Shown: positions 1-64,000 of the stretch, piece by piece | How positions within the stretch are numbered: the first letter of the stretch is position 1 | Layout: each line of letters opens with the position of its first letter | NCBI RefSeq assembly: GCF_004799685.1 | Contig: NZ_CP031311.1 | Coordinates: 1,922,001-1,986,000, forward strand | DNA from: Halobellus limi | GTDB lineage: Archaea; Halobacteriota; Halobacteria; Halobacteriales; Haloferacaceae | Length of the DNA stretch: 64,000 nucleotides | Direction of reading: 5' to 3' | Position numbers and translations under genes: made by a program | Notes under the pieces: generated by a model | What the model was told of the DNA's origin: nothing | Database searches by the model: none | What the model saw: only the letters and a program-made list of their open reading frames with translations

Positions 1-204
1 CCGAGTGCACCGGACGGCGTGTATTCCGAGCGCGATTCCTCCGCGTGACGCACGCCGCGGCATCAGTGCCACGTCTGCGGGTGCGAGTGGGGGCCGTGAA
101 ACGACAACTCGACGACACCGTGGGGTGGTGTCCCGTAGCAAACCTAAAGTACACCGAATATCTATAGGCGGTCACAGTTATGAACCGAAACGAGTCTCTC
201 ACAG

Positions 205-226
205 TCCGAATCCGACCGTATTCGGA
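205..226. promoter_or_regulatory. Candidate operator palindrome upstream of the ABC ATPase
   Basis: A 7-base inverted repeat, TCCGAAT with ATTCGGA separated by eight bases, sits 27 bases before the ATG at 253. Its position suits an operator, but no second copy was noticed in the cluster, so this is weak. Confidence 0.25.
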
Positions 227-252
227 GATCGCGACGGACGGAGGTGGCCCGG

Positions 253-1050
253 ATGGCGTCTGAGGTGCGACAGTCGGGGCAGACGGACGAGACGGCGGGG
301 GTCGCCCACGGGACGTCCGCCGCCGGCGCGATCCACGTCAGGAACCTCACGAAGGTGTTCGACACCGAGGAGGGGACGGAGACGGTCTTCGAGGACGTGA
401 GTTTCGACATCGAACCCGGATCGTTCGTGACGCTCATCGGGCGCTCCGGCAGCGGCAAGTCGACGATGCTGAACATCATCAGCGGCGTCCTCGAACCGAC
501 GGAGGGACGCGTCGAGTTCGAGGCGACGGAGGAAGGCGACGTGACGCTCGGACACGTGTTCCAGTCGCCCCGGCTGCTGCCCTGGAACACCTGCGTCGAG
601 AACATCGAGTACGTCCACGAGGACAACCCCGACTACACCAGGGAACTGGCCGAGGAGTACCTCGACCTCGTCGGGCTCTCGAACCACTACGACAAGTACC
701 CCTCACAGCTCTCCGGCGGACAGCGCCAGCGCGTCGGCATCACCCGGGCACTGAGCATCGATCCGGAGATCCTCGTCATGGACGAGCCGTTCAGCAACCT
801 CGACGAGATCACCGCCGAGTCGCTCCGCGAGGAACTCATCGAGATCTGGCAGAAACTCGGGAAGACGGTGTTCTTCGTCACCCACGACATCACGGAGGCG
901 ATCGAACTCTCCGATCGGATCCTGATGCTGGGCAACGGAGAGATCTTCGACGATATGTCGATCGAACTCGATCGACCTCGCAACGTCGACTCCGAGGAGT
1001 TCCTGAAAGTACGACAGGACGCGATCGACCGGTTCCACGCGATCAAGTGA
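253..1050 (+). CDS. ABC transporter ATP-binding protein (NitT/TauT/SsuB type)
   Basis: This 265-residue protein is the cytoplasmic ATPase of an importer of the nitrate/taurine/alkanesulfonate class. Walker A (GRSGSGKST) lies at 63-71, the signature LSGGQRQR at 153-160, Walker B with MDEPF at 173-180 and the switch histidine at 211. The PRLLPWN segment after the Q-loop is typical of SsuB/TauB/NrtD proteins. I prefer the ATG at 253, seven bases after GGAGGTGG, over the GTG at 244. A permease gene follows on the same strand after a 167-base gap that carries its own promoter-like sequence. No binding protein is next to it here, so one may lie left of the window or be shared with the module at 4.5-8.3 kb. 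The substrate cannot be read from the sequence. Confidence 0.93.
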   Translation: MASEVRQSGQTDETAGVAHGTSAAGAIHVRNLTKVFDTEEGTETVFEDVSFDIEPGSFVTLIGRSGSGKSTMLNIISGVLEPTEGRVEFEATEEGDVTLGHVFQSPRLLPWNTCVENIEYVHEDNPDYTRELAEEYLDLVGLSNHYDKYPSQLSGGQRQRVGITRALSIDPEILVMDEPFSNLDEITAESLREELIEIWQKLGKTVFFVTHDITEAIELSDRILMLGNGEIFDDMSIELDRPRNVDSEEFLKVRQDAIDRFHAIK

Positions 1051-1124
1051 GTGGGTCGATGGAACGCAGCAATCCACACCCGTCTACGCAAAGAATTAAG
1101 TCTATAAGCGTAATCCCTGATCGT

Positions 1125-1211
1125 ATGCGAGTGAGTGACCCACGAGTGTCTCGGGGACGTGTACCGGTTACCGGCAGCCGGGGACCGCCGGCGGTCGGGC
1201 CGGTGGAGTGA
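1125..1211 (+). CDS. Possible 28-residue leader ORF before the ABC permease
   Basis: An ATG 17 bases after a TATA-like element (near 1099-1108) opens a 28-codon frame beginning MRVSDPRVSRGR. Its TGA lies six bases before the permease ATG at 1218. The placement fits a leaderless upstream ORF that is translationally coupled to the permease. The peptide is rich in Arg, Gly, Pro and Val and resembles nothing I recognise. It could equally be untranslated 5' leader. Confidence 0.3.
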   Translation: MRVSDPRVSRGRVPVTGSRGPPAVGPVE

Positions 1212-1217
1212 GAGCCG

Positions 1218-2027
1218 ATGTCCACAAGCACCCGGTCGCTTCCGACGCCGCTCCGTTCGACGCTCGGAGACAAGTGGGCCGCTGCGCTCATCAGCGCCGC
1301 GCTCGGGCTCGCCGCCTGGTGGCTCGTCACGGTGGTCTTCCCGCGCGGGCTCTTCCCCGGGCCGATCGAGACGGTGAACGCCTCGGCGGAACTGCTCGCC
1401 TCCGGCATCGTCTGGACGCATATGGAGGCCACGTTCTTCCGGACGTTCCTCGGCTTCATCGGCGCCTTCTTCGTCGGCGGGGCGCTCGGCGTCGCGATGG
1501 GGATCAACAACTTCGGTGAGAACTTCTCGACGCCGATCATCATCATCGCGCTCTCGGTCCCCGGCATCGCGTGGGCCGCGATCACGACGATCATCTTCGG
1601 ATTCGGCGTCGCGGCCCCGGTCGTCGCCACCGCCGTCACCGTGTTCCCGTACATCTCGCTCCGGATCTGGAAGGGGGTCGAGGACATCGATCCGAACCTC
1701 ATTCGGATGAGCCGTTCGTTCGACATCTCGAAGACCCGCCTGCTCCGCCGGATGATCCTCCCGAGCATCGCCCCGGCGCTCTTCACCGCCGTCCGGTTCG
1801 GACTCGCGATCTCCTGGAAGATCGAGACGCAGGCTGAGATCTTCGCCTCGAACTCGGGCGTCGGCTACCGGGCGATCGAGGCGTTCTCGCGCTATCAGTA
1901 CGACACCGCGATGGCGTGGGCCGCCGTGTTCGTCGTCATCGTGTTCCTCCTGGAGATGGCGGTGCTCCGCCCGCTCGAACGGAAGGTGTTCGCCTACCGG
2001 AAGGAGGCGGATTTCGGCGTTCTCTGA
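1218..2027 (+). CDS. ABC transporter permease (NitT/TauT/SsuC type)
   Basis: A 269-residue integral membrane subunit with about six transmembrane helices and the BPD_transp_1 fold. The cytoplasmic coupling loop is recognisable around residues 150-180 (KGVEDIDPNLIRMSRSFDIS). This is the EAA-like loop that docks on the ATPase, with the glycine replaced, as is common in the SsuC/TauC group. It follows the ATPase at 253-1050 and should form the channel of the same importer. A TATA-like element near 1100 suggests it can also be transcribed on its own. The substrate is unknown; the aromatic catabolic genes nearby suggest an organic acid or a sulfonated or carboxylated aromatic. Confidence 0.92.
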   Translation: MSTSTRSLPTPLRSTLGDKWAAALISAALGLAAWWLVTVVFPRGLFPGPIETVNASAELLASGIVWTHMEATFFRTFLGFIGAFFVGGALGVAMGINNFGENFSTPIIIIALSVPGIAWAAITTIIFGFGVAAPVVATAVTVFPYISLRIWKGVEDIDPNLIRMSRSFDISKTRLLRRMILPSIAPALFTAVRFGLAISWKIETQAEIFASNSGVGYRAIEAFSRYQYDTAMAWAAVFVVIVFLLEMAVLRPLERKVFAYRKEADFGVL

Positions 2028-2080
2028 TCCGCTCGGCGCCGCCCTGTCTCTTCCGTGGGCGTCGGTCTCACTCGGAGGGA

Positions 2081-2090
2081 GTATTATATA
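2081..2090 (+). promoter_or_regulatory. TATA box for UspA gene
   Basis: The sequence GTATTATATA lies 24 bases before the ATG at 2114, the spacing expected for a leaderless haloarchaeal transcript. Confidence 0.6.
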
Positions 2091-2113
2091 CGTGGGTAGC
2101 GAACCCCTGGCGT

Positions 2114-2638
2114 ATGTCCGTTCTCGCAGCAACCGACGGAACGACTGTCCCGGACCGCGTCGTCGAGGTGGCGGCCGATCTCGCAGCACAGTACGGAGAG
2201 GAGCTCGTCGTCGTACACGTGATCCCCGAGGACGTCTTCGAAGAGCAGCGGAAGTCCTCGGTCGAGAGCACCTCGGACCTCGCGCTCACGTTCGCCCCGG
2301 AGATAACCTACCGGGAACTCGGCGATCAGACGGGGACGCCGGGCGGAAGCGACGACCGGTACTCGCTCGAACACGCGCTCCGCGACGCGGCGGGCGTCGC
2401 GGAGGACGTGACAGAACGGACGGTCGACGACGTCGACGACGTCGAGGCGTCCTACCAGGGGCGCGTCGGCGACGTCACCGAGGAGATCCTGCAGGTGACA
2501 GACGAGACGGATCCGCGGTACCTCGTCGTCGGCGGGCGGAAGCGGACCCCCGTCGGTAAGGCCATCTTCGGAAGCGTCACGCAGTCGCTGCTGCTGGAGG
2601 CCGACCGGCCGGTCGTCACGGTGATGAGCGGGGAGTAA
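2114..2638 (+). CDS. Universal stress protein (UspA family)
   Basis: A 174-residue single UspA domain. It opens with the typical first strand (SVLAATDG) and ends with the nucleotide-binding loop GGRKRTPVGKAIFGSVTQ and the final strand RPVVTVM, so it probably binds ATP. Compared with short UspA proteins it has an acidic insertion after the second strand. The ATG at 2114 is chosen because the TATA box at 2081 predicts a leaderless start there. UspA proteins often sit beside haloarchaeal transporters; here it separates an ABC permease from an SDR gene. Its exact role is not predictable. Confidence 0.9.
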   Translation: MSVLAATDGTTVPDRVVEVAADLAAQYGEELVVVHVIPEDVFEEQRKSSVESTSDLALTFAPEITYRELGDQTGTPGGSDDRYSLEHALRDAAGVAEDVTERTVDDVDDVEASYQGRVGDVTEEILQVTDETDPRYLVVGGRKRTPVGKAIFGSVTQSLLLEADRPVVTVMSGE

Positions 2639-2695
2639 CCCGGCGCCACCGAGCCGAACGGTTATCATCCCTCACGACAGACCACCGCATAGCAG

Positions 2696-3424
2696 ATGAA
2701 CGCTGAGAACACAGCCGTGGTGACAGGCGCGGCGACCGGCATCGGAGCGGCGATCACAGAGCGGCTCGCGGCGGACGGGTACCACGTCGTCGTGGCGGAC
2801 GTCGCAGACGGGAGCGAGACGGTCGCTCGCGTCGAGGCGGCCGGCGGCAGCGCCGAGTTCCGCGAGGCCGACGTCACCGACGAGGACGCGATGCGATCGC
2901 TGTTCGAGGGCCTCGACCTGGACGTCCTCGTCAACAACGCGGCGTACTACGCGCCGCTCGTCACAGACAAGAAGCGGTTCGACGAGATCCCCTCCGAAGA
3001 GTGGGACACCGTCCTCGCGGTGAACGCGAAGGGGACGTTCCTCGCATCGAAACACGCGCTCGACGCGTTCGGCGACGGCGGGAGCATCGTGAACATCTCG
3101 TCGTCGGTCGTGACGATGGGCGTCCCGGGCTTTCTCCACTACGTCGCCTCGAAGGGGGCGGTGCTCGCGATGACGCGGGCGATGGCTGCCGAAGTCGGCG
3201 ACATCGGCGTCCGCGTCAACGCCGTGATGCCGGGGTTCACCTGGTCGGAGGCCTCCCAGCAGGCGGGCGAGGAGTACCTGGAAGACTACGTCGGCGAACA
3301 GGACCTCGACCGGGTCGTCGAGCCCGAGGACATCGCGGGGGTCGTCGCCTTCCTCGCCAGCCCCGACAGCGGCGTGATGACCGGGCAGGCGATCAACGCG
3401 GATCCGGGGCTCTCGTACTACTGA
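2696..3424 (+). CDS. SDR family oxidoreductase
   Basis: A 242-residue classical short-chain dehydrogenase/reductase. It has the glycine motif GAATGIG at 11-17, NNAA at 80-83, the catalytic serine in the NISSS segment (about 136) and the YxxxK pair Y149/K153. Asp35 after the second strand favours NAD(H) over NADP(H). The C-terminal stretch (SGVMTGQAINADPGLSYY) is typical of the 3-oxoacyl-ACP reductase-like branch. It would oxidise an alcohol or cis-dihydrodiol, or reduce a ketone. Its place in the catabolic cluster suggests an upper-pathway step, but family membership does not fix the substrate. Confidence 0.92.
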   Translation: MNAENTAVVTGAATGIGAAITERLAADGYHVVVADVADGSETVARVEAAGGSAEFREADVTDEDAMRSLFEGLDLDVLVNNAAYYAPLVTDKKRFDEIPSEEWDTVLAVNAKGTFLASKHALDAFGDGGSIVNISSSVVTMGVPGFLHYVASKGAVLAMTRAMAAEVGDIGVRVNAVMPGFTWSEASQQAGEEYLEDYVGEQDLDRVVEPEDIAGVVAFLASPDSGVMTGQAINADPGLSYY

Positions 3425-3461
3425 CGTTACTGACGTCGCGGGAACGTTTGCGCCGTCGACT

Positions 3462-4370
3462 TCAACTCAGAAGTGTCACGCCGATCGCGCCGGCGACGGC
3501 GACGAGCGCGCCGATCACCAGCCGCGGGGTGATCCGTTCGAGGTTGTCGCTCACGAAGAGGATCGAGAGGAAGATCACGACGAGCGGGCTCGACTGGACC
3601 AGCGGCACGACGAGCGACACCGGCTCCAACTCCAGCGCGCCGTAGTAGCCGAGGAGAAAGAGCGTGTTGGCGAGTCCCGCCCCGACCAGCCACGGGAGCT
3701 CGCGGCGCTCTACCTCCCGGAGGTCCGGAAGCCCCTGCGTCCACCACAGGTAGACGAGGAACCCGACGCCGGCGCTGACCGTCTTGACCGTCAGCCCGGT
3801 GAGGACCGCCGCCCCCTCCGCGAACCCGAGTTTGGCGAACGTCGGCTCGATCCCGTAGAAGAACGCCGCCGCGAACGGGAACGCGAGGCCGGCGTAGCCC
3901 GCACCGCCGTCCCCGGCGTCCGAACGCCCGTGCTCGTAGGTGATGATCGCGATTCCGAGGACGATGGCGACCATCGAGACCAGGTGGCCGCCAGTGACGA
4001 CCTCACCGAGGACGACGACGGCGATGAGCGAGGCGTGCAGCGGCTGTGAGGCCTTGATGGGTTCGGCGCGGCTGGACCCGATCCGCTTGATCCCCTCGAA
4101 GTGCATCGCCCGCCCGACCATCGTTCCGAGCAGTCCCGCGGCGGTGAACGCCCCGAGAGAGCGGAGCGTCAGGTCCTGAATCGGCGAGCCGAGCAGGAAC
4201 GCCGCCGGCACTAGCGCGAGGACGTTCACCACGAGAACGACGACCAGGGCGTCCGAGGAGTCGCTGGTGATCGTTCCGTAGCGGATCGACAGCGACTGTA
4301 CCGCCAGCGCGAACGCGCCGAAGGCGGCCAGGAGGACGCCGAGCGAGAGGATCTCTCCGCCGGGGATCAT
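3462..4370 (-). CDS. DMT superfamily (EamA) transporter
   Basis: A 302-residue membrane protein with about ten hydrophobic helices arranged as two EamA repeats. Each repeat ends in the conserved glycine/proline helix (for example PLHASLIAVVVLGEVVTGGH in the first and SSPLVVIFLSILFVSDNLER in the second). Members of this family export small metabolites, amino acids or nucleoside-like compounds. It is convergent with the SDR gene and upstream of no obvious partner. In a catabolic cluster it may remove an intermediate, which is inference only. Confidence 0.9.
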   Translation of the reverse strand: MIPGGEILSLGVLLAAFGAFALAVQSLSIRYGTITSDSSDALVVVLVVNVLALVPAAFLLGSPIQDLTLRSLGAFTAAGLLGTMVGRAMHFEGIKRIGSSRAEPIKASQPLHASLIAVVVLGEVVTGGHLVSMVAIVLGIAIITYEHGRSDAGDGGAGYAGLAFPFAAAFFYGIEPTFAKLGFAEGAAVLTGLTVKTVSAGVGFLVYLWWTQGLPDLREVERRELPWLVGAGLANTLFLLGYYGALELEPVSLVVPLVQSSPLVVIFLSILFVSDNLERITPRLVIGALVAVAGAIGVTLLS

Positions 4371-4566
4371 CGCGTCGCTCCCGTTGCGGTTTCGATACGA
4401 ACGCCGCTCGGAGCGTTGGGACTCTCGACGGGGCTGCGTTTCATCGGTAGCGACGTGGACGTGTTACGGTATAACAGTTGTCATTCGACGGACCGCGTCG
4501 AACCGAGTGGTTGGACGGGGCGTGACGAGAAGGTGAACGGTCGCCTCGACGCCGCCGCGCGAGTTG

Positions 4567-5328
4567 TCATCGCCACCGCATAATGCGGTGTTCTGCGGCG
4601 CGCAGCCCCTCTTGCCCGAGGATGATCAGGATCACGGGCACAACCACCCACCCGAGGAGGAGGTCGACCCGCTGCTGCTGGAACCAGTAGTTGACCATGT
4701 AGCCGACGCCGGACCCGGCCCCGAACACCTCGGCGATGAAGAGGACCTTCCAGGAGACGACGAGGCCCCAGTACATCGAGGGGAAGAGGTACTGGAGGAC
4801 CTGCGGCAGGAGGATGTCGCGGTAGCGCTGGAGGCGACTCGCGCCGAAGAAATCGGCCATCTCCGTGATCTCGGGGTCGAGTTCCTGGGTGCCCTCCCAC
4901 ATGTTCAGGATCACGAACGGGACGCCGACGATCACGACCGTCAGGACGGGGACCCACTCGGAGATACCCAGCGCGATGATGAGAGCGAACGCGACCGCGA
5001 TGGACGGGACCGAGAGCCCGAGGACGATCCACGCGCGCAGGAACGCCTCCGCCTCCTTGCGGAGGCCCATCGCCGTTCCGACGACGGTGCCGACGACGAC
5101 CGAGATGGCGAACCCGGCCAGCAGCCGTCGGAACGTATCGAGGATGTTGCTCTGGTAGGTGCCGAACTGGGAGTCCGTGACCACCGTTTGGGTGGCCACG
5201 GCCAGTTCGACCAGGCCGGGAAGGACGTACGACGGATAGAACTGCGATCCCACCTGCCAGGCGATCAGAAGCACCGCCGCTACGGCCGCCTTCTTTTCGA
5301 TATTTCGTTCTTGGATGTAAGAATACAT
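4567..5328 (-). CDS. ABC transporter permease (NitT/TauT/SsuC type)
   Basis: A 253-residue permease with about six transmembrane helices and an SsuC-like coupling loop (WEGTQELDPEITEMADFFG). It lies 25 bases after the binding-protein gene on the same strand, so the two form an operon. It resembles the permease at 7485-8273 in its coupling loop. The two may therefore form a heterodimeric channel served by the ATPase at 6677-7483, which reads the other way. Confidence 0.92.
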   Translation of the reverse strand: MYSYIQERNIEKKAAVAAVLLIAWQVGSQFYPSYVLPGLVELAVATQTVVTDSQFGTYQSNILDTFRRLLAGFAISVVVGTVVGTAMGLRKEAEAFLRAWIVLGLSVPSIAVAFALIIALGISEWVPVLTVVIVGVPFVILNMWEGTQELDPEITEMADFFGASRLQRYRDILLPQVLQYLFPSMYWGLVVSWKVLFIAEVFGAGSGVGYMVNYWFQQQRVDLLLGWVVVPVILIILGQEGLRAAEHRIMRWR

Positions 5329-5353
5329 AGGGAGTGTCGAGCCGTTGCGGACG

Positions 5354-6439
5354 TTACTGCGGGTTCCGGAGGACGTCGTCCTGCGACGGCATCTCTTCGA
5401 GGAAGTCGTAGCTGCTCATCAGTTCGACGAACTCCCAGGTGGCGTCGCGGTAGTCGTCGGTGGTGGTGTCGCGGAAGATCTGTCCGTCGCTGGCCCACTC
5501 GTCGACGACGTCCACCTTCGCCTGGTTGTCGATGGAGGCGGTCTCGCCGTACTCGTCGAGGATCGAGACGGTGTTCTCCCGCCAGTGTTCCGTGGCGCTC
5601 TGCCCGCCCCGGAGGAGCGCCGCGGCGGTCTCGGTGTTGTTCTCGTACCAGTCGGAGTAGCTCCACCACGAGGTGAGCGGCAGCGTGTAGCCCGTCCGCT
5701 CCCGCCACATCTCGTTCAGTTGCGTCAGCCGACGGTACGTGTCGGGATCGGACTCCATCGTGATCGTGAGCCCGCTCACGTTGATCACGCCGTCGATCTC
5801 CTCGTCCTGCAGGAGGCCGAGGAGGGCGGGCGGGGCAGCGGTCGTCGTCCCGAAGTCCTGTCGCAGTCGGAGCCCCGATTCCTCCGCGACGACCGCCTGG
5901 AACGCCTGGACCGTCGAGGAACCCCACGACCACACGCCGATGCGTTGGCCCTCCAGGTCACCGATCGACTCGTACTCGCTGCCGGCTCGGGTGTACAGCG
6001 CGTTGATGCTCTGGAGGCAGCCGTCCCAGCCGAACGTCACGAGGTCTTCCCCCTGGATGTAGTTGCCCATATAGGGGATCATCGAGACCATATTGACGTC
6101 GACTTCCCCGCTGGTCAGCGACTGCACCTGCGCGCTGAACGGGGCGTAATCGACCGTGAGGTCGATCCCCTCCGCCTCGAAGACGCCCGCGTCCGTCGCG
6201 GCCTCGTACATCGGGTAGTGAATCGTACCTTCCGGGAGCTGGATCCGAACCGACGTCAGATCGTCCCCCGCGGAGCCGGCAGTGGTCCCTTCGGACCCGC
6301 CGTCGCCGCTATCGCCGTCTCCGCTACCACCGCCGTCACCGCTGTCTCCGCCGTTACCGCCGCTGCTGCAACCGGCCAGTCCGGCGATTCCGACAGCACC
6401 CGATCCAGCGATAAACCGCCTTCTGCTAACACGATGCAT
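5354..6439 (-). CDS. ABC transporter substrate-binding lipoprotein (NMT1/SsuA-like)
   Basis: A 361-residue extracytoplasmic binding protein. The N-terminus has a twin-arginine signal (SRRRF at 5-9) and a lipobox LAGC ending at Cys24. A Gly/Ser/Asp-rich flexible linker runs to about residue 60, so the protein is Tat-exported and lipid-anchored. The rest has the NMT1/SsuA pattern: an opening strand VRIQLPEGTIHYPMYEA, a GVFEAEGIDLTV segment and a SLTSGEVDVNM segment. Such domains bind nitrate, taurine, sulfonates, pyrimidines or aromatic carboxylates. It is the only binding protein in the window. It is divergent from the ATPase at 6677, with about 237 bases between them. Confidence 0.93.
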   Translation of the reverse strand: MHRVSRRRFIAGSGAVGIAGLAGCSSGGNGGDSGDGGGSGDGDSGDGGSEGTTAGSAGDDLTSVRIQLPEGTIHYPMYEAATDAGVFEAEGIDLTVDYAPFSAQVQSLTSGEVDVNMVSMIPYMGNYIQGEDLVTFGWDGCLQSINALYTRAGSEYESIGDLEGQRIGVWSWGSSTVQAFQAVVAEESGLRLRQDFGTTTAAPPALLGLLQDEEIDGVINVSGLTITMESDPDTYRRLTQLNEMWRERTGYTLPLTSWWSYSDWYENNTETAAALLRGGQSATEHWRENTVSILDEYGETASIDNQAKVDVVDEWASDGQIFRDTTTDDYRDATWEFVELMSSYDFLEEMPSQDDVLRNPQ

Positions 6440-6676
6440 AGTACTCCGAAATTTATCGAAGGTAATAAAATCACCGGGAAGATCGTGAATGATCGCGCGT
6501 TCGTCGACGGAGACCCGGGTTCGTCCCTCGTCAGCGTCGGGTCACCGACTCGCCGGCGTCGAGCCATAGAAAGATTATTATACACTCACAATCTTGTGCC
6601 AGGTGTTCACACGATCTATGTACCGACACGATCTCTGTGCCGATATTCTCTCGAGAAACGCCTCAGGAGGGGGGCG

Positions 6677-7483
6677 ATGACCGCCGCCGAAGAGGAGGCG
6701 CCCGCCCGCGGGAACGGAGGGGGGTCGGAAGGGACCCTGGAACTCCGAGACATCGTCAAGACCTTCGAGAAACCCGGGCAGGGCCAGATTCTCGTCCTCG
6801 ACGAGGTCGACCTCGACGTCGAGACCGGCGCGTTCATCTCTCTTCTCGGCCCCTCGGGCTGCGGAAAGACGACGTTGATGAACGTCGTTTCGGGGCTCAT
6901 CGAACCGGACGGGGGAACGATGCGACGGGGCGGACGCGACGTCTCTCCGGACGACCTCTCGCTCGGGTACATCTTCCAGGAACCCCGGCTGCTCAACTGG
7001 AAGACCGTCGCCGGCAACATCGAGTTCGCGCTCGAAGCCAGGGACGTCCCGGAGGCCGAGTGGGACGAGCGGATCGAGCGCTACCTGGAGATGGTCAACC
7101 TGGGGGACGAGGGGGACAACTACCCGACCCGGCTCTCCGGCGGGATGAAACAGCGCGTCGCCATCGCCAGAGCGCTCGCGACCGAACCCGAGATCATGCT
7201 GATGGACGAACCGTTCAGCAGCCTCGATGAGATCACCGCCCGCGACCTCCGACAGGAGCTTCTGGACATCTGGAACCGCGAGGAGAAGACGATCCTGTTC
7301 GTCACCCACGACATCAACGAGGCGGTGTTCCTCTCCGATTACATCTACATGATGAACACCGACGGCGAGATGTTCGCCCGGCGGGACATCGACATCGACA
7401 GGCCGAGGCAGTACGACGATCCCGACATCGCACAGCGCGAGGCGGAACTGTACACGGAGTTCCACGAGCAAGTGGTGGACTGA
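6677..7483 (+). CDS. ABC transporter ATP-binding protein (NitT/TauT/SsuB type)
   Basis: A 268-residue ATPase with Walker A GPSGCGKTT at 58-66, Q-loop FQEPRLLNW at 100-108, signature LSGGMKQR at 153-160, Walker B with MDEPF at 173-180 and a switch His in VTHD. The ATG at 6677 is chosen over upstream in-frame codons because AGGAGGGG stands a few bases before it. The permease gene starts one base after its stop (TGAGATG), so both are translated as a unit. With the divergent binding protein and permease it makes a second, complete importer. Confidence 0.94.
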   Translation: MTAAEEEAPARGNGGGSEGTLELRDIVKTFEKPGQGQILVLDEVDLDVETGAFISLLGPSGCGKTTLMNVVSGLIEPDGGTMRRGGRDVSPDDLSLGYIFQEPRLLNWKTVAGNIEFALEARDVPEAEWDERIERYLEMVNLGDEGDNYPTRLSGGMKQRVAIARALATEPEIMLMDEPFSSLDEITARDLRQELLDIWNREEKTILFVTHDINEAVFLSDYIYMMNTDGEMFARRDIDIDRPRQYDDPDIAQREAELYTEFHEQVVD

Positions 7484-7484
7484 G

Positions 7485-8273
7485 ATGGACCGGCTGACAC
7501 GGTACCTCTACACCGTCGCGTCGGTCATCACGCTCCTGGCGCTGTGGTACGTCGGCGGCGTCACGCTCCCCGAGGTCGTCCCCGGGCTGCCGGAGACGTA
7601 CGCCGCGCTCGTCGTCGTGCTGACGACGCCGGGGCCGTACGATCACATGTTCTACTTCCACGTCTGGAAGACGATCCAGATGCTCTTCGCGTCGCTCGTC
7701 GTCTCGATGATCGCGGGGACGCTTCTGGGCGTCGCGCTCGGACGCAACGAGACGCTCGAGAGCACGCTCGCGACGTGGGTGTACGCCTGGCTCGCGATCC
7801 CCTCGCTGGTGATCGTGTTCCTCTCGGCGATCTGGATCGGGTTCGACGCCAGCAGCGGCTACTTCGCCATCCCGCTCGTGATCACGCCGTTCGTGGGCCT
7901 GAACATGTGGGAGGGCGCTCGCAACCTCGACGACGACCTCGCGGAGATGGCGGAGTTCTTCGGGGCGGGGCGCGTCCAGACGTTCACCGACATCGTCATC
8001 CCACAGCTCGCGCCGTTCCTGTTCGCCAGCTTCCGCTCGGCGCTCTCGATCGGGTGGAAGATCACCCTGCTCGTCGAGGCGTTCCTGCTCACCCGCGGCG
8101 TCGGGTTCATGTTCCGGCGGTACTTCGACCAGTACGACCTCCCGACGATGATGAGTTGGCTCATCATCTTCGTGGTGTTCCTGATCGTCGTCGAGTACGG
8201 CGTGCTCGCGCCGCTGCACGAGCGCGTGATGGAGTGGCGGCCGGACGCCGAGGGGGTGCGAGTGACGGAGTGA
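7485..8273 (+). CDS. ABC transporter permease (NitT/TauT/SsuC type)
   Basis: A 262-residue permease with an N-terminal helix, about five further helices and the coupling loop WEGARNLDDDLAEMAEFFGA near residues 142-161. It directly follows the ATPase gene with a one-base gap. The loop is close to that of the permease at 4567-5328, which supports a heterodimer or a recent duplication of the module. The region after its stop turns AT-rich. Confidence 0.92.
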   Translation: MDRLTRYLYTVASVITLLALWYVGGVTLPEVVPGLPETYAALVVVLTTPGPYDHMFYFHVWKTIQMLFASLVVSMIAGTLLGVALGRNETLESTLATWVYAWLAIPSLVIVFLSAIWIGFDASSGYFAIPLVITPFVGLNMWEGARNLDDDLAEMAEFFGAGRVQTFTDIVIPQLAPFLFASFRSALSIGWKITLLVEAFLLTRGVGFMFRRYFDQYDLPTMMSWLIIFVVFLIVVEYGVLAPLHERVMEWRPDAEGVRVTE

Positions 8274-8738
8274 ATCGACCGCCGGCCCGCCGAAGTATCG
8301 AGGCGGTTTCGGGAGCCCAGAACGGCCCCTCCGTCCCAATCAGCGGCGCTTCTTCCAGTCGCAACACGATCGACCTCATCGAGCGCCGGGAGCACTGCCG
8401 TACTGAATTTTGCCAGAGAAAATTCCCGTAGAATACGTTTTCAAATTGAGAACACACGATAGGGAGTCTCTCACAAATAGACGTTCCAAACGCGGTCGCA
8501 AACAGCGGTACATCTGTTATTTCACCGACCAATACTGACAGGGAATATACGCTGAACGCGCGTTTCCGCCTCTATCTGTCGAATCTTCCCCACGAGCGGC
8601 GGATCAATCTTTCCGACGTCATCGGGATCGCTTTCCGATTTCTGTTCTGAGATAGAAAATTCTCTCAGTTCGTAGTTTTCTTTACGTCCTCATCGGAGAC
8701 GGACCGCGACGGGTCCGACGACGACTCCCGACCGGCGT
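8274..8738. other. Intergenic region, no gene seen
   Basis: This gap of 465 bases lies between a plus-strand permease and the 3' end of a minus-strand gene, so it is a convergent gap. From about 8400 it is much richer in A and T than its neighbours. No open frame in it has haloarchaeal coding character. A-rich and T-rich blocks near 8650-8690 could act as terminators for both genes. Confidence 0.5.
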
Positions 8739-10463
8739 TCACCCCTCGACATCGAGCCTGACGTCGAGGACGGCATCCTGCCCGCCATCGACCGCCGCGA
8801 CCGCCTCCGAGAGGGCTTCGTCCAGCGAGTCGAGGTCGTCGACGCGCCGGGCGTGGGCGTCGCCGATCGTCGCGACCCGCGAGAGGTCGACCGTCTCGCC
8901 GTAATCGCCCTCGGGGACCCCCTGTGCGGCCGCCGCTCCCGTCTCGTGTTGTTTCCGCGTCGCCCGGCGGACGGCCTCCCAGCCCTCGTTGTGGTAGATA
9001 ACGCTGAGCGTCGGCGCGTTCGCGTTGTCCGCCGCGAGGACGCTCGCGGCGGGGTTGCTGAAGAGGTAGCCGCCGTCGCCGAGCAGGGAGATCACGCGGT
9101 GGTCGGGCGCGGCGAGTTTCGCGCCGATCCCGGCGGGCACGGCCCAGCCGAGCCCCGCGCCGCCCCGCCAGAAGAACGACCCCGGCTCGGACAGCGGGAT
9201 CTGCTCTAGGGCGGGCACCCGGTTCGTCGTCGCGCCCTGCAGGACGACCGTCTCCTCGTCGACGTGGTCGCCGATCGCATCCGAGAGCACCGCCGCGTCG
9301 AGCCGACCTGCCGCCCGCGACTCCTCGACGCGCCTCTCGGCCGCCGCGCGCTGTTCGGCGTGCATCTCCCGCCAGAACGTCCCGTCGCCGCCGCCCGCGG
9401 TACCGACGCGTTCGGCCAGTCGCCGGAGCGCGGCGGCCGGATCGGTCATCAGGGTCGTATCGATCTCGAACGGCCACTTCGGGTAGGCGGCCTTCGAGGG
9501 CTCCGTGTCGATCTGGACCACGTCGAGGTCGTCCGGAACCGTGGTCTTCGAGGGCACCCAGGGAACGTCGGACTCGAGGACCACCAGGAGGTCGGCCTCC
9601 CGTACCGGATCGGTGGGGTCGAAGCCGACGTGGAGGTCGTGGTCCCGCGGGAAACACAGTTCGTGCGGGACGTGTTCGACGACGCCGGCTCCGACGGTCT
9701 CCGCGAACCCGACGAGGGCGTCGAGGTCGGGGTCGCCCATCGGCCCGGCCCCGCTGCTCGTGACGACGAGCGGCCGCGCCGCGTCTTCGAGGCGCGCGAC
9801 GACATCGTCGAGCGCGTGGTCGTCGGGGCCGGCGGGTCGTGCCCGTCGGACGGGTCGGACGTCACCGGGTTCGGTCGGTGAGGGGGTTTCGAGCGCCTCC
9901 CGGGTCGCCGTGAGGTAGACCGGCCCCGACGGCGTCGAGGCGGCGCGTTCGAGGCCGCGCCTGACCGTCTCGTTCGGATCGGCGGGCACCCGGTACTCCT
10001 CGGTCCAGCGGCAGTACTCCTCGACGATCGACGTCTGGTCGAAGACGTCCTGGGCGTAGTGGACCGGGTTGTCCCGCGAGCCCGGGTACCCGGCGTCAGA
10101 CACCGGCGAGAGTCCCGCAATCACGAACACCGGAGCGTTCGCGCGGTGGGCGTTGTGCATCGCCGCGCCGAGGTTCTGCGTCCCGACGTCGACGTGGACC
10201 AGGACGGCCTGCGGATCGCCGGTCCGGACCGCGTAGCCGTGTGCGGCCGACAGCGCGACGAACTCGTGCGGACAGACCACGAACTCGGGGAGGCGGTCGT
10301 CGCCGCCGGATTCCCGGAGGCGAGCGGCGGCCTCGATGAGCGGGGTGTGGTCGGTGCCGAAGTTCGAGAAGACGTACTCGACCCCGCTTTCGGCGAGGGA
10401 TCTGAGCATCGACTCCGCGACGGTCCGTTCGTCCGCGCCGGTCGAATCGTCGATCGGCGTCAT
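8739..10463 (-). CDS. Thiamine pyrophosphate-dependent enzyme (acetolactate synthase / benzoylformate decarboxylase-like)
   Basis: A 574-residue three-domain TPP enzyme. The N-terminal PYR domain has the catalytic glutamate in PHEF (Glu67). The central domain contains SSGAGPMGDPD and the VVQIDTEP segment. The C-terminal PP domain has the cofactor motif GDGGYLFSNPAASVLAADN followed by IYHNEGW. It groups by eye with acetolactate synthase large subunits but has no regulatory partner nearby. It is therefore more likely a catabolic decarboxylase or lyase, for example of an aromatic 2-oxo acid. The aldehyde dehydrogenase and aldehyde:ferredoxin oxidoreductase in the cluster would suit an aldehyde product. 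The substrate is not proven. Confidence 0.88.
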   Translation of the reverse strand: MTPIDDSTGADERTVAESMLRSLAESGVEYVFSNFGTDHTPLIEAAARLRESGGDDRLPEFVVCPHEFVALSAAHGYAVRTGDPQAVLVHVDVGTQNLGAAMHNAHRANAPVFVIAGLSPVSDAGYPGSRDNPVHYAQDVFDQTSIVEEYCRWTEEYRVPADPNETVRRGLERAASTPSGPVYLTATREALETPSPTEPGDVRPVRRARPAGPDDHALDDVVARLEDAARPLVVTSSGAGPMGDPDLDALVGFAETVGAGVVEHVPHELCFPRDHDLHVGFDPTDPVREADLLVVLESDVPWVPSKTTVPDDLDVVQIDTEPSKAAYPKWPFEIDTTLMTDPAAALRRLAERVGTAGGGDGTFWREMHAEQRAAAERRVEESRAAGRLDAAVLSDAIGDHVDEETVVLQGATTNRVPALEQIPLSEPGSFFWRGGAGLGWAVPAGIGAKLAAPDHRVISLLGDGGYLFSNPAASVLAADNANAPTLSVIYHNEGWEAVRRATRKQHETGAAAAQGVPEGDYGETVDLSRVATIGDAHARRVDDLDSLDEALSEAVAAVDGGQDAVLDVRLDVEG

Positions 10464-10665
10464 CGTTCGAGTGGGCCCTGCGAGGTGGTGGGCGACCGCT
10501 TCCTGTCACCGAGAGACATATTCGAAGGAGAACGATAGACGACATAAATTTATGCACCCACGCGGACCCCCGGCCGGGTCTCCTCGGGGCGGTCGCCCAC
10601 TCTCGAATCCACGAGACGGCCCCCGGATCCGAATCTATATACGACTGATGGTCGAGAACGCAGGT

Positions 10666-10710
10666 ATGTGGGTCCCGAGACACGAAGGGGGACGCAGTGG
10701 CGTACGATGA
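10666..10710 (+). CDS. Possible 14-residue leader peptide overlapping the DASS transporter start
   Basis: An ATG about 25 bases after the TATA-like AATCTATATA (10631-10640) opens the frame MWVPRHEGGRSGVR. Its TGA overlaps the two ATG codons of the transporter at 10707 and 10710. This looks like a leaderless upstream ORF with stop-start coupling. Alternatively the in-frame GTG at 10668 is the true transporter start, giving 13 extra residues, and then the leader does not exist. Confidence 0.3.
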   Translation: MWVPRHEGGRSGVR

Positions 10711-12104
10711 TGCGGTCTTCCAGGTCGTGGGCCCCGAGTCCCGCAGCCCTCTCGATTCCGGTGGCGATTCTCGCCGCGGCGGCCGTCCGGATCGCGGCGC
10801 CCTTCGCGCCGGCGGGGGCGACGATGCTTTCGATCACGACCCTCTGTATCGTCCTCTGGGTCGGGAACGTCGTCCCGCCCGCCTACACGGGCGTGCTCTG
10901 TCTGGGACTCGTCGGCCTCGCGTTCTCGCTCGACCTCGCGCTCGCCGGGTTCAGTTCGCCGGCGACGTGGCTGATCGCGTTCGGGCTGGTGATGGGCGAG
11001 GCGACGCGCCGGAGCGGGCTCGCGGAGTGGGCCGGCCGCTGGGTCATCCACCGCGTCACGCTCGACTCCCCGTCTGCGGCTCCGAGGCGGACGTACCGAC
11101 GGCTGCTGTTCGGGCTCTCCGCCGCGGGGCTGCTTCTCGTGTTAGTGATCCCGGTCGGCATCGTTCGCGTGCTCGTGCTCGCCCCGGTCGTCCTCGAAGT
11201 CGGCGAGCGGTTCGACTCTCGGCGGGTTAAGCTCGGGCTGTTCTTCGGACCGATCCTGACCACGTACCTCGGGACGTTCGCCGTCCTCACCGGCGGCTCG
11301 CCGAACATCATCGTTCTCGGCGTCCTCGAATCGGTCGCGGGGACGTCGATTCCCTGGACCGAGTGGTTCGTCCTGATGTTTCCCGTGATGGGCGTCGGCC
11401 GACTGTTTCTCGTCGTCGGCGTCGTGTACGCGATGTACCGGCCGCCGGCGGCGGTGGAGATGGAGGAGACCGCGAGCGGGTTGCGGTCGATGACGGGGGA
11501 CGAACGACGGATGCTCGGGTTCCTCGCCGCCGGCGTCGCGGTGTGGGTGACGGACGTCTTCCACGGTTTCCACCCGGTCTACGGCGCGCTCTTGGTGGTC
11601 GTCCTCGTGTTCCTGCCGCGCGTCGGTATCGCGGACTTCGAGGAGACCGTCGGCGAGGTCGACTTCTCGATCCTCTTTTTCGTCGCCGCCGTCCTGGCGA
11701 TCGGCGAGGGGCTGACGCGGACGAACGTCGCCGCCGCGCTCGCCGAGGGGGCGTTGACGGTCGTCCCGACGGACGCCTCGACCTCGGTCGTGCTCGCGAT
11801 CGTGTTCCTCGCGACCGTCGCGCTGATGGTCGTGATGGGCGGCCTCGCGGCCGTGAGCGTCGCGACGCCGATCGTCGTCGCGCTCGCCGCGGACACGGGG
11901 ATCCCGTTGGTCCCGGTCGTGCTGGCGTCGACGGCCGCGCTGGGCGTCCCGTTCTTCCCGTACCAGTCCGCCGTACTTGTCGTCATCCTGGCGTTCGACA
12001 TCGTCGACGCCCGGGAACTGATCCGCGTCGCCTCCGTCGTCGCGGTCGCGACGGTTCTGGTGCTGATGCCGCTCCAACTGGGGATTCTCTCGGTCGCGTT
12101 CTGA
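10707..12104 (+). CDS. SLC13/DASS-family anion transporter
   Basis: A 465-residue membrane protein with about eleven to twelve helices. It carries the two substrate/sodium loops of the divalent anion:sodium symporter family: TGGSPNIIVLG after the fourth helix group and TAALGVPFFPYQSAVLVV near the C-terminus. These correspond to the SNT/SPN clamshell motifs. It should import a di- or tricarboxylate or another organic anion with sodium. Start alternatives are the ATGs at 10707 and 10710 and a GTG at 10668. It is divergent from the TPP enzyme gene. Confidence 0.88.
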   Translation: MMRSSRSWAPSPAALSIPVAILAAAAVRIAAPFAPAGATMLSITTLCIVLWVGNVVPPAYTGVLCLGLVGLAFSLDLALAGFSSPATWLIAFGLVMGEATRRSGLAEWAGRWVIHRVTLDSPSAAPRRTYRRLLFGLSAAGLLLVLVIPVGIVRVLVLAPVVLEVGERFDSRRVKLGLFFGPILTTYLGTFAVLTGGSPNIIVLGVLESVAGTSIPWTEWFVLMFPVMGVGRLFLVVGVVYAMYRPPAAVEMEETASGLRSMTGDERRMLGFLAAGVAVWVTDVFHGFHPVYGALLVVVLVFLPRVGIADFEETVGEVDFSILFFVAAVLAIGEGLTRTNVAAALAEGALTVVPTDASTSVVLAIVFLATVALMVVMGGLAAVSVATPIVVALAADTGIPLVPVVLASTAALGVPFFPYQSAVLVVILAFDIVDARELIRVASVVAVATVLVLMPLQLGILSVAF

Positions 12105-12169
12105 TCGCTCTCGAATAGCCCTCTGATCGTTCTCTCGAATAGCTCTCTGATCGTTCTCCCGAATTCCCT
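12101..12169. repeat. Tandem repeat (22-24 base unit, 3 copies) starting at the transporter stop
   Basis: Three copies of a unit close to CTGATCGTTCTCTCGAATAG run from 12101. The first copy contains the TGA stop of the transporter gene. Copies differ by small indels and substitutions. Confidence 0.75.
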
Positions 12170-12239
12170 CCGCTATCAGCTCCGAGCGGGAAGGGTCGAC
12201 TGCGACGGATTTTTGTATTCGCTTGCGTATCTATGTACG

Positions 12240-13916
12240 ATGCTACACGCCAACGGTTCGCTGCTGACGGTCGACGTGGGCGACCGGACCGCGGAGACGA
12301 CGAACATCGACGACGAGCTCGAGGAGTTCGTCGGCGGACGGGGCGTCTCGACGAAGCTCGCGCACGATCGGATCCCCTTCGACGCCGACCCGCTCGGCCC
12401 GGAGAACCGTGTGTACCTCGCCTCGGGCCCCCTTCAGCAGTCCTCGATGAGTTTCACCGGTCGGATGAACATGACCGGCCTCTCGCCGCTGACGGACGGA
12501 CTGCTCTCTTCGAACGCCGGCGGGTACCTCTCGCGGAACTTCGTCGGCACCGGCCACTCCGTCGTCGAGGTCGCCGGCGAGAGCGACGAACTCCTCGCCG
12601 TCCACGTCACCGACGAGGGCGTCGAGTTCGAGGAGGTGCCGGAACTGGCCGGCGCGACCGTCCCCGAGGTGACAGAGGAGATGAACGAGCGCTACGGCCT
12701 GGAGGCGGAGAACCTCGTCACGATCGGCCCCGCGGGCGAGAACGAGGTCCGGTTCGCGGCGGCGATGACCTACGACGAACGGGCGTTCGGCCGCGGCGGC
12801 CTCGGGGCGATCCTCGGCTCGAAGAACGTCAAGTGTCTCACCTTCGAGGGCGACTCCGCTCCCGACGTCGACCTGCCGAACGAGGACGTGCACATGGACG
12901 TCCACCGGCAAGCGGCCACGAGCGACGACATCTTCCGTCGACAGGGGACGACCCACCTCGTGCAGGTCCTCAACGACAACTTCTCGCTGCCGACGCGGTA
13001 CTTCTCGGAGATGTCCTTCGAGCACGCCGAGAAGATCAACGGCGACCGCGTCGAGGAGAAGAAGTACAAGAAGGCGGCCTGTTCGGTCTGTGCGTTCGCC
13101 TGTAAGCTCCCGACCCGCGACGAGGAGCGCGGCGTGGAGACGGAGGGCCCCGAGTTCGAGACCGTGATGTCCTTCGGCAGCAACTCCGGCGTCGGCGACA
13201 TCGTCGACATCATGAAGTCCAACGGCCTCTGTGACGATCTCGGGATGGACACCATCTCCTGTGGGAACACCATCGCCGCCTACCTCGCGAGCGAGGACGA
13301 GTTCGGCAACGTCGAGTTGATCCACGAACTCATCGAGAAGATCGCCCGCCGCGAGGGCGTCGGCGACAAACTCGCCGAGGGCATCGACCGCATCCACGAG
13401 GACCTCGACGTCGAGAACTGGACCGTGAAGGGGATGGACTTCGCCGCCCACGACGGCCGCGTCGTCCACGGGCAGGGCCTCTCCTACGCGGTGGCGAACC
13501 GCGGCGCCGACCACATGTACTCGACGCTGATGATCCCGGAGTACAACGACGTCATCCCCGCCGAGGGAACGGCCGGAAAGGCCGACTTCCTGATCGATCA
13601 CGAGAACCGCAACGCGGTCCGCGACTGTGCGGTGCTCTGTCAGTTCGGCCTCGGTCGCGTCATCGAGGAGGAGGTCTTCGAGGCCCTCTTCGAGGAGGAC
13701 TACGAGGACATCCTCGCGATCGGGGATCGAATCGTGAACCTCGAACGGCACTTCAGCAACCAGCGCGGCCGGGACGCCGCCGACGATCGACTCCCCTACG
13801 ACCTGCCGGACCTCGACTCCTCGATTCAGGAGTACTACGAGGCCCGCGGGTGGACCGACGACGGGATCGTCCCCGGCGACCTCGTCGCGGACTTCGCCCA
13901 GGCCGCCGGCGACTGA
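12240..13916 (+). CDS. Aldehyde:ferredoxin oxidoreductase family protein (tungsten pterin enzyme)
   Basis: A 558-residue AOR-family protein. The N-terminal domain carries GGRG at 32-35 and the GRGGLGAILGSKNVK segment near 184-198, the family's pterin-binding region. The 4Fe-4S ligands appear as C281, C284 and C288 (CSVCAFAC), with C463 or C467 as the fourth. These enzymes oxidise aldehydes to carboxylates with ferredoxin as acceptor and carry a tungsto-bispterin. The length is slightly under the roughly 605 residues of the well-known thermophile enzymes. I prefer the ATG at 12240 to the TTG at 12213. In this cluster it could oxidise an aldehyde made by the TPP enzyme. The 3' end is duplicated (see the repeat at 13895). 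Confidence 0.92.
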   Translation: MLHANGSLLTVDVGDRTAETTNIDDELEEFVGGRGVSTKLAHDRIPFDADPLGPENRVYLASGPLQQSSMSFTGRMNMTGLSPLTDGLLSSNAGGYLSRNFVGTGHSVVEVAGESDELLAVHVTDEGVEFEEVPELAGATVPEVTEEMNERYGLEAENLVTIGPAGENEVRFAAAMTYDERAFGRGGLGAILGSKNVKCLTFEGDSAPDVDLPNEDVHMDVHRQAATSDDIFRRQGTTHLVQVLNDNFSLPTRYFSEMSFEHAEKINGDRVEEKKYKKAACSVCAFACKLPTRDEERGVETEGPEFETVMSFGSNSGVGDIVDIMKSNGLCDDLGMDTISCGNTIAAYLASEDEFGNVELIHELIEKIARREGVGDKLAEGIDRIHEDLDVENWTVKGMDFAAHDGRVVHGQGLSYAVANRGADHMYSTLMIPEYNDVIPAEGTAGKADFLIDHENRNAVRDCAVLCQFGLGRVIEEEVFEALFEEDYEDILAIGDRIVNLERHFSNQRGRDAADDRLPYDLPDLDSSIQEYYEARGWTDDGIVPGDLVADFAQAAGD

Positions 13917-13940
13917 ACGCCCAGGCCGCCGGCGACTGAA
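13895..13940. repeat. Perfect 23-base tandem duplication spanning the AOR stop codon
   Basis: The unit at 13895-13917 is repeated exactly at 13918-13940. It encodes the last codons (QAAGD) plus the TGA stop, so the second copy is a non-coding echo of the gene's end. Confidence 0.95.
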
Positions 13941-14060
13941 CCGCCTCGACGCTCTCGTCGCGATCGTGCGATCCCGTTTTGCTGTGCCGCGGAGCCTCCG
14001 CACCGGTTCGGAGAGTCAAAGGGGTGTCGCCGGTGGAAGGTCCGTCTCTCGACCCGTCGT

Positions 14061-15104
14061 TTAGTCGGCGTTCTCGGGGTCCTGTGACTTGTATCGGTCG
14101 CGGATGTGGTGTGCGCCCTCGTCGGACCAGTCGGTCTCGTCGGTCGGCACGTAGTCGTACTGTCGCCGGGCGTGCTGGCCGGCCTTGCCGCCCCACCAGA
14201 CGAAGCTGTCCGATCCGTCCTCGGCGGTCCAGGTGACCGTCTCCCACTCCGGATCGAAGATGAGGTAGCCGCCGGCGAAGATCTCGATTTTGTTCCCCGA
14301 CGGCTCGACGTAGTAGTTGAAGTGAGCCTGACTGACACCGTGGCGGGCGGGGCCGCCGACGAACTCGATGCCGCGCTCTCTGAGGAGGTCGGCGGCGCGT
14401 TCGAGTTCGCCGCGGTAGCCGCCGTCCATATAGTAGGCGACGTGATCGATCTTGTCGACGACGTTCGCGTCCGGCGGCGGGGCGACGAACGCGATCTCGT
14501 GGACCAGCGGGCTCACACTGAGCCACGCGCCGGCCTGGTTCCCGTCGGGGTCCAGCCCCTCCTCGCGGAGGTCGAACCCGAGGACGCTCTCGAAGAAGTC
14601 GACGCACTCGGGGACGTTGCTCACGTTGAAGTTCACGTGATCGATGCGGCGGAAGCCGGCACCGCGCTCGGGCTTGCGCGCGGGCTGATTCTTCAACCGG
14701 GGCTTGTTCTCCGGAGCAACCGTGTCGAACGCGCGGTCGACGTCGTAGACCAACTCCATGTACTCCGGCGTGGCCCCCGGATAGTCGAACTTGAGCGCTC
14801 GCCCCTGTCCGGGTTCGGCGCCCTCCTCGATCCACTCGGTGTCGTACCCGGCCGCCTCGATCCGCTCTTCGAACTCCTCGAAGTCCTCCTCGTCTTCCAG
14901 CATCCAGGCCACGTGTTTGCAGCCCCAGGTGTCGCCGTCGCGGAGGATGAGCGTGTAGTCCTGCCAGTCGCCGAAGGCCGCCAGATAGTACGCGTCGTCC
15001 TCCTCGTGGCGGACGTACATCCCCATCGTGTCGCGGAAGTGCTCCAGCGACGCTTCGAGATCCGGACAGTACAGTTCTGCGTGTGCAAGAGTTGCAATAC
15101 CCAT
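14061..15104 (-). CDS. Extradiol ring-cleavage dioxygenase-like VOC protein (catechol 2,3-dioxygenase type)
   Basis: A 347-residue two-domain vicinal-oxygen-chelate protein. The iron-binding triad of type I extradiol dioxygenases is visible in the C-terminal domain as H156 (RIDHVNF), H221 (IDHVAYY) and E274 (KIEIFAG). It should open a catechol-type ring next to the diol to give a semialdehyde. It is longer than the usual 300-310 residues because of an acidic linker near 120-150 and a C-terminal tail. It is divergent from the second dioxygenase gene across a compact AT-rich promoter region, which suggests joint control. Confidence 0.9.
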   Translation of the reverse strand: MGIATLAHAELYCPDLEASLEHFRDTMGMYVRHEEDDAYYLAAFGDWQDYTLILRDGDTWGCKHVAWMLEDEEDFEEFEERIEAAGYDTEWIEEGAEPGQGRALKFDYPGATPEYMELVYDVDRAFDTVAPENKPRLKNQPARKPERGAGFRRIDHVNFNVSNVPECVDFFESVLGFDLREEGLDPDGNQAGAWLSVSPLVHEIAFVAPPPDANVVDKIDHVAYYMDGGYRGELERAADLLRERGIEFVGGPARHGVSQAHFNYYVEPSGNKIEIFAGGYLIFDPEWETVTWTAEDGSDSFVWWGGKAGQHARRQYDYVPTDETDWSDEGAHHIRDRYKSQDPENAD

Positions 15105-15252
15105 ATGACTGGATCGATGATTACATTATTTATTTGTTACGCTGGTTTCGAGCGTTTGAGAAACAGATACAATTATTTTCCGAGTAGATATCGTGGCCAC
15201 GAACTTACCCGTCTTAGAAAAATGTATATAATAGAACCTCCAACCGTTTCGT
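15105..15252. promoter_or_regulatory. Divergent promoter region between the two dioxygenase genes
   Basis: This 148-base gap is AT-rich. On the plus strand a TATA-like ATGTATATAATA (about 15222-15233) lies 20-30 bases before the ATG at 15253. On the minus strand AAATAAATAATG (about 15124-15135) lies a similar distance before the start at 15104. Both transcripts would be leaderless. An IclR-type operator may lie between them but no clear palindrome was found. Confidence 0.6.
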
Positions 15253-16197
15253 ATGGCAGAACTTGCCAAACTCGGACACATAGCCTTCGAGACGCCCGAT
15301 CTCGAGGAGTCGCTTTGGTTCTTCCGGGATCTGATGGGCATGAAGGTCGTCGAGCGCGACGACGACACCGCGTATCTCTGTGCGCTCCGAGACTACGAGC
15401 ACCACACGATGAGCCTCACGGAGGGTGAGAGAGGCGCGGTCGATCACATCGGATTCCGCGCCAAAAACCCCGAGTCCGTCGAGGAGTACTACGACCGGTT
15501 CGAGGAACTCGGTCGGGACGTCTGGTGGACCGAGGACGGACACGAGGCCGGCATCGGCGACTCGATCATGTTCGAGTCGGAGTCCGGACACCGCTTCGAG
15601 ATCTACTACGAGATGGAGAAGCCGGACATCGACGGCGAGCAGCGCTCGAACATCCCGATGCGTCGGTACAGCCCCGAGTACGCGAACCGAGTGTACCCCC
15701 AGCGCATCGACCACACGCACGTGCAGGACGGCAACCCCGAGGCGACCTCCCGGCTCTTCGAGGAGGAGTTCGGAATGGGTCTCAACGAGGTCTTCAAATC
15801 CGAGGACGGCACGACGTGGGGCTGGTGGCACGCGACGACGCCGCTGCCGCACGACATCGCCGTCCATAGACTCGAAGAGGACGCGACCGAGTTCCACCAC
15901 ATCGCCTACCACCTCGATCACCTCCAGGACCTCTGGGACGCCGCCGACATCCTCTCGGAGAACAACGTCGAGATCGACGGCGGCCCGGGCAAGCACGCCA
16001 TCACGAACGCGAACTACCTCTACGTGAACGACCCCGCCAGCGGCATCCGACTCGAACTGTTCGCCGGCCCCGGCTACCTCAACTTCGAACCCGACTGGGA
16101 GACGGTCGTCTGGCAGGAGGACATCGGCTCCGAGTCCGATCACCAGTGGTTCGGGACGCAGTACAGCCTCGGCGGCATCCCGTACACGGACCGTTAG
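15253..16197 (+). CDS. Extradiol ring-cleavage dioxygenase-like VOC protein (catechol 2,3-dioxygenase type)
   Basis: A 314-residue two-domain VOC protein of the usual catechol 2,3-dioxygenase length. Iron ligands are H154 (RIDHTHV), H216 (EFHHIAYH) and E268 (IRLELFAG). H215 beside H216 leaves slight ambiguity. It is clearly homologous to the divergent 347-residue protein but well diverged, so the two probably act on different ring substrates rather than being recent duplicates. It should feed a 2-hydroxymuconate semialdehyde-type product to the downstream enzymes. Confidence 0.92.
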   Translation: MAELAKLGHIAFETPDLEESLWFFRDLMGMKVVERDDDTAYLCALRDYEHHTMSLTEGERGAVDHIGFRAKNPESVEEYYDRFEELGRDVWWTEDGHEAGIGDSIMFESESGHRFEIYYEMEKPDIDGEQRSNIPMRRYSPEYANRVYPQRIDHTHVQDGNPEATSRLFEEEFGMGLNEVFKSEDGTTWGWWHATTPLPHDIAVHRLEEDATEFHHIAYHLDHLQDLWDAADILSENNVEIDGGPGKHAITNANYLYVNDPASGIRLELFAGPGYLNFEPDWETVVWQEDIGSESDHQWFGTQYSLGGIPYTDR

Positions 16198-16225
16198 GAT
16201 CGTCGGCGGAACACCCTTCTTTCCG

Positions 16226-17008
16226 CTACTCCTCGGCAAGTCGGGCGTTGACCGTCCCGATCGAGGTGAACTCGACGGAGACGACGTCGCCGGGCGCGAG
16301 ATCGACCGCGGGCGTCAGCGACCCGCTCAGGACGACGTGCCCCGCTTCGATCCGCTCGTCGAGGTCCGACAGCGTGTTCGCGAGCCACGCGACCGACCGC
16401 GCGGGGTGATCGAGGACCGCCGCGCCGACGCCGGAGGATTCGAGCGTGCCGTTCTTGTAGAGTTTGACGCCCTCCAGAGAGAGGTCGGTGTCGGCGAGAC
16501 TCGTCTGCTCGCCGGCGACGTACAGCGCCGAGGAGGCGTTGTCGGCGATGGTGTCTTCGATTCGGATGTCCCAGTCGCGGACGCGGCTGTCGATGACCTC
16601 GACGACGGGGAGCACAGAGCCCGTCGCGTCGAGGACGTCGAGGTACGTCACCGGCGGGTCGAGCGGTTCCTCTATGATAAAGCCGATCTCGGGTTCGATC
16701 CGCGGGGCGATCAGGTCCTCGCCGGGAATCTCTCTCCCCTCGACGAACATCGTGTCCAGCAGCCGGCCGTAGTCGGGTTCGTCGACGCCGAGTTGCTCCT
16801 GGATTCCATCACTTGTAAGTCCGATCTTGTGGCCGACGATCTCCGCGCCGTCGTCGAGGCGGCGGTCGATGAAGCGCGTCTGGATGTCGTAGGCGTCCGC
16901 CATCGTCAGGTCGTGCTCGGCGGTGAGCCGATCGATCGGTTCCTGCGTCCGCAGCGCGTCGTAGAGCGCGTCGGCCAATTCCTCGCGCGTGTCGTCTGAG
17001 ACTGCCAT
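16226..17008 (-). CDS. 2-keto-4-pentenoate hydratase (DmpE/MhpD-like)
   Basis: A 260-residue member of the fumarylacetoacetase-like hydratase/decarboxylase family. It has the DmpE pattern GHKIGLTSDGIQEQLGV, PRIEPEIGF with its metal-binding glutamates, and the segment IDSRVRDWDIRIEDTIADNA. These fit the magnesium-dependent hydration of 2-hydroxypenta-2,4-dienoate to 4-hydroxy-2-oxovalerate, the step before the aldolase at 17632-18684. A TATA-like CCTATTTGA lies about 30 bases before the start. It is a paralogue of the protein at 21440-22225, which looks more like the decarboxylase. Confidence 0.92.
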   Translation of the reverse strand: MAVSDDTREELADALYDALRTQEPIDRLTAEHDLTMADAYDIQTRFIDRRLDDGAEIVGHKIGLTSDGIQEQLGVDEPDYGRLLDTMFVEGREIPGEDLIAPRIEPEIGFIIEEPLDPPVTYLDVLDATGSVLPVVEVIDSRVRDWDIRIEDTIADNASSALYVAGEQTSLADTDLSLEGVKLYKNGTLESSGVGAAVLDHPARSVAWLANTLSDLDERIEAGHVVLSGSLTPAVDLAPGDVVSVEFTSIGTVNARLAEE

Positions 17009-17128
17009 AGGCTCGCTACCGCCGGAGGCGTCAAATAGGTTGGTGATCCGGTCGGTTCCGAGGAGTGGGTGGCCAAGAGCGAACCGGGTCGCCGGTTCGG
17101 CGGTGCCGTCGGCGACGCAGATCCCGGG

Positions 17129-17138
17129 CTTTTATGCG
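17129..17138 (+). promoter_or_regulatory. TATA box for small VOC gene
   Basis: CTTTTATGCG ends 22 bases before the ATG at 17161, fitting a leaderless transcript. Confidence 0.45.
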
Positions 17139-17160
17139 AGATTACCACCGAAGCTCCGGT

Positions 17161-17547
17161 ATGGACGTGATCCACAGCGCGATCTGGGTGTCGGACGTCG
17201 AGCAGACCCTCGACTTCTACGTCGGAGAACTCGGATTAGAGAAGACGAACGACTTCGTCGGCGGCGACGACGCCCGGAACGTCTACGTGCGCGGCGAGAG
17301 CGAGACGGAGATCCAGTTCAAGCACAAGCCCGACCACGACCTCGGAGAGCCCACGACCCGGCGGTTCGACCACCTGGCGCTGGAGGTCGACGACACCGAC
17401 GCGCTGGTCGAACGCCTCACTGAGGAGACCGAGAGCGAACTCCTCCGCGGTCCCCTCGACTCGACCGGCGTGAGCGCGCGGATCGCCTTCGTCACCGACC
17501 CTGACGGCCACGTGATCGAGCTGATCGAACCGCGCGAAGACCTCTGA
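17161..17547 (+). CDS. Single-domain VOC (glyoxalase-like) protein
   Basis: A 128-residue single VOC module, opening with IHSAIWVSDVEQTLDFY and ending DPDGHVIELIEP. Candidate metal ligands are His5, the His in RRFDHLALEV and the Glu in VIELIE, a pattern shared by glyoxalase I, methylmalonyl-CoA epimerase and fosfomycin-resistance enzymes. Its place between the hydratase and the aldolase suggests a lyase or isomerase role in the ring-cleavage pathway, perhaps handling a toxic aldehyde. I cannot choose between these roles. Confidence 0.9.
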   Translation: MDVIHSAIWVSDVEQTLDFYVGELGLEKTNDFVGGDDARNVYVRGESETEIQFKHKPDHDLGEPTTRRFDHLALEVDDTDALVERLTEETESELLRGPLDSTGVSARIAFVTDPDGHVIELIEPREDL

Positions 17548-17631
17548 TACGGCGGCGCCGGGGATCGAATCGAAACACCGAGTCAAAAACGCGAACGGCG
17601 GGAACCGAATTCTGCGGACGGAAATGGCCGA

Positions 17632-18684
17632 TCAGTCGTCGTCGGAGGCGGCTTCCGCGGCCGCGCCGGACTCCTTCTCCTCGGCGAGCCGCGAGGCGAC
17701 GTCGGTGATCAGGTCCTCCTGCCCGCCGACGACCTCCATCTCGCCGAGTTCGACCAGGATCTCGCGGGGGTCGATGTCGTACTTCTCGCCGGCGCGCCGG
17801 GTGTGCCGGAGGAACGAGGAGTAGACGCCGGCGTAGCCGAGCATCAGCGAGTCGTTGTCGAGTTCGGGCATCTCGTCGTCGTCGATCATCGGCACGAGGA
17901 CGTCCTCGGCGGCGTCCATCACGCCGAAGAAGTCGGGGTTGATGTCGTAGCCGGCCTTCTCTAAGACGCCGACGAGCACCTCGATCTGCGCGTTGCCCGA
18001 CCCGGCACCGAGGCCGCGGAGGCAGCCGTCGGTCGTCACCGCGCCCTCTTCGAGCGCGGCGAGCGTGTTGCCGATGCCGAGACCGAGGTTGTTGTGCGCG
18101 TGAAAGCCCACGTCGATCGAGAGCTCGTCGACGAGCGGGCGGATTCGGTCGCGGACGTCGTTCGGCAGCAGCGCGCCCGCGGAGTCCATCAGGTAGACGG
18201 CGTCGGCGCCGTACTCCTCCATCAGTTTCGCCTCCTTCAGAATCCGCTCGGGCTCGGCCATGTGCGAGAGCATCAGCAGGCCGTTCGCCTCCAGACCGCG
18301 GTCTTTCACCTTCTCGAAGTGGTCCTCGGAGATGTCCGCCTCGGTGACGTGCGTCGCGATCCGGCAGATGTCCGCCCCGCGGTCGATGGCCATGTCCAGT
18401 TCCTCGACCGTGCCGATGCCCGGGAGCAGGAGTACCGAGAGCTCCGTGTCCGTGAGTTCGGGGACGACGGCGTCGAGGTACTCCTCGGTCGTGGCCGCGG
18501 AGAAGCCGTAGTTGATCGACGAGCCGCCCATCCCGTCGCCGTGGGAGACCTCGACGACGTCCATCTCCGCGGCGTCGAGCGCGGCCGCGACGTCGGCCAT
18601 CTCCGCGGGCGTGAACTGGTGGTCGACGGCGTGCATCCCGTCGCGGAGCGTCATGTCGACCAGCCGGACGTCCGCGTCAGTCAT
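17632..18684 (-). CDS. dmpG: 4-hydroxy-2-oxovalerate aldolase
   Basis: A 350-residue HMG-CoA lyase-like TIM-barrel aldolase. The opening motif VDMTLRDGMHAV supplies R14, D15 and H18, and GFHAHNN supplies the metal ligands H195 and H197. It splits 4-hydroxy-2-oxovalerate into pyruvate and acetaldehyde. In this family it forms a channelling complex with the acylating acetaldehyde dehydrogenase. That gene lies immediately upstream and overlaps by eight bases (ATGACTGA), which supports the complex. I prefer the ATG at 18684 over a GTG at 18693. The acidic, Ala/Glu-rich C-terminal tail is a halophilic feature. Confidence 0.96.
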   Translation of the reverse strand: MTDADVRLVDMTLRDGMHAVDHQFTPAEMADVAAALDAAEMDVVEVSHGDGMGGSSINYGFSAATTEEYLDAVVPELTDTELSVLLLPGIGTVEELDMAIDRGADICRIATHVTEADISEDHFEKVKDRGLEANGLLMLSHMAEPERILKEAKLMEEYGADAVYLMDSAGALLPNDVRDRIRPLVDELSIDVGFHAHNNLGLGIGNTLAALEEGAVTTDGCLRGLGAGSGNAQIEVLVGVLEKAGYDINPDFFGVMDAAEDVLVPMIDDDEMPELDNDSLMLGYAGVYSSFLRHTRRAGEKYDIDPREILVELGEMEVVGGQEDLITDVASRLAEEKESGAAAEAASDDD

Positions 18685-19621
18685 CGCTGACACCCCCGAT
18701 GGCGTCGGCGTCGACCGCGTGCTGTGCCACCCGTTCGGCCGCTCCGAGTGCTGCGCTTGTCATAATGTCTAGGTTGCCCGCGTACGGCGGGAGGTGCTGG
18801 CCCTCCCCCTCGACTTCGAGCATCGTCGTGAGGATGATCTTGTCTTCGAGGTCGAACGCGACCTCGTCTTGGTCCTTCACGGTCGGTTCGAGCGTGACGT
18901 CGTAGCCGGGGACGTACTCGCGAACCTCCGATTCGATCCGCGAGACGGAGTCTTTGACCTCGTCGACGTCCGTCTCCTCGTGGACCATCGTGTAGACGGT
19001 GTTCCGCATCATAATCGGCGGCTCCGCCGGGTTCAGCGTGATGATCGCCTTCCCCTCGTCGGCGCCGCCGACCTCCTCGAGGCCGGCCGCCGTCGTCTGC
19101 GTGAACTTGTCGATGTTCTGTCTGGTCCCCGGACCGGCGCTCTTCGAGGCGATGTGCGAGAGCATCTCCGCGTATTCGACGTCCGCGACGCGGTCGACCG
19201 CGTGGACGAGCGGGATCGTCGCCTGCCCGCCGCAGGTGACCATATTGATGTTCTCGTGGCCGCTCTCGACGACGTCGTCGACGTTGACGACCGGGACGGT
19301 GTAGGGGCCGATCGCCGCCGGCGTGAGGTCGACCGCGAAAATGCCGAGGTCCTCGTAGACCGGCGCGTGCTGTTCGTGGATGCCCGCGCTGGTGGCCTCG
19401 AAGACGACGTCGATCTCGTCGGCGTACTCCTTCACGCTGTCGATGCCGTCGGTGCCGACGCCGACTCCCTCGTCGACGGCGGCCTGGAGCCCCTCGCTCT
19501 CCTCAACCGGGAAGATGCCGATCATCCGCCGGAGGTCGATCTCCTCCCCCCTGTCGAGTATCTTGTACATCAGGTCGGTTCCGATGTTACCCGGACCGAC
19601 GATCGCCGCATCTAACGACAT
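18677..19621 (-). CDS. Acetaldehyde dehydrogenase (acetylating), DmpF/MhpF type
   Basis: A 314-residue NAD-dependent enzyme with an N-terminal Rossmann motif GPGNIG at 9-14. The catalytic cysteine is Cys130 in NMVTCGGQATIPLVHA. It converts acetaldehyde and CoA to acetyl-CoA. The aldolase gene follows with an eight-base overlap, matching the known bifunctional aldolase-dehydrogenase complex. A TATA-like GTTATTAGTA lies 23-32 bases upstream on its strand (19644-19653). Length and motifs are normal for the family. Confidence 0.96.
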   Translation of the reverse strand: MSLDAAIVGPGNIGTDLMYKILDRGEEIDLRRMIGIFPVEESEGLQAAVDEGVGVGTDGIDSVKEYADEIDVVFEATSAGIHEQHAPVYEDLGIFAVDLTPAAIGPYTVPVVNVDDVVESGHENINMVTCGGQATIPLVHAVDRVADVEYAEMLSHIASKSAGPGTRQNIDKFTQTTAAGLEEVGGADEGKAIITLNPAEPPIMMRNTVYTMVHEETDVDEVKDSVSRIESEVREYVPGYDVTLEPTVKDQDEVAFDLEDKIILTTMLEVEGEGQHLPPYAGNLDIMTSAALGAAERVAQHAVDADAIGGVSDD

Positions 19622-19643
19622 ACGTTCGGGTACGAATCTATCG

Positions 19644-19653
19644 TACTAATAAC
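19644..19653 (-). promoter_or_regulatory. TATA box for the acetaldehyde dehydrogenase-aldolase operon
   Basis: Read on the minus strand, GTTATTAGTA ends 22 bases before the ATG at 19621. This fits a leaderless promoter for the two-gene operon. Confidence 0.5.
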
Positions 19654-19783
19654 TTCGCTTGGCGCCGGTGGGACGCACCGGGTTCCGGCGGCTGACGGAA
19701 CCGAAAGACGGGGGAGCGAAGTCGGAACCGACGATCCCGGCGAGGTCGGACGACAGCCGCGGGGAGTCGTCGGGCCGCCCCGC

Positions 19784-21268
19784 TCAGAAGAGGTACTCCC
19801 GGGGCTCGCGCTGGACCGACGTCCACTTCGTCTCGGTGAACTCGTCGATGATCCACTCGCCGTTGTAGCGGCCGAGACCGGACTCCTTCACGCCGCCGAA
19901 CGGCACGTGCGGCTCGACGTTGACCGGCTGGTCGTTGACGTGCATCATCCCGACGTCGATCTGATCGGCGACGTCGCGGGCGTGCCCGCGGTCCGCGGAG
20001 TGAACCGATCCGGCGAGGCCGTACTCGGTGGCGTTCGCGAGTTCGATCGCCTCCTCGTCGTCCCCGAACGGGATGATCGGCGCGACGGGGCCGAAGTGCT
20101 CGTTGCACGCCGCGGCCATGTCGTTCGTGACGTCGGTGATGACCGTCGGTTCGACGAACAGGCCGTCGGAGCCGCCGCCGGTGAGGAGCGTGCCGCCCTC
20201 CTCGACGGTGCGCTCGATGTAGTCGAGCATCTCGTCGCGCTGGGACTCGTTGATGATCGGCCCGATCACGACGTCGTCGTCGGTGGGGTCGCCGATCTTC
20301 AGCTCCGAGGCGCGCTCGGCCAGCCGTTCGGCGTACTCGTCGTACAGCGACTCGTGGACGAGGTGGCGGTTGATCGAGATGCAGACCTGTCCCTGGTTCC
20401 AGAACGATCCGAAGACGCCGGCGTCGACGGCCTGATCGAGGTCCGCGTCTTCGAGGACGACGTGGGGGTTGTTGCCGCCGAGTTCCAGGGCGGGGAACGC
20501 GAAGTGCTCGATCGCGTTCTCGCCGACGAGCCGTCCCGCGCCGGTCGACCCGGTGAACGCGACGACGTCGCAGTCGGGGTGTGCCGCCGTGCGGTCGCCC
20601 GCGACGGAGCCACGTCCGGGGACGACGTTGAGCACGCCGTCGGGCAGGCCGGCCTTCTCGAAGAGCCGGGCCAGGAGGAGGCCGCCGGAGATGGTCGACT
20701 CCTGGGCGGGCTTGAGCACGACGCTGTTGCCGAGCGCGATGGCGGGCGCGACCGCGCGGATCGAGAGCTTCATCGGGACGTTCCACGGCGAGATCACGCC
20801 GACGACGCCGACGGGCTCCTTCCGGATGATGTTCTCCTTGCCGGGGATCTTCGACTGGTTGTGGCCGCCGGAGGAGCGGAACGCGAAGGACGCGGCGTCG
20901 TGGACGAACGTCACGGTCCCGCCGTGTTCGATGTCCTGGCGGGGCTTGGCGGCCCCGGTCTCGACGGCGAGGATCTCTCGGATCTCTTCCTCGTACTCGT
21001 CGATCAGATCGGCCGTTCGGCGGACGACCGCGGCGCGCTCGTCGGGTGTGGTTTCCTTCCACTCCTGCTGTGCGCGCGTGGCCGCCTCGAACGCGCGGTC
21101 GACGTCGGCCTCCGTCGCCGCCGGTACCTCGGTGATCGACTCCTGCGTCGTCGGGTTGCGGACGTCGATCCGGTCTCGCCCCTCGGGCGTCTCCCACTCG
21201 CCGTCGATGTAGAGCCCGCCCCAGGGGGCGTCGATCGAGATCTCCTGATCGCGTTCGGCTTCTTGCAT
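19784..21268 (-). CDS. NAD(P)-dependent aldehyde dehydrogenase
   Basis: A 494-residue aldehyde dehydrogenase. It has N163 in PWNVP, the catalytic base E262 in LELGGNN and the nucleophile Cys296 in NQGQVCISINRH. The C-terminal segment PVNVEPHVPFGGVKESGLGR resembles benzaldehyde/vanillin dehydrogenases. In this cluster it is either the 2-hydroxymuconic semialdehyde dehydrogenase that starts the 4-oxalocrotonate branch or a benzaldehyde-type dehydrogenase for side-chain removal. The sequence alone does not decide. It is divergent from the DmpH-like gene. Confidence 0.94.
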   Translation of the reverse strand: MQEAERDQEISIDAPWGGLYIDGEWETPEGRDRIDVRNPTTQESITEVPAATEADVDRAFEAATRAQQEWKETTPDERAAVVRRTADLIDEYEEEIREILAVETGAAKPRQDIEHGGTVTFVHDAASFAFRSSGGHNQSKIPGKENIIRKEPVGVVGVISPWNVPMKLSIRAVAPAIALGNSVVLKPAQESTISGGLLLARLFEKAGLPDGVLNVVPGRGSVAGDRTAAHPDCDVVAFTGSTGAGRLVGENAIEHFAFPALELGGNNPHVVLEDADLDQAVDAGVFGSFWNQGQVCISINRHLVHESLYDEYAERLAERASELKIGDPTDDDVVIGPIINESQRDEMLDYIERTVEEGGTLLTGGGSDGLFVEPTVITDVTNDMAAACNEHFGPVAPIIPFGDDEEAIELANATEYGLAGSVHSADRGHARDVADQIDVGMMHVNDQPVNVEPHVPFGGVKESGLGRYNGEWIIDEFTETKWTSVQREPREYLF

Positions 21269-21402
21269 ACGTCCGATCCAACGGTCGCCACGAGTAAAAT
21301 GATGTCGACCCCGGAACCGGTTGATGATTTAAAATGAACGTGTTCGGGTAACCGAATACCATTACGCGACGGGTGTCCCTCCGACCGAAAGTCCGGCTGT
21401 CG

Positions 21403-21412
21403 AAAGTATAAT
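21403..21412 (+). promoter_or_regulatory. TATA box for the DmpH-like gene
   Basis: AAAGTATAAT ends 27 bases before the ATG at 21440, typical spacing for a leaderless start. Confidence 0.5.
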
Positions 21413-21439
21413 GAGCGCACCGGCGAACCGTAGGAGTGT

Positions 21440-22225
21440 ATGCCACTCAGCCAGGACGAGGTCGACGACCTCGCGACGAAACTCTACGAGGCCTACGACG
21501 AGAAGGAGCCGATCGCGCCGCTGACCGACGACGTCGAGTTCTCCACCGAGGACGCCTACCGCATCCAGTTCGAGGTGTTCGACCGACTCAGCGCGGGCGG
21601 CCGCGACGACGTCGTCGGCCACAAACTCGGCCTCGTCAGCGAGGCGAAACAGGAGCAACTGGGGATTCCGGAGCCGATCTTCGGGTACGTCGCCCACGAG
21701 ACGGTGCTGGAGAACGAGCCGATTCCGACCGAGGAGATGATCGCCCCGCGGATCGAGGCCGAGATCGGGTTCGTCCTCGACGAAGACCTCACGGCCCCGG
21801 TCTCGACGATGGACGTCCTCACGGCGACGCGGGCGGTCGTCCCCGTCGTCGAGATCCTCGAGAGCCGATACCAGGGCTGGGCGATCCCCTCCGCGCAGGA
21901 CGTCATCGCGGATCTCACCTCCGCCGGCAAGGTCGTCGTCGGCGAGCAGTACCGCGACGTGACGGACGTCGACCTGAAGATGGAGAGCGTCGCCGTCTCG
22001 GTGAACGGCGACGTCGAGGCCACCGGCATCGGCGGCGACATTATGGGCAATCCCGCCCGACCCGTCGCCTGGCTCGCGGACCGACTGGCCGACGTCGACG
22101 ACGGTCTCCGCGAGGGCGAACTCGTGATGAGCGGCGGGATCTCCGCCGCGATCGACATCGAACCCGGCGACGTCTACACCGTCGAGTTCGCGAACCTCGG
22201 CTCGATGGAAATCCGCGCCGAGTAA
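21440..22225 (+). CDS. 4-oxalocrotonate decarboxylase-like protein (DmpH/hydratase family)
   Basis: A 261-residue paralogue of the hydratase at 16226-17008. It has GHKLGLVSEAKQEQLGIPEP, a metal-site segment PRIEAEIGFVLDED, and ESRYQGW followed by DVIADLTSAGKVVVG. The combination of AKQEQ, PIFG and SRYxxW resembles DmpH/XylI decarboxylases more than DmpE hydratases. I therefore assign decarboxylation of 2-oxohex-3-enedioate to 2-hydroxypentadienoate. DmpE and DmpH work as a complex in known bacteria, so a pair is expected. A swap of the two assignments remains possible. Confidence 0.85.
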   Translation: MPLSQDEVDDLATKLYEAYDEKEPIAPLTDDVEFSTEDAYRIQFEVFDRLSAGGRDDVVGHKLGLVSEAKQEQLGIPEPIFGYVAHETVLENEPIPTEEMIAPRIEAEIGFVLDEDLTAPVSTMDVLTATRAVVPVVEILESRYQGWAIPSAQDVIADLTSAGKVVVGEQYRDVTDVDLKMESVAVSVNGDVEATGIGGDIMGNPARPVAWLADRLADVDDGLREGELVMSGGISAAIDIEPGDVYTVEFANLGSMEIRAE

Positions 22226-22432
22226 CGAATCGGAACGCGTTCTCTATCTGAAAATTTCGGTCTCCCCGGGCGGAACCGACGTGAGGAGGCCGTTCAACCT
22301 TGATAATTCGCGTCCCGCCGAAAACAGATAACATATGTACGCCTGTTTTCTACAGAAACGCGACGTCTGGAGACGACGCCGGTTAGACGGCAGAGTTTTG
22401 ATCTCGAAAACGGAATTCGTGAAACGCGACCT

Positions 22433-23410
22433 CTACGAGATCAGGTCGTAGAGATTGTCTGCGAAGATGTCCTCGCGCGTGTCGTCGTCGACGTCCATCC
22501 GGTCGACGGCGTCGATGGTGTATTCGACCGTTTGGCGACCGCGCTCGGGACTGAAGGGGTAGTCGGTCCCGAAGACGACGTTGCCGGCGTCGAAGAAGGA
22601 CTCCGCACATTCGAGCGCCGGCGTCGACCCCGAGACCGCCGTGTCCGCGTTGAACTTCTTGAAGTACTCCTCGGCGGGCCTCGACAGTTCGGCGGCGTGC
22701 TCGTGGTACCCCTGGTAGTTCTCGGGGTAGGCCATCCGCTGCTGGTAGAACATCTCGATCCGGCGGCCGTAGAACGGGACCATCCCGCCGCCGTGGTGGG
22801 AGACGATCTGGAGGTCGGGGTACTCCTCCATCACGCCGCCGAAGACCAGCCGCGAGAGGGCGAGCGTCGTGTCGAACGGCCACCCGAAGAGCCGGTGTTC
22901 CATGTACTCGGAGGCCCAGTCGTACCACTCCCAGAGCTGGGGGTGCATCCAAAGCGGCGTGTCGGTCGCCTCCGCGCGCTCGAAGAGCGGCCAGAAGCGA
23001 TCGTCGTCGAGTGGCCTCCCGTCGACGTTCGAGAAGATCTGGACGCCGGCCATGTCCAGGTCGTCGACGCAGCGGTCGAACTCCGCGAGGAACTCCTCGC
23101 TCACCGTCGGAATCGTTCCGACGGGGATGAAATCGTCGGGGTGCTCGTCGGCGAGCCGTCGGATCTCGTCGTTGGCTAACCGCGTGATGTCCAGCGCGAG
23201 GTCGTGGTCCATCCCCTGGAACATCGTCGGCAGCGCGAGCGTGATGACCTGTTTGTCGACGCCGTAGTCGGCCATGTCCTGTTTCCGCTGGTCGTGGTCC
23301 CAGAGGAATTCCGGGCGACCCGAGAGCCCCTGGAAGCCGAACTTGTCCGTGAGGTCCTCGAAGAACCGCTCGGTCAGTACGTGCGTGTAGCCGTCGACGA
23401 TTTCCGGCAT
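22433..23410 (-). CDS. Amidohydrolase-family decarboxylase (ACMSD / gamma-resorcylate decarboxylase-like)
   Basis: A 325-residue amidohydrolase-2 TIM barrel. Expected metal ligands are visible in the middle and end: the His of LWMHPQLW, the His pair in IVSHHGGG and the Asp of FGTDYPF. The first motif, however, reads VDGYTHVL, with Tyr8 where ACMSD has His and gamma-resorcylate decarboxylase has Glu. Members decarboxylate or hydrolyse aromatic acids and muconate semialdehydes. It may remove a carboxyl group before or just after ring cleavage. The gene is convergent with the DmpH-like gene. Confidence 0.88.
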   Translation of the reverse strand: MPEIVDGYTHVLTERFFEDLTDKFGFQGLSGRPEFLWDHDQRKQDMADYGVDKQVITLALPTMFQGMDHDLALDITRLANDEIRRLADEHPDDFIPVGTIPTVSEEFLAEFDRCVDDLDMAGVQIFSNVDGRPLDDDRFWPLFERAEATDTPLWMHPQLWEWYDWASEYMEHRLFGWPFDTTLALSRLVFGGVMEEYPDLQIVSHHGGGMVPFYGRRIEMFYQQRMAYPENYQGYHEHAAELSRPAEEYFKKFNADTAVSGSTPALECAESFFDAGNVVFGTDYPFSPERGRQTVEYTIDAVDRMDVDDDTREDIFADNLYDLIS

Positions 23411-23485
23411 ATACGGGTACTACGCGCGAACGGGGTGATAATTGTTCTCACTGCGTTTCGTCCTCACCGGATTCGCGGTCGCGTT

Positions 23486-24253
23486 TCACTGCCTGGCGTA
23501 CTTGATGTCGAGAGCGAGTTCGTGAGCGGTGCTCTCCACTTCCGCGGTGATGTCGTCGTCGAACCCGGCGTTCCCGAGCCGCTTCGTGGGCGCGGAGATG
23601 CTGATCGCCCCGAGGACGTCGCCGCCGAGTTTGACCGGCGCGCCGATGCAGGTGAGCCCCTCGGTTCGTTCCTCGTCGTCGGTCGCATACCCCCGTTCGC
23701 GGATCGTCTCCAGCTCCTCGAACAGTTCCTCGCGGTCGGTGATCGTGTTCTCCGTCGCCTCCGGTAGCCCCCACTCGTCGACGATGGCGTCGACCCGGTC
23801 GCGGGGGAGCGAAGCGAGGATGGCCTTCCCGATTCCGATGTTGTGCAGTCGGAGCCGATACCCCACGTGGGTGTCGAGGTGGACGGCGTAACTCCCCCGG
23901 GACTGGTACAGATAGACGGCCCGCCCCCCCTCCTCGGTCGCGAGGTTCGCGAGCATCCCGGTGTCGCTCGCCAGTTGATCGATCTTCGAACGGCCGTACT
24001 GATACAGCGGCGACCGACTTCGAACGTGCCCTCCGAGAGAGAGAAACTTCAGGCTGAGAGTGTACTCGTCGCCGTCTTTCGTGACGTACCCGTGTTCCCG
24101 AAGCGTGCTGAGATGGTTGTGGATCCCGCTCTTGCTCATCTCCAGGCGGTCTTCGAGTTCGCTGAGTCGAAACCCGTCGTCGGTGTCGAGCGTCTCGATC
24201 AGCCTCAGTGTCTTTTCACTCGTTCGGACGGGGTGGTTCGCCTTTTTGTTCAT
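23486..24253 (-). CDS. IclR family transcriptional regulator
   Basis: A 255-residue regulator with an N-terminal winged helix (about residues 8-65, including LSELEDRLEMSKSGIHNHL). The C-terminal IclR effector domain contains TCIGAPV and GAISISAP. IclR proteins bind small organic acids and control aromatic or acetate catabolism, so it probably senses an intermediate of the adjacent pathway. I prefer the ATG at 24253 (MNKKAN) over one at 24280. It ends the catabolic region. A run of seven G/C bases at 23914-23920 inside this gene is intact. Confidence 0.92.
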   Translation of the reverse strand: MNKKANHPVRTSEKTLRLIETLDTDDGFRLSELEDRLEMSKSGIHNHLSTLREHGYVTKDGDEYTLSLKFLSLGGHVRSRSPLYQYGRSKIDQLASDTGMLANLATEEGGRAVYLYQSRGSYAVHLDTHVGYRLRLHNIGIGKAILASLPRDRVDAIVDEWGLPEATENTITDREELFEELETIRERGYATDDEERTEGLTCIGAPVKLGGDVLGAISISAPTKRLGNAGFDDDITAEVESTAHELALDIKYARQ

Positions 24254-24550
24254 ACGTACTCGATGCGCACGGAGACACATACATTTTCGGTGTGAAAACT
24301 CTGCACTCTTTCGATGCCGATATAATTAACAACAATAGTAGTAAAGTTAATTAATTATCGGATAATATTCTTATATAGGGATAAATAAGTGGTTTGAGCG
24401 GATTTATTCTGACTACAGTAAGTATACTAATTGTTGTTACGTTTATTCACTGCGTCCCCCGACACCTAGGGACCGCTATCGAATCGGCACCCGGACGAAG
24501 GCGGTTACAATACAGTAGTTCTTAAATTCCCCCCGGCTGAAATTCCGGTT
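24254..24550. promoter_or_regulatory. AT-rich divergent promoter region between iclR and glutamate dehydrogenase genes
   Basis: The 297 bases between these divergent genes are strikingly AT-rich from 24310 to 24450. They contain an imperfect inverted repeat, ATTAACAACAATAGTA near 24324 and TACTAATTGTTGTTAC near 24424. A TATA-like GTTCTTAAATT (24518-24527) serves the plus-strand gene. No coding frame is evident. The repeats could be IclR or Lrp-type sites. Confidence 0.5.
24518..24527 (+). promoter_or_regulatory. TATA box for glutamate dehydrogenase gene
   Basis: GTTCTTAAATT lies 23 bases before the ATG at 24551, a leaderless arrangement. Confidence 0.5.
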
Positions 24551-25800
24551 ATGTCCGACCCGAACCCATTTGAGAGTCTTCAAGAGCAGGTCGACGACGC
24601 TGCGGCCTATCTCGATATCGACGAGGACGTTCTCACGCGACTGAAGCACCCGGAACGCGTTCTCGAAGTGAATCTCACGGTCGAACTGGACGACGGGTCC
24701 CACCGTCGATTCAAGGGGTTCCGTTCACAGTTCAACGGCGATCGGGGACCGTACAAGGGCGGAATCCGGTATCACCCGGACGTCTCTCGCGACGAAGTCA
24801 AAGCGCTTTCGGGGTGGATGGCTTACAAGTGTGCGATCGTGGGGATCCCGTTCGGCGGGGGCAAGGGCGGCATCGTCGTCGATCCCGACGACTACTCGGA
24901 GTCGGAACTCGAACGGCTGACGCGGGCCTTCGCGACCGAGCTTCGCCCGCTGGTCGGCCCGGACCGTGACATCCCCGCCCCCGACGTGAACACCGGACAG
25001 CGGGAGATGAACTGGTTCAAAGACACCTACGAGACGCTGGAGCGGACGACGGCCCCGGGCGTGATCACCGGCAAGGCCATCAGTTCCGGCGGGAGCGCGG
25101 GCCGCGTCGAGGCCACCGGTCGGTCGACGATGCTCGCGGCCCGCGAGGCGTTCGACTACCTCGATCGGGACGTCGCGGACGCGACGGTCGCGGTCCAGGG
25201 GTACGGCAACGCGGGCTCGATCGCCGCGCGGTTGATCGAGGACCTCGGGGCGACCGTCGTCGCCGTCTCCGACTCGTCGGGGGGATCTACGATCCCGACG
25301 GGCTGGACGCCCGCGCGGTGAAGTCGTTCAAGAACGAGACCGGAACCGTCACCGGGTACGAGGACGCCGAGGAACTGACCAACGAGGAGCTTCTCACGCT
25401 CGACGTCGACCTCCTCGTCCCGGCGGCGCTCGAGAACGCCATCGACGGCGACCTGGCCGAGGACGTCTCCGCCGACGTGATCGTCGAGGCGGCCAACGGG
25501 CCGCTGACGCCGCGCGCCGACGACGTCCTCACCGAGCGCGACGTCCACGTCGTGCCGGATATCCTCGCCAACGCCGGCGGCGTCACCGTCTCGTACTTCG
25601 AGTGGGTCCAGAACCGCCAGCGCTTCGCCTGGACCGAAGAGCGCGTGAACGACGAGCTCGAAGCCGTGATCACCGACGCCTTCGACGACCTGGTCGCCGC
25701 CTACGAGGAGAACGGCCTCCCGAACTTACGGACGGCGGCGTACGTCGTCGCGACCCGTCGGATCGCCGACTCCTACCTCGAAAGCGGCAACTGGCCGTAG
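24551..25800 (+). pseudogene. Glu/Leu/Phe/Val dehydrogenase (glutamate dehydrogenase), frameshifted
   Basis: The two halves together encode a normal glutamate dehydrogenase of about 416 residues. The dimerisation domain has the glutamate-binding region [10 protein letters not shown], and the Rossmann domain starts [11 protein letters not shown]. The reading frame breaks at a run of six G at 25279-25284. One more G would restore [11 protein letters not shown] and join the upstream frame (to 25321) to the downstream frame (from 25318 back). The rest of the gene shows no decay, which argues for a sequencing error, a very recent mutation or slippage rather than an old pseudogene. The enzyme interconverts glutamate and 2-oxoglutarate. 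Confidence 0.93.
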
Positions 25801-25893
25801 TCTAGGGCGCGGTCTGCGAGCCCCCGATCGAGGCGACGCGCACCCGTCGTCGACCCGAGCGATTCAAGTCGGTTCCGGGCGGGGTTGCATACA

Positions 25894-26814
25894 ATGCGTC
25901 AGGACCACCTCATCTCCGCGACGCAACTGTCGCGGCCCGACATCGAGGCGGTGCTCGACCGCGCGGCGGAGATCGACGCCGACCCGAGCGCCCTCCAGGG
26001 GCGACACGACGGTGCGATCCTCGGCCTCTGCTTCTTCGAGCCGAGCACCCGAACGCGGATGAGTTTCGACACCGCGATGAAACGACTGGGCGGCCGCACG
26101 ATCGATATGGGATCGGTCGAGTCCTCGTCGGTGAAGAAGGGCGAGACGCTGGCGGACACGATGCGCGTCCTCGAGGGCTACGCCGACGCGCTCGTCCTCA
26201 GACACCCCTCCGAGGGCTCGGCGAAGATGGCCACGGAGTTCGTCGACGTCCCGCTTGTCAACGCCGGCGACGGCGCGGGCCAGCACCCAACGCAGACGCT
26301 GCTGGATCTCTACACGATGCGGCAGAACGCCGGCCTCGACGACGTCACGGTCGGGATCATGGGCGATTTGAAATACGGGCGCACGGTGCACTCGCTGGCC
26401 GCCGCGCTGACGAACTTCGATACCCGCCAGCACTTCATCAGCCCCGAGAGCCTCAGGCTGCCGCGGAGCGTCCGCTACGACCTCCACGAGTCGGGCGCGC
26501 AGGTGCGAGAACACACCGCGCTGGAGGAGGTGCTCTCGGAACTGGACATCCTCTACGTCACCCGCATCCAGCGGGAGCGCTTCCCCGACGAGAACGAGTA
26601 CCTGAAGGTCGCGGGGGAGTACCAGATCGACGCCGCGGATCTGGAGGCCGCGAAGGACTCGCTGACGGTGATGCACCCGCTGCCCCGCGTCGACGAGATC
26701 GCGCCGGACGTCGATCAGACCGAGTACGCGACGTACTTCGAGCAGGCCCACAACGGCGTCCCCGTTCGGATGGCGCTTCTCGATATGTTGCTTTCGGAGG
26801 AGGGTGACCGATGA
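25894..26814 (+). CDS. pyrB: Aspartate carbamoyltransferase catalytic subunit
   Basis: A 306-residue catalytic subunit that joins carbamoyl phosphate and aspartate in pyrimidine synthesis. The carbamoyl-phosphate loop STRTR is at 51-55, the HPTQ motif at 131-134 and the aspartate-site segment [10 protein letters not shown] near the end. The ATG at 25894 is preferred to a TTG at 25885. The gene overlaps pyrI by four bases (ATGA), so the two are co-translated, as expected for the holoenzyme. Confidence 0.97.
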
Positions 26815-27281
26815 GCGACACCGACCGCGAACTCCGCGTCTCGAAGATCCGAAACGGCACCGTCATCGACCACCTCGCCGCCGGACAGGCGCTGAACGTC
26901 CTCGCGCTCCTGGGCATCGACGGCTCCGGGGGCGAGAGCGTCTCCGTCGGGATGAACGTCCCGTCGGACAAACTCGCGAAAAAGGACATCGTGAAGGTCG
27001 AGGACAGGGAGTTGAGCCAGTCGGAGGTGGACGTGCTCGCGGTGATCGCCCCGGAGGCGACGATCAACATCGTCCGGGAGTACGACGTCGTCGAGAAGAA
27101 GCGGATCGACCGTCCCGAGTCGGTCGACGGCGTCCTCTCGTGTCCGAACCGGAACTGCATCACCAACGACGACGAACCGATCCGGACGCGCTTTGCGGTC
27201 CTCGACGACGCGCTCCGCTGTGATTACTGCGGCGAGATCGTCCGCGAGGACGAGGTCGCGACGCACCTGGACGTCGCCTGA
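26811..27281 (+). CDS. pyrI: Aspartate carbamoyltransferase regulatory subunit
   Basis: A 156-residue regulatory chain with an N-terminal allosteric domain ([13 protein letters not shown], binding CTP or ATP). The C-terminal zinc domain has all four cysteines: C111, C116, C137 and C140. It binds the catalytic trimer at the zinc domain. It overlaps pyrB by four bases. A 30-base tandem repeat begins about 20 bases after its stop. Confidence 0.97.
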
Positions 27282-27300
27282 GCCTCAGCGACGCGTCTCG

Positions 27301-27416
27301 ACGTCGCCCGGCCCACTGCGGCGCATTCCGACGTCGCTCGAATCACTGCGGCGCATTCCGACGTCGCTCGAATCACTGCGGCGCATTCCGACGTCGCCCG
27401 ACCCACTGCGGCGCCC
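27301..27416. repeat. 30-base tandem repeat (about 3.8 copies) downstream of pyrI
   Basis: The unit ACTGCGGCGCATTCCGACGT plus ten further bases recurs at 27314, 27344 and 27374, with partial copies at each end. The middle copies are nearly identical. No conserved gene runs through it, although frames stay open because 30 is a multiple of three. Confidence 0.9.
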
Positions 27417-27549
27417 CTCCCCGGCCGATTGCGGCGGCAAGAGACCCGCAATCGACGACGGCGGGCGACGGTCGATCGGTTTCCGCCGCGCCGTCGCGCG
27501 GTCTCTCGGGAGGGAAACCACTTTGTACCGAGGGAGTCTAGGGACTGGT

Positions 27550-27657
27550 ATGTCCGGAAAGTCCAAGTTCATCCTGGTACTGGCCCTCATCGCACTCGTC
27601 TACTTCGTCGTCTCCGGCGGCGAGGATCCCGTCGAGGTCGAAGTCGACGACGAATAA
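27550..27657 (+). CDS. 35-residue single-span membrane protein
   Basis: The frame encodes a short basic start (MSGKSK), one hydrophobic helix (FILVLALIALVYFVV) and an acidic tail (EDPVEVEVDDE). This would be a single-pass membrane protein with a charged outside end. The codon choice matches neighbouring genes. I do not recognise a family. Similar tiny proteins are often missed in annotation. The start ATG is clear and the frame ends in TAA. Confidence 0.65.
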   Translation: MSGKSKFILVLALIALVYFVVSGGEDPVEVEVDDE

Positions 27658-27859
27658 GCGCTCCTGATCGACTCCGCGTGAGGACCTCGCGTCCGAGGTC
27701 TTCGGTACATCACACCGACGAGCAGGTGGTCTCTCCACACGAATAGCGTCGGTACGACGCGAGAGCGACGCAGCGGGCGTCGCGCCCGGCGGTGAGATCC
27801 TCGCGGATCGTCGCGAACCGTGCCGACGGACTCATACCGCTCGGCCCGAAACGGCGCCT

Positions 27860-28708
27860 ATGTACGGTGTCGTCACGCGGAACGCCGAGGAGGTCGAATG
27901 GAGCGAGTTCGACGTCGGCTTCTACGAGGTCAAGGACGTGACCGGGCGGGCCGCACAGCCGCTCTCGAACGCCGTGAATATGATCTCGTGTTTCGGCGAC
28001 AGCGCGGCGGTCGACGCCGATCCCGACCTCGTCGCGGTCGACGCCGAGGGCACGCCGGCGACCCGCGAGCAGCCCTACTTCGACTGGTCGCACGTGTGCC
28101 CGACCAACGAACAGTATCGGGCGGGGCTCCTCGAGATCGTCGCAGACTGCGCGGCGGAAAACGGCGACGTCCGACTGGACGACGTCGGATTTCCACGCGA
28201 GGGGTACTGCCGGTGTGACCGCTGTGAGCAGCGCTTCGGGGAGAGCGGCCACGACGACTGGCGCGACTGGCGCGCCGCGGAGGTCACAGACTTCGTCGCC
28301 GACGCGGCCGAGCGGATTCCGGGGCGGACCTACCTGACGCTGTATCCCGACCCGTATCCGGGGCACCTGTTCCGCCGCGAGGGGATCGACGTCAAGTCCC
28401 TCGCGGAGTACGTCGACGAGTTCGTCGTCCCGCTGTACGACACCGCCTACGCGACGACCTACTGGCTCGAGACGATCGCCAAGGGGTTCGAGAGCTTGCT
28501 CGATCCGCTCGGGACGCCGTTCTCGATCGAACTCTACGCCGTCGACGTCGATCTCGACGCGCTCGTCGGAGCCACGGAGGTCGCGGAGACGTACGCGGAG
28601 AACGTGTACTTCGGCTACGACGCCTCGAACGCGGCGGCGGCGATCCGCCGCAAGGGAGCCGACGAGCGGTCGGGCGTCACCCACCGACCGGAGGGCGGAG
28701 CCGAGTGA
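27860..28708 (+). CDS. Conserved haloarchaeal-type protein of unknown function (possible TIM barrel)
   Basis: This 282-residue acidic protein is not one I can name. It shows alternating strands and helices of the kind seen in TIM-barrel glycosidases: MYGVVTRN at the start, RLDDVGFPREGYC, RTYLTLYPDPYPG and FVVPLYDTAY. A compact cysteine cluster, CRCDRC near residues 117-122, sits at the end of a strand and could bind a metal. It has no signal peptide. Its neighbours are unrelated. A putative sugar- or polymer-active fold is a guess. Confidence 0.8.
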   Translation: MYGVVTRNAEEVEWSEFDVGFYEVKDVTGRAAQPLSNAVNMISCFGDSAAVDADPDLVAVDAEGTPATREQPYFDWSHVCPTNEQYRAGLLEIVADCAAENGDVRLDDVGFPREGYCRCDRCEQRFGESGHDDWRDWRAAEVTDFVADAAERIPGRTYLTLYPDPYPGHLFRREGIDVKSLAEYVDEFVVPLYDTAYATTYWLETIAKGFESLLDPLGTPFSIELYAVDVDLDALVGATEVAETYAENVYFGYDASNAAAAIRRKGADERSGVTHRPEGGAE

Positions 28709-28752
28709 GCGGACAGAGCGAGCCGAAAAACGACAGGAAGAGAGAGCGGCCG

Positions 28753-28866
28753 TCAGATCGCACCGGCGAGGAACGCGACGACCACGATCCCGACGACGAA
28801 CACGAGCGCCGCAAACACGAACAGCCCGGCGACGAGTCGGCGTTGCTCCGCGGTCGGCTCGGCCAT
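28753..28866 (-). CDS. 37-residue single-span membrane protein
   Basis: On the minus strand the frame reads MAEPTAEQRRLVAGLFVFAA and continues with a hydrophobic helix to FLAGAI and a stop. That gives a short polar N-terminus and one long transmembrane helix. The codon use is typical of the host, with strong G/C at third positions, which supports a real gene. It is convergent with the unknown 282-residue protein and precedes the end of menC. Family and function are unknown. Confidence 0.65.
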   Translation of the reverse strand: MAEPTAEQRRLVAGLFVFAALVFVVGIVVVAFLAGAI

Positions 28867-28965
28867 ACGCTCGCTTACGAATCGGACTCGTAAATACCCG
28901 ACGGCGGGATGGCCGGTCGGGTTCTCGGGGGTGGAAACGTCGTCACGCCGAGGCCGGGAACGCTG

Positions 28966-30009
28966 TCACTCCGGCGGCTGGCGAAGGGCGGAGAACGCGT
29001 CGCCCGCGAGCCCCGGACCCGCGGGAACCCGTATGCGACCGCCCTCCACCGGAGCCGGGTCGGGGGCGAGGTCGTCCGCGAGCATCGCCCCCGTCGCGAG
29101 CCCGCAGGCGGGGACGTCCGGAAGCGCCGCGGCGACGTGCACCGCGCCGACCCGTGCGATCACGGCGTCGATCGTGGTCGTCACGACGACGTCGACGCCG
29201 CGCTCTGACGCCTGCCGCGCCACGTCGAGCGTCCGGATCGGACCGCCGAGAGCCATCGGTTTACAGACGAGGGCGTCCGCGGCGTCGGCCGCGAGGACCC
29301 GCGCCGGTCCGGCCGTCGCCAGCGACTCGTCGAGCGCGACGCCGACGCCGCGGCCCCGAAGGTCGGCGTGTCCCTCGACGTCGGCGGACGGAAGCGGCTG
29401 CTCGACGTACGAGAAGTCGAGTTCGGCGGCCACGTCGAGCATTCGCCTCGCCGTCTCGACGTCCCAGGCGCCGTTGGCGTCCGCGCGGAGGCCGACGTCG
29501 TCGCCGGCGGCCTCACGGACCGCTCGGAGTCGCGTCGCGTCGACGTCTGGGTCGCGCGCGCCGACCTTCACCTTCACCGTACTGAACCCCTCCTCGACGG
29601 CCTCGCGCGTCGCCCCGGCGGTCGCGTCGACGGAGCCGTCGCCGACGGTGGCGTTGACTGCCACGGTGTCGGCGGGTGTCTCGTCGGCGAGGAACGCCGC
29701 CAGCGACTCCCCTGCAGCGCGTGCTTCTGCCGTCGCGACGGCGAGTTCGGCCCCGTGCCGGGCGGCCGGACGACGAGGCCTCCCCGCCTCGCCAGTCTCG
29801 CTCGGAAGCGACTCGGGGCCCCGCATACCCGAAAGCGCGTCCTCACACTCCGCGTAGGACTCCGTCCAGCCGGGGAGCGGCGTCGCCTCGCCGAGTCCGA
29901 CCACGCCGTCGTGTTCGACTCGAACGAGAAAGCCCTCCCGTCGGCTGATGGGCCCGCTGGCGGTCGAGAGCGGCGACCGGAGATCGAGGGAGAACGGTTC
30001 GGTCTCCAT
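28966..30009 (-). CDS. menC: o-Succinylbenzoate synthase (enolase superfamily)
   Basis: A 347-residue enolase-superfamily enzyme. It has the KxK pair in VKVKVG, metal ligands in LRADANGAW, YVEQPLP and ALDESLA, and the second lysine in VCKPMALGG. It dehydrates SHCHC to o-succinylbenzoate in menaquinone synthesis. Its ATG shares one base with the menA stop (TAATG), so the two are coupled. No menE gene follows in this window. The high Arg/Ala content is typical of the host. Confidence 0.9.
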   Translation of the reverse strand: METEPFSLDLRSPLSTASGPISRREGFLVRVEHDGVVGLGEATPLPGWTESYAECEDALSGMRGPESLPSETGEAGRPRRPAARHGAELAVATAEARAAGESLAAFLADETPADTVAVNATVGDGSVDATAGATREAVEEGFSTVKVKVGARDPDVDATRLRAVREAAGDDVGLRADANGAWDVETARRMLDVAAELDFSYVEQPLPSADVEGHADLRGRGVGVALDESLATAGPARVLAADAADALVCKPMALGGPIRTLDVARQASERGVDVVVTTTIDAVIARVGAVHVAAALPDVPACGLATGAMLADDLAPDPAPVEGGRIRVPAGPGLAGDAFSALRQPPE

Positions 30010-30958
30010 TACAGCGGGAGCGCCGTGAACGAGAGGCCGACGGCGAACAGGACGGCGTAGGCCGCCAGGAGCCGTCCGGTCCGTTCCAGCGTCGGGTTGA
30101 GGATCCGACCGTCGGTCTCTCCCAGGATCGTTCGCGTGATGCTTGCGGCGTACGGGAGGGTGAGATACGGGAGCGCGATGGCCACCGTATACCCGGGACG
30201 GGCGAGGAACCACAGCGGCACTGCGTACGCCACGAGGAGCATCGCGAGGAACTCCGCGCGGGCGAATCCGTAGCCGAACCGAACCGCGAGCGTCCGCTTG
30301 CCGGTGGTGGCGTCCTCCTCCCTGTCGCGGACGTTGTTGACGACGAGAATGTCCGTCGACAGCGCCGCGATCGGCAGCGCCGCGACGAGGACCGCGAGCG
30401 GGAGCGTCTCGGGCGGGACCCCGAGGGGGAACGGCTCGGCGAGCACCGCCGCGGCCTGGACGTAGTACGTTCCCGCGACCGCGACGAGGCCGAAGAACAC
30501 GAAGACGAACAGGTCACCCAGGCCGTGGTAGCCGAGCGGGTACGGGCCGCCGGTGTAGGCGATGCCGGAGGCGACCGAGAGGAGTCCGACCACGAGGATC
30601 GGCGCGCCGCCGACGTAGACCAGGTAGGTGCCCAAGAGGATCGACGCGGCGAACGTGAGATACATCGCGCGCTTGACCGTCTCGGGGTCGATGAGCCCCC
30701 CGCCGTCACTCGGGTGAACCCCTCTCGTTCCTCGGTGTCGGCGCCCTTGACGTAATCGTAGTAGTCGTTGGCGAAGTTGGTCCCGATCTGGATGAGGCCG
30801 GCACCGACGAGCGCCGCCAGTGCCGGGAGGACTGCGAACACACCGTCGTGGACGGCGATCCCGGTCCCGACGACGACCGGCGAGGCCGCCGCCGGCAGCG
30901 TCTGTGGCCGGGCGGCCATCACCCACGCCTCGCGTTTCGTGACCTCCTGCGTGCTCAT
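30009..30958 (-). pseudogene. menA: 1,4-dihydroxy-2-naphthoate polyprenyltransferase, frameshifted
   Basis: Two frames together make a complete UbiA-family membrane prenyltransferase of about 316 residues. The first part (from 30958) has MSTQEVTKREAWVMAARPQT and the magnesium motif NDYYDYVKGAD. The second part has the other aspartate motif, VRDREED, and about seven helices. The frame breaks at six C on the plus strand (30696-30701), which is six G in the gene. A seventh would restore VTAGGLIDPETV. Everything else is intact. It attaches the isoprenoid tail to the naphthoate ring. menC follows with a one-base overlap. Confidence 0.93.
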
Positions 30959-30999
30959 TACTCTCCCCTCCGAACGGCGAGGGTGTCAAGCTTATCCTT

Positions 31000-31064
31000 C
31001 CACCTTTTTTCACGGAGGGGTCTGCAGGACCCCTCCGCGCAAAAACCGGGAGGAAAAAAGGCCG
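31000..31064. repeat. Left boundary hairpin / imperfect inverted repeat of the low-GC island
   Basis: Reading plus, CCACCTTTTTT is followed by a perfect hairpin (GGAGGGGTC, loop TGCAG, GACCCCTCC at 31014-31036), then GCGCAAAAA, and ends AAAAAAGGCCG. The same architecture appears inverted at 36262-36341. It lies just upstream of menA. Confidence 0.6.
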
Positions 31065-31254
31065 CCGACGTCGACGGTGAACCGCTCGCTTCGTCGCCAG
31101 CGTTCTGTGCTGGCTTCCAGCGAGACCGGAGGTCTCGCCCGGCTCGCGGATGCTCAGACAAGGAACGCCTAGGTCGTTCAAAACAGAACGATGAGATACT
31201 GTTACTCAGATCATCACAACTATTTTTCCCTCAGCGTGGGAGACTATACGTAAC

Positions 31255-31506
31255 GTGAATAAAAATAAAGAATTGGTTATTTACGAACGACAGGATGACA
31301 CTGAGTTTGAAGACGACTTATTCACGGCATTTGAGGTAGCCGGTGCAGACTTGGAGAACCAAGATGTACCGATGATGGAGTTCATTGACCCACTTGCGCT
31401 TAAGCAATTAAATTGGGATAATCCACAGTTAGAAGTCCGAACTGAAGTATGGGGATACCTCTTACGTATCACTCCCGACGATATTACGATCTACTCACGT
31501 GAATAA
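31255..31506 (+). CDS. HalOD1 output domain-like protein
   Basis: An 83-residue acidic protein starting at a GTG. The pattern LFTAFEVAGADLENQDVPMM followed by EFIDPLALKQL and a final short beta pair resembles the HalOD1 output domain found in haloarchaeal signalling proteins. That domain has a 'hydrophobic-helix, IDPDAL' core. The gene is AT-rich compared with the flanks, as are the other genes to 36.1 kb. It would act in the cytoplasm as a regulatory partner; no kinase lies nearby. Confidence 0.7.
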   Translation: MNKNKELVIYERQDDTEFEDDLFTAFEVAGADLENQDVPMMEFIDPLALKQLNWDNPQLEVRTEVWGYLLRITPDDITIYSRE

Positions 31507-31569
31507 ATTCGTTCAGTCCAGGACCTACACGTACCAATCTCCAGGAGGCTTCTGGTTGGTGTGAAATTC

Positions 31570-31815
31570 TCAGGGCGTCGATTCGACGCGCTCTCCTCGT
31601 ACTGTGACGTAAATGAGTATGCCGAGCAGTCCGGGAACCAAGCCTGCCAAGAACAGCAATGCGATACCTACTCCCCATTGCCACGCCCAGTCGCTCCCAC
31701 GAGCTTTCGCATCGCGGTAGACCCACCGACCGATTAGACCGAAGACGAGGGCCAGTATCAGGAAGATAATCATCAACTCGGGTCCACCGGGGACTTGTAA
31801 GGGAAGCGGGAACAC
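31570..31815 (-). CDS. Small membrane protein (two predicted helices)
   Basis: An 81-residue protein with the N-terminal PGGPEL motif seen before the first helix of several haloarchaeal membrane proteins. One helix follows (MIIFLILALVFGLIGRWVY), then a short basic/aromatic loop (RDAKARGSDWAWQW) and a second helix. The function is unknown. It is in the AT-richer island, downstream of and on the same strand as the sensor-domain protein. Confidence 0.7.
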   Translation of the reverse strand: MFPLPLQVPGGPELMIIFLILALVFGLIGRWVYRDAKARGSDWAWQWGVGIALLFLAGLVPGLLGILIYVTVRGERVESTP

Positions 31816-31956
31816 AGATAATGCAATTCTCAGAACCCGTATAGACTTTTCTCATACGGTCAACCCACACTTCTGTTTCAACAGCTGATTCAGCTACAGA
31901 GGTGTGAAAACAGTCCCTCGGGAAGAGTTCAATAACACCTTCGGGCCCACACAAAA

Positions 31957-32610
31957 TTACAAGAGTATCAGCGCGATTTTTCCGAGGAGACGGGCGGTAA
32001 CGTTGAACAGAGACATCGAAGTGATCAGTCCAATCATACCGATGGGGACAGCGATCACTGCTTCAGTCAACGTGTCGATCGTCCAGATGCCGAGTTCGAT
32101 CCCAGTACTGGGAACCGTGTAAATGAACGGTGCCAGCAGCAAGCCGGCAGACACACTCAGAGACGCGATGAGTAGACTAAACACCAAGATCCCGAGCGGG
32201 AGCTTCAACACTAAATAGACGATACCCTTCCACGTTGAGCGAGCTACCACCCGTACTCGTATCTGCGGCCATAGCGTCGTCTCGTCTGTAATTGCGTCTT
32301 CAGGTGGCCGGATATCGAGGTTCAGCAGCGCGTTTGTGAGTTCTCGCTCGAAGGCACTAAGATAGCGGCTCCCGAGAATGACGCCGATCAACAGCGGCAC
32401 TCCCACCAGAACGACTGTTAATCCAAGTCCGAGGACAGTCCCGACAGTTAACAGAACGAAGTATGCTATCCCGAGAGGAAACATTATCAGTAGGTACAGG
32501 AGATTTCGGTACGTCTGTGCTCGGCTGAGTGGCCTGAGCACGGTGGACATCAGCGAATCGTCCCGTTTGGGTCGGTCGTCGTGACTGCCCGATTCATTTC
32601 TGAACACCAA
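31957..32610 (-). CDS. Membrane protein with putative sensor domain
   Basis: A 217-residue protein with four hydrophobic segments in two pairs, separated by a 60-residue soluble region. The pattern (AQTYRNLLYLLIMFPLGIAY, then STWKGIVYLVLKLPLGILVF) matches the duplicated 'Putative sensor' domain that usually precedes histidine kinases. Here it stands alone, without a kinase. The start at 32610 overlaps the end of the CPBP protease gene by 17 bases; a second ATG at 32550 would remove the overlap. The overlap suggests a joint function with the protease. Confidence 0.75.
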   Translation of the reverse strand: MVFRNESGSHDDRPKRDDSLMSTVLRPLSRAQTYRNLLYLLIMFPLGIAYFVLLTVGTVLGLGLTVVLVGVPLLIGVILGSRYLSAFERELTNALLNLDIRPPEDAITDETTLWPQIRVRVVARSTWKGIVYLVLKLPLGILVFSLLIASLSVSAGLLLAPFIYTVPSTGIELGIWTIDTLTEAVIAVPIGMIGLITSMSLFNVTARLLGKIALILL

Positions 32611-33403
32611 TCTCGTCGATTCCCGTGCTTGTAGGCTGCCGTTTTGTGTTGCGTGTCGCCCGTCGATCTTGCCAGAGAAGCCATACTCCGATCGCTCCGG
32701 CGAGCAGTACGAACCCGATTGAAATCAGTTCGTAGACCATCGACGTCGTCGCTGCGAGTGATCCGGTCACATCAACTGCGAAGTGCCAGACGATGAGCGG
32801 CCAGAGGCTCTCTAGCCGGAGTGCAATCGCACCGAGACCGATACCTAACGGGATGATGAGCAGCATCTGTGGGAGCCACTCGGCCAGCGAATTCCCGAGG
32901 ATGACCTGTGAGATGTGGGCTAGACCAAACATCGTGGCCGGAAGCACGACAGCCAGCAGGCGGCTGCGAGGCTCAAGTGCACGGAGCAACACACCACGAT
33001 AGATGAGTTCTTCAGAGATGGCCGCTCCGAGTGCCACACCCACGATGATCACGAAGAGTGCCGCCCACGGCGGAAGGGTTTGGCCCTCAATGAGCGAGAT
33101 CTCGGGGATAGCGAGGCCGAATATGACTGGGACAAAGACGACGACCGCGAAGGGGAGCAGATAGACAATCGCACGCCGATTGACTGGTGCCGTGAGCCGA
33201 ATTTTTCCCCACCACCCGAGCCAGGTGACGAGCGCGATACTAACCGCCACGATGAGCCAATTGAGCACGAGCCCGATTCCGTGAAGCGTCAACTGGGGCA
33301 CGACAGCTTCGAGGATAGTTCGTGTGAGTAGTGTCAGGACAACAAGTGCGGCTGTGAACCCGAGTGTAAATCCGACTGGGTGACGTTCGACAATCGATAC
33401 CAT
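32594..33403 (-). CDS. CPBP family intramembrane metalloprotease
   Basis: A 269-residue membrane protein with about eight helices and the complete CPBP (Abi/CAAX) catalytic set: EE at 131-132 with R136 (EELIYRG), H163 in FGLAHIS, and H207 with D211 in VWHFAVD. Such proteases cleave prenylated or other membrane peptides, and some give immunity to bacteriocins. A minus-strand TATA-like ATTATATATAG lies at 33424-33434. It heads a short operon with the sensor-domain gene. Confidence 0.9.
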   Translation of the reverse strand: MVSIVERHPVGFTLGFTAALVVLTLLTRTILEAVVPQLTLHGIGLVLNWLIVAVSIALVTWLGWWGKIRLTAPVNRRAIVYLLPFAVVVFVPVIFGLAIPEISLIEGQTLPPWAALFVIIVGVALGAAISEELIYRGVLLRALEPRSRLLAVVLPATMFGLAHISQVILGNSLAEWLPQMLLIIPLGIGLGAIALRLESLWPLIVWHFAVDVTGSLAATTSMVYELISIGFVLLAGAIGVWLLWQDRRATRNTKRQPTSTGIDEIGVQK

Positions 33404-33423
33404 ACAATATGTACGTCAAACTA

Positions 33424-33434
33424 CTATATATAAT
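33424..33434 (-). promoter_or_regulatory. TATA box for the CPBP operon
   Basis: Minus-strand ATTATATATAG ends 20 bases before the ATG at 33403, giving a leaderless or near-leaderless transcript. Confidence 0.55.
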
Positions 33435-33532
33435 CGTATTGACAAACGGACACTGACAACCTATATCAAAATCCTCGTGCTGGATATCAGAGAAGACGTA
33501 GATCGTTCGATAAAGGGCCACTATTTTGCAAT

Positions 33533-34135
33533 CTATTCAACCACGGTGAAATCGGTGTCGTCGGTCACCAACAGTTGATTTTCGTTTTTCTTTACATATC
33601 TGTGATCTTTTACTCCTCTGAATCGAATCGTCTCCCCAACGTCGAAATGAGGATGTGAAACCCCATCCGAGACGACCAGCGGGACTCGTTTGGATGAGCC
33701 TTCTTCGCGGACGATAGCCTTTAGATCAGGTGTATTGGAGGTGTTTTTTGCTACGAATTCGACCTCACTGATCGTGGCTTCGACTGTGACAAACTCTTCA
33801 GAGCCACGTAATTCAGTAAGATTCCGTTCCGGATAATCCTTAGAAACGCTCGTGGTTGAGGTCTCATATTGTTCGTTTGGCTCTTGGCTTGATGATACAA
33901 TATCTGGGTCTTTGAGTTCTACCGTCAGATAATTTGTTTCGCTGTCCGTTCCGATACGAAATGACTGAACCTCGACCGTGATCGTTGCCCCGCCATCTGT
34001 TGGGGTCGGTTCATCTCCGGGGAACAGACAAACAGTCTTAGAATCACCAGCTGGTTCGGTTACTACCCACTGACCGCCAGACCTTCGGATCTGAATTTCT
34101 CCCGTTCCACCAGACCTGTACCACACTTCAGTCAT
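33533..34135 (-). CDS. Hypothetical protein with a probable C-terminal OB fold
   Basis: A 200-residue acidic protein of unknown function. The C-terminal 85 residues have the strand pattern of an OB fold: FVTVEATISEVEFV, then DLKAIVREE, RVPLVVSDG, FDVGETIRFRGVKDH and QLLVTDDTDFTV. This resembles nucleic-acid-binding OB domains of RPA-like proteins. The N-terminal half is less clear, with TEVWYRSGGTGEIQIRRSGG at the start and an acidic, Ser/Thr-rich middle. No zinc cysteines are present. It may bind DNA or RNA, or simply be an OB-containing adaptor. Confidence 0.65.
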   Translation of the reverse strand: MTEVWYRSGGTGEIQIRRSGGQWVVTEPAGDSKTVCLFPGDEPTPTDGGATITVEVQSFRIGTDSETNYLTVELKDPDIVSSSQEPNEQYETSTTSVSKDYPERNLTELRGSEEFVTVEATISEVEFVAKNTSNTPDLKAIVREEGSSKRVPLVVSDGVSHPHFDVGETIRFRGVKDHRYVKKNENQLLVTDDTDFTVVE

Positions 34136-34505
34136 ACACTCTCTTCATCAGGTATATGTTTCAAGCTTTGTCCGTTTAGCTACTATTAGGACAGCAAACA
34201 TATCATCAGACTCTATTTAGGAAATATACTATCGGATCATACGTTAGAGAGTGGACTGGGCACTCTACGCAATACGCATCGTCTATCAGACGGCTAGTTC
34301 AGAGAGAAGGATATCGAATTAATAGGATTTCAACAGCGCCGGCTGTCCCTGTGTTGGGCACACCAAGATTCTGAAACAAGCGATTTACCTGTACGGTTCA
34401 AGCGAGTGGAGCGGCACATACGAGTGAGATCCCCTACTCCGTTATAAATACATTACCGGATTAAGCTAAATCTCGATGCTATTCTGGGCCCGTTATACTA
34501 ATTGT
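34136..34505. other. Intergenic region with one copy of a 27-base dispersed repeat
   Basis: I see no convincing gene in these 370 AT-rich bases. They contain the first copy of the repeat at 34275-34301 (see the second at 36141). A TATA-like GTTATACTAATTG just before 34506 would serve the small frame there. Confidence 0.5.
34275..34301. repeat. Dispersed 27-base repeat, copy 1
   Basis: CGCATCGTCTATCAGACGGC followed by TAGTTCA recurs at 36141-36167 with one mismatch. It contains the small palindrome CGTCT-ATC-AGACG. Confidence 0.85.
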
Positions 34506-34643
34506 ATGGCACACAAAGGCCGCAGTGGCGAGACGAGCACAGACACTGAATCAAAATTCTATCTCCCTGTGGGGATCTCGCCATCTTCCAAAGAGAGCTG
34601 GATCGACCGCATCTGGACGGTCCTGTTCAATCACCGCGTCTGA
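34506..34643 (+). CDS. Possible 45-residue small protein
   Basis: The frame begins MAHKGRSGETSTDTE and ends WIDRIWTVLFNHRV. It has a polar, Ser/Thr-rich front half and a Trp-containing amphipathic C-terminal segment. A TATA-like GTTATACT stands about 12-20 bases upstream. I know of no family. It could be a small regulatory or membrane-associated protein, or chance. Confidence 0.35.
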   Translation: MAHKGRSGETSTDTESKFYLPVGISPSSKESWIDRIWTVLFNHRV

Positions 34644-34851
34644 GAAATCAGAATCGCAGCAAGTGGTGACGATGAAAGAGAACTAGTCAACTAGTTTTTC
34701 CAAGGACATCGTTATCGACCACGTTCGAGGACCATCATACGAGGACTTCTAACATTTCTTTGCGAACATCACAAGATGAGTTTCAACTAAATATCTGGGA
34801 AACTAACATAGAGTGGGAATACGTCTTGGAAATCACTCGTGTAGAAGACTA

Positions 34852-35505
34852 ATGAGCGATATTAAAGCCGTCATCCGAGTCGAGCACCCTGATATTGTGC
34901 TCACGGGCACTGTCAGTCACGACCAAAGTGCGACGGTGATGCCTGTGTCAGAAGCAGGTACTGACCCCGACACGGGGAGGTTTCTATACCACGTTGAATC
35001 ATCGGACTTCTGTCGATTCGAAGATGGATTACGAAGTGACCACACGATAGCAGAGTTCAAACGAGTCATCGAAACCACCGCTGAGAGGGCAATCTACAGC
35101 TTTGAGTACACTGACGAAGCAAAGACGTTCTCGCCGGTGATCTCGAAAGCGGACGGTGTAGCGCTTGAGATGGAAAACGAGAGCAACGCGTGGCTCATCT
35201 CGCTGTGGATGCCCGATCGAGACAGACTGGCCGACGTTTGGGACTACGCGCAAGCCAACAGTATCGACATCGATCTACGGCGGGTAAACGAGTATGCGAG
35301 TCTCGGGAAGACAACTGCTGGATTGACTGAAACGCAACGCGAGGCGTTACTCGTCGCTTTCGAGGCAGGATATTTCAAGGATCCACGCGAGGTAACACTC
35401 AGTGAGGTTGCGGACACGCTCGACATTTCGAAGCCAGCCGCCAGTGGTCTTCTTCGACGTGGAATCCAGCGATTAATCATCTCCAGCCTCGTCGAGGACA
35501 GTTGA
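34852..35505 (+). CDS. Bat-type helix-turn-helix transcriptional regulator
   Basis: A 217-residue regulator of the bacterio-opsin activator type. The N-terminal sensor-like half is followed by a C-terminal HTH_10 domain of about 55 residues, from LTETQREALLVAFEAGYFKD through LSEVADTLDISKPAASGLLR to the end. The ATG at 34852 is taken. A leaderless GTG at 34813, about 20 bases after a TATA-like AACTAAATATC, is a credible alternative that adds 13 residues. It is the only DNA-binding regulator in the low-GC island and may control it. Confidence 0.88.
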   Translation: MSDIKAVIRVEHPDIVLTGTVSHDQSATVMPVSEAGTDPDTGRFLYHVESSDFCRFEDGLRSDHTIAEFKRVIETTAERAIYSFEYTDEAKTFSPVISKADGVALEMENESNAWLISLWMPDRDRLADVWDYAQANSIDIDLRRVNEYASLGKTTAGLTETQREALLVAFEAGYFKDPREVTLSEVADTLDISKPAASGLLRRGIQRLIISSLVEDS

Positions 35506-35516
35506 ACAATTACAGC

Positions 35517-35631
35517 CAGCTTTTTGTTGACTCGGGTGCGACTCCGGCGCACCGCTCTCCACGGGCGACCCGTGAGTCGCCCGTGGGGAAGCGAGACGGC
35601 TCTGCCGTCTCGCCCTCGTTGCAAAAAGCTG
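35517..35631. repeat. Structured 115-base element with terminal inverted repeats
   Basis: The ends are perfect 10-base inverted repeats, CAGCTTTTTG at 35517-35526 and CAAAAAGCTG at 35622-35631. Inside are two perfect hairpins: CCACGGGCGAC/GTCGCCCGTGG (11-base arms, 6-base loop) and GCGAGACGGC/GCCGTCTCGC (10-base arms, TCT loop). The element is GC-rich inside an AT-rich island and carries no ORF. A MITE, a solo end of an IS200/605-type element or a structured RNA are all possible. Confidence 0.6.
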
Positions 35632-35740
35632 TCTTGCTGAGCGAAGCAGGGATTACATACACCGGATAGTTCGGATAGGTGTAACTCGAAGGTCCGGAGT
35701 TTGCACCCACTATTTACGCGTCCCCCGTGATTTTTGAACT

Positions 35741-36121
35741 ATGGTCCCTTCCGAGAGCATAGACGACGACCAATATTTCGGTGGGCGAAGAGGTGTCGTA
35801 GTTCTCGCTGTTGCGTACGTGGCAGTTGGACTCGGGTTGTTCTACAGTCTCGCTACGCAGTCGATAGACCTTTTCAGCGGCGTTCTTGTCGCTATCATCG
35901 TTTTAGTGGGGCTATCACTGTATATCCTCTACAGACGGGAGGGATTAGTGACAGCCGAGAATAAACTCATTGCCATCTTCGTTCTGGTCGCAACGGGGCT
36001 TTTGTTTGGACTCCTTGAGTTCACCACCCTACCGTCAGAGATTGTCTATGGAATAGTATTTGGGGTCGGTGTCGTTGTTCCCGGGTTACTCCTACAGTAT
36101 ACTGATTACGGGAGTGACTGA
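35741..36121 (+). CDS. Four-helix membrane protein of unknown function
   Basis: A 126-residue protein with four hydrophobic helices at roughly 18-38, 42-62, 73-92 and 98-117, a short acidic N-terminus and a charged loop (YRREGLVTAENK) between helices two and three. It has no catalytic motif that I recognise. It belongs to the AT-richer island by base composition. Confidence 0.72.
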   Translation: MVPSESIDDDQYFGGRRGVVVLAVAYVAVGLGLFYSLATQSIDLFSGVLVAIIVLVGLSLYILYRREGLVTAENKLIAIFVLVATGLLFGLLEFTTLPSEIVYGIVFGVGVVVPGLLLQYTDYGSD

Positions 36122-36140
36122 TTGGTTCGATTGTTCTATT

Positions 36141-36167
36141 CGCATCGTCTATCAGACGGCTAATTCA
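36141..36167. repeat. Dispersed 27-base repeat, copy 2
   Basis: Matches 34275-34301 with one mismatch. Here the CGTCTATC core also finds a downstream complement GATAGACG at about 36173-36180. Confidence 0.85.
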
Positions 36168-36261
36168 TCGACGATAGACGTGAAATCAATGGTCCCGAAC
36201 ATCCGTCCCACGCTCAGATTCTAGCATATTCCACCGCGATCGAGGCCGAAGGCCGAGCGAG

Positions 36262-36341
36262 CGGCCTTTTTTGGTCCAGATTTTTTGCGGGGGTTCGAGG
36301 CCGCGCGCAGCGCGGCCGAGGACCCCCGATAAAAAAGGTGG
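36262..36341. repeat. Right boundary hairpin / imperfect inverted repeat of the low-GC island
   Basis: Read on the minus strand this is CCACCTTTTTT, a long hairpin (8-base inner arms GCGCGGCC/GGCCGCGC plus 7-base outer arms CGGGGGT/ACCCCCG), CAAAAAA and finally AAAAAAGGCCG. The order and flanking motifs match the left element at 31000-31064. It starts directly after the menB stop and could also end menB transcription. Confidence 0.6.
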
Positions 36342-36342
36342 G

Positions 36343-37260
36343 TTAGTAGTGCCAGGGGTACCCCGAGAAGTCGGGGTCGCGGCCTTCGAGGAACGCGTCC
36401 CGTCCCTCCTGGGCCTCCTCGGTCATATACGCCAGGCGCGTCGCTTCTCCGGAGAACACCTGCTGGCCGACGAGGCCGTCGTCGGTCAGGTTGAACGCGT
36501 ACTTGAGCATTCGTATCGCGGTGGGCGATTTATCGGTCATCTCGTCGGCCCATTCCAGGGCGATGTCCTCCAGTTCCTCGTGGGGAATCGCCTCGTTCGC
36601 CATCCCCATCTCGACGGCCTCCTCAGCGGAGTAGGTCTTCCCGCGGAAGAACACCTCTCGGGCCTTCTTCTGGCCGATCTGCTTCGCGAGATAGGCCGAG
36701 CCGAACCCGCCGTCGAACGACGCGACGTCGGGGTCCGTCTGAAGGAACTTGGCGTGATCCTCGGAGGCGAGCGTCAGGTCGCAGACGACGTGCAGCGAGT
36801 GGCCACCACCCACCGCCCAGCCGGGAACGACGGCGACGACCGGTTTCGGCATAAATCGGATGAGGCGCTGCACCTCCAGGATGTGGAGCCGACCGGCCTT
36901 CGCCTCGCGGACGAGCGGGTCGTCTCCCTCGTCGGCCTCGTCGTCGTCGCGGTACTCGTAGCCCGACTCGCCGCGGACCGACTGATCGCCGCCGGCGCAG
37001 AAGGCCCAGCCGCCGTCCTTCGGCGACGGGCCGTTGCCCGTCAGGAGGACGCAGCCGACGTCTGCTCGCTTGCGGGCGTCGTCGAGCGCCGCGTAGAGTT
37101 CGTCGACGGTGCCCGGGCGGAACGCGTTGCGCTTCTCGGGCCTGTCGAAGGCGATCCGAACCGCCGGCACGTCGATCCCCCGGTGGTACGTGACGTCGTC
37201 GAAGGCGTCCGCGCCGTCGACCTGCTCCCAGCGCGCGCCGTCGAAGATCTCTGAAACCAT
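36343..37260 (-). CDS. menB: 1,4-dihydroxy-2-naphthoyl-CoA synthase
   Basis: A 305-residue crotonase-superfamily enzyme that closes the naphthoate ring in menaquinone synthesis. Oxyanion-hole segments AFCAGGDQS and PGWAVGGGHSLHVVCDLTLAS are present. MenB-specific features include the SFDGGFGSAYLA loop and the C-terminal DPDFSGYPWHY. The ATG at 37260 gives the normal N-terminus. Downstream, the expected neighbour menA is 5.4 kb away, beyond the low-GC island. Confidence 0.96.
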   Translation of the reverse strand: MVSEIFDGARWEQVDGADAFDDVTYHRGIDVPAVRIAFDRPEKRNAFRPGTVDELYAALDDARKRADVGCVLLTGNGPSPKDGGWAFCAGGDQSVRGESGYEYRDDDEADEGDDPLVREAKAGRLHILEVQRLIRFMPKPVVAVVPGWAVGGGHSLHVVCDLTLASEDHAKFLQTDPDVASFDGGFGSAYLAKQIGQKKAREVFFRGKTYSAEEAVEMGMANEAIPHEELEDIALEWADEMTDKSPTAIRMLKYAFNLTDDGLVGQQVFSGEATRLAYMTEEAQEGRDAFLEGRDPDFSGYPWHY

Positions 37261-37333
37261 ACCGGGAGAGGGCCGGGAACCCGCAAAAAGATTGGTTTCG
37301 ACCGTTCGGGAGCGCTCCCGCGATCCCGGGCGG

Positions 37334-39130
37334 TTACGTCGTCGTTTCGAGAACCCGTTCGACCGCCCGGTCACGGAGGTCCGTTCGGACCTCGTGGCTC
37401 GACTCGGCGTCGGTCACGACCTCCACGACGTGCGAGCCGTCGCGTTCCGTCGCCTCCGTGTACGCCTCGCGGAAGGCCCCTCGGTCTCCGCCCGCGACGC
37501 GCGCGAACGAGAGGTCGTAGAGGTCCCCCGTCGGCTCGAAGTCGAGCCCGTGCGGCGTCACGAACTGCGAGGTGAACGGCGGATCGTACGCCTCGATCGG
37601 GAGCATGTGGAAGATGCCGCCGCCGTCGTTGTTGAGGAGGACGATCGTCGCCTCGACGTCGCAGCGACCGAGCGCCAGGAGGCCGTTCATATCGTGGTAG
37701 TAGGCCAGATCGCCGGTGACGAGCGTCAGGTCGTCCGTCGTCGCCGAGCCGGCACCGAGCGCCGTCGAGACGATGCCGTCGATGCCCGACGCCCCACGGT
37801 TTCCGAGGACCGTCCGAGTCGCCGTCGTGGGGCCGCCGAAGCGATCCAGGTCGCGGACCGGCATCGAGTTCGAGACGAAGACCGTCGAGGGGTCGGGCGC
37901 GAGCTCGACGACGTCCGCCAGGATCTGTCCCTCGCAGAACGATTCAGTGTCGTCGAGAACCGCCTCGTGAGCCGCCTCGGCGTCCGTCCAGCGGTCGCGC
38001 CACGCGGTGCTCCCCGGACCGGCGAGCAGTCGGGAGAGCCGACCGAGCAGCCGCGAGGGGTCCGCGACGACCAGATCCGTCGCGGTGAACTCCGCCTCGC
38101 GCCACCCCGCGGTCGGATCGACGACGTACTGCCGGGCGTCCGCGGCGGCGAGGTACTTCCGGAGCGGCTTCGACGTCGGCGACGCACCGACGCGGACGAC
38201 GGCGTCCGGATCGGGCCACGCCTCGCGGACGCGCTCGCCCAGGAAGCCGTCGTACCCACCGATCACGGGCGTCGTCCGAACCAATCCCCCGTATCGGACC
38301 CCCGAGAGCGGATCGGCCAGGACGGGGAAGCCGCTCGCGTGGGCGAACGCGGCGACCGCCTCGGGATCGACCCCTGGAGCGTCGGTGGGCCCCACCACGA
38401 GCAGCCCGCGGGGTGCCGAGAGATCCGCGGCCAGTTCCCGCAGCGCGTCGTCGTCGAGTTCCGGTACGCCCGCGGCGGTGTCGACGAACGGCCCGTCGCG
38501 CCCCTCGGTCGCGATGTGGGGCAGGTCAGCGGGCACGTCGCCCTCGACGGGCGTCGGTTCCAGCGGTTTGCGGAACGGGAGGTTCAGGTGCACCGGTCCT
38601 GCCGGCGTGCCTGTCGCCCTGGCGACCGCCCGGGCGGCCGTCGTCCGGAGCGACCGGAGCTTTCGCGGCGTCGCCTCCGGTTCGGCGACGTCTCGGTACC
38701 ACCGCACGGCGTCGCCGTAGAGCTTCTCCTGATCGATGGTCTGGTTCGCACCGGAGTCGCGGATCTCGGGGGGCCGATCCGCCGTCAACAGCAGCAGCGG
38801 CACGCGGGACTGGGAGGCCTCGATCACCGCCGGGTGGTAGTTCGCGGCCGCCGTCCCCGACGTGCACACCAGCGGCGTCACCTCGCCCGTCCGTCGGGCG
38901 CGACCGAGCGCGAAGTACGCCGAGGAACGCTCGTCGAGGTGCGAGTACACGTGGACGTCCTCGTGCCTGTCGAACGCGACCGTGAGCGGCGTCGACCGAC
39001 TCCCCGGAGAGATACAGACGGCGTCGACGCCGGCGGCGACGAGTTCGTCGACGAGCACGCGGGCCCACAGCGTGTTGCGGTTGGGGTCGCGGTCCCGCGT
39101 CGACTCACCGGATCGTTCTCTCTCGGTCAT
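37334..39130 (-). CDS. menD: 2-succinyl-5-enolpyruvyl-6-hydroxy-3-cyclohexene-1-carboxylate synthase
   Basis: A 598-residue TPP enzyme. It has the isochorismate-site motif SPGSRS at 41-46, catalytic Glu67 in LDERSS, and the C-terminal TPP motif GDLAYYHDMNGLL followed by LLNNDGGGIF. It adds a succinyl-semialdehyde unit from 2-oxoglutarate to isochorismate. The first five residues (MTERE) repeat in a chain of upstream copies, because the menF-menD junction has been tandemly duplicated. The ATG at 39130 is the last of these and is in frame with the protein. Confidence 0.96.
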   Translation of the reverse strand: MTERERSGESTRDRDPNRNTLWARVLVDELVAAGVDAVCISPGSRSTPLTVAFDRHEDVHVYSHLDERSSAYFALGRARRTGEVTPLVCTSGTAAANYHPAVIEASQSRVPLLLLTADRPPEIRDSGANQTIDQEKLYGDAVRWYRDVAEPEATPRKLRSLRTTAARAVARATGTPAGPVHLNLPFRKPLEPTPVEGDVPADLPHIATEGRDGPFVDTAAGVPELDDDALRELAADLSAPRGLLVVGPTDAPGVDPEAVAAFAHASGFPVLADPLSGVRYGGLVRTTPVIGGYDGFLGERVREAWPDPDAVVRVGASPTSKPLRKYLAAADARQYVVDPTAGWREAEFTATDLVVADPSRLLGRLSRLLAGPGSTAWRDRWTDAEAAHEAVLDDTESFCEGQILADVVELAPDPSTVFVSNSMPVRDLDRFGGPTTATRTVLGNRGASGIDGIVSTALGAGSATTDDLTLVTGDLAYYHDMNGLLALGRCDVEATIVLLNNDGGGIFHMLPIEAYDPPFTSQFVTPHGLDFEPTGDLYDLSFARVAGGDRGAFREAYTEATERDGSHVVEVVTDAESSHEVRTDLRDRAVERVLETTT

Positions 39131-39244
39131 CGGTTCTCCGTTCGTTCTCGCTCAGTCATCGTCGTCCCGTCGGTCTCGCTCAGTCATCGTTTCTCCGTGC
39201 GGTTTCTCTCGGTCATAGCCGTCCCGTCGGTGGCGTTCAATCAT
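39128..39244 (-). repeat. Tandem repeat (28/29-base units) across the menF-menD junction
   Basis: Read on the minus strand, ATG codons recur at 39244, 39216, 39187, 39159 and 39130, spaced 28, 29, 28 and 29 bases. Each is followed by a variant of ATGACTGAGCGAGA. Alternate units are most alike, giving a 57-base (19-codon) dimer. Several mini-frames (for example MTERERTENR, ending in a TGA that overlaps the menD ATG) are created. Confidence 0.9.
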
Positions 39245-40594
39245 CGCGTTCCCGTTCCAGTTCGTCCAGAATCGGTCGGTACTTCAACTGCACCTCGTCC
39301 CACTCCCGGTCGGGATCGGAGTCGGCGACGATGCCGACGCCGGCGAACAGCGTCGCGGTGTCGCCGCGGGCGACCGCAGAGCGGAGCGCGACGGCGAACG
39401 TGCCGTATCCGGCGGCGTCGATCCAGCCGACCGGCGCGGCGTACCACCCGCGGTCGAACGGTTCCGTCTCCCGGATCGTCGCCAGCGCCCGCCCGGGTGG
39501 AAGCCCCCCGACTGCGGGTGTCGGATGCAGGGCCTCCACCAGCGAGAGGACGTGCTCGTCGCGGTCCAGGGTCGCCGTGATCGGCGTCCAGAGGTGCTGG
39601 ACCGTCGCCAGACGTTTGACCCGGCGCGAGCCGGTACTGACGGTGCCCGCGAACGGCGAGAGCTGCTCTTCGATGGTCTCGGCGACGAGGTCGTGCTCGT
39701 GGGCGTTCTTCTCGTCGCGGGCGAGTTCCTGCGCCAGCCACTCGTCCTCGGCCGGCGTCTCGCCGCGTCCCGTCGTCCCGGCGAGGGCGTCGGTCTCGAC
39801 GGTCCGACCGCGAAGCGAGACGAGCCGCTCGGGCGTCGCCCCGAAGAAGGAAGACTGCGGACGCGACGACGTGGGCTCGGGTTCGACGAGGAACCGGTAG
39901 CACTCGGGGTACGTTCGGCCCAACCGGGTGAGGACGTCGGGGAGCGAGAGCGTCCCCGCGAGGTCGACGTCGAGCGCCTGGGCGAGGACGACCTTCCGGA
40001 GGTCGCCGGATTTGATCCGCGAGACGGCCGCCTCGACGCCCGTCTGCCAGTCCGACCGCGCGGTCGTTCGTCGGCGGTCGGTGACCCCGGGGGGCCGGCC
40101 GGCGAGTCCGGGGCGTCGAGCGAGTCGATCCGTTCCCGTTCTCGGGCGAGTCGCGACTCGACGGTCTCCGGGTCGACGTCTCGTCCCACGGCGTTGACCG
40201 TCAGCCACGCGCCGCCGTCAGTCCACGTGACCTGCACGCGCGGGAAGACGAACCGCGCGCCGGGGAAGTCCTCCCACGGCGACCCCGAGGTGCTGTCGGC
40301 GTGGAAGGCGAACCCGCCGAACAGCCTCGGACGGGCGGCCTCCGTCCCGGCGTGGACGTCGCCGGAGGCGAAGAGCGACTCCGCCGACTCGCGGATCGAC
40401 GAAAAGCGGCTCGGGCCGTCGGCGGTGAGCGTCGCCGCCGCGCCGCTGCCGACGACGGTCGCCTCCTCGGGCGCGCTCCAGACCGTTCGCGGCGCGTCGG
40501 CCCCGTGCAGCACCGCACGGAACGACGGCGTCGAGATGGGGACAGAGCGGCTGACGAGGTTCGTTTCCGCCGCGTCGGTCCGCAACGATTCCAT
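39237..40594 (-). pseudogene. menF: Isochorismate synthase, frameshifted
   Basis: Two frames together encode a full chorismate-binding enzyme of about 452 residues. The N-terminal part starts MESLRTDAAETNLV. The C-terminal part contains GDLRKVVLAQAL, SFFGATPERLV, HLWTPITA and the GWYAAPVGWIDA stretch of the active site. The frame breaks where the plus strand reads CCCC then six G (40089-40094); one more base restores AGPPGVTDRRRT. No other damage is seen. A minus-strand TATA-like GTCAAATAAA is about 28 bases upstream of the ATG at 40594. It makes isochorismate from chorismate, the first menaquinone step. Confidence 0.93.
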
Positions 40595-40620
40595 TACCCG
40601 TGCTGAGGGCGCCACGCTCT

Positions 40621-40630
40621 TTTATTTGAC
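40621..40630 (-). promoter_or_regulatory. TATA box of the menF-menD-menB operon
   Basis: Minus-strand GTCAAATAAA ends 26 bases before the menF ATG at 40594, predicting a leaderless transcript. Confidence 0.5.
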
Positions 40631-40688
40631 TATACCGGGGGCGGCGGTCGCGAGACCGACCCACGGATCGGGGTTCCGCTCGGGCCGC

Positions 40689-41282
40689 TCAGCCGTATCG
40701 CTCCTCCTCCCAGGGGTTCGCCGACGCGGAGTAGCCGCGCCGCTCCCAGTACCCCCGTTCGGTCTCGGTGAGGAACTCCACGCCGTCGACCCACTTGGCT
40801 CCCTTGTAGGCGTACTTGTGCGGCGTCACGACCCGGAGCGGCCCGCCGTGCGGTTCCGGTAGCGGGTCGCCGTCGAGGCGGTAGGCGAAAAGCACCTCGT
40901 CGCGCAGACACTCCGAGAGCGGGAGGTCCGTGGTGTAGCCGTCGAGGGCGTGAAAGAGCACGTGCGTCGCGTCGTCTCGAACCCCGGCCTCCGCGGCGAG
41001 CGTCGGGAACGTGACACCGGTGAACTCGCAGTCGAACGTACTCCACCCTGTGACGCAGTGGAAGTCCTGCCGTTGCGTCGTCGCGGGCAGGGCTCGAAAC
41101 TCGTCGAGATCGTAGGAGCACTCGTCTTCGACGGCACCCCACACGTCGAAGGACCACGTCTCGGGCGTCCACGACGGCGTCCCCCCTTTCGAGAGCACCG
41201 GGAAGTCGTCCGTCTCGCGCTGGCCGGGCGGGAGCCGCTCGTCACCGAACTCGCGGTACAGTTCTGTCGCGTCCTGAACCAT
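40689..41282 (-). CDS. Molybdopterin-dependent oxidoreductase (sulfite oxidase/YedY-like)
   Basis: A 197-residue protein with only the molybdopterin domain of the sulfite oxidase family. The molybdenum-ligand cysteine is Cys76 in DFHCVTGWS. Other pterin contacts include LFHALDGYTTDLPL, the PHGGPLRVVTPHKY loop and KGAKWVDGVEF. There is no signal peptide, so it is probably cytoplasmic. The ATG at 41282 is preferred to one at 41306. Substrates of these small family members are unknown; they may reduce or oxidise S- or N-oxides. Confidence 0.92.
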   Translation of the reverse strand: MVQDATELYREFGDERLPPGQRETDDFPVLSKGGTPSWTPETWSFDVWGAVEDECSYDLDEFRALPATTQRQDFHCVTGWSTFDCEFTGVTFPTLAAEAGVRDDATHVLFHALDGYTTDLPLSECLRDEVLFAYRLDGDPLPEPHGGPLRVVTPHKYAYKGAKWVDGVEFLTETERGYWERRGYSASANPWEEERYG

Positions 41283-41539
41283 ACCCGCCCTCGTGGCGCC
41301 AGGCACCTTACGCTGCCGTTAAGGGAGTCGAAGGCAACGAGAACTGATAATGGTTATCAGACCGCGGCAGCGCCGTTCGGTCACGTCCGGGGCACTTCCG
41401 ATACGAGATAACGTGAAAAAGAAATAATTATGCGGTGACTAAGAAATTTATGTGTCTTCTTCGTAAAAGATAATTCTCTTATCACGGAAACTTCGCCGCA
41501 GGGTTTAAATAACCCGGCTTCAAACCCCCTCACGTTCAG

Positions 41540-41749
41540 ATGCCCAAGGTGAACATCAACGTCCCCGAACACCTCGAGATGCAGATCGCACAACTCGTCG
41601 ACCAGGGCGAGTTCGTCAACCGGGAGGAAGCAATCGAGGAACTGCTCTCGACCGGCCTGCGCGCGTTCAAGACCAGCGGCCCGATGGACGAAGACGACCG
41701 CTTCGAAGACGACGGGATGATGGGCCACGAAGACGAGTACGTCTTCTGA
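41540..41749 (+). CDS. Ribbon-helix-helix DNA-binding protein
   Basis: A 69-residue protein with an N-terminal RHH fold: the DNA-contacting strand PKVNINVPEHL, then helices around EMQIAQLVDQGEFVNREEAI and EELLSTGLRAF. The tail is very acidic (MDEDDRFEDDGMMGHEDEYVF). It would dimerise and bind DNA or act as a regulator. It precedes the UPF0058 gene by 54 bases. A TATA-like GTTTAAATAACC at about 41501-41512 fits a leaderless start. It resembles conserved small haloarchaeal regulators, but no ftsZ gene is near, so I do not assign a name. Confidence 0.88.
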   Translation: MPKVNINVPEHLEMQIAQLVDQGEFVNREEAIEELLSTGLRAFKTSGPMDEDDRFEDDGMMGHEDEYVF

Positions 41750-41803
41750 CCGTGTCAGTTTCCACCAATAATCCTTAAATCGGCCTCTCACGTATCCACG
41801 TCT

Positions 41804-42082
41804 ATGCACAAAGACGAGCTCCTGGAACTGCACGAACAGATGGTGATCATCAAGGACAACTTCGCCGCGCGCGAGGACGTCGATGGCAGCATCTTCGACA
41901 AGTACGAGAACCTCGAAGTCGACCCGTCTCACGTGCACAAGTCCAAGAGCGAGCACAAACACGCCGTCTTCGTGCTCGGCAACGCGCTCGCGACGGCGAT
42001 GAGCGAAGACGAGTTCTCGAACGCCGGACGCGTGGGCAAGCGGATGGAGGAACTCGCGAAGGACGCCGAGAACAAACTCTGA
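41804..42082 (+). CDS. UPF0058 family protein
   Basis: A 92-residue protein that starts MHKDELLELHEQMVIIKDNF and contains the His-rich segment SHVHKSKSEHKHA before a helical C-terminal half. This matches the archaeal UPF0058 family, whose function is not established. It directly follows the RHH gene and may be co-transcribed. Confidence 0.92.
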   Translation: MHKDELLELHEQMVIIKDNFAAREDVDGSIFDKYENLEVDPSHVHKSKSEHKHAVFVLGNALATAMSEDEFSNAGRVGKRMEELAKDAENKL

Positions 42083-42208
42083 GTTCGGGGCGCTCACGGT
42101 CTGACGGTCCTCTCACAGATCGCTCGTGTGCATCTCCTGTCTCCTCCCGGCGCGGCGTTCGGTCGAAACGACGTAGTTTCTTAACTGCCCGGTCACTCCT
42201 GGGAGACG

Positions 42209-43861
42209 ATGGAACCCCTTCCGGTCGAGCTTCTGCAGCGCGTCGGCGTCGTGGCCGCGCTCGTGATCTCTCTCGCGGTCGCGTCCGCCCTGGACCGGCC
42301 GTCGGCGCTCGGCGCGCGCCTCCGCCGGCGGTTCGTCCTCGGCGTCCCGTGGGGGACGCTCGTCACGGTCGGACTCGTACTCGCGGTCTATCTCTTCCTG
42401 CAGGGCGGCTACGGCAACTGGTACTCGCCGGTCACGATCCCGTTCCGCGCGTGGTCGTACTTCTATCCGCTCGGAATCGCCAGCGCCGCGTTCTCACACG
42501 GCGGCGCGGGACACCTCGTCGGAAACCTCGTCGGGACGCTGACGCTCGCGCCCCTGGCGGAGTACGCCTGGGGGCACTTCCCGCGCGAGCGGGGCGCGCA
42601 CTCGTTCGGATCGCCCCGGACGAACCCGTACGTCCGCGCGTTCGTCGTCTTCCCGGTCGTCGTCGTCGCCGTGGGGCTGCTCACCTCGGCCTTCGCGATC
42701 GGTCCGATCATCGGCTTCTCCGGCGTCGTCTTCGCGTTCGCGGGCGTCGCGCTGGTCAACTACCCGCTCGGTACCGTCGTCGCGCTCGCGGCCGGCGGGG
42801 CGCTTCGACTGGTGTACAACGCGCTCCGGGCGCCGGTGCTCACCGCCAGCGGCCGCCCGGGGTACATCACGCCCTGGTGGGCCGACATCGCCATCCAGGG
42901 CCACGCCCTCGGGTTGCTCATCGGCGTCCTCGTCGGCCTCGTGATCGTCCGCGCGCGAACGCGAGACGGCAGGCCGAGCGCGCGTCGACTGTGGCTCGGT
43001 ACGCTCCTCTTCGCGGTCGAACAGTCGCTGTGGGCCGTCTACTGGTTCCGCGGCGGCGAGACGTACGTGCTCTACCGGGCCGCGGGCGTGATCCTCGTGG
43101 CGGCGCTCGCGCTCGTCGTCGTCTTCGCCGCCGTCGCCCGCGACGACCCGCTCTTCACTTGGGAACTCCTCGGCGACAGCGGCGTCGTGCGGAACTGGCA
43201 GGTCGCCGCCGGCGTCCTCCTGCTGTCGACCGCGGCGATCGCGGGCCCCGCGGTGCCCGCGAACCTGTTCACGGCCGAGTCGGGCGACCTCCCGGGCGAG
43301 GAACTGATGGTCCGCGACTACGAGGTCACGTACGCCGAGGACGTCGAGAACGGCCTCGTCGCGGTCGTCGACGTCGAGGCCTTCGGCGAGACGACCGCCG
43401 TCAACACCTCCGGCGTCATCGTCCGCAGCGAGGAGCGCGGCATCTGGACGACGACGGTCACGAAGGGCCGACTCGCCTTCGACGGCCAGGCCGCCGTCCG
43501 CCTCGGCGGCGTCGGGTGGCGCGAGACCGTGTACGCACAGCGCGACGGCTGGAACGTGCTCGGCAACGGCACGGCCTACCGGGTCGCGCTCGGCGACAAG
43601 GAGTCCGGCCGGGTGGTGTACACCTCCGATCCCGTCACGGCCGCGCCGACGCTCGCCGAGCGGAACGTGACCGTCGTCCCGACCGAAAACCGGTATCTCC
43701 TGCGCGTCGATCGCGGAAACGACTCCCTCAGCACCCGGATGCCGGCGAAGAACGAGTCGGTGACGCTCGACGGGCTGACGTTCACGCGCAACGACTCCCG
43801 CGTGTTCGTCTCCTACGACGGGACCCGGCTACAACTGCTCGCGAAGGAGACCTACGAGTGA
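42209..43861 (+). CDS. Rhomboid family intramembrane serine protease
   Basis: A 550-residue protein. The N-terminal rhomboid domain has about seven helices. The catalytic serine is S171 in GFSG and its partner H232 in IQGHALG; H102 and N106 (GHLVGN) build the oxyanion site. After residue 330 comes one more helix and a large soluble, strand-rich C-terminal domain (about 200 residues, from LMVRDYEVTYAEDV) that probably lies outside the cell. It would cut membrane proteins within the bilayer. Confidence 0.92.
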   Translation: MEPLPVELLQRVGVVAALVISLAVASALDRPSALGARLRRRFVLGVPWGTLVTVGLVLAVYLFLQGGYGNWYSPVTIPFRAWSYFYPLGIASAAFSHGGAGHLVGNLVGTLTLAPLAEYAWGHFPRERGAHSFGSPRTNPYVRAFVVFPVVVVAVGLLTSAFAIGPIIGFSGVVFAFAGVALVNYPLGTVVALAAGGALRLVYNALRAPVLTASGRPGYITPWWADIAIQGHALGLLIGVLVGLVIVRARTRDGRPSARRLWLGTLLFAVEQSLWAVYWFRGGETYVLYRAAGVILVAALALVVVFAAVARDDPLFTWELLGDSGVVRNWQVAAGVLLLSTAAIAGPAVPANLFTAESGDLPGEELMVRDYEVTYAEDVENGLVAVVDVEAFGETTAVNTSGVIVRSEERGIWTTTVTKGRLAFDGQAAVRLGGVGWRETVYAQRDGWNVLGNGTAYRVALGDKESGRVVYTSDPVTAAPTLAERNVTVVPTENRYLLRVDRGNDSLSTRMPAKNESVTLDGLTFTRNDSRVFVSYDGTRLQLLAKETYE

Positions 43862-43899
43862 CAGGCGTCCTTCGGAGTCGGCTACGTCGCACCGTTCTC

Positions 43900-44006
43900 G
43901 TCCGTCGTCGCGCCGCCCCGATCTCCTAGTCCGTCGTCGCGCCGTCCTCGTCCGCCGTTGCGCCATTCTCGTCCGTCGTTGCGCCATTCTCGTCCGTCGT
44001 CGCGTC
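43900..44006. repeat. 21-base tandem repeat spanning the 3' end of the methyltransferase gene
   Basis: Units close to GTCCGTCGTTGCGCCATTCTC occur at 43929, 43950, 43971 and 43992, and a further copy lies beyond the stop codon at 43900. Inside the gene they encode a 7-residue repeat (ATTDENG and variants). Confidence 0.9.
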
Positions 44007-44645
44007 GCCCCCGCCGTCGTCGCCGGACCACTCGATCCGGTAGACCTCGGCGTCGATCTCCTCGGCGTCGGCCTCGTGGAAGTCGAACTGCCGCTCCAGA
44101 GCGAGCGTCGCTCGGAAGGCGTGGGTGACGTCGCCGCCCCTGTCGGCCGCGAACGACTCGACGAACTCCCGCGATCCCGCGTTGTGAACCGAGTAGGAGA
44201 CCGTCGATATCGACGCCGCGGTTTCGAGGAAGGCGCGGTCGGCGTGTTCGTTCCCGCGCTGCGCGCCGAACGGCGGATTCATCAGGACCGTCGTCGGGCC
44301 GTCCGGACAGAGCGGCGCGCGCGTCGCGTCCGCGTGGATCCAGTCGATCTGGGCCCGCGTCCCGACCCGTCGACGGTTCCGCACGGCCGTCGAAAGCGCC
44401 GTGCGGTCGACATCGATCCCGACGACGCGCGCCGGCCCCCTGAGCGCGGCGCCGAGCGCCAGCATCCCGGTCCCGGTCCCGAGGTCGACGACGAGCCGGT
44501 CCTCGACGTCGCCGTTCAGGTCCGCGACGTGGACGACGTGGGCGGCCAGTTCCGGGGGCGTCGGATACTGTTCGAGGTCCGCCTGGGGGTCTTCGAACCC
44601 CGCGACGACGGCCAGCTGCGTCTCCAGCGCCGACTTCGTGCCCAT
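43926..44645 (-). CDS. METTL5-family RNA methyltransferase
   Basis: A 239-residue SAM-dependent methyltransferase. The QYPTP segment before the core, motif I DLGTGTG at 54-60 and the catalytic NPPFG at 123-127 identify an adenine-N6 type of the METTL5 class. Relatives methylate small-subunit rRNA. The N-terminal ADLEQYPTPPELAAHV pattern is characteristic. The acidic C-terminal tail is made of seven-residue repeats (ATTDENG) produced by a 21-base tandem repeat that also crosses the stop codon. The ATG at 44645 is preferred to 44654. Confidence 0.9.
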   Translation of the reverse strand: MGTKSALETQLAVVAGFEDPQADLEQYPTPPELAAHVVHVADLNGDVEDRLVVDLGTGTGMLALGAALRGPARVVGIDVDRTALSTAVRNRRRVGTRAQIDWIHADATRAPLCPDGPTTVLMNPPFGAQRGNEHADRAFLETAASISTVSYSVHNAGSREFVESFAADRGGDVTHAFRATLALERQFDFHEADAEEIDAEVYRIEWSGDDGGGDATTDENGATTDENGATADEDGATTD

Positions 44646-44821
44646 CAGGGACACCCTCCGGTTACCGCGACGGCGACGCCGTCGACGAGGGCTGTCCCCT
44701 CGGCGGAATGCGGCGGCGCGAAGGTCGGTTTCATCGCCGTAGCGTTTCCGCCGAGAGCATAAAAACCCGGCCCCGCGTGAGCGCCGGCGGCGACGTGCTC
44801 ACAGTGGTGCTTCACGCGGTC

Positions 44822-45142
44822 TTAGCCGCCGGAAACGACGTGCAGGCCCGTGATGCCGACGACGATCAGGCCGATGAACGCCACGCGAAGGGGCGAAGCC
44901 GGCTCGTCGAAGAGGACGACGCCAAGCGAGGCCGTCCCGACGGCGCCGATGCCGGTCCAGACGGCGTACGCCGTGCCGATCGGGAGGTCCTCGACGGCCC
45001 GGGCCAGGAGCACCATACTGGCGACGATGGCGACCGCCGTGCCGAGCGTCGGCCCCGGCTTCGAGAACCCCTCCGAGTACTCGAGTCCGATCGCCCAGCC
45101 GATCTCGAACAGGCCCGCGAGGAGCAGGAGGTACCACGACAT
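44822..45142 (-). CDS. Small multidrug resistance (SMR) family transporter, SugE/Gdx-like
   Basis: A 106-residue protein with four helices and the essential Glu13 in the first (LFEIGWAIGLEYS). This segment resembles SugE/Gdx guanidinium exporters more than EmrE. The third-helix motif IGTAYAVWTGIGAVG is also present. It works as a dual-topology dimer exchanging protons for cations. No partner SMR gene is next to it. The substrate is uncertain. Confidence 0.92.
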   Translation of the reverse strand: MSWYLLLLAGLFEIGWAIGLEYSEGFSKPGPTLGTAVAIVASMVLLARAVEDLPIGTAYAVWTGIGAVGTASLGVVLFDEPASPLRVAFIGLIVVGITGLHVVSGG

Positions 45143-45198
45143 ACCGCCCGCTACCCGCTCGTCGCGACTATAGGTTCCGTTCTACCGACGACTCGACT

Positions 45199-46173
45199 TC
45201 AGTACGATTTCCGAACGACCACCGATCCGTCGGCGTCGCGGACGGTGACCACGTCGCCGTCGTTGTTCCAGACGGCGCCCCCGGCGCCCCAGTAGACGGT
45301 CGTTTCGGTGTCCGATCCCGATCCGGTCCGCAGGGTCAGCTCCGCCCCGGGGTCGACGACGGTCCCGTCGGGGAACGTGTAGGCGTGGTCCGCGGCGTCG
45401 GAGACGGTCCATCCCGAGACGTCCAGCGGCTCGTCGGCCGAGTTGCGGAACACGACGTACTCGTCGTTCAGGTTCTCGTTGTCGTTGCCCTCGGCGTCGT
45501 AGTGGACCTTTGCGATAGTCAGCGGCCCCTCGCCGCCGTCGGTGCGGGTCGCGGTCGCCTCGGTGGTGCCCGACACGGCCTCGGGGTCGGCGCAGGCCCA
45601 CAGGCCGCGCCGGTCCTCGCGCGCCCTCGCCTCGGTCCGCTCGTAGCGTTCACGTTCGGTAAAGGTGCTCTCGTACAGGCGGGCGTGGCCCTCCCGGAGG
45701 AGCGCGTGGTTGAACGACCTGCCGTCCACGTAGACGTACGCGAGCAACCGCCCGTAGTACCCCCGTCGGTCCGACTCCTCGTCGAAGACGAGCGTGACCG
45801 TCTCGCCGGCCAACCGCTCTTTCGCGTACGCCGAGGCGCGCTCTCCCGCCGTGCGGAGACAGGACTCGCCGGCCTCCGTCTCGGGGACGCCCTCGAACTC
45901 GTCCGGCGAGTTCGATCCGTGCACCTCCGGCGTGTCGACGCCGAGCAACCGGACCGTCTCCCGCGTCCCGTTCGGATACGCGACCTTCACCGTATCCCCG
46001 TCCACGACGTCTGTGACGGTGACCTGGACCCCCTCGGTGCCGGGATCGAGCGTCGGTGCGTCCGTGCCAACAGTCGTAGTCGTCGCATCCGCGCCGCTCT
46101 CGGAGGCCGGCGTTCCGGAGAGACAACCCGTGGTAACGACGAGGAAGACGACGACGACCGTCAGGGCGCGCAT
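45199..46173 (-). CDS. Secreted thermonuclease-like lipoprotein with lamin-tail domain
   Basis: A 324-residue protein. It starts with a hydrophobic signal and a lipobox-like TTGC at about 15-18, then a Thr/Asp-rich linker. A staphylococcal-nuclease domain follows ([38 protein letters not shown]). The C-terminal lamin-tail domain ([23 protein letters not shown] and so on) often follows extracellular nucleases. It probably degrades environmental DNA at the cell surface. The ATG at 46173 gives a proper signal peptide; the longer frame is an artefact. Confidence 0.92.
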
Positions 46174-46246
46174 ACACGGTTTTCGGACGGCAGAGTCATA
46201 TACCGATTGGGACTCCGCGGGAGGTTCTATTGGTATTTTGTCACAA

Positions 46247-46258
46247 AGGTTTAAATTC
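46247..46258 (+). promoter_or_regulatory. TATA box of the TFB gene
   Basis: AGGTTTAAATTC ends 22 bases before the ATG at 46281. The upstream purines suit a BRE, and the transcript would be leaderless. Confidence 0.55.
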
Positions 46259-46280
46259 ACTGTTCACCACAAACCTTATA

Positions 46281-47234
46281 ATGGAACGTTCGCGTCGTCA
46301 GCGCCAGCGAGAGCAGGAGACCGAACAGACAGACGACGAACGGGTCGTCTGCCCGGAATGCGAATCCGAAAACATCGTCACGGACGCCGATCAGGGGGAG
46401 TTAGTCTGTGACGACTGTGGCCTGGTGTTGGACGAACAGCAGATCGACAGAGGGCCCGAGTGGCGGGCGTTCAACCACTCCGAACGGCAGTCCAAATCTC
46501 GCGTGGGCGCGCCGATCACGGAGACGATGCACGACCGCGGCCTGACGACGACGATCGACTGGAAGGACAAGGACGCCTACGGGCGCTCGCTCTCCTCGGA
46601 GAAGCGCTCGCAGATGCACCGGCTGCGGAAGTGGCAGGAGCGCATCCGGACGAAGGACGCGGGCGAGCGGAACCTCCAGTTCGCGCTCTCGGAGATCGAC
46701 CGGATGGCGTCGGCGCTGGGCGTCCCGCGCTCGGTACGGGAGGTCGCCTCCGTGATCTACCGCCGCGCGCTCAACGAGGACCTCATCCGCGGGCGCTCGA
46801 TCGAGGGCGTCGCCACCTCCGCGCTCTACGCCGCCTGTCGCCAGGAGGGGATTCCCCGCTCCCTCGACGAGGTAGCGGAAGTGTCGCGCGTCCCTCAGAA
46901 GGAGATCGGCCGGACGTATCGGTACATCTCCCAGGAACTCGGTCTCGAACTGAAGCCGGTCGACCCCAAGCAGTTCGTGCCGCGCTTCGCCTCTTCGCTC
47001 GGACTGAGCGAGGAGGTCCAGTCGAAGGCGACCGAGATCATCGACGTCTCCGCCGAGCAGGGACTGCTCTCGGGGAAGTCGCCGACGGGGTTCGCGGCCG
47101 CGGCGATCTACGCGGCGTCGCTGCTCTGCAACGAGAAGAAGACCCAGCGGGAGGTCGCCGACGTCGCGCAGGTGACCGAAGTCACCATCCGCAACCGGTA
47201 CCAAGAGCAGATCGAAGCGATGGGCTTCCGCTGA
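46281..47234 (+). CDS. Transcription initiation factor IIB (TFB)
   Basis: A 317-residue archaeal TFB. The N-terminal zinc ribbon has C24, C27, C43 and C46 ([10 protein letters not shown] and CDDCGLVL). The B-finger/linker region [10 protein letters not shown] follows, then two cyclin repeats starting near 125 and 220. The C-terminal helix-turn-helix contains [21 protein letters not shown]. It recruits RNA polymerase to TATA-bound TBP. Haloarchaea have several TFB paralogues, and the sequence alone does not say which one this is. The start at 46281 fits the TATA spacing. It overlaps the convergent Agl23-like gene by 127 bases. Confidence 0.96.
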
Positions 47235-49048
47235 CCCCGGCCCAGCGTCGCTGACGACCGCATTCTCTCCGGCGGATCACCGTCTCCTCTGGACGCGTCC
47301 GACGATTCCGACGCCGCGTCCGCGACGAACACGATCACCTCGCGGTTCCACAGACCGAGCCGGTAGCTCTCCGGTTCGTACTCCGGGCCGAGACGCTCCG
47401 CGAGCGCGTCGCGGTCGGACGGATCGGCGACGACGATCGGCGGGGCCGACCCGTTCCTCTCGGCCGAATCGAACGACGAGACGTTCGCTACGCTTCCCGT
47501 GTCCGCGCCGGCCGACTCGAAGTACCAGGGAAGGGGGAGGCGGTTCCCCCAGGTGTCGTCGACCGGCGGGTAGCGGGTGGTCCGATCCGCCGGCACGTGG
47601 AACGACGGCCCGACGTAGCGAACCTCGACGGTCGCGGGGTCGCCGTCTGCGACGTCGCGGGCGGCCGATTCGAGGCCTTCGAGGTCGTCGCTCGGCTGCG
47701 CGAACTGGGCCAGTTCGTTGCTCCGGTCCGAGGGCCCGTAGACGTCGGCGGCGACGACCGCTCCCGTCTGCGCGCCGACGGCGACGAGGACGAGAACGAC
47801 CGCGACGACGGTTCCGGCGTCGACCTCGGTCCGTGCCGCGGCGTCGACGTCGGCCCGCGAGGCGGCGGCGACGCCGCGGCGGAGGATCGCCGCGAGGCCG
47901 ACCGCCGCGGGCAGCGAGAGCGGAACGACGACGTGGACGAGCGTCCACGGCGCGGACACCTCCGAGAGCGTCGGAAACACGACGACTGCGGCGAGTCCCC
48001 AGTAGCCGACGCCCTCGACGAGCGGCCGGCGCGACGGCGCGTAGCGCGTCCAGAGCGTGGTCGCGACGCCCGGGAGGAACACCGGGAGCGCGGCCGAAAC
48101 GAGGAGGCCGGCCGCGTCGCCGACGTACGGGAGGAACGCGTGCGTGCCGTCGGGGAAGCGGTGGACGATGCGGACGCCGACCAGCCGACGAAACGCGCCG
48201 ACGGTCCCCTCGTAGAAGGCCAGGTGGAGCGTCGTCGGATCGTACAGCCCGACGTCGACTCCGGGTCCCGACCGCGGGGCGAACAGGAACGCCGTGACGC
48301 CGACCGCGAGGAGACCGGCGCGGGCCGCGGGCGTCGCCGTCCCCGCGAGTCGCTCGCGGACCGCGATCGGGATCGCCCGAACGCTCGTTCCCCGATCGCT
48401 CGCGACGCTCCGCTGGTCGACGACGAGCACCCACGCCACGGCCCAGCAGACGAGATAGCCGGCGACGAACCCGGAGGCCGACGCCGCGAGCGGCAGCGCG
48501 ACGGCCGCGGCGTAGGCGTCGCGTCGGCTCCGGCGGTTCCACGCCCTGAGCGCGAACCCGACGGACGCCAGGGCGAACAGCGCGAGCGGCACGTCGCCGC
48601 GGAGGAAGCGCGAGTAGTACAGAAGGAGCGGTTGAACGGCGAGGACAGCCGCGAAGAGCACCGTCTCCGCGTCGTCGAGGTACTCCCGGAAGAGCAGCGC
48701 GACGAGCGGCAGTGCGCCCCCGAGAACGGCGACGGGGAGCCGTGCGATCCGTTCTGAGACGCCGAGAGCGGCGAACAGGGCGCGATCGAGCAGGTAGAGC
48801 AGCGGGCCGCCGGCGACCGGGCGGTACTGGTACGCACCCGTGTCGAGGAACCTGAGCGCCCAGTAGCCGACGCGGGCCTCGTCCCAGTGGAACGGCCGCG
48901 CACCGAGGCCGACCAGTCGGAGTCCGAGGCCCGCGACCGCGATCGCGACGACGGCGAGAACGACGGAATCGGGTCGAAACGACGATTCGAGGGACGACAC
49001 GCGCCGTCGCTCGGACCCGTCGGACGCGGCCTCGTCCTCGCCGGCCAT
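47108..49048 (-). CDS. Agl23-like membrane protein (TIGR03663 type)
   Basis: A 646-residue glycosyltransferase-like membrane protein with an acidic N-terminus, about eleven helices and a soluble C-terminal domain. The diagnostic segment [18 protein letters not shown] and the following [15 protein letters not shown], plus [18 protein letters not shown], match the haloarchaeal Agl23/TIGR03663 family. That family is linked to flippase activity in N-glycosylation. The ATG at 49048 starts MAGEDE. The last 50 or so residues are unlike the family and are read through the antisense of the TFB gene, so the natural stop may have been lost by a late frameshift. Confidence 0.85.
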
Positions 49049-49081
49049 ACGGTGCCGTCGCCGCCGGGGGAGTAGAAGTTT

Positions 49082-49173
49082 TGTGATCGGCGTCGGAGCG
49101 GTACGATCGCCGTCGGGCGTTGTGATCGCCGTCAGGTGTTGTGATCGCCGTCGGGTCGTGTGACCGGTGTCGG
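49082..49173. repeat. 19-base tandem repeat (about 4.8 copies) upstream of the Agl23-like gene
   Basis: Units close to TGTGATCGCCGTCGGGCGT follow each other between the start of the minus-strand gene and the plus-strand gene at 49262. The copies are diverged but clearly periodic. Confidence 0.75.
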
Positions 49174-49261
49174 AGAACGGCGGTGCCCGCGGGGAGCGCG
49201 TCGCGCTCGGCCGCGATCTCCGATCCGCAACGCACAAGCGACGTCCCGCCCCAGTCCGCCT

Positions 49262-49606
49262 ATGAGCGTGGTCGAGTCGCTCCCGTCGCGGCCGCTGGAA
49301 CCGCAGGAGCTACTGGAACTCAACGGCGCCGAGGCGCTGGAGATGGCCGTTCCGGTCGAAGACGAGGGCCGAGTGACGGGGGTGCTGATCGCGACGGCGT
49401 CCTGGGTGAAGGGGCTCGGGTTCGACGCCGACGCCGGGTCCTGGACCGTCGTCGAGGCCGTCTCACTCGGAGAGGGTGTCGAGCGCGTCGACGCCTTGCA
49501 GACCTGCGAGGCCGAGATCCTCCGGTTCCGCGGCGACGATCCCGACGACCTAACCGCCGCGGACGCCCCCGGCACGTACGAACCCACCGTCGACGGCGGC
49601 GAGTGA
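49262..49606 (+). CDS. Conserved hypothetical protein
   Basis: A 114-residue acidic, soluble protein with no motif I recognise. The order of strands and helices (EALEMAVPVEDEGRVTGVLI, then WTVVEAVSLGEG, then CEAEILRF) suggests a small alpha/beta fold. The start at 49262 is an ATG, and longer frames to 49160 have non-coding character. A 20-base duplication lies just after its stop. Confidence 0.72.
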   Translation: MSVVESLPSRPLEPQELLELNGAEALEMAVPVEDEGRVTGVLIATASWVKGLGFDADAGSWTVVEAVSLGEGVERVDALQTCEAEILRFRGDDPDDLTAADAPGTYEPTVDGGE

Positions 49607-49616
49607 CGCCGACGAT

Positions 49617-49656
49617 AGCGAATTGAACCGCCGAGGAGCGAATTGAACCGCCGAGG
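49617..49656. repeat. Perfect 20-base tandem duplication after the hypothetical gene
   Basis: AGCGAATTGAACCGCCGAGG occurs twice in a row, starting 11 bases after the stop codon. Confidence 0.95.
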
Positions 49657-49759
49657 AGGTGGTTCACGGGCGAGCACGCCATCGAAATCGCGAACCTCCT
49701 CCGACGTGACAACCACGGGTAGTTTCTAAACCCTCGGCGTCGTACTCAACTCCGAGACG

Positions 49760-50203
49760 ATGTACGACAACATCCTCGTTCCGACCGACGGTAGCGCCGC
49801 CAGCGAGGGGGCGGTCGATCACGCCATCGAACTCGCGAAACAGTACGACGCGACGCTGCACGCGCTGTACGTGGTCGACACCGGCGCGTACTCGGCGATG
49901 GAAGTCGGCTCCGACATCGTCATCGAGGCGCTCCAGGAGGAGGGCAACCAGGCGGTCGACCGCGTCGCGAGCGAGGCCGACGAGGCCGGAGTCGCGGTCG
50001 AGACGTCCGTCCGAACCGGGATCGCCCATCGCTCGATCGTCGAATACGTCTCCGAGGAGGGGATCGACCTGGTGGTGATGGGAACGCACGGTCGGACCGG
50101 CGTCGGTCGGTTCCTCCTCGGCAGCGTCGCAGAGAAGGTCGTCAGAACGGCCGACGCGCCGGTGATGACGGTTCGAGCGAACGAGGAGGAGACAGAAGAG
50201 TGA
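49760..50203 (+). CDS. Universal stress protein (UspA family)
   Basis: A 147-residue single-domain UspA protein of standard length. The first strand is YDNILVPTDGS and the nucleotide loop is MGTHGRTGVGRFLLGSVAEKV, with the GxxG-9-GS pattern of ATP-binding members. The last strand is APVMTV. It is probably a homodimeric stress protein. It is more typical than the 174-residue one at 2114. Confidence 0.96.
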   Translation: MYDNILVPTDGSAASEGAVDHAIELAKQYDATLHALYVVDTGAYSAMEVGSDIVIEALQEEGNQAVDRVASEADEAGVAVETSVRTGIAHRSIVEYVSEEGIDLVVMGTHGRTGVGRFLLGSVAEKVVRTADAPVMTVRANEEETEE

Positions 50204-50305
50204 ACGGGTTCGGGACGATCATCGGGGACCCGCCCCGTCGTCCGGGACGGCCACACCCCGACCGCTTCGCGAAGAGTTTTGAATCGGTCCGTCGAACGGC
50301 GAGGT

Positions 50306-50632
50306 ATGACTGACTACACCGTCGAGTTCGTCGGCACGGGCGAGACGATCGAGATCTCGGACAAGCAGACGATCCTGAAGGCCTGCATCGAGGCGGGAAT
50401 CGCCCAGGAGTACTCCTGCCGCGTCGGGATGTGTCTGGCCTGTTCCGCCGAGATCGTCGAGGGCGAGGTCGCCCAGCCCGCGGCGAGAGGGCTCACCGAC
50501 GAGGAGCGCGAGAACTACGCGCTCACCTGTATGGCTCGGCCGCAGAGCGACCTGAAACTCGACCGGGGCGTGTATCCGCCGAGCATCGAAGACGACGCCG
50601 CGAGCGCGGCCGCCGCGGCCGACGACGACTGA
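50306..50632 (+). CDS. 2Fe-2S ferredoxin (plant type)
   Basis: A 108-residue ferredoxin with the ligands C38, C43, C46 (CRVGMCLAC) and C75. The tail is acidic, alanine-rich and likely halophilic in origin. It lacks the N-terminal insertion of the classical 128-residue haloarchaeal ferredoxin, so it is probably a secondary electron carrier. The ATG at 50306 is used. A large palindrome follows a few bases after the stop. Confidence 0.94.
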   Translation: MTDYTVEFVGTGETIEISDKQTILKACIEAGIAQEYSCRVGMCLACSAEIVEGEVAQPAARGLTDEERENYALTCMARPQSDLKLDRGVYPPSIEDDAASAAAAADDD

Positions 50633-50939
50633 TACTGGTTACTCTCGTCTCGTACCGCCGAGCGCTCCCCCCACTGACGGCGCTCGGCGGTGAAAAGTGA
50701 GAGTAATCATTATGAGATGGGGATACGGACCGCCGTGATTGTTCACGACGATCGTCAAGACGCGATGCTGACGGAAGCGAAGCCGATCGACGGCGTGCCG
50801 TCCGACAGAGGCGACCGCGGTCAGCCGATCGCGGGAGCGCGGAGGGACGTCTCACCGGTTCGGTCGTCGGGCCTCACTGACTCGCGTCGCTGGCCTTATC
50901 GACCCGCGTCGCCGGTTTTATCCACTCGAATCGGCGGCC
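50633..50939. other. Intergenic region with a palindrome and part of a tandem repeat
   Basis: No gene is seen in this convergent gap. It holds the palindrome at 50639-50706 and most of the 22-base repeat at 50879-50966. Confidence 0.6.
50639..50706. terminator. Nested palindrome downstream of the ferredoxin gene
   Basis: Inner arms ACCGCCGAGCG (50654-50664) and CGCTCGGCGGT (50681-50691) are perfect. Outer arms TTACTCTC (50639-50646) and GAGAGTAA (50699-50706) are also perfect. It lies 6 bases after the ferredoxin stop and may end or stabilise its transcript. A small mobile element is the alternative. Confidence 0.5.
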
Positions 50940-50966
50940 CTATCGACTCGCGTCGTCGGGGCTGTC
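50879..50966. repeat. 22-base tandem repeat (4 copies) spanning the hemAT stop codon
   Basis: Units close to GACTCGCGTCGCTGGCCTTATC start at 50879, 50901, 50923 and 50945. The last copies contain the hemAT stop (CTA on plus, 50940-50942) and final codons. Confidence 0.85.
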
Positions 50967-52859
50967 GGTCCCGTCTTCGACGACACCGCCGTCGGTTCCG
51001 ACGAACGCGAACCCGTCCTCGGCCGCCGCGTCCGCCGATGCATCCGCCGAGACCGTGGGGGCGTCCCGTTCGCGTGAATCGTCGGCGTCGACCGACGGCG
51101 TCGCCTCGGGAGCCGACTCCGCGGCCGCCGGCCGAGCCGACCCGGTCCCGTCGCCGTCGGACGGGGATCCGTCCGAGTCCAGGTCGGCTAGTCGATCCGC
51201 CGCGCGTCGAATCCGCTCCATCTGTTGGGTCTGTTCCCTGCTCGCTTCGGCGACGTCATCGACGCGCTCTGCGACCTCGTCGGCCCGATCGCGCGTCTTC
51301 TCGACCATCGCGGTCACCTCCTCTGCGCTGACGGCCTGCTCGTCGGTCGCGACCGCCACCTCGGTGATCCCCTCCGTCGTCCGCTCGACCGCGTCGACGA
51401 TCTCGTCGAGGCTGTCCATCGCGTCCTCGCCGCGGTCGATTCCCTCGTGGAGTTTGTCGGTCGTCTCCGAGAGGCTCTCGATCGTGTCGGCGGCGTCGGC
51501 CTTCACGCGGTCGACCGTCTCTTCGACGTCGCTCGCGCGCTCGCGGGACTCCTCGGCCAGCTGCTTCACCTCGTCGGCGACGACGGCGAACCCGTCACCC
51601 GCCTCGCCCGCCCGGGCCGCCTCGATCGACGCGTTCAGCGCCAGCAGGTTCGTCTGCTCGGCGATGTCGTCGATCGCCTCGATAACCGCGTCGATCTCGT
51701 CGATCTGCGACTGCAGGCGTTCGAGATCGGCCGACGCCTCCGTCGCAGCGTCGGCGACCTCCTCCATCACGTCGATGGCCTCGTCGGCCGCCTCCTCGCC
51801 CGAGCGTGCCCGGGAGGCCGCCTCGTCGCTCGTCCCCTCCACCTCGTCGGCGGTCGCGGCGATCTCCTCGACCGTCGCGCTCATCTGTGAGATCTCAGCC
51901 GCGACGTCTTCCATGTCGCCGGCCTGTTCGTTCGCGATGTCGCGAATCGCCGCCGAGCGTTCCGCGACGACCGACGAGGACGAAGAGACGTCGTCGATCG
52001 GCTCCCGGAGGTCCCGTTCGACGTCTCGGGCCAACCGCTCACGGTGCTCCGCCGCGCGGCGCGCCTCCTCGCTGTAGGCGTGGATGTACGTGTCCATCGC
52101 GATCTGCTGATCGAGCGCGAGCACTTTCATCAGCGAGGTCGTCCGCGCGACGACGGCGTCGACCGCCGCCTCGACGTCCGCGTCTCTCGTCTGCCCCACT
52201 TCCGTCTGCTCGTCGGCCCCGCCCGTCGCTTCGTCGTCAACGCTCTCGGACGCCGATCCGCCGAGGAGACCGGCGAGGAGACCACGTCGTTCCGAGTGGC
52301 CGGCGGCGGTGCGCTCGGCGTCGGCGGCGGGGGTTCCGCCGTCGGAGGGGTCGGCCGCGTCCCGCGGCCCGTCGCCCGAACCGCTCTCGCTCCCGAACTC
52401 CGCTTTCACTTCTTCACCGATCGCGTCGATCAGACCCTCGTAGTAGACGCTGTAGGCCCCCATATAGAACTTCGGCCCCATGTTCAGCATCTCGTGGACC
52501 TTGCCCACGCGCGCCCGACGGGCGAAGTAGTCTCGGCCGTAGTCCCCGTCGGTCAGCGACCGCAGGTACGACTGTTGGTCGGTCTTTAGCCGTTCGAGGC
52601 CCTTGCTCGACCGGCCGAGGACGTCCGTCGCGTCGGCGTCGCTCGTCAGGTGCTCGTAGAACTCGTCGACGACCTCGTCGGCGACGTCGTCGAAGGCGGA
52701 CTCCAGTTCCCGCATCCGTTCTCTGTCGGCGTCTTCGAGACGAACGAACGACTTCCGCCACTCGATCTCCGCGTCGTCGATGTCCAGCGCGTCGATCAGC
52801 TCCTCGCCGTCGACGTCCCCCCGCTCCCGCTCGCCGACGACGACTCCCTGATTGTTCAT
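50940..52859 (-). CDS. hemAT: Globin-coupled methyl-accepting transducer (HemAT-type oxygen sensor)
   Basis: A 639-residue soluble chemotaxis transducer. The N-terminal sensor globin covers about 30-260, with proximal His122 in RVGKVHEMLNMGPKFYMGAY. The methyl-accepting domain has its signalling hairpin at 395-430 (EQTNLLALNASIEAARAGEA). It has no transmembrane helix. It should bind oxygen at heme and signal through CheA for aerotaxis. Unusually, a Gly/Ser/Asp/Glu-rich stretch of about 70 residues (156-225) splits the globin domain before its last helix (LMKVLALDQQIAMDTYI). Confidence 0.95.
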   Translation of the reverse strand: MNNQGVVVGERERGDVDGEELIDALDIDDAEIEWRKSFVRLEDADRERMRELESAFDDVADEVVDEFYEHLTSDADATDVLGRSSKGLERLKTDQQSYLRSLTDGDYGRDYFARRARVGKVHEMLNMGPKFYMGAYSVYYEGLIDAIGEEVKAEFGSESGSGDGPRDAADPSDGGTPAADAERTAAGHSERRGLLAGLLGGSASESVDDEATGGADEQTEVGQTRDADVEAAVDAVVARTTSLMKVLALDQQIAMDTYIHAYSEEARRAAEHRERLARDVERDLREPIDDVSSSSSVVAERSAAIRDIANEQAGDMEDVAAEISQMSATVEEIAATADEVEGTSDEAASRARSGEEAADEAIDVMEEVADAATEASADLERLQSQIDEIDAVIEAIDDIAEQTNLLALNASIEAARAGEAGDGFAVVADEVKQLAEESRERASDVEETVDRVKADAADTIESLSETTDKLHEGIDRGEDAMDSLDEIVDAVERTTEGITEVAVATDEQAVSAEEVTAMVEKTRDRADEVAERVDDVAEASREQTQQMERIRRAADRLADLDSDGSPSDGDGTGSARPAAAESAPEATPSVDADDSRERDAPTVSADASADAAAEDGFAFVGTDGGVVEDGTDSPDDASR

Positions 52860-53041
52860 ACGTGGGATACCGACGTCTCGACTTAAGATTGTTCGCAGCT
52901 GCTATCAGATCTGATATCCACGGGACGCGTGCGCGAACGGTTCCGGATGGCCGAGATGCTCAGATGGCCGAGACGCCCGGATGTCGGGAACGAACCGGCG
53001 TCGAGAGCAACGGTTAGGTGACGCGACCCCGCGGTATCGAT

Positions 53042-53731
53042 ATGGACAGCGACGACGCGACCGCCGCGGAGGACGAACGGACGCCGGGCGGGCTCCGAAC
53101 GCGCCTCGAATCCGACTACGCCGGAGAGCTCGCGTTGCTGGGATCGGATCGGTTCCGAACCGCCGCGGCGGACGGCACGCCGAGCCCGGAGACGCTGCTC
53201 GCGGCCGCGGCCGAGAGCGAACACGCCGCTCGTGTGACGTTCGCCGAGTGGGCGGCCGACGAGAGCGACGACGGCGCCCGCGACGCCTTCGAGTCGGTGG
53301 TCGAGCAGGAGACGGAACACCGCGAGCGGGTCGCCGCCGAACTCGACGGGTGGGCCCCGGAGGACGGCGGGCCGGGACCGATGCACGCGTACCTCCGGGG
53401 GCGCGAGGCGACGGTCGAACGGATCGCCGGCGGGATGGTCGGCCGCCCGCTCGTCTCGCTCCGAACGCACGCGCAGTTGATCGATTTCTTCGAGCGCGAG
53501 CGGGAGGAGGGCGATGGGTCCGCGCGGCGCGCGTCGCTGTTTCGCGACCTCAGGGCGGAGACCGCGGGGACGCTCGAGGAGGGGCTGGCTCTGCTCGGAG
53601 AGCGGTGCGGAGACGGAGAGTGGGAGACGGCGGAACTGGTCGCCGGCTACACGATCCGGCTCGCCCACGACGACACCGCCGACGCGCTTCGCTCGCTCGG
53701 GATCGACCCCGGCGTCGGCGACGAGCCGTGA
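53042..53731 (+). CDS. Ferritin/rubrerythrin-like four-helix protein (tentative)
   Basis: A 229-residue, strongly acidic, all-helical protein. The motifs AESEHAAR and EQETEHRERV give glutamate-histidine pairs spaced as in ferritin-like diiron proteins, but not all four ligand helices can be identified. A later segment, VSLRTHAQLIDFFEREREEG, is helical with Arg and His. It may be a diiron oxidase/peroxidase or a degenerate relative. It is divergent from hemAT, with the two starts 182 bases apart, which may mean shared oxygen or redox control. Confidence 0.7.
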   Translation: MDSDDATAAEDERTPGGLRTRLESDYAGELALLGSDRFRTAAADGTPSPETLLAAAAESEHAARVTFAEWAADESDDGARDAFESVVEQETEHRERVAAELDGWAPEDGGPGPMHAYLRGREATVERIAGGMVGRPLVSLRTHAQLIDFFEREREEGDGSARRASLFRDLRAETAGTLEEGLALLGERCGDGEWETAELVAGYTIRLAHDDTADALRSLGIDPGVGDEP

Positions 53732-53779
53732 GCGGACAACGTCCGGCGAGCCCGACTTCGCGCCGCTCAGTCGAACGCC

Positions 53780-53879
53780 GTGAGGCGCAGCCTCACGTGC
53801 CCGGCGAAGCTACGCTTCGTCGAACGCCGATGGACTCGCTCCGCTCGCCCATCGAGTCCGATTCGGCTCACGCCGAATC
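53780..53879. terminator. Array of short hairpins between convergent genes
   Basis: Perfect hairpins GTGAGGC/GCCTCAC (53780-53796), CGAAGC/GCTTCG (53805-53819) and GATTCGGC/GCCGAATC (53860-53879) stand in a row, with a weaker one between. The last contains the stop codon of the enolase-superfamily gene. They probably form a bidirectional terminator or 3'-end stabiliser. Confidence 0.55.
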
Positions 53880-55106
53880 GAACAACTCCTCGCCGTCGAC
53901 CATATGCTCCTCGACGGCGTCCATATCCAGCGTCAGGCCGAGCCCCGGTTCCTCGGGGATCTCGATGTAGCCGTCTTCGATGACGGTCTCCTCGACGAGG
54001 TCGTCCCACCAGCCGAGTTCGTAGGAGTGGTACTCGACGGCCAGGGCGTTCGGGATCGCCGCGCCGACCTGCGCGGAGGCCATCGTCGCGACCGGCGAGG
54101 AGACGTTGTGCATCGCGACGGGGACGTAGTACTGGTTCGCCACGTCGGCGATCTTCCGCGTCTCGCGCATCCCGCCGACCTTCGGGAGGTCGGGCGCGAC
54201 GATGTCGACCGCCTGGTTCTCGATCAGGCGACGTTCCTCGGTGACCCGGTACCTGTTCTCGCCGACGGTGATCGGCGTCGTCGTCGACTTCGTGACCTCC
54301 TCCTGGACCTTCAGGTTCTCCGGCGGCACGGGGTCTTCGAGCCACCAGACGTCGTAGTCCTCGATGGCGGCAGCGAGGCGTTTCGCCGACCCGCCCGAGA
54401 ACGTCCAGTGGCAGTCGAAGGCGACGTCCGCGCGGTCCTTCACGCGCTCTGTGACCTGTTCGACGATCTCGGCCTTGTGGCGGATCTCGCCCGGACGGAG
54501 GTGCCGGTTCGCGCGATCCTTCTCCAGTCCGGAGGGGACGTCGAGGTCGAACTTGAGGGCGTCGTAGCCGAGGTCCTCGACGACGCGCTCGGCCTCGTCG
54601 GCGCAGGCTTCGGGGTCGGCCTCTTCCTCGGTGTGGCAGTCGCAGTAGACCCGCATCTCGTCGCGGTACTTCCCGCCGAGCAGCTGGTAGGCGGGGAGTT
54701 CGAGGATCTTGCCCGCGAGGTCGTGCAGCGCGACCTCGATGCCCGCGATGGCCGTGACGGTGACGCCCTCGATCGATCCCTCGCCGGACATCTTCTGGAT
54801 CAGGTGCTCGTAGAGGCGATCGATGTCCAGGGGGTTCTCGCCGACGATCATCGGCGTCATCCGCTCGATGAGTTCCGGGACGCCCGCGCCCCAGTAGGCC
54901 TCGCCGGTACCGACGACGCCGGCGTCGGTGTAGACGCGCACGAGCGTCCACGGGAAGTTCCCGTCGACCATCGTGGTCTGGACGTCCGTGATCTCGACGT
55001 CGCGGCCGCCGCCGCGCTTGGCGCGCACTCCCATCGTCTCCGCGGAGAGTTCCCGCATCGTGTATTCCGCGTTCGGATCGTGTAAGTCGGCGTAATCGAC
55101 TCCCAT
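53868..55106 (-). CDS. Mandelate racemase/muconate lactonizing enzyme family protein
   Basis: A 412-residue enolase-superfamily enzyme with an N-terminal capping domain and a TIM barrel. Metal-binding segments are VAFDCHWTF, WWLEDPVPPEN and ITVGENRY, followed by a His in VAMHNVSSP. It resembles galactonate- or gluconate-type acid-sugar dehydratases. Dehydration of a sugar acid is most likely, although racemisation or cycloisomerisation cannot be excluded. The gene is isolated from other sugar genes. The 3' end lies in a hairpin array. Confidence 0.9.
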   Translation of the reverse strand: MGVDYADLHDPNAEYTMRELSAETMGVRAKRGGGRDVEITDVQTTMVDGNFPWTLVRVYTDAGVVGTGEAYWGAGVPELIERMTPMIVGENPLDIDRLYEHLIQKMSGEGSIEGVTVTAIAGIEVALHDLAGKILELPAYQLLGGKYRDEMRVYCDCHTEEEADPEACADEAERVVEDLGYDALKFDLDVPSGLEKDRANRHLRPGEIRHKAEIVEQVTERVKDRADVAFDCHWTFSGGSAKRLAAAIEDYDVWWLEDPVPPENLKVQEEVTKSTTTPITVGENRYRVTEERRLIENQAVDIVAPDLPKVGGMRETRKIADVANQYYVPVAMHNVSSPVATMASAQVGAAIPNALAVEYHSYELGWWDDLVEETVIEDGYIEIPEEPGLGLTLDMDAVEEHMVDGEELFDSA

Positions 55107-55174
55107 AGATGTTGGTTTACTCGATATTAGGTAAACCTTTGGAGAGTACCGGAGGACCGGTCTCCGGCGAGCCG

Positions 55175-55753
55175 TCAGCCGAGCTGCGCCGCCCGGATCG
55201 CGATCCCGACGTCGTCGAGCGGCCGCTCGGTGATGCTCGGGCCGTGGCCGACGTGGATCACGTCGAGGTCCTCGTCCAGGGACCGCCGGAGGTACTCGAT
55301 GCTCTCGACGAGCGTCTCGCGATCGCCGCCCTCCAGGTCAGTGCGGCCGAACGCGCCGTTGGCGAACACGAGGTCGCCGGCGAAGCAGACGCCCGCCGAT
55401 CGGGAGTAAAAACAGAGGTGGTCGGGCTTGTGGCCGGGCGTGTGCAGGGCCTCGTAGCCGTCGTCGCCGATCTGGACCGTCTCGCCGTCGGCGACCGGGT
55501 GGTCGACGTACTCGCTCTCGGGGTCGAAGCCCCACGTCTCGACGTCGAACGCGTCGCGGACGGCGGCGACGTTCTCGACGTGATCGGGGTGCGTGTGGGT
55601 GAGATAGAGGCGGTCGAGGTCGTCGACGTGGGATTCGATCCTAGAGACGACGTCGAAGTTCGCGCCCGCGTCGACGAGTGCGGTGGTCTCACCGGTGACG
55701 AGGAAGACGTTCGCGGTGAACGCCTGCACGTCGCGTGCGAGGTTGTGGATCAC
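55175..55753 (-). CDS. MBL-fold metallo-hydrolase
   Basis: A 192-residue beta-lactamase-fold hydrolase. The zinc site starts with THTHPDH (H53, H55, D57, H58), and other ligands lie in HTPGHKPDH, AGDLVF and VGHGPS. It resembles glyoxalase II-like thioesterases and lacks extra domains. It acts in the cytoplasm on an unknown ester or thioester. Confidence 0.92.
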   Translation of the reverse strand: MIHNLARDVQAFTANVFLVTGETTALVDAGANFDVVSRIESHVDDLDRLYLTHTHPDHVENVAAVRDAFDVETWGFDPESEYVDHPVADGETVQIGDDGYEALHTPGHKPDHLCFYSRSAGVCFAGDLVFANGAFGRTDLEGGDRETLVESIEYLRRSLDEDLDVIHVGHGPSITERPLDDVGIAIRAAQLG

Positions 55754-55904
55754 GGCGGTCGGTAGGTCGGCCCCCGACTTGCGTCTTTCCGCTCGGACGC
55801 GTGGTACGCCCGCGCCGGCGTGACGCGCCGCATCGAACCGGGTCGCGCGGCATCCGATCCGCGTCGGTCGGGGCGCTTTTGTGTGCCCGAACCCAGCGGC
55901 CGAT

Positions 55905-56417
55905 ATGTACCGGAAGGGGCACTACGGCGTCTCGCTGCTCGTCTTCGCGCCGATCGCGTTCGTCCTGCTCGCGTTCGACCGGGCGGACCTCGCGCTCGTC
56001 ACCGGGGGGACGATGCTGTGGCTCGCGATGCTCCCGGACGTCGATCACCGGATTCCGGGCGTTCCCCACCGCGGCCCCACGCACTCGCTGGCCTTCGCGG
56101 CGCTGGTCGGCGCGGCGTTCGGGGCGGCCGGCGTCGCCCTGCAAACGGCGGCTGGCGGGGTCGCCGTCGACGTCGCCGCGGTCTCTCGGGGCGTCTCGCT
56201 CGCGGCGGCCGGGTTCGCGCTCGGCGCGCTCACCGTCGTGGCGCACCTCCTCGGCGACGCGCTCACCCCCGCCGGCGTCAACTTCCTGTGGCCGCTCTCG
56301 GGGCGCACGTACACGCTCGGGTTGTGGACCGCCGACAGCGCGGTCGCCAACTACGGACTCCTCGCGATCGGCGTGTTCGCGACCGGTGCGGCGGCGTATC
56401 TCGGAGTCGCGATCTGA
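55905..56417 (+). CDS. Metal-dependent hydrolase-like membrane protein (YdjM/DUF457)
   Basis: A 170-residue membrane protein with about four helices. It has the conserved polar motifs of the YdjM family: MYRKGHYGVSLL at the start, LPDVDHRIPGVPHRGPTHS in the middle and HLLGDALTPAGVNFLWP later. His and Asp residues in these motifs are probable metal ligands. The function is not established. A 20-base duplication covers its stop codon. Confidence 0.9.
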   Translation: MYRKGHYGVSLLVFAPIAFVLLAFDRADLALVTGGTMLWLAMLPDVDHRIPGVPHRGPTHSLAFAALVGAAFGAAGVALQTAAGGVAVDVAAVSRGVSLAAAGFALGALTVVAHLLGDALTPAGVNFLWPLSGRTYTLGLWTADSAVANYGLLAIGVFATGAAAYLGVAI

Positions 56418-56450
56418 CCTCGGACACGCCGGTCTGGCCTCGGACACGCG
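56411..56450. repeat. 20-base tandem duplication spanning the YdjM-like stop codon
   Basis: GATCTGACCTCGGACACGCC at 56411-56430 is followed by a copy with three differences. The first copy contains the TGA stop. Confidence 0.85.
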
Positions 56451-56475
56451 ATCGACGGGGAGTCTCGACACAAGG

Positions 56476-56485
56476 CTTATTTATT
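56476..56485 (+). promoter_or_regulatory. TATA box of the cold-shock gene
   Basis: CTTATTTATT ends 23 bases before the ATG at 56509, fitting a leaderless mRNA. Confidence 0.6.
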
Positions 56486-56508
56486 GCCTTCGCGTATTGC
56501 CGGCCGCA

Positions 56509-56703
56509 ATGGCGAAAGGTACGGTTGCGTTCTTTAACGACACGGGCGGTTACGGTTTCATCGAAAGCGACGATTCTGAAGAAGACGTCTTCTTCCACAT
56601 GGAGGACGTCGGCGGCCCCGACCTCGAAGAGGGCCAGGAAGTCGAGTTCGACATCGAGCAGGCCGACAAAGGCCCGCGAGCGACGAACCTCCAGCGCCTG
56701 TAA
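56509..56703 (+). CDS. cspA: Cold-shock domain protein (CspA)
   Basis: A 64-residue cold-shock protein with the RNA-binding motif RNP1-like GGYGFIE at about 13-19, and VFFHMEDV for RNP2. It has the acidic replacement pattern of haloarchaeal CspA proteins. It binds single-stranded RNA or DNA as a chaperone. The leaderless promoter is just upstream. Confidence 0.96.
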   Translation: MAKGTVAFFNDTGGYGFIESDDSEEDVFFHMEDVGGPDLEEGQEVEFDIEQADKGPRATNLQRL

Positions 56704-56828
56704 GGACGCACCACGAGAGCGGTACTGCGGTCGGCGATCCCGTCGAGTCTCACCACGATTCTGCATTTCTCACCCGCCGAGCGACGCGTGTCTCTCGTTT
56801 CCAGGCTCGAAACGGGCCGAGGATTCCG

Positions 56829-58370
56829 TCACAGTTCGCCCTCGGCGGCAGCAGTCCGGAGGTCCTCGGCGCGCTGGCGGATGGCTCGCCACTCCGCGTC
56901 GTCCTTGCGGTCGACGTGTGAGTACATCAGTCCCATCCGACCGGTGCCGCGGAGCGTCTCCTCGTGTCGCTTCAGGAAGTCCCAGTAGAGCGCGTTGAAC
57001 GGACAGGCGTTCTCGCCCGTCGTCTCGGATTTCGCGTACGGACAGGCGGCGCAGTAGTCGCTCATCCCGTCGACGTAGTTCGCGGAGGCGGCGTAGGGCT
57101 TCGAGGAGAGCACGTCGGTCCCGAACGATCCCATCCCGACGACGTTCGGCGTCGTCACCCAGTGGTAGGCGTCGACGAACCCGAGGTGGAACCACTCGTT
57201 GAGTTCGGCGGGGTCGACGCCGTAGAGCAGCGCGAAATTAGCGAGGATCATCAGCCGCTCGATGTGGTGGGCGTATCCCCGCTTTCTGACGTGCCCGACC
57301 GCCTCGGAGAGACACCGCATCTCCGTCTCGCCGTCCCAGTACAGCGGCGGCAGCGACGCCGTCTGTCCGAGTTGGTTCGCCTCCGCCAACTCCGGCATCG
57401 CCCGTCGGTAGACGTGTCGCACGAACTCCCGCCAACCGATCACCTGGCGGACGAACCCCTCGACGCTGTTGAGCGGGGCGTCCCCCGACTCGTACGCCGC
57501 GACCGCCGGATCGACGACCTCCCGCGGGCGCAAGAGGCCGAGGTTCAGCGCCGCCGACAGCAGCGAGTGACACAGCGCCCACTCGCCGTCGCGCATCGCG
57601 TCCTGGTAGTCGCCGAACTCCGAGAGCCGGACCGACACGAAGTGATCGACCGCCGTCAGCGCCTCCTCGCGCGTCACCGGCCAGCGAAAGCCGCTCGGGT
57701 CGCCCCAGTGGTCGTCGTAGCGCTCGGCGACGAACGCCTGAACCCCGCGGGTCGTCCCGTCCGGTTCGAACCGCGGGACGTCCGGGGGCGACCACTCCGG
57801 CGGCGGCGTCTCCCGGTTCTCCTCGTCGTAGTTCCACGCGCCGCCGACGGGGTCGTCGCCGTCCATCAGGATCCCGGTCTCCCGCCGGACGTGTCGGTAC
57901 CAGTCCTCCTGACGGAACGCGGTTCCCTCGTCCGTAACGGCCGTTCCGGACTCGCCGTCGTCGGACGCGTCGACGCCAGCCCAGGCGTCGAAGTCCGCTC
58001 GCGAGGTCAGAAACAGGTCGTTCTCGACGAGCGTCAGCGCGCCGCCGCGCTCGTCGACGAGCCGGCGCCGCCACTCGTCGGCCCCGTGGCTCGGCGAGCG
58101 CATCCCGACCAAGTCGTCGCCGGGGTTGGCCTCGAAGTACTCCTCGAGCGCGTCGCCGAACGTCTCGGCGCGGAGGTAGGTGACGTCGTAGCCGCGGTCG
58201 CGGAGGTCGTCGCGGAAGTGTCGCATCGCGCTGAACACCAGCGTGAGCTTCTGGGGGTGATAGCGACGCCGTTCCGCGAAGGCGTGCGCTTCGACGAGCA
58301 ACACGTGGTCTGCGGACCGGAGCGGCGTCGCGTCCGGGTGTAACTGATCGCCGAGGAGCCAGACCGTCAT
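56829..58370 (-). CDS. Cryptochrome/photolyase family protein with FeS cluster (PhrB/FeS-BCP type)
   Basis: A 513-residue member of the prokaryotic (6-4) photolyase/DPRP group. The N-terminal alpha/beta antenna domain starts TVWLLGDQLHP. The four FeS ligands C353, C440, C443 and C456 (DYCAACPY and ENACPF) are all present with the spacing of the PhrB class. The FAD-binding helical domain includes RHVYRRAMPEL and LMILANFALLYG. It probably repairs (6-4) photoproducts using light. Its family cofactor set is FAD, a 4Fe-4S cluster and a lumazine-type antenna. Confidence 0.93.
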   Translation of the reverse strand: MTVWLLGDQLHPDATPLRSADHVLLVEAHAFAERRRYHPQKLTLVFSAMRHFRDDLRDRGYDVTYLRAETFGDALEEYFEANPGDDLVGMRSPSHGADEWRRRLVDERGGALTLVENDLFLTSRADFDAWAGVDASDDGESGTAVTDEGTAFRQEDWYRHVRRETGILMDGDDPVGGAWNYDEENRETPPPEWSPPDVPRFEPDGTTRGVQAFVAERYDDHWGDPSGFRWPVTREEALTAVDHFVSVRLSEFGDYQDAMRDGEWALCHSLLSAALNLGLLRPREVVDPAVAAYESGDAPLNSVEGFVRQVIGWREFVRHVYRRAMPELAEANQLGQTASLPPLYWDGETEMRCLSEAVGHVRKRGYAHHIERLMILANFALLYGVDPAELNEWFHLGFVDAYHWVTTPNVVGMGSFGTDVLSSKPYAASANYVDGMSDYCAACPYAKSETTGENACPFNALYWDFLKRHEETLRGTGRMGLMYSHVDRKDDAEWRAIRQRAEDLRTAAAEGEL

Positions 58371-58614
58371 CGGGTTTGTCTTCGACGAGCGCGACCTAAT
58401 TCTGTCGGCCGGACCGTTGTGACGCGTCGCGGTGCCTCGGGCTGCGGAACCACATTTTCACATCTGATAGTGGGGCCTCCCCGAGTGAGCCGATTTCGAT
58501 CGCCTCAATCGGGGTCTCTCGCCGGCATCAGTGGTCAAAACGCCGTTCTCCGGTGGTCGTTATTCGGAGGGCAAGAATTTAGACGACGGCCGGAGAGGTG
58601 GGAGATAGACTGCA

Positions 58615-59235
58615 ATGGACGGCGCTACTCCCCGGGTCCTCGTCGTCGAAGACGAGCCCGACTTGGCCGAGCTCTACGCGATTTATCTCTCGGACATCTA
58701 CGACGTGCAGACAGCCACCGACGGTGAGACGGCCCTCGAGCTGGTCGACGAGGAGACGGACGTCGTCCTCCTCGACCGGCGGATGCCCGACCTGACCGGC
58801 GACGAGGTGCTCGATGAGATCCGAGCCCGCGGGCTGGAGACGCAGGTCGCGATGATAACCGCGGTCGAGCCCGACGTGGACATCGTCGAGATGCCGTTCG
58901 ACGACTACCTGGTCAAACCCGTCACGAAGGACGACCTTCACGGCCTCGTCGAGGTGCTGCTTCGACGGGCGAACTACGACGAGCGCTCCCAGGAGTTCTT
59001 CAGGCTCGCCTCGAAGAAGGCCGCGCTGGAGTCCTCGCCGGACGTCTCCGTGGAGAACGAAGAGGAGTACCGGGAACTGACCGAACGGATGGAGTCGATC
59101 CGCACCGAACTCGACGAGACCCTCGCGGAGCTGAGCGACGACGACTTCCGCGAGGCGTTCGCGTCGTTCCCGGACATCGAAATCGACGAGTCCGAGGGCG
59201 ACGGCGACGGGGTCGGCTCGCCTCCGCAGTCCTGA
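58615..59235 (+). CDS. Response regulator with HalX domain
   Basis: A 206-residue protein. The receiver domain has E12/D13, phospho-acceptor Asp54 in LLDRRMP, Thr in MITAVEP and Lys101 in LVKPVT. A HalX domain (about 110-185) follows, with the conserved EFFRLASKKAALES stretch and a final coiled helix. There is no DNA-binding domain. It is a halophile-type signalling output protein; the kinase is not nearby. The receiver is shorter than usual between helix four and strand five. Confidence 0.92.
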   Translation: MDGATPRVLVVEDEPDLAELYAIYLSDIYDVQTATDGETALELVDEETDVVLLDRRMPDLTGDEVLDEIRARGLETQVAMITAVEPDVDIVEMPFDDYLVKPVTKDDLHGLVEVLLRRANYDERSQEFFRLASKKAALESSPDVSVENEEEYRELTERMESIRTELDETLAELSDDDFREAFASFPDIEIDESEGDGDGVGSPPQS

Positions 59236-59274
59236 GCGGCCGTCTCGATCCGCCGATCGATCGCTCGGTCGACC

Positions 59275-59430
59275 GGGCGCTACTCCCGCCGTTCGACGCG
59301 CGTTATTCTCGCCGTTCGACGGGCGCTACTCCCGCCGTTCGACGCGCGTTATTCTCGCCGTTCGACGGGCGCTACCCCCGCCGTTCGACGCACGTTATTC
59401 TCGCCGTTCGACGGGCGCTACTCCCGCCGA
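59275..59430. repeat. 23-base tandem repeat (6.7 units, alternating A and B forms) at a convergent gene boundary
   Basis: Units start at 59275, 59298, 59321, 59344, 59367, 59390 and 59413. Form A is close to GGGCGCTACTCCCGCCGTTC plus GAC and form B to GCGCGTTATTCTCGCCGTTC plus GAC. They alternate, so the higher-order period is 46 bases. The last unit overlaps the stop codon of the creatininase gene. Confidence 0.95.
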
Positions 59431-60218
59431 CTCCCGGGTTGCGGATCGACGTGCGCCGGGGCCAGGAGGTCGTCGAGTCGCCGGCCGTCGAGCCACTCGA
59501 GGAGTTCGACCAACTGCTCCGCCGCGGCCTCGAAGAGGCGTTCGCCGATCTCGGGAGTCGCGCCGGTCTGGTCGCCGAAGACGCCGTTCTCGGAGTTCTC
59601 GACGGCGTCATAGAACGTCCGCGCGCCGTTTTTCCGCAGGTGCGCTGCGGCCTCGATGTCCCGGACGCCGCCGTCGCGAGCGGATTCGAGCTCCTCCTCG
59701 CGGACCAGTTCGGGCGCGAGGTGCTGGATCATCGCCGTCTCCTTCGGCCCGCCGTGCGGGCCGTTCTGCTCGAAGGCCTCCTCGACGAGGTCGGGGATCG
59801 ACTCGTCCCACATCCACTCGATCGCGTAGAGCGTCCCGTCGTCGCGGAGGCGACGGCCGACCTCACGGAGGTGCTGGACGTTGCCGCCGTGGGCGTTGAC
59901 GTAGACGACGCGGTCGATGCCGTGGTACGCGAGGTTCCGCGTCAGCGACTCGACGTAGTCGCGGAACTGCGGTCCGTCGACCCACATCGTCCCGTGGAAC
60001 TGCCGGTGGTGGGGGCTGACGCCGACGTTGACCGTCGGGGTGCAGAGAAACCCCGTCCGGTCTGCGGCCTCGCGAGCGAGTCCCTCGGCGATGAGGTGAT
60101 CCGTCGCGAGCGGGAGGTGGGGGCCGTGCTGTTCGGTCGAGCCCAGCGGAACGACGGCGACCGACTCCTCGGCGACGTAGTCTCCGAGTTCCGGCCACGT
60201 CTGGTCTGCGACGTACAT
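59418..60218 (-). CDS. Creatininase family protein
   Basis: A 266-residue metal hydrolase. It has the family motif GSTEQHGPHLPLATD (Glu29, His31, Asp40), YVNAHGGN and a C-terminal glutamate in GPHGGPKETAM. Relatives hydrolyse creatinine, formylated flavin precursors (ArfB) or mycofactocin peptides, so the substrate is open. I use the ATG at 60218 (MYVADQTW); the longer frame starts in Arg-rich non-coding sequence. Its stop codon is inside the 23-base repeat array. Confidence 0.92.
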   Translation of the reverse strand: MYVADQTWPELGDYVAEESVAVVPLGSTEQHGPHLPLATDHLIAEGLAREAADRTGFLCTPTVNVGVSPHHRQFHGTMWVDGPQFRDYVESLTRNLAYHGIDRVVYVNAHGGNVQHLREVGRRLRDDGTLYAIEWMWDESIPDLVEEAFEQNGPHGGPKETAMIQHLAPELVREEELESARDGGVRDIEAAAHLRKNGARTFYDAVENSENGVFGDQTGATPEIGERLFEAAAEQLVELLEWLDGRRLDDLLAPAHVDPQPGSRRE

Positions 60219-60342
60219 ACCGGGGGAAAGCGGTGCGGCGTCAAGAAGGTACGGCACGGCGGTCCGGGTTCGGCGAGGCTCCGGTTCGGATTCGACGAGA
60301 CGCCGGTAGGGGTTCACCGAGACGCCGCCCCGACGACGCCGC

Positions 60343-61485
60343 CTACGCCGTCGCCTCCGGTCCGCTAGCGGTCGCACCGGCGTCGCCGCCGCGCTCGTCG
60401 CCACCGGCGGTCCGCTCGCGGAGCACGGAGACGAACGCGCCGAGACCGACGAGGAGGACGAGGAACGAGACGAGGCCGCCGACGAACGGGACGAAGTCGG
60501 CGAGCGCGACGACGGCGACGCCGACGACGAGGGCGGCCCACCGGTTCTCCGAATCGGCCAGCGAGAGCACCCACGTCCCGACCGCGAGCGCCCCGTAGAC
60601 CGACGCCACCCACAGGAGGACGGCGAAGACGACCACCCCGGCGATCGAGAGCGGGATGCCGACGACCGTCAGCAACAGGAGGAGCAGCGCGATCGGCGTA
60701 CCGACGAGGGCGAGGAGGCCGATCCCGCCGCTTCGGAGCGCTCTCGACGTCCCGGTCGCGACGACGTCGCGGGCGAAGCGAGGCGCCGCGAGGAGCAGCA
60801 CCGCGCCGAGGAGGAGGTTCACCAGCGCCCCGTAGATCACGCCGACCCAGGAGGGAATCGACGGCAGGGCGGGTCCGCCGCCGGATCCGAAGACGTCGGG
60901 ACCGGCGACCGAGAGCGACTCGTCGCGGGTGACCGACCCCGCGACGGAGGCGTCGTCCGAGAGGGTGAACTCCTCGGCGTCGTACGTCAGCGATCCGCCG
61001 ACGGTCGCCGTGGGGCCGACGACGAGCGTGTCGGCGCCGACGGTCGCGTCGCCGTCGACCGCGCCGTCGAGGCGGACGTCGACGGCACCGGCTTCGAGGC
61101 TCCCGACGCGGGACCCCTCGCGGAGTTCGAGCGACGCGCTGCCGACGGTGAGCGCGCCCTCGACGGCGCCCTCGATCACGACGCTGCCCGCCGCGGCGTC
61201 GACGGAGCCGGTCACCCGGCCGGAGTCGGTGACGATGACCGATCCGGCGGTCGCGGAGACGTCGCCCTCGACGGTGCCGGCGACGACGACGCTGCCCGCC
61301 GCGGCGTCCAGGTTACCCTGGTACGTCTCGCCGGCGTCGACGCGAACGGTACCGCCGACTGTCTCCCCGGGACCCGATCCGCTCGGGCCGGACTCCTGTG
61401 CGCCCGCGATCGCTGTCATCCCGCCGAACACGACGAGAGAAGTGACAAGGAGGACTGCGAGTCGTCTGCGCGCGTGTCCTGACAT
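60343..61485 (-). CDS. Bactofilin-like (polymer-forming) membrane protein
   Basis: A 380-residue protein. A signal-like N-terminus (MSGHARRRLAVLLVTSLVVF, then AGAQE) precedes a repetitive beta-helix of about 140 residues built from short G-V-V-type turns (for example AAAGSVVVAGTVEGDVSATA). About four transmembrane helices and a polar tail follow. The repeat pattern matches the polymer-forming cytoskeletal (bactofilin/DUF583) domain, here apparently facing outside. It may scaffold the cell surface. The ATG at 61485 gives the signal. Confidence 0.85.
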   Translation of the reverse strand: MSGHARRRLAVLLVTSLVVFGGMTAIAGAQESGPSGSGPGETVGGTVRVDAGETYQGNLDAAAGSVVVAGTVEGDVSATAGSVIVTDSGRVTGSVDAAAGSVVIEGAVEGALTVGSASLELREGSRVGSLEAGAVDVRLDGAVDGDATVGADTLVVGPTATVGGSLTYDAEEFTLSDDASVAGSVTRDESLSVAGPDVFGSGGGPALPSIPSWVGVIYGALVNLLLGAVLLLAAPRFARDVVATGTSRALRSGGIGLLALVGTPIALLLLLLTVVGIPLSIAGVVVFAVLLWVASVYGALAVGTWVLSLADSENRWAALVVGVAVVALADFVPFVGGLVSFLVLLVGLGAFVSVLRERTAGGDERGGDAGATASGPEATA

Positions 61486-61614
61486 AGATCTCACGAGAGG
61501 GGGACCTCTCACCGCGGCGATACGATGGCATCCGCCTTAATTTCTCCTGAGTGACAGGCCGCCCCGACGCCGCTGCCCGTGTGGCTTTTTGCCCCTCCGT
61601 CGCGTGCGTTCGCT

Positions 61615-62592
61615 ATGGAGTACACGACGCTCGGCGAGACGGGCACGAAAGTCTCGAAGATCTGTCTGGGCTGTATGAGCTTCGGCGACAGCGACTGGCG
61701 CGAGTGGGTGCTCGATCCCGAGGAAGGAAAAGAACTCGTCGACCGGGCCATCGAACTGGGAGTGAACTTCTTCGACACCGCCAATATGTACTCAAACGGC
61801 GGGTCCGAGCGCGTCCTCGGCGAGGCGCTTTCCCACTATGACCGCGACGAGTTCGTCGTCGCCTCGAAGGTGTACTTCCAGATGGACGACGACGACCCCA
61901 ACTCGGGCGGCCTCTCGCGGAAGGCGATCGAACAGGAACTCGACAACTCGCTGGACCGGCTCGGGATGGACACCCTCGACCTGTTGCAGATCCACCGCTG
62001 GGACTACGACACGCCGATCGAACGGACGATGCGGACCCTCGACGACGCCGTGGACCGGGGGAAAGCGCGGTATCTGGGAGCGTCGTCGATGTGGGCCCAC
62101 CAGTTCGCCGAGGCGCAGCACGTCGCCGAGCGGGAGGGATTGACGCCGTTCTCGACGATGCAGAACCACTACAACCTCCTCTACCGGGAGGAAGAGCGCG
62201 AGATGCTGCCGCTGTGTGAGAAGCAGGGGGTCGGGGTCATCCCGTGGTCGCCGCTCGCTCGCGGGTGGCTCACCCGGCCGCACGAGGACTCGCGGTCGAC
62301 GACGCGGGGCGAGACCGACGACCACGCCCACCAGCACCCGTATCTGGAGGGCGGCGGCCGCGAGGTCAACGAGCGCGTGCAGGAACTCGCCGAGGAGAAG
62401 GGCGTGAAGATGGCGCAGATCGGCCTCGCGTGGCTGTTCGAGGACGATCGCGTCGACGCCCCGATCGTCGGGACCACGAGCGTCGAACACCTCGAAGACG
62501 CGGTCGAGGCGCTGTCGATCGACCTCTCGGCGTCCGACATCGAGTATCTCGAAGCGCCCTACGAGCCGGTCCGCGTCTCCGGCCACGAGTAA
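61615..62592 (+). CDS. Aldo/keto reductase
   Basis: A 325-residue NADPH-dependent TIM-barrel oxidoreductase. It has the catalytic set Asp in DTANMYS, the following Tyr, Lys in VVASKVY and His in LLQIHRWD. It is close to the YghZ/'Tas-like' branch by the segment GVIPWSPLARGWLTRP. It reduces aldehydes or ketones of unknown identity. Its end overlaps the convergent MFS gene by 34 bases. Confidence 0.95.
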   Translation: MEYTTLGETGTKVSKICLGCMSFGDSDWREWVLDPEEGKELVDRAIELGVNFFDTANMYSNGGSERVLGEALSHYDRDEFVVASKVYFQMDDDDPNSGGLSRKAIEQELDNSLDRLGMDTLDLLQIHRWDYDTPIERTMRTLDDAVDRGKARYLGASSMWAHQFAEAQHVAEREGLTPFSTMQNHYNLLYREEEREMLPLCEKQGVGVIPWSPLARGWLTRPHEDSRSTTRGETDDHAHQHPYLEGGGREVNERVQELAEEKGVKMAQIGLAWLFEDDRVDAPIVGTTSVEHLEDAVEALSIDLSASDIEYLEAPYEPVRVSGHE

Positions 62593-63827
62593 TCGGACTC
62601 CGAGTCGGAGTCAGATCCCGAAATCCGCCAGACCGCTCGCGCGGCGACGGTCGCGATCGCCACCTCCGAGAGGCCGACGACGAGGAACGCGGCGAGATAG
62701 CCCGCCGTCGACGTCGTCGTGCCACCCAGCAGAAAGCCCGCGAGGAACCCGAGGCTACCGAAGACGTTGAAGCCGCCGAGGGCCGCGCCGCGGGTCTCGA
62801 CGGAGGCGACGTCGGTCACGAGCGCCATCGTCGCGGGCGCGACGAGCGCACCGAGGGCGCCGACGGCGACCATCGCCGCGATCGCGACCCACAGGACCGG
62901 CGCGACGCCGACGGCGACGATCCCGAGCCCGTAGCAGATCGAGCCGACGATCACCGGGACGGCCCGCCCGACCCGGTCCGAGAGCACCCCCGCAGGGTAC
63001 TGCAACAGTGCGAACGGGACGAAGAAGGCGGCGAGCGCCAACCCCGCACCCGCGGCGTCCAGCCCGAACGACTCCCGAAAGTAGTAGACGCCCACGAGCG
63101 CGAAGAATCCCGCGGTCATCCGGTCGATGAACCCGAACGCGTAGGGGACGGCGAGCACCGGTCGCCGCCTGAGCCGACCGAGCACGTCGGCGACACGGAG
63201 GCGTTCGCCACTCGGGAGTTCCTCCGAAACCGTCGCGAACAGGACCGCGACCGCGACGAGCGTGGCGGCGGCCGCGTACAGGGGGTACAGGGGATCCGCG
63301 TCGGCGAGGCGGCCGCCGACGACCGAGCCGAGCGCCGCGCCGAGGCCGATCGCGATCCCCGCCGCGCCCATGTTCCGTCCGTTCCCCCCGGCGAGGTCCG
63401 CGAGCGCCGTGATGGCCAGAGAGAACGCGCCGATCGTCGCGGCGCCGCCGAGGAGACGGACGACGAGGACGCCCGCGAACGGGAGCCCGATAGTCGGCGC
63501 CGCCGCGAGGACGAGATACCCCGCCGCGCCGCCGAGCGCCCCCGCCGCGGCCAGCGGCATCCGCCGCCCGACGGCGTCGCTGGCGGCGCCCCACACGCTG
63601 GCGAAGGCGACGAAGGCGGCGAACTCGGCGACGAGGAACCACATCCCCGCGCGGATGGTCCCGCCGCCGCCGAGGGCGCCGACGATGTCCTCGACGCCGG
63701 GGTACAGAAAGACCTGCGAGACGAGGACCCCCCAGACCCCGACGGCGAGCCGAATGCGAGTCCCGCGGCGTGTCACGGGGTGCGATTCGCCCTCCGCACA
63801 AATATCCGCGTCGTTTCCGGAGCCCAT
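62559..63827 (-). CDS. MFS transporter
   Basis: A 422-residue transporter with 12 predicted helices in two bundles. The loop 2-3 motif reads GAASDAVGRRMPL and the matching loop in the second half reads GVLSDRVGRAVPV, both close to the family GxxxDRxGRR pattern. It is probably a drug or metabolite exporter of the DHA1 type. It is convergent with the AKR gene. Confidence 0.92.
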   Translation of the reverse strand: MGSGNDADICAEGESHPVTRRGTRIRLAVGVWGVLVSQVFLYPGVEDIVGALGGGGTIRAGMWFLVAEFAAFVAFASVWGAASDAVGRRMPLAAAGALGGAAGYLVLAAAPTIGLPFAGVLVVRLLGGAATIGAFSLAITALADLAGGNGRNMGAAGIAIGLGAALGSVVGGRLADADPLYPLYAAAATLVAVAVLFATVSEELPSGERLRVADVLGRLRRRPVLAVPYAFGFIDRMTAGFFALVGVYYFRESFGLDAAGAGLALAAFFVPFALLQYPAGVLSDRVGRAVPVIVGSICYGLGIVAVGVAPVLWVAIAAMVAVGALGALVAPATMALVTDVASVETRGAALGGFNVFGSLGFLAGFLLGGTTTSTAGYLAAFLVVGLSEVAIATVAARAVWRISGSDSDSESDYSWPETRTGS

Positions 63828-63863
63828 CCGAATTCACTTAGCCGTCCGCCGCGTACGTCGGGT

Positions 63864-64000
63864 ATGTTCGGCGGGGAAGACGAGACGAGCCGGCGGGCCG
63901 TCCTGAAGGGTGCCGTCGCCGTCGGCGGCGCGGCGGCGCTGTCGGCGTGTCTGGAGGAGACCGAGCCGGAACCGGTGCCGAGCGGTCCCGACGACCCGTC
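63864..64000 (+). CDS. Tat-exported lipoprotein, N-terminal part only
   Basis: The first 45 or so codons are present and the gene runs off the window. The start is MFGGEDETSRRAVLKGAVAV, with a twin-arginine motif (SRRAVLK) and a lipobox ending at the Cys of LSACLEE. An acidic, proline-rich linker follows. The protein is secreted folded and lipid-anchored. The mature domain is not in the window, so no function can be given. Confidence 0.85.
   Translation, partial: MFGGEDETSRRAVLKGAVAVGGAAALSACLEETEPEPVPSGPDDP

Follow-up and report, generated by a model that had tools for sequence, protein, structure and literature searches.

Copies of a dispersed gene-end element and probable bidirectional transcription terminator bracket exchangeable AT-rich genes between menB and menA in Halobellus

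In the 64,000-nucleotide stretch of Halobellus (Halobacteriales) DNA analyzed here (the window), the menaquinone (vitamin K) men genes of this salt-loving archaeon are split by about 5.3 kb of AT-richer DNA, as the initial annotation had described, and the domain matches of the intervening genes are unrelated to men. Each edge of this cargo is formed by one copy of a sequence element that we call E. Given its dispersed copies, their spacing from stop codons and a covarying clamp, we conclude that E is a gene-end element rather than a terminal repeat belonging to a single mobile unit, and that it most likely functions as a bidirectional transcription terminator. The overall explanation that we favor, with good confidence, is that replaceable AT-rich cargo lies between two copies of a Halobacteriales-wide gene-end element, a probable bidirectional terminator that would insulate the slot.

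All men genes in the window are on the minus strand and are represented by domain matches to MenB (ECH_1), MenD (TPP_enzyme), MenC (MR_MLE), MenA (UbiA) and MenF (Chorismate_bind). The upstream host gene, menB (36343 to 37254), has strong orthologs in most of the relatives searched, and its stop codon adjoins the right E. The downstream host gene, menA (30012 to 30958), has a frame that is interrupted by a one-base shift near position 30704; menF and gdhA also carry apparent frameshifts, which may be real or due to assembly errors. Upstream of menA (30959 to 30999, minus strand) is a box conserved across the genus, which reads AAGCTTGACACC in this genome and ACTTTGACGCC or a close variant in relatives, and which we take as a candidate menA promoter.

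The left E (31000 to 31065, plus strand) reads CCACC-TTTTTT-CACGGAGGGGTC..GGACCCCTCCGCG-CAAAAA-CCGGGAGG-AAAAAAGGCCG from position 31000 to 31061, corresponding to CCACC-T6, a hairpin, A5, the CCGGGAGG linker and A6GGCCGC. Its T-side is directed toward menA, 41 nt upstream of the start codon. The right E (36262 to 36341, minus strand) reads CCACC-TTTTTT-ATCGGGGGTCC..GAACCCCCG-CAAAAAA-TCTGGACC-AAAAAAGGCCG from 36341 to 36262, with A6 after the hairpin and TCTGGACC as the linker before A6GGCCGC, and its T-side is located 1 nt past the menB stop codon. The two copies are inverted relative to each other; their outer blocks agree, whereas their hairpins are unlike in sequence and length. All of the pieces that the initial annotation had assigned to these edges in opposite orientations (terminal blocks, GC hairpin and CAAAAA block) are present. 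A profile made from family copies, these two among them, matches the left E at 51.5 bits and the right E at 50.3 bits (E-values within the window of 6e-15 and 1e-14, respectively), and the next independent site scores 9 bits. Across the 3.75-Mb genome, a strict pattern has just three matches, namely both men-slot edges and one site on contig C2, and it has none in the reversed control. The right E is 98.8% identical to a contig C2 copy over 86 bp.

E represents a dispersed family with the consensus CYACC-T5/6, hairpin, A5, nCTRGA, A5 and second hairpin. Its first part is an imperfect palindrome (CYACC-T5/6-hairpin-A5-nnTRG) that is followed by the second A-tract and second hairpin, and the element has one T5/6 tract on one strand and two on the other. 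Pattern and profile searches locate about 28 copies in this genome. Other element-bearing Halobellus genomes carry 4 to 20 copies each, and the range across the genus is 0 to about 28. Beyond the genus, 148 of the 293 Halobacteriales genomes that were sampled contain the core motif, with few control matches. The T-side, core and clamp are kept while the hairpins vary, and hairpin subfamilies exist. RNAalifold reports no common structure for a mixed alignment of E because hairpin sequences and lengths differ among copies, and clamp pairing was evaluated by direct counting in its place. The outer CYA/TRG clamp covaries (C-G 51, T-A 5, A-T 1; Fisher p=1.4e-6) and hairpin stem variants remain paired; maintenance of paired structure by compensatory change is as expected for a terminator. 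An Rfam search returns nothing above the gathering score (two sub-threshold matches of 24.9 and 23.7 bits, versus gathering scores of 88 and 70), and we therefore reject assignment of E to a known RNA family. Searches of the non-subscription literature for haloarchaeal elements that are dispersed palindromes or bidirectional terminators uncovered no description of E.

Among the 28 or so copies in this genome, about 19 have the T-side 1 to 7 nt past a stop codon and one has it after a tRNA, whereas about 8 lie upstream of a gene and not at a 3′ end. The same placement relative to stop codons is observed in two other families, E is also 3′ of menB in Halobium and Halorussus, and E persists at the same gene end across species. 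The initial annotation had read the island as an integrated unit bounded by terminal inverted repeats and had offered gene-end signals as the alternative. It is the alternative that holds for most copies, and the genome-wide search for the boundary element, proposed there as a check on the integrated unit, finds it at many ordinary gene ends, an outcome that the annotation had named as refuting such a unit.

As expected of a terminator, E has T-tracts on both strands, near gene ends and facing incoming traffic. A polymerase exiting menB would reach a T-tract about 6 nt past the stop codon, whereas one arriving from the cargo side would encounter two T-tracts on the other strand. With T-tracts facing both directions, E is most likely a compact terminator of transcription from either side. 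The copy at menB would terminate the upstream operon, and the inverted copy just upstream of the menA promoter would halt cargo transcripts, such that the cargo space would be insulated from both genes. Acquired AT-rich DNA would be tolerated in such an insulated space, and it has been exchanged repeatedly, probably through homologous recombination in the conserved flanks. By shielding core genes from read-through, E may thus create tolerated slots.

Termination and insulation are suggested by sequence features and by an experiment in Haloferax volcanii, wherein T5C terminates 95% of transcripts in vivo (PMC7237163). E shares with these T5C terminators a T5/6 tract directly downstream of the stop codon, set in GC-rich haloarchaeal DNA. 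Unlike these bare T-tracts, E is a dispersed sequence family with a hairpin between opposite-strand T-tracts, and it further includes a conserved A5-nCTRGAnn-A5 core, the covarying clamp and a second hairpin. The conserved hairpin is located past the first T-tract, and therefore would not be needed for a T5C terminator; this counts against the terminator reading, as do the copies upstream of genes.

Paired DNA-uptake-sequence terminators are described in Neisseria and Haemophilus (PMC1852404). DNA-uptake sequences form a dispersed family that also provides terminators, the feature that they would share with E, but they come from another domain of life and have another layout.

The cargo (31062 to 36261) is 51.1% GC over the enclosed 5.1 kb, whereas the remainder of the window averages 67.4% and every other 5.1-kb stretch is at least 63% GC. 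Seven genes are present, as judged from the open reading frame list and domain searches: an 83-aa orphan (31255 to 31506, plus strand), an 81-aa membrane-protein-like frame (31570 to 31815, minus), a protein matching the Pfam 'Sensor' domain PF13796 (31957 to 32610, minus; E 4.7e-36), a CPBP/Rce1-like membrane protease (32594 to 33403, minus; E 2.8e-18), a 200-aa frame lacking a family match (33533 to 34135, minus), an HTH_10 (Bat-like) regulator (34813 to 35505, plus; E 4.6e-16) whose true start may be 34852, and a 126-aa membrane protein (35741 to 36121, plus) convergent with menB. Directly after the stop codon of the HTH_10 gene is a partial third E (T-side plus extended hairpin region; 35511 to 35631, plus) that shares 97% identity with the C1:733136 copy. 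Relatives of the 'Sensor' protein occur at other sites in 58 of 119 family genomes; the best match outside its own genome is 51% identical, and tracing these relatives did not reveal the source of the cargo. PADLOC yields no match for the seven cargo proteins, and a defense island was therefore rejected.

Comparison with relatives reveals the cargo to be variable. The menB-menA gap spans 48 to 3552 bp in 20 relatives, versus 5384 bp here, and the contents differ. As the initial annotation had proposed checking, relatives exist in which the two genes are neighbors, 48 to 217 bp apart (G001, G004, G009, G010, G012, G017 and G023), and the 5.3 kb found here is therefore acquired, exchangeable DNA. 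The menB-side E is present in 11 genomes among the 20 relatives and our own, and an inward-facing pair occupies the slot in six Halobellus species, ours included, with unlike contents that range from nothing to seven genes. The pair is missing in the sister species, and on a tree of men genes the species with the pair form a clade with one loss, such that the bracket appears to be older than the present cargo. Some slots without E also carry extra genes (3.5 kb in G007, a thioesterase-like gene in G011, and G018), and thus E is not required for insertion. Like flexible genomic islands, in which AT-rich accessory genes occupy gaps within conserved core synteny, the men slot varies in gene content between its conserved flanks from species to species. 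In contrast to such islands, the E slots are small (0.25 to 5 kb) and have inward-facing, terminator-like brackets; at the men slot, flanked by menB and menA, there is no integrase or tRNA target.

Could E simply be a self-spreading, dispersed palindrome akin to REP, SMR or MITE sequences, with gene-end placement and T-tracts reflecting tolerance and pairs formed by chance or gene conversion? We consider this unlikely, although hairpin subfamilies, the range in copy number, and near-identical 86- to 121-bp copies located far apart and on two replicons are all consistent with it. REP and BIME sequences of enterobacteria, with their RAYT transposases, are dispersed palindromes with several hairpins that reside mostly at gene 3′ ends in tens of copies and form subfamilies. 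E is likewise a dispersed gene-end palindrome. However, it has T-tracts on both sides, a few nucleotides from stop codons, and its genome has no match to the Y1 transposase domain (PF01797) in a search whose positive controls, including H. volcanii, did match; a RAYT-driven REP is rejected on this basis. Small mobile repeats (SMRs) of Haloquadratum walsbyi, akin to E as dispersed, transposase-free haloarchaeal repeats along with MITE and PATE elements, spread without target duplications, but are bounded by terminal inverted repeats, and IS605/PATE elements are frequent sites of their insertion (PMC3119063). E differs from SMRs by its polarity, with the T-side toward the gene, and by abutting stop codons, a distinction drawn from their description rather than their sequence. 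A selected function is suggested by the tight stop-codon spacing, by the T-side, core and clamp being kept as hairpins vary, and by the same gene ends retaining E across species.

It is very unlikely that the island is a single integrated mobile unit with the two E copies as terminal inverted repeats and a transposase acting in trans. The inverted edges, the AT-rich cargo missing from the men slot in 20 relatives, and nearly identical ends in two pairs (C1:1407445/1408740 and the G006 men pair) speak for such a unit. Against it, the island edges bear no target-site duplication (outer flanks TATCCTT on the left and TTAGTAG on the right), the men-slot hairpins differ, and domain searches agree with the initial annotation that the cargo encodes no transposase or integrase. 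Moreover, about 26 further sites carry E, mostly as single copies at ordinary gene ends, and across the six species the bracket is retained next to menB and menA while its cargo changes. Least probable is an RNA-level 3′-end stabilizer or processing signal whose hairpin blocks exonucleases without ending transcription, which accords with strong hairpins bearing compensatory changes and with hairpins upstream of 3′ ends at 503 Haloferax sites (PMC7237163), but not with copies upstream of menA-type promoters or with a T5/6 tract that comes ahead of the hairpin on either strand, which would leave the hairpin out of any transcript ending at the tract.

Returning to a bidirectional terminator, a broader and rather doubtful proposal is that E constitutes an order-wide haloarchaeal insulator system, in which inward-facing pairs of a mobile or gene-converted terminator beside core genes provide shielded slots for exchanging foreign AT-rich genes. 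If so, many haloarchaeal genes would end at a compact, recognizable element searchable across the order, and gene ends and exchangeable slots would be easier to locate with the rule 'core gene, T-side, cargo, T-side, core gene'. Foreign genes would have a simple way to enter an operon without breaking it, and E copies could serve as ready-made insulators for archaeal genetics. In support of the explanation that we favor, the men-slot pattern is repeated at the radA-sufU slot, where E pairs occur in five species; H. captivus has a pair at both slots. Pairs across the genus total 16 facing, 2 back-to-back and 9 tandem, and our chromosome has 5 facing pairs versus 0.31 expected (P 5e-5), a count biased by cases in which two convergent genes each have their own E. 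Four of these five facing pairs enclose AT-rich DNA, at 46 to 52% GC versus 67%.

The men genes lie on the minus strand of the window (G000:C1:1922001-1986000, from a 3.75-Mb genome in four contigs) in the order menF (39237-40615, frame broken), menD and menB (36343-37254), then 5.4 kb of other DNA, then menA (start 30958) and menC. The initial annotation described a low-GC island here, bounded by matching inverted elements. Inspection of the sequence located every named boundary piece as reported, in the plus orientation at 31000-31065 and the minus orientation at 36262-36341, and the enclosed DNA is indeed 51.1% GC versus 67.4% in the remaining window, where every other 5.1-kb stretch has at least 63%. 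The right element begins at 36341, beside the menB stop codon (36343-36345), and the T-side of the left element ends at 31000, leaving 41 nt to the menA start codon. Directly downstream of this T-side is a box, AAGCTTGACACC, with equivalents at the same position in the Halobellus compared, which is taken as the menA promoter.

The element reads CYACC-T5/6-hairpin1-A5-nn-TRGA-nn-A5-hairpin2. On folding, the leading CYA pairs with the linker TRG, and T5 with the first A5 or, in some copies, with the second. The CYA/TRG clamp covaries across 59 distinct copies (51 C-G, 5 T-A, 1 A-T, 1 T-G wobble and 1 broken), with a Fisher p=1.4e-6 for the C/T by G/A table that is indicative only, as it ignores the relatedness of copies. 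Likewise, variants of the hairpin1 stem keep their pairing (GGCGGG/CCCGCC, GGTGGG/CCCACC, GGAGGG/CCCTCC and GATGGG/CCCATC). One T-tract is carried on the top strand and two on the bottom, and on both strands a hairpin lies beyond the first T-tract.

By the gene calls of a simple codon-score script, about 19 of the 28 H. limi copies start 1-7 nt past a stop codon. Another comes after a tRNA gene, and about 8 sit upstream of genes. In Haloferax volcanii, T-stretches mark the ends of intergenic transcripts, and an inserted T5C ends 95% of transcripts (PMC7237163). Because one T-tract sits a few nucleotides past the stop codon and two more lie on the opposite strand, the plain reading, by analogy, is that the element would act as a bidirectional transcription terminator. 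The hairpin may serve as a backstop against read-through, or may be left over from the way the element spreads. As a terminator, the right copy is predicted from its position to stop the menB message before the cargo, and cargo genes on the plus strand, directed at menB, would stop before running antisense into it. Minus-strand cargo genes, directed at menA, would stop before its promoter. DNA acquired in this slot would carry little cost, which would account for the slot's repeated reuse.

The strict boundary pattern occurs at three sites in the H. limi genome. One is on contig C2, directly 3′ of the stop codon of a solute-binding-protein-like gene, and is 98.8% identical to the right-edge element over 86 bp. 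The A5-linker-A5 core occurs at about 21 distinct sites (0-1 with a reversed control), and a profile built from 18 copies finds about 28, copies with changed cores being under-counted. Other element-bearing Halobellus have 4-20 copies, and none was found in a divergent clade placed within the same genus. The core motif is found in 148 of the 293 genomes covered across the order, with only sporadic matches to the reversed control. Linker variants vary between genera (CCTGGAGGG is common in this genome, TCTGGACC or TGTGGATC in genus g24 and CCTGGACT in g12), and in those other families, too, CCAC(C)-T5/6 lies just past stop codons and is followed by a hairpin and a second hairpin. No Rfam family corresponds to the element.

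H. limi has five facing pairs, with A-sides toward each other, within 6 kb, versus 0.31 expected at random positions (P 5e-5) and 1.5 when orientations alone are shuffled (P 0.001). Beyond the men locus, they enclose 567 bp (46% GC) between radA and sufU, 2.7 kb (52%) in the tfs slot, 1.1 kb (49%) in the acs-GNAT slot, named from translations, and a short spacer (62%). Genus-wide, counting shared loci, 16 pairs are facing, 2 back-to-back and 9 tandem. Facing pairs are partly a consequence of convergent genes. Flanking DNA of H. limi copies is GC-poorer on the A-side than on the T-side (0.598 vs 0.662; Wilcoxon p=0.003). The radA-sufU slot holds pairs with differing spacers in G000, G003, G004, G006 and G011 (sufU-side copy decayed in G011), and is short and element-free in G007 and G015. 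The tfs slot spans 54-76 bp without the element in G007, G013 and G022, and 200-213 bp with one copy in G014 and G015.

The menB-menA gap is 48-3552 bp in 20 relatives versus 5384 bp here. In G001, G009, G010, G012, G017 and G023 it is compact and lacks the element; a single menB-side copy occurs in G004, G005, G020, G021, G022 and also Halorussus. Besides H. limi, with seven genes, facing pairs enclose, as read from translations rather than profile matches, UspA and a cold-shock protein (G003), UspA and a TnpB-type ORF (G006), orphan ORFs (G008), no gene (G014) or a SnoaL-like gene (G015). In a MenB-MenA-MenC tree the pair-bearing species form one clade, the sole exception being G011, sister of H. 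limi, whose slot lacks the element and contains a thioesterase-like gene. On the simplest account, the menB-side copy is old, the inverted menA-side copy was gained once and the cargo between them has been replaced repeatedly.

The element clearly copies or converts between sites, since separate sites have stretches of 86-210 bp in common at 81-99% identity. No enzyme for this was found, and Y1 transposase is absent from H. limi. In the G006 men slot (L038 2199-5553), both copies are near-identical composites that share their extra inserted hairpins, a hint of gene conversion between inverted copies.

Three housekeeping genes in the window are broken, which suggests indel errors in the assembly: menA has a frameshift at 30704-30716, where a G-run lacks one base present in ten relatives, which may itself be an assembly error; glutamate dehydrogenase (gdhA, 24551-25800) is split between two overlapping frames, which match Pfam ELFV_dehydrog positions 1-73 and 80-241, resembling a one-base indel; and menF is divided over two frames.

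Within the island, a partial third element (35511-35631; type II with extra hairpins) directly follows the HTH_10 gene and is nearly identical to copies at C1:733136 and C1:224168. A 30-bp sequence, ATNCGCATCGTCTATCAGACGGCTARTTCA, is directly repeated at 34272-34301 and 36138-36167; the element at C1:1407445 also has a related stretch on its A-side, so that about 200 bp are common to some copies. Adjoining the C2 copy (L003 1785-1870) is a second palindromic repeat, GTAGCGTTTGCAA...TTGCAAACGCTAC, perhaps a MITE, and similar sequence occurs in the men slots of G014 and G006.

Follow-up and report, generated by a model that had tools for sequence, protein, structure and literature searches.

A dispersed haloarchaeal repeat at gene and tRNA ends, with T tracts on both strands, as a candidate two-way terminator

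We examined a 64,000-nt stretch of the Halobellus limi genome (hereafter the window), in which a plus-strand gene for an HTH_10 regulator (Pfam HTH_10, 4.6e-16) spans positions 34813-35505 as its longest open reading frame, with a start at 34852 according to a codon-usage gene caller. Its stop codon at 35503-35505 is followed, 12 nt downstream, by a structured element at 35517-35631. The 10-base ends of this element, CAGCTTTTTG (35517-35526) and CAAAAAGCTG (35622-35631), are exact reverse complements of one another, in agreement with the original prediction. The left end contains a run of five T residues (T5, 35521-35525) that begins 16 nt past the HTH_10 stop, and the complement of the right end gives a T5 tract for minus-strand transcripts. 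Between the ends lie the two perfect hairpins that had been described, exactly as claimed: hairpin B (35559-35586, with 11-bp arms at 35559-35569 and 35576-35586) and hairpin C (35591-35613, with 10-bp arms at 35591-35600 and 35604-35613), all features being given on the plus strand. A third, hairpin A (35535-35553, with 6-bp arms at 35535-35540 and 35548-35553), is also present and was absent from the earlier description.

Within the AT-rich island, the element has a GC content of 66%, against 51% in the preceding kilobase. A 151-nt region containing it folds with a z-score of -6.05, and none of 200 shuffled sequences was equally stable. The statement that it has no open reading frame was slightly too strong, as two mechanical minus-strand frames (126 and 66 aa) cross it, neither of which was picked by the codon-usage gene caller. 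A search of window positions 34000-37000 against Rfam gave no family match, and one chance-level match elsewhere, and we rejected a known RNA family accordingly. Because the window contains 24 perfect 10-nt inverted pairs with a start-to-start spacing of 90-125 nt, an end repeat of this kind is not rare by itself, and it is recurrence that shows the non-chance nature of the element.

Second copies, on which the original prediction hinged, were found both in the H. limi genome and in those of its relatives. With the 151-nt region as query, the former (G000; G-numbers denote genomes and L-numbers loci or copies) gave 20 matches at an E-value of 1 or less, five of them near full length (L001-L005, 86-100% identity) and two shorter and restricted to the left third (L006, L007). 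At a cutoff of 0.001, 11 of 30 genomes have matches, namely H. limi itself and 10 of the 29 others. The element is an enlarged member of a dispersed repeat family, which we here name E.

The basic E unit measures ~65 nt and consists of CCCACCTTTTT, a GC-rich hairpin and GCAAAAANCTGGACCAAAAA. Short copies read CCACCTTTTTGC, hairpin A, GTTGCAAAAAGCTGGACCAAAAA, whereas long copies have an added 57-nt block between two CTC triplets. In the window element, this BC block (hairpins B and C) occupies 35558-35614, with the triplets at 35555-35557 and 35615-35617, and hairpin A is the hairpin of the short form. At the L003 locus, E has the long form in H. limi and the short form in G002, G008 and G011 (L022, L037 and L021) between matching flanks, indicating that the BC block was gained or lost there. 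A second hairpin backbone (L017, L027) carries the block at the same relative position, and hairpin B differs between copies in the orientation of its loop, which is inverted in L001 and L002 relative to L003 and L004. In L007 (near 980-1075), L034 and L039, E takes a T4 form (ACCTTTTGC..GGCAAAAGCTGGAYCAAAA) that contains two or three hairpins, hairpin C among them.

In an alignment of 38 short copies, the T5 and A5 runs are invariant and the hairpin is variable. From this alignment we built a covariance model, R1, which matches the window element at 35517-35631 with only 15.1 bits (E-value 0.49), a low score that arises because this element has the beginning of a different hairpin module where ordinary E copies have their GGACCAAAAA tail. 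Comparison with L002-L007 led us to re-delimit the whole element, on the plus strand, to 35512-35650, with outer limits set by eye; it thus comprises hairpins A, B and C and a remnant of the tail module (TCTTGCTGAGCG..., 35632-35650, likewise by eye). The tail module is longer in L004, L005, L027 and L262.

Two further E copies lie in the window. An ordinary copy on the minus strand (36268-36343; 48.3 bits, E-value 2.1e-9) is found at the stop codon of menB, a minus-strand gene ending at 36343, and a plus-strand copy (30998-31058; 36.8 bits, E-value 1.7e-6) lies 40 nt upstream of where menA starts (30958, minus strand), on the left edge of the AT-rich island. E copies therefore border both sides of the island between menB and menA (30998-36343), as if marking a place where foreign DNA had entered; in several relatives menB and menA are close neighbours. 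The menA frame itself (30009-30958, minus strand) changes ~90 codons in when compared with menA of G004, reflecting either a frameshift or a sequencing error.

The family extends well beyond Halobellus. The pattern GCAAAAANNTGGACCAAAAA occurs 10 times in the H. limi genome when up to two mismatches are allowed and, with up to one allowed, in 19 of 45 genomes and 11 of 28 genera; the reversed pattern occurs in neither search. An exact core was found in at least 120 stretches from named genomes; among the 80 listed, 76 bear haloarchaeal names and four are metagenome bins labelled only Euryarchaeota. Viral contigs searched for the same core returned no stretch, and we discarded viral carriage of E. 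Model R1 finds E in at least 43 of 60 genomes and at least 32 of 42 genera, with at least 31 copies in H. limi and at least 58 in G021, the genome richest in E; these are lower bounds, as the best 88 candidates per genome were scored. Among 148 genomes drawn from the phylum, R1 matches 18 of the 24 within the order, at up to 79 bits, and 11 of the 124 outside it, where the matches listed do not exceed 37.5 bits and have short spans.

Presence of E also follows local base composition. Among 30 genomes with a menB locus, E is absent from all seven with a locus GC of 0.603 or less and present in 22 of the 23 at 0.626 or more, a relation that is uncorrected for relatedness and in which the first look of the R1 model may itself depend on composition. 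Five members of the window's genus (G001, G009, G010, G012 and G016; loci L275, L267, L265, L266 and L276) have a locus GC of 0.47-0.52, many matches to Y1 (IS200-type) transposases and no E, unlike the rest of the genus.

We compared E at orthologous places. After etfA, TTTTTGGTCCAG-TTTT lies within ~30 nt of the stop codon in 11 of 12 genomes of Haloferax, Halogeometricum and Haloprofundus, in a repeat unit that is complete, doubled (L242) or half-decayed. For menB, 36 genomes matched, 30 loci were fetched and 29 were readable, one falling short of the gene end; by eye, E is at the stop codon in 12 of the 29, three of these copies being decayed and the set showing several different hairpins. 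The remaining menB loci have no E, and in seven of them menA (identified by eye) lies within ~200 nt. A third locus has E at one position, next to a common downstream region, in G000, G002, G003 and G006, in subtypes that differ between G000 and the other three; G004, G005, G008 and G011 have no E there, and G007, G013, G014 and G015 were seen in BLAST tables only. For the HTH_10 gene, we compared 13 loci from relatives, among them those of G002 and G003 (91% and 90% protein identity), and in none does E directly follow the stop codon. The relatives' flank differs as a whole and provides no clean empty site, and a recent clean insertion at this position was rejected for that reason. Positions of E are thus in part shared and in part changing, and where the position is fixed the hairpin is swapped for another.

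For a wider view of where E sits, we used 105 copies with readable flanks from the pattern-search loci, leaving out those in which no T run could be recognised or whose flanks were short or repeated. Thirty-eight of them start 0-14 nt past the stop of a same-strand open reading frame of at least 60 codons, and nine lie just after a same-strand tRNA gene. Another 40 are found between direct repeats, mostly of gene-end sequence, and three are antisense near a stop codon, with the remaining 15 in none of the gene-end classes. By eye, one exception to the gene-end rule is L154 (690-900), where E has a truncated copy of a gene start on one side and a complete one on the other. In a 464-kb sample (20 stretches and the window), most gene ends lack the E frame, which makes E a distinct family; on the same grounds, we ruled out that it is a general rule of gene ends.

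The direct repeats measure ~25-130 bp. Only 2 of 105 mismatched pairings of flanks reach the same score, and another count gave 40 of 105 against 8 of 315. At 33 of the 40 loci with an alignable repeat, a long antisense open reading frame has its 3′ end inside the repeat; the other seven, L154 among them, for which no stop codon or no long frame was found, were left out of this set. In the 16 of 40 cases written out, the usual order along the gene is the complete gene, its stop, a spacer that often contains another hairpin, the antisense E, a duplicate of the 3′ end of the gene, stop included, and the ordinary downstream region. The truncated copy lies on the side of CCACC, and its end is in most cases 7-8 nt short of CCTTTTT. 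We take the genes at repeat loci to include etfA, malic enzyme, a thiolase and a short-chain dehydrogenase, naming them from their C-terminal sequences. Units can also occur in tandem, with n copies of E and n+1 gene ends (e.g. L168). Loci with two or more units of gene 3′ end, spacer and E in a row (L148, L168, L179, L181, L242) come from Haloferax, Halogeometricum and a metagenome bin, and are possibly length-variable.

Such an arrangement could arise if E were a non-autonomous mobile element, either a MITE or a small mobile repeat, whose insertion close to a gene end copies part of that gene, with selection leaving the element in that position. The conserved inverted ends, the dozens of dispersed copies and the patchy presence at orthologous places agree with this explanation, as do the excess of direct repeats over control pairings and the tandem units. 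A repeat length that varies over ~100 bp is awkward for it, however, and at our threshold direct repeats are lacking around copies directly behind a stop codon or tRNA, L138 being borderline. Nor did we find a clean empty site together with a target duplication of constant length. Across the 33 loci, mismatches between full and truncated gene ends number 12 of 445, 10 of 455 and 61 of 456 at codon positions 1, 2 and 3, a third-position bias consistent with a foreign allele having been imported and given rise to the duplication. At etfA loci, truncated ends mostly keep the codon choices of their own species; that they follow that species' full copy fits recombination between repeats as well. 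Taken together, we regard such a mobile element as possible and rather unlikely.

The search for a mobilizing enzyme bears on the same question. Twenty neighbouring proteins of six other E copies were compared with Pfam, revealing no transposase family and no tnpB. The earlier suggestion of a MITE was right in that the element is repeated, palindromic and MITE-shaped with defined ends, the terminal inverted pairs CCA..TTTTT and AAAAA..TGG being kept in all 38 aligned copies. It did not hold for the target site, as the repeats around 40 of the 105 copies are no short, constant-length target-site duplication and the other copies show none at our threshold; no partner transposase was found among the neighbouring proteins. 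A classic MITE is therefore doubtful. Retroposition of a SINE-like kind was rejected, since a reverse transcriptase (RVT_1) was found in 1 of 60 genomes and that genome was not H. limi.

The original prediction had also proposed the end hairpins, or the guide RNA, of an IS200/605-type element since lost. A palindromic build is in keeping with a remnant or right end of a TnpA/TnpB element, or with its guide RNA, and haloarchaeal PATEs derive from IS605 ends (PMC3119063). Against such an origin, there are no Y1 matches in H. limi or in G021, the five congeners richest in Y1 (8-13 matches) have no E, and the counts of E and Y1 over 30 genomes are negatively correlated (Spearman -0.67, relatedness not corrected). 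With no transposase among the 20 neighbours and no Rfam match, we abandoned this explanation, which we consider very improbable. We infer that the reading that remains for the spread of E is dispersal by host recombination, which leaves unaccounted for, as does termination, the fixed geometry of the duplicated gene ends, with the truncated copy always on the CCACC side.

What E does at gene ends is suggested by its invariant parts. E has a T5 tract on both strands around a variable GC-rich hairpin, within a conserved outer frame, and ordinary copies have two T5 tracts on the antisense strand (TTTTTGGTCCAGNTTTTTGC). Tracts of this kind are scarce behind genes: in the 464-kb sample, a T5 run lies within 60 nt of 12 of the 261 stop codons (by our gene calls) that have 60 nt of non-coding DNA behind them. 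With a reporter in Haloferax volcanii, 95% of transcripts were ended by a T5C tract and 59% by one tested hairpin (PMC7237163), and in a methanogen aCPSF1 binds terminator U-tracts (PMC8716108). The position at gene ends together with T5 on both strands argues for a terminator rather than a classic MITE, and the rarity of T5 behind genes, its supply by E on both strands and the absence of E at low GC argue for a terminator or insulator. The pairing of most inner segments, the different E subtypes at one orthologous spot after menB and at the third locus, and the retention of TTTTTGGTCCAG-TTTT after etfA speak for this reading as well. From these sequence patterns, we propose that E copies probably serve as two-way U-tract terminators or insulators between the transcription units of GC-rich haloarchaea, spread and homogenised by recombination.

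If so, RNA polymerase leaving the HTH_10 gene would stop at the T5 that starts 16 nt past its stop codon, probably aided by the cleavage factor aCPSF1, and the T5 of the opposite strand, or the two of ordinary copies, would stop transcription arriving from the other side. Hairpins might protect the RNA end or merely reflect the two-way symmetry. Copies would be spread and homogenised through host recombination, by ectopic gene conversion and by tandem duplication carrying gene ends along, and GC-rich genomes, in which T tracts are scarce, would keep such ready-made terminators.

Several observations do not follow from this proposal. On either strand the U tract precedes the hairpin, unlike in a bacterial intrinsic terminator, leaving the hairpin without a settled role. 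Inner segments do fold, 97 of 103 distinct ones forming at least seven pairs, with a mean of -17.8 kcal/mol against -12.7 kcal/mol for shuffles, but only 25 of the 103 beat all 100 shuffles. A T5 alone would suffice for termination, which does not explain why CCACC and, between the A5 runs, CTGGACC are conserved; these sequences suggest a sequence-reading factor or mobility. The 15 copies outside the gene-end classes and the duplicated gene ends are likewise not accounted for by termination.

The same folding could instead belong to a small RNA or a 3′-UTR stability element, in which a U5-A5 stem with its hairpin forms a stable RNA end. U5 and A5 can pair around the hairpin in 38 of 38 aligned copies, and the window copy folds strongly. 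These pairs and the CCA-UGG pairs hardly vary, though, and so show no covariation for RNA pairing: RNAalifold gave eight pairs on the 38 copies, none with two-sided changes. E also occurs in both orientations relative to genes. We judge an RNA element of this kind improbable.

A bolder form of the terminator proposal would make E a portable terminator throughout the haloarchaea, planting itself at gene and tRNA ends and providing two-way termination for GC-rich genomes. It would often carry or create a duplicate gene end so that the gene stays intact, with neither its own transposase nor its own reverse transcriptase, and might rely on a dedicated factor reading CTGGACC and CCACC. We put this forward tentatively, as an idea with less than even chances. 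Were E a terminator, many haloarchaeal gene ends would carry one recognisable and exchangeable stop module, giving a simple rule for the annotation of 3′ ends and ready-made two-way terminators as tools for the genetics of haloarchaea. How U-tract termination is maintained in GC-rich archaea could then be tested directly. Gene-end duplication around E, in several genera, is an unexplained process of genome change that can be studied in culturable species such as Haloferax.

Our literature search found no description of the E repeat, with subscription papers mostly beyond its reach, so that an earlier description may exist; a recent survey of bacterial and archaeal REPs (PMC12306157) has a main text in which no word starts with "halo". 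T-stretch terminators, REP/BIME sequences, MITEs and small mobile repeats (SMRs) each have single features in common with E. The constant target duplication of MITEs, the Y1 transposase and neighbouring tnpB of IS200/605 derivatives and the Y1-type partner of REPINs were looked for and not found. Bacterial REPs and BIMEs are also short extragenic palindromes of many copies with mosaic combinations of hairpins, and E is similarly found with hairpin A alone, with A, B and C, and with a tail module. In contrast to these, E has a conserved T5/A5 frame, haloarchaea-wide spread and duplicated gene ends, and neither the H. limi genome nor the most E-rich one has a Y1 (RAYT-like) transposase, the partner expected of a REPIN. 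The MITEs, PATEs and SMRs of Haloquadratum walsbyi (PMC3119063) are likewise short, non-coding and dispersed, with inverted ends in the MITEs and SMRs. SMRs measure ~80-110 bp and their mobilisation is described there as unexplained; compared by description, SMR-A targets palindromes of other mobile elements, whereas E is at gene ends. With the T-stretch terminators of Haloferax volcanii, E shares a sense-strand T tract just past the gene end, at 16 nt for the HTH_10 gene and behind the 38 stops and nine tRNAs among the 105 copies, and some of those terminators also have hairpins nearby. The sections of PMC7237163 cited here describe no repeat family, whereas E is a repeated, conserved cassette that has T5 on both strands within a fixed frame.
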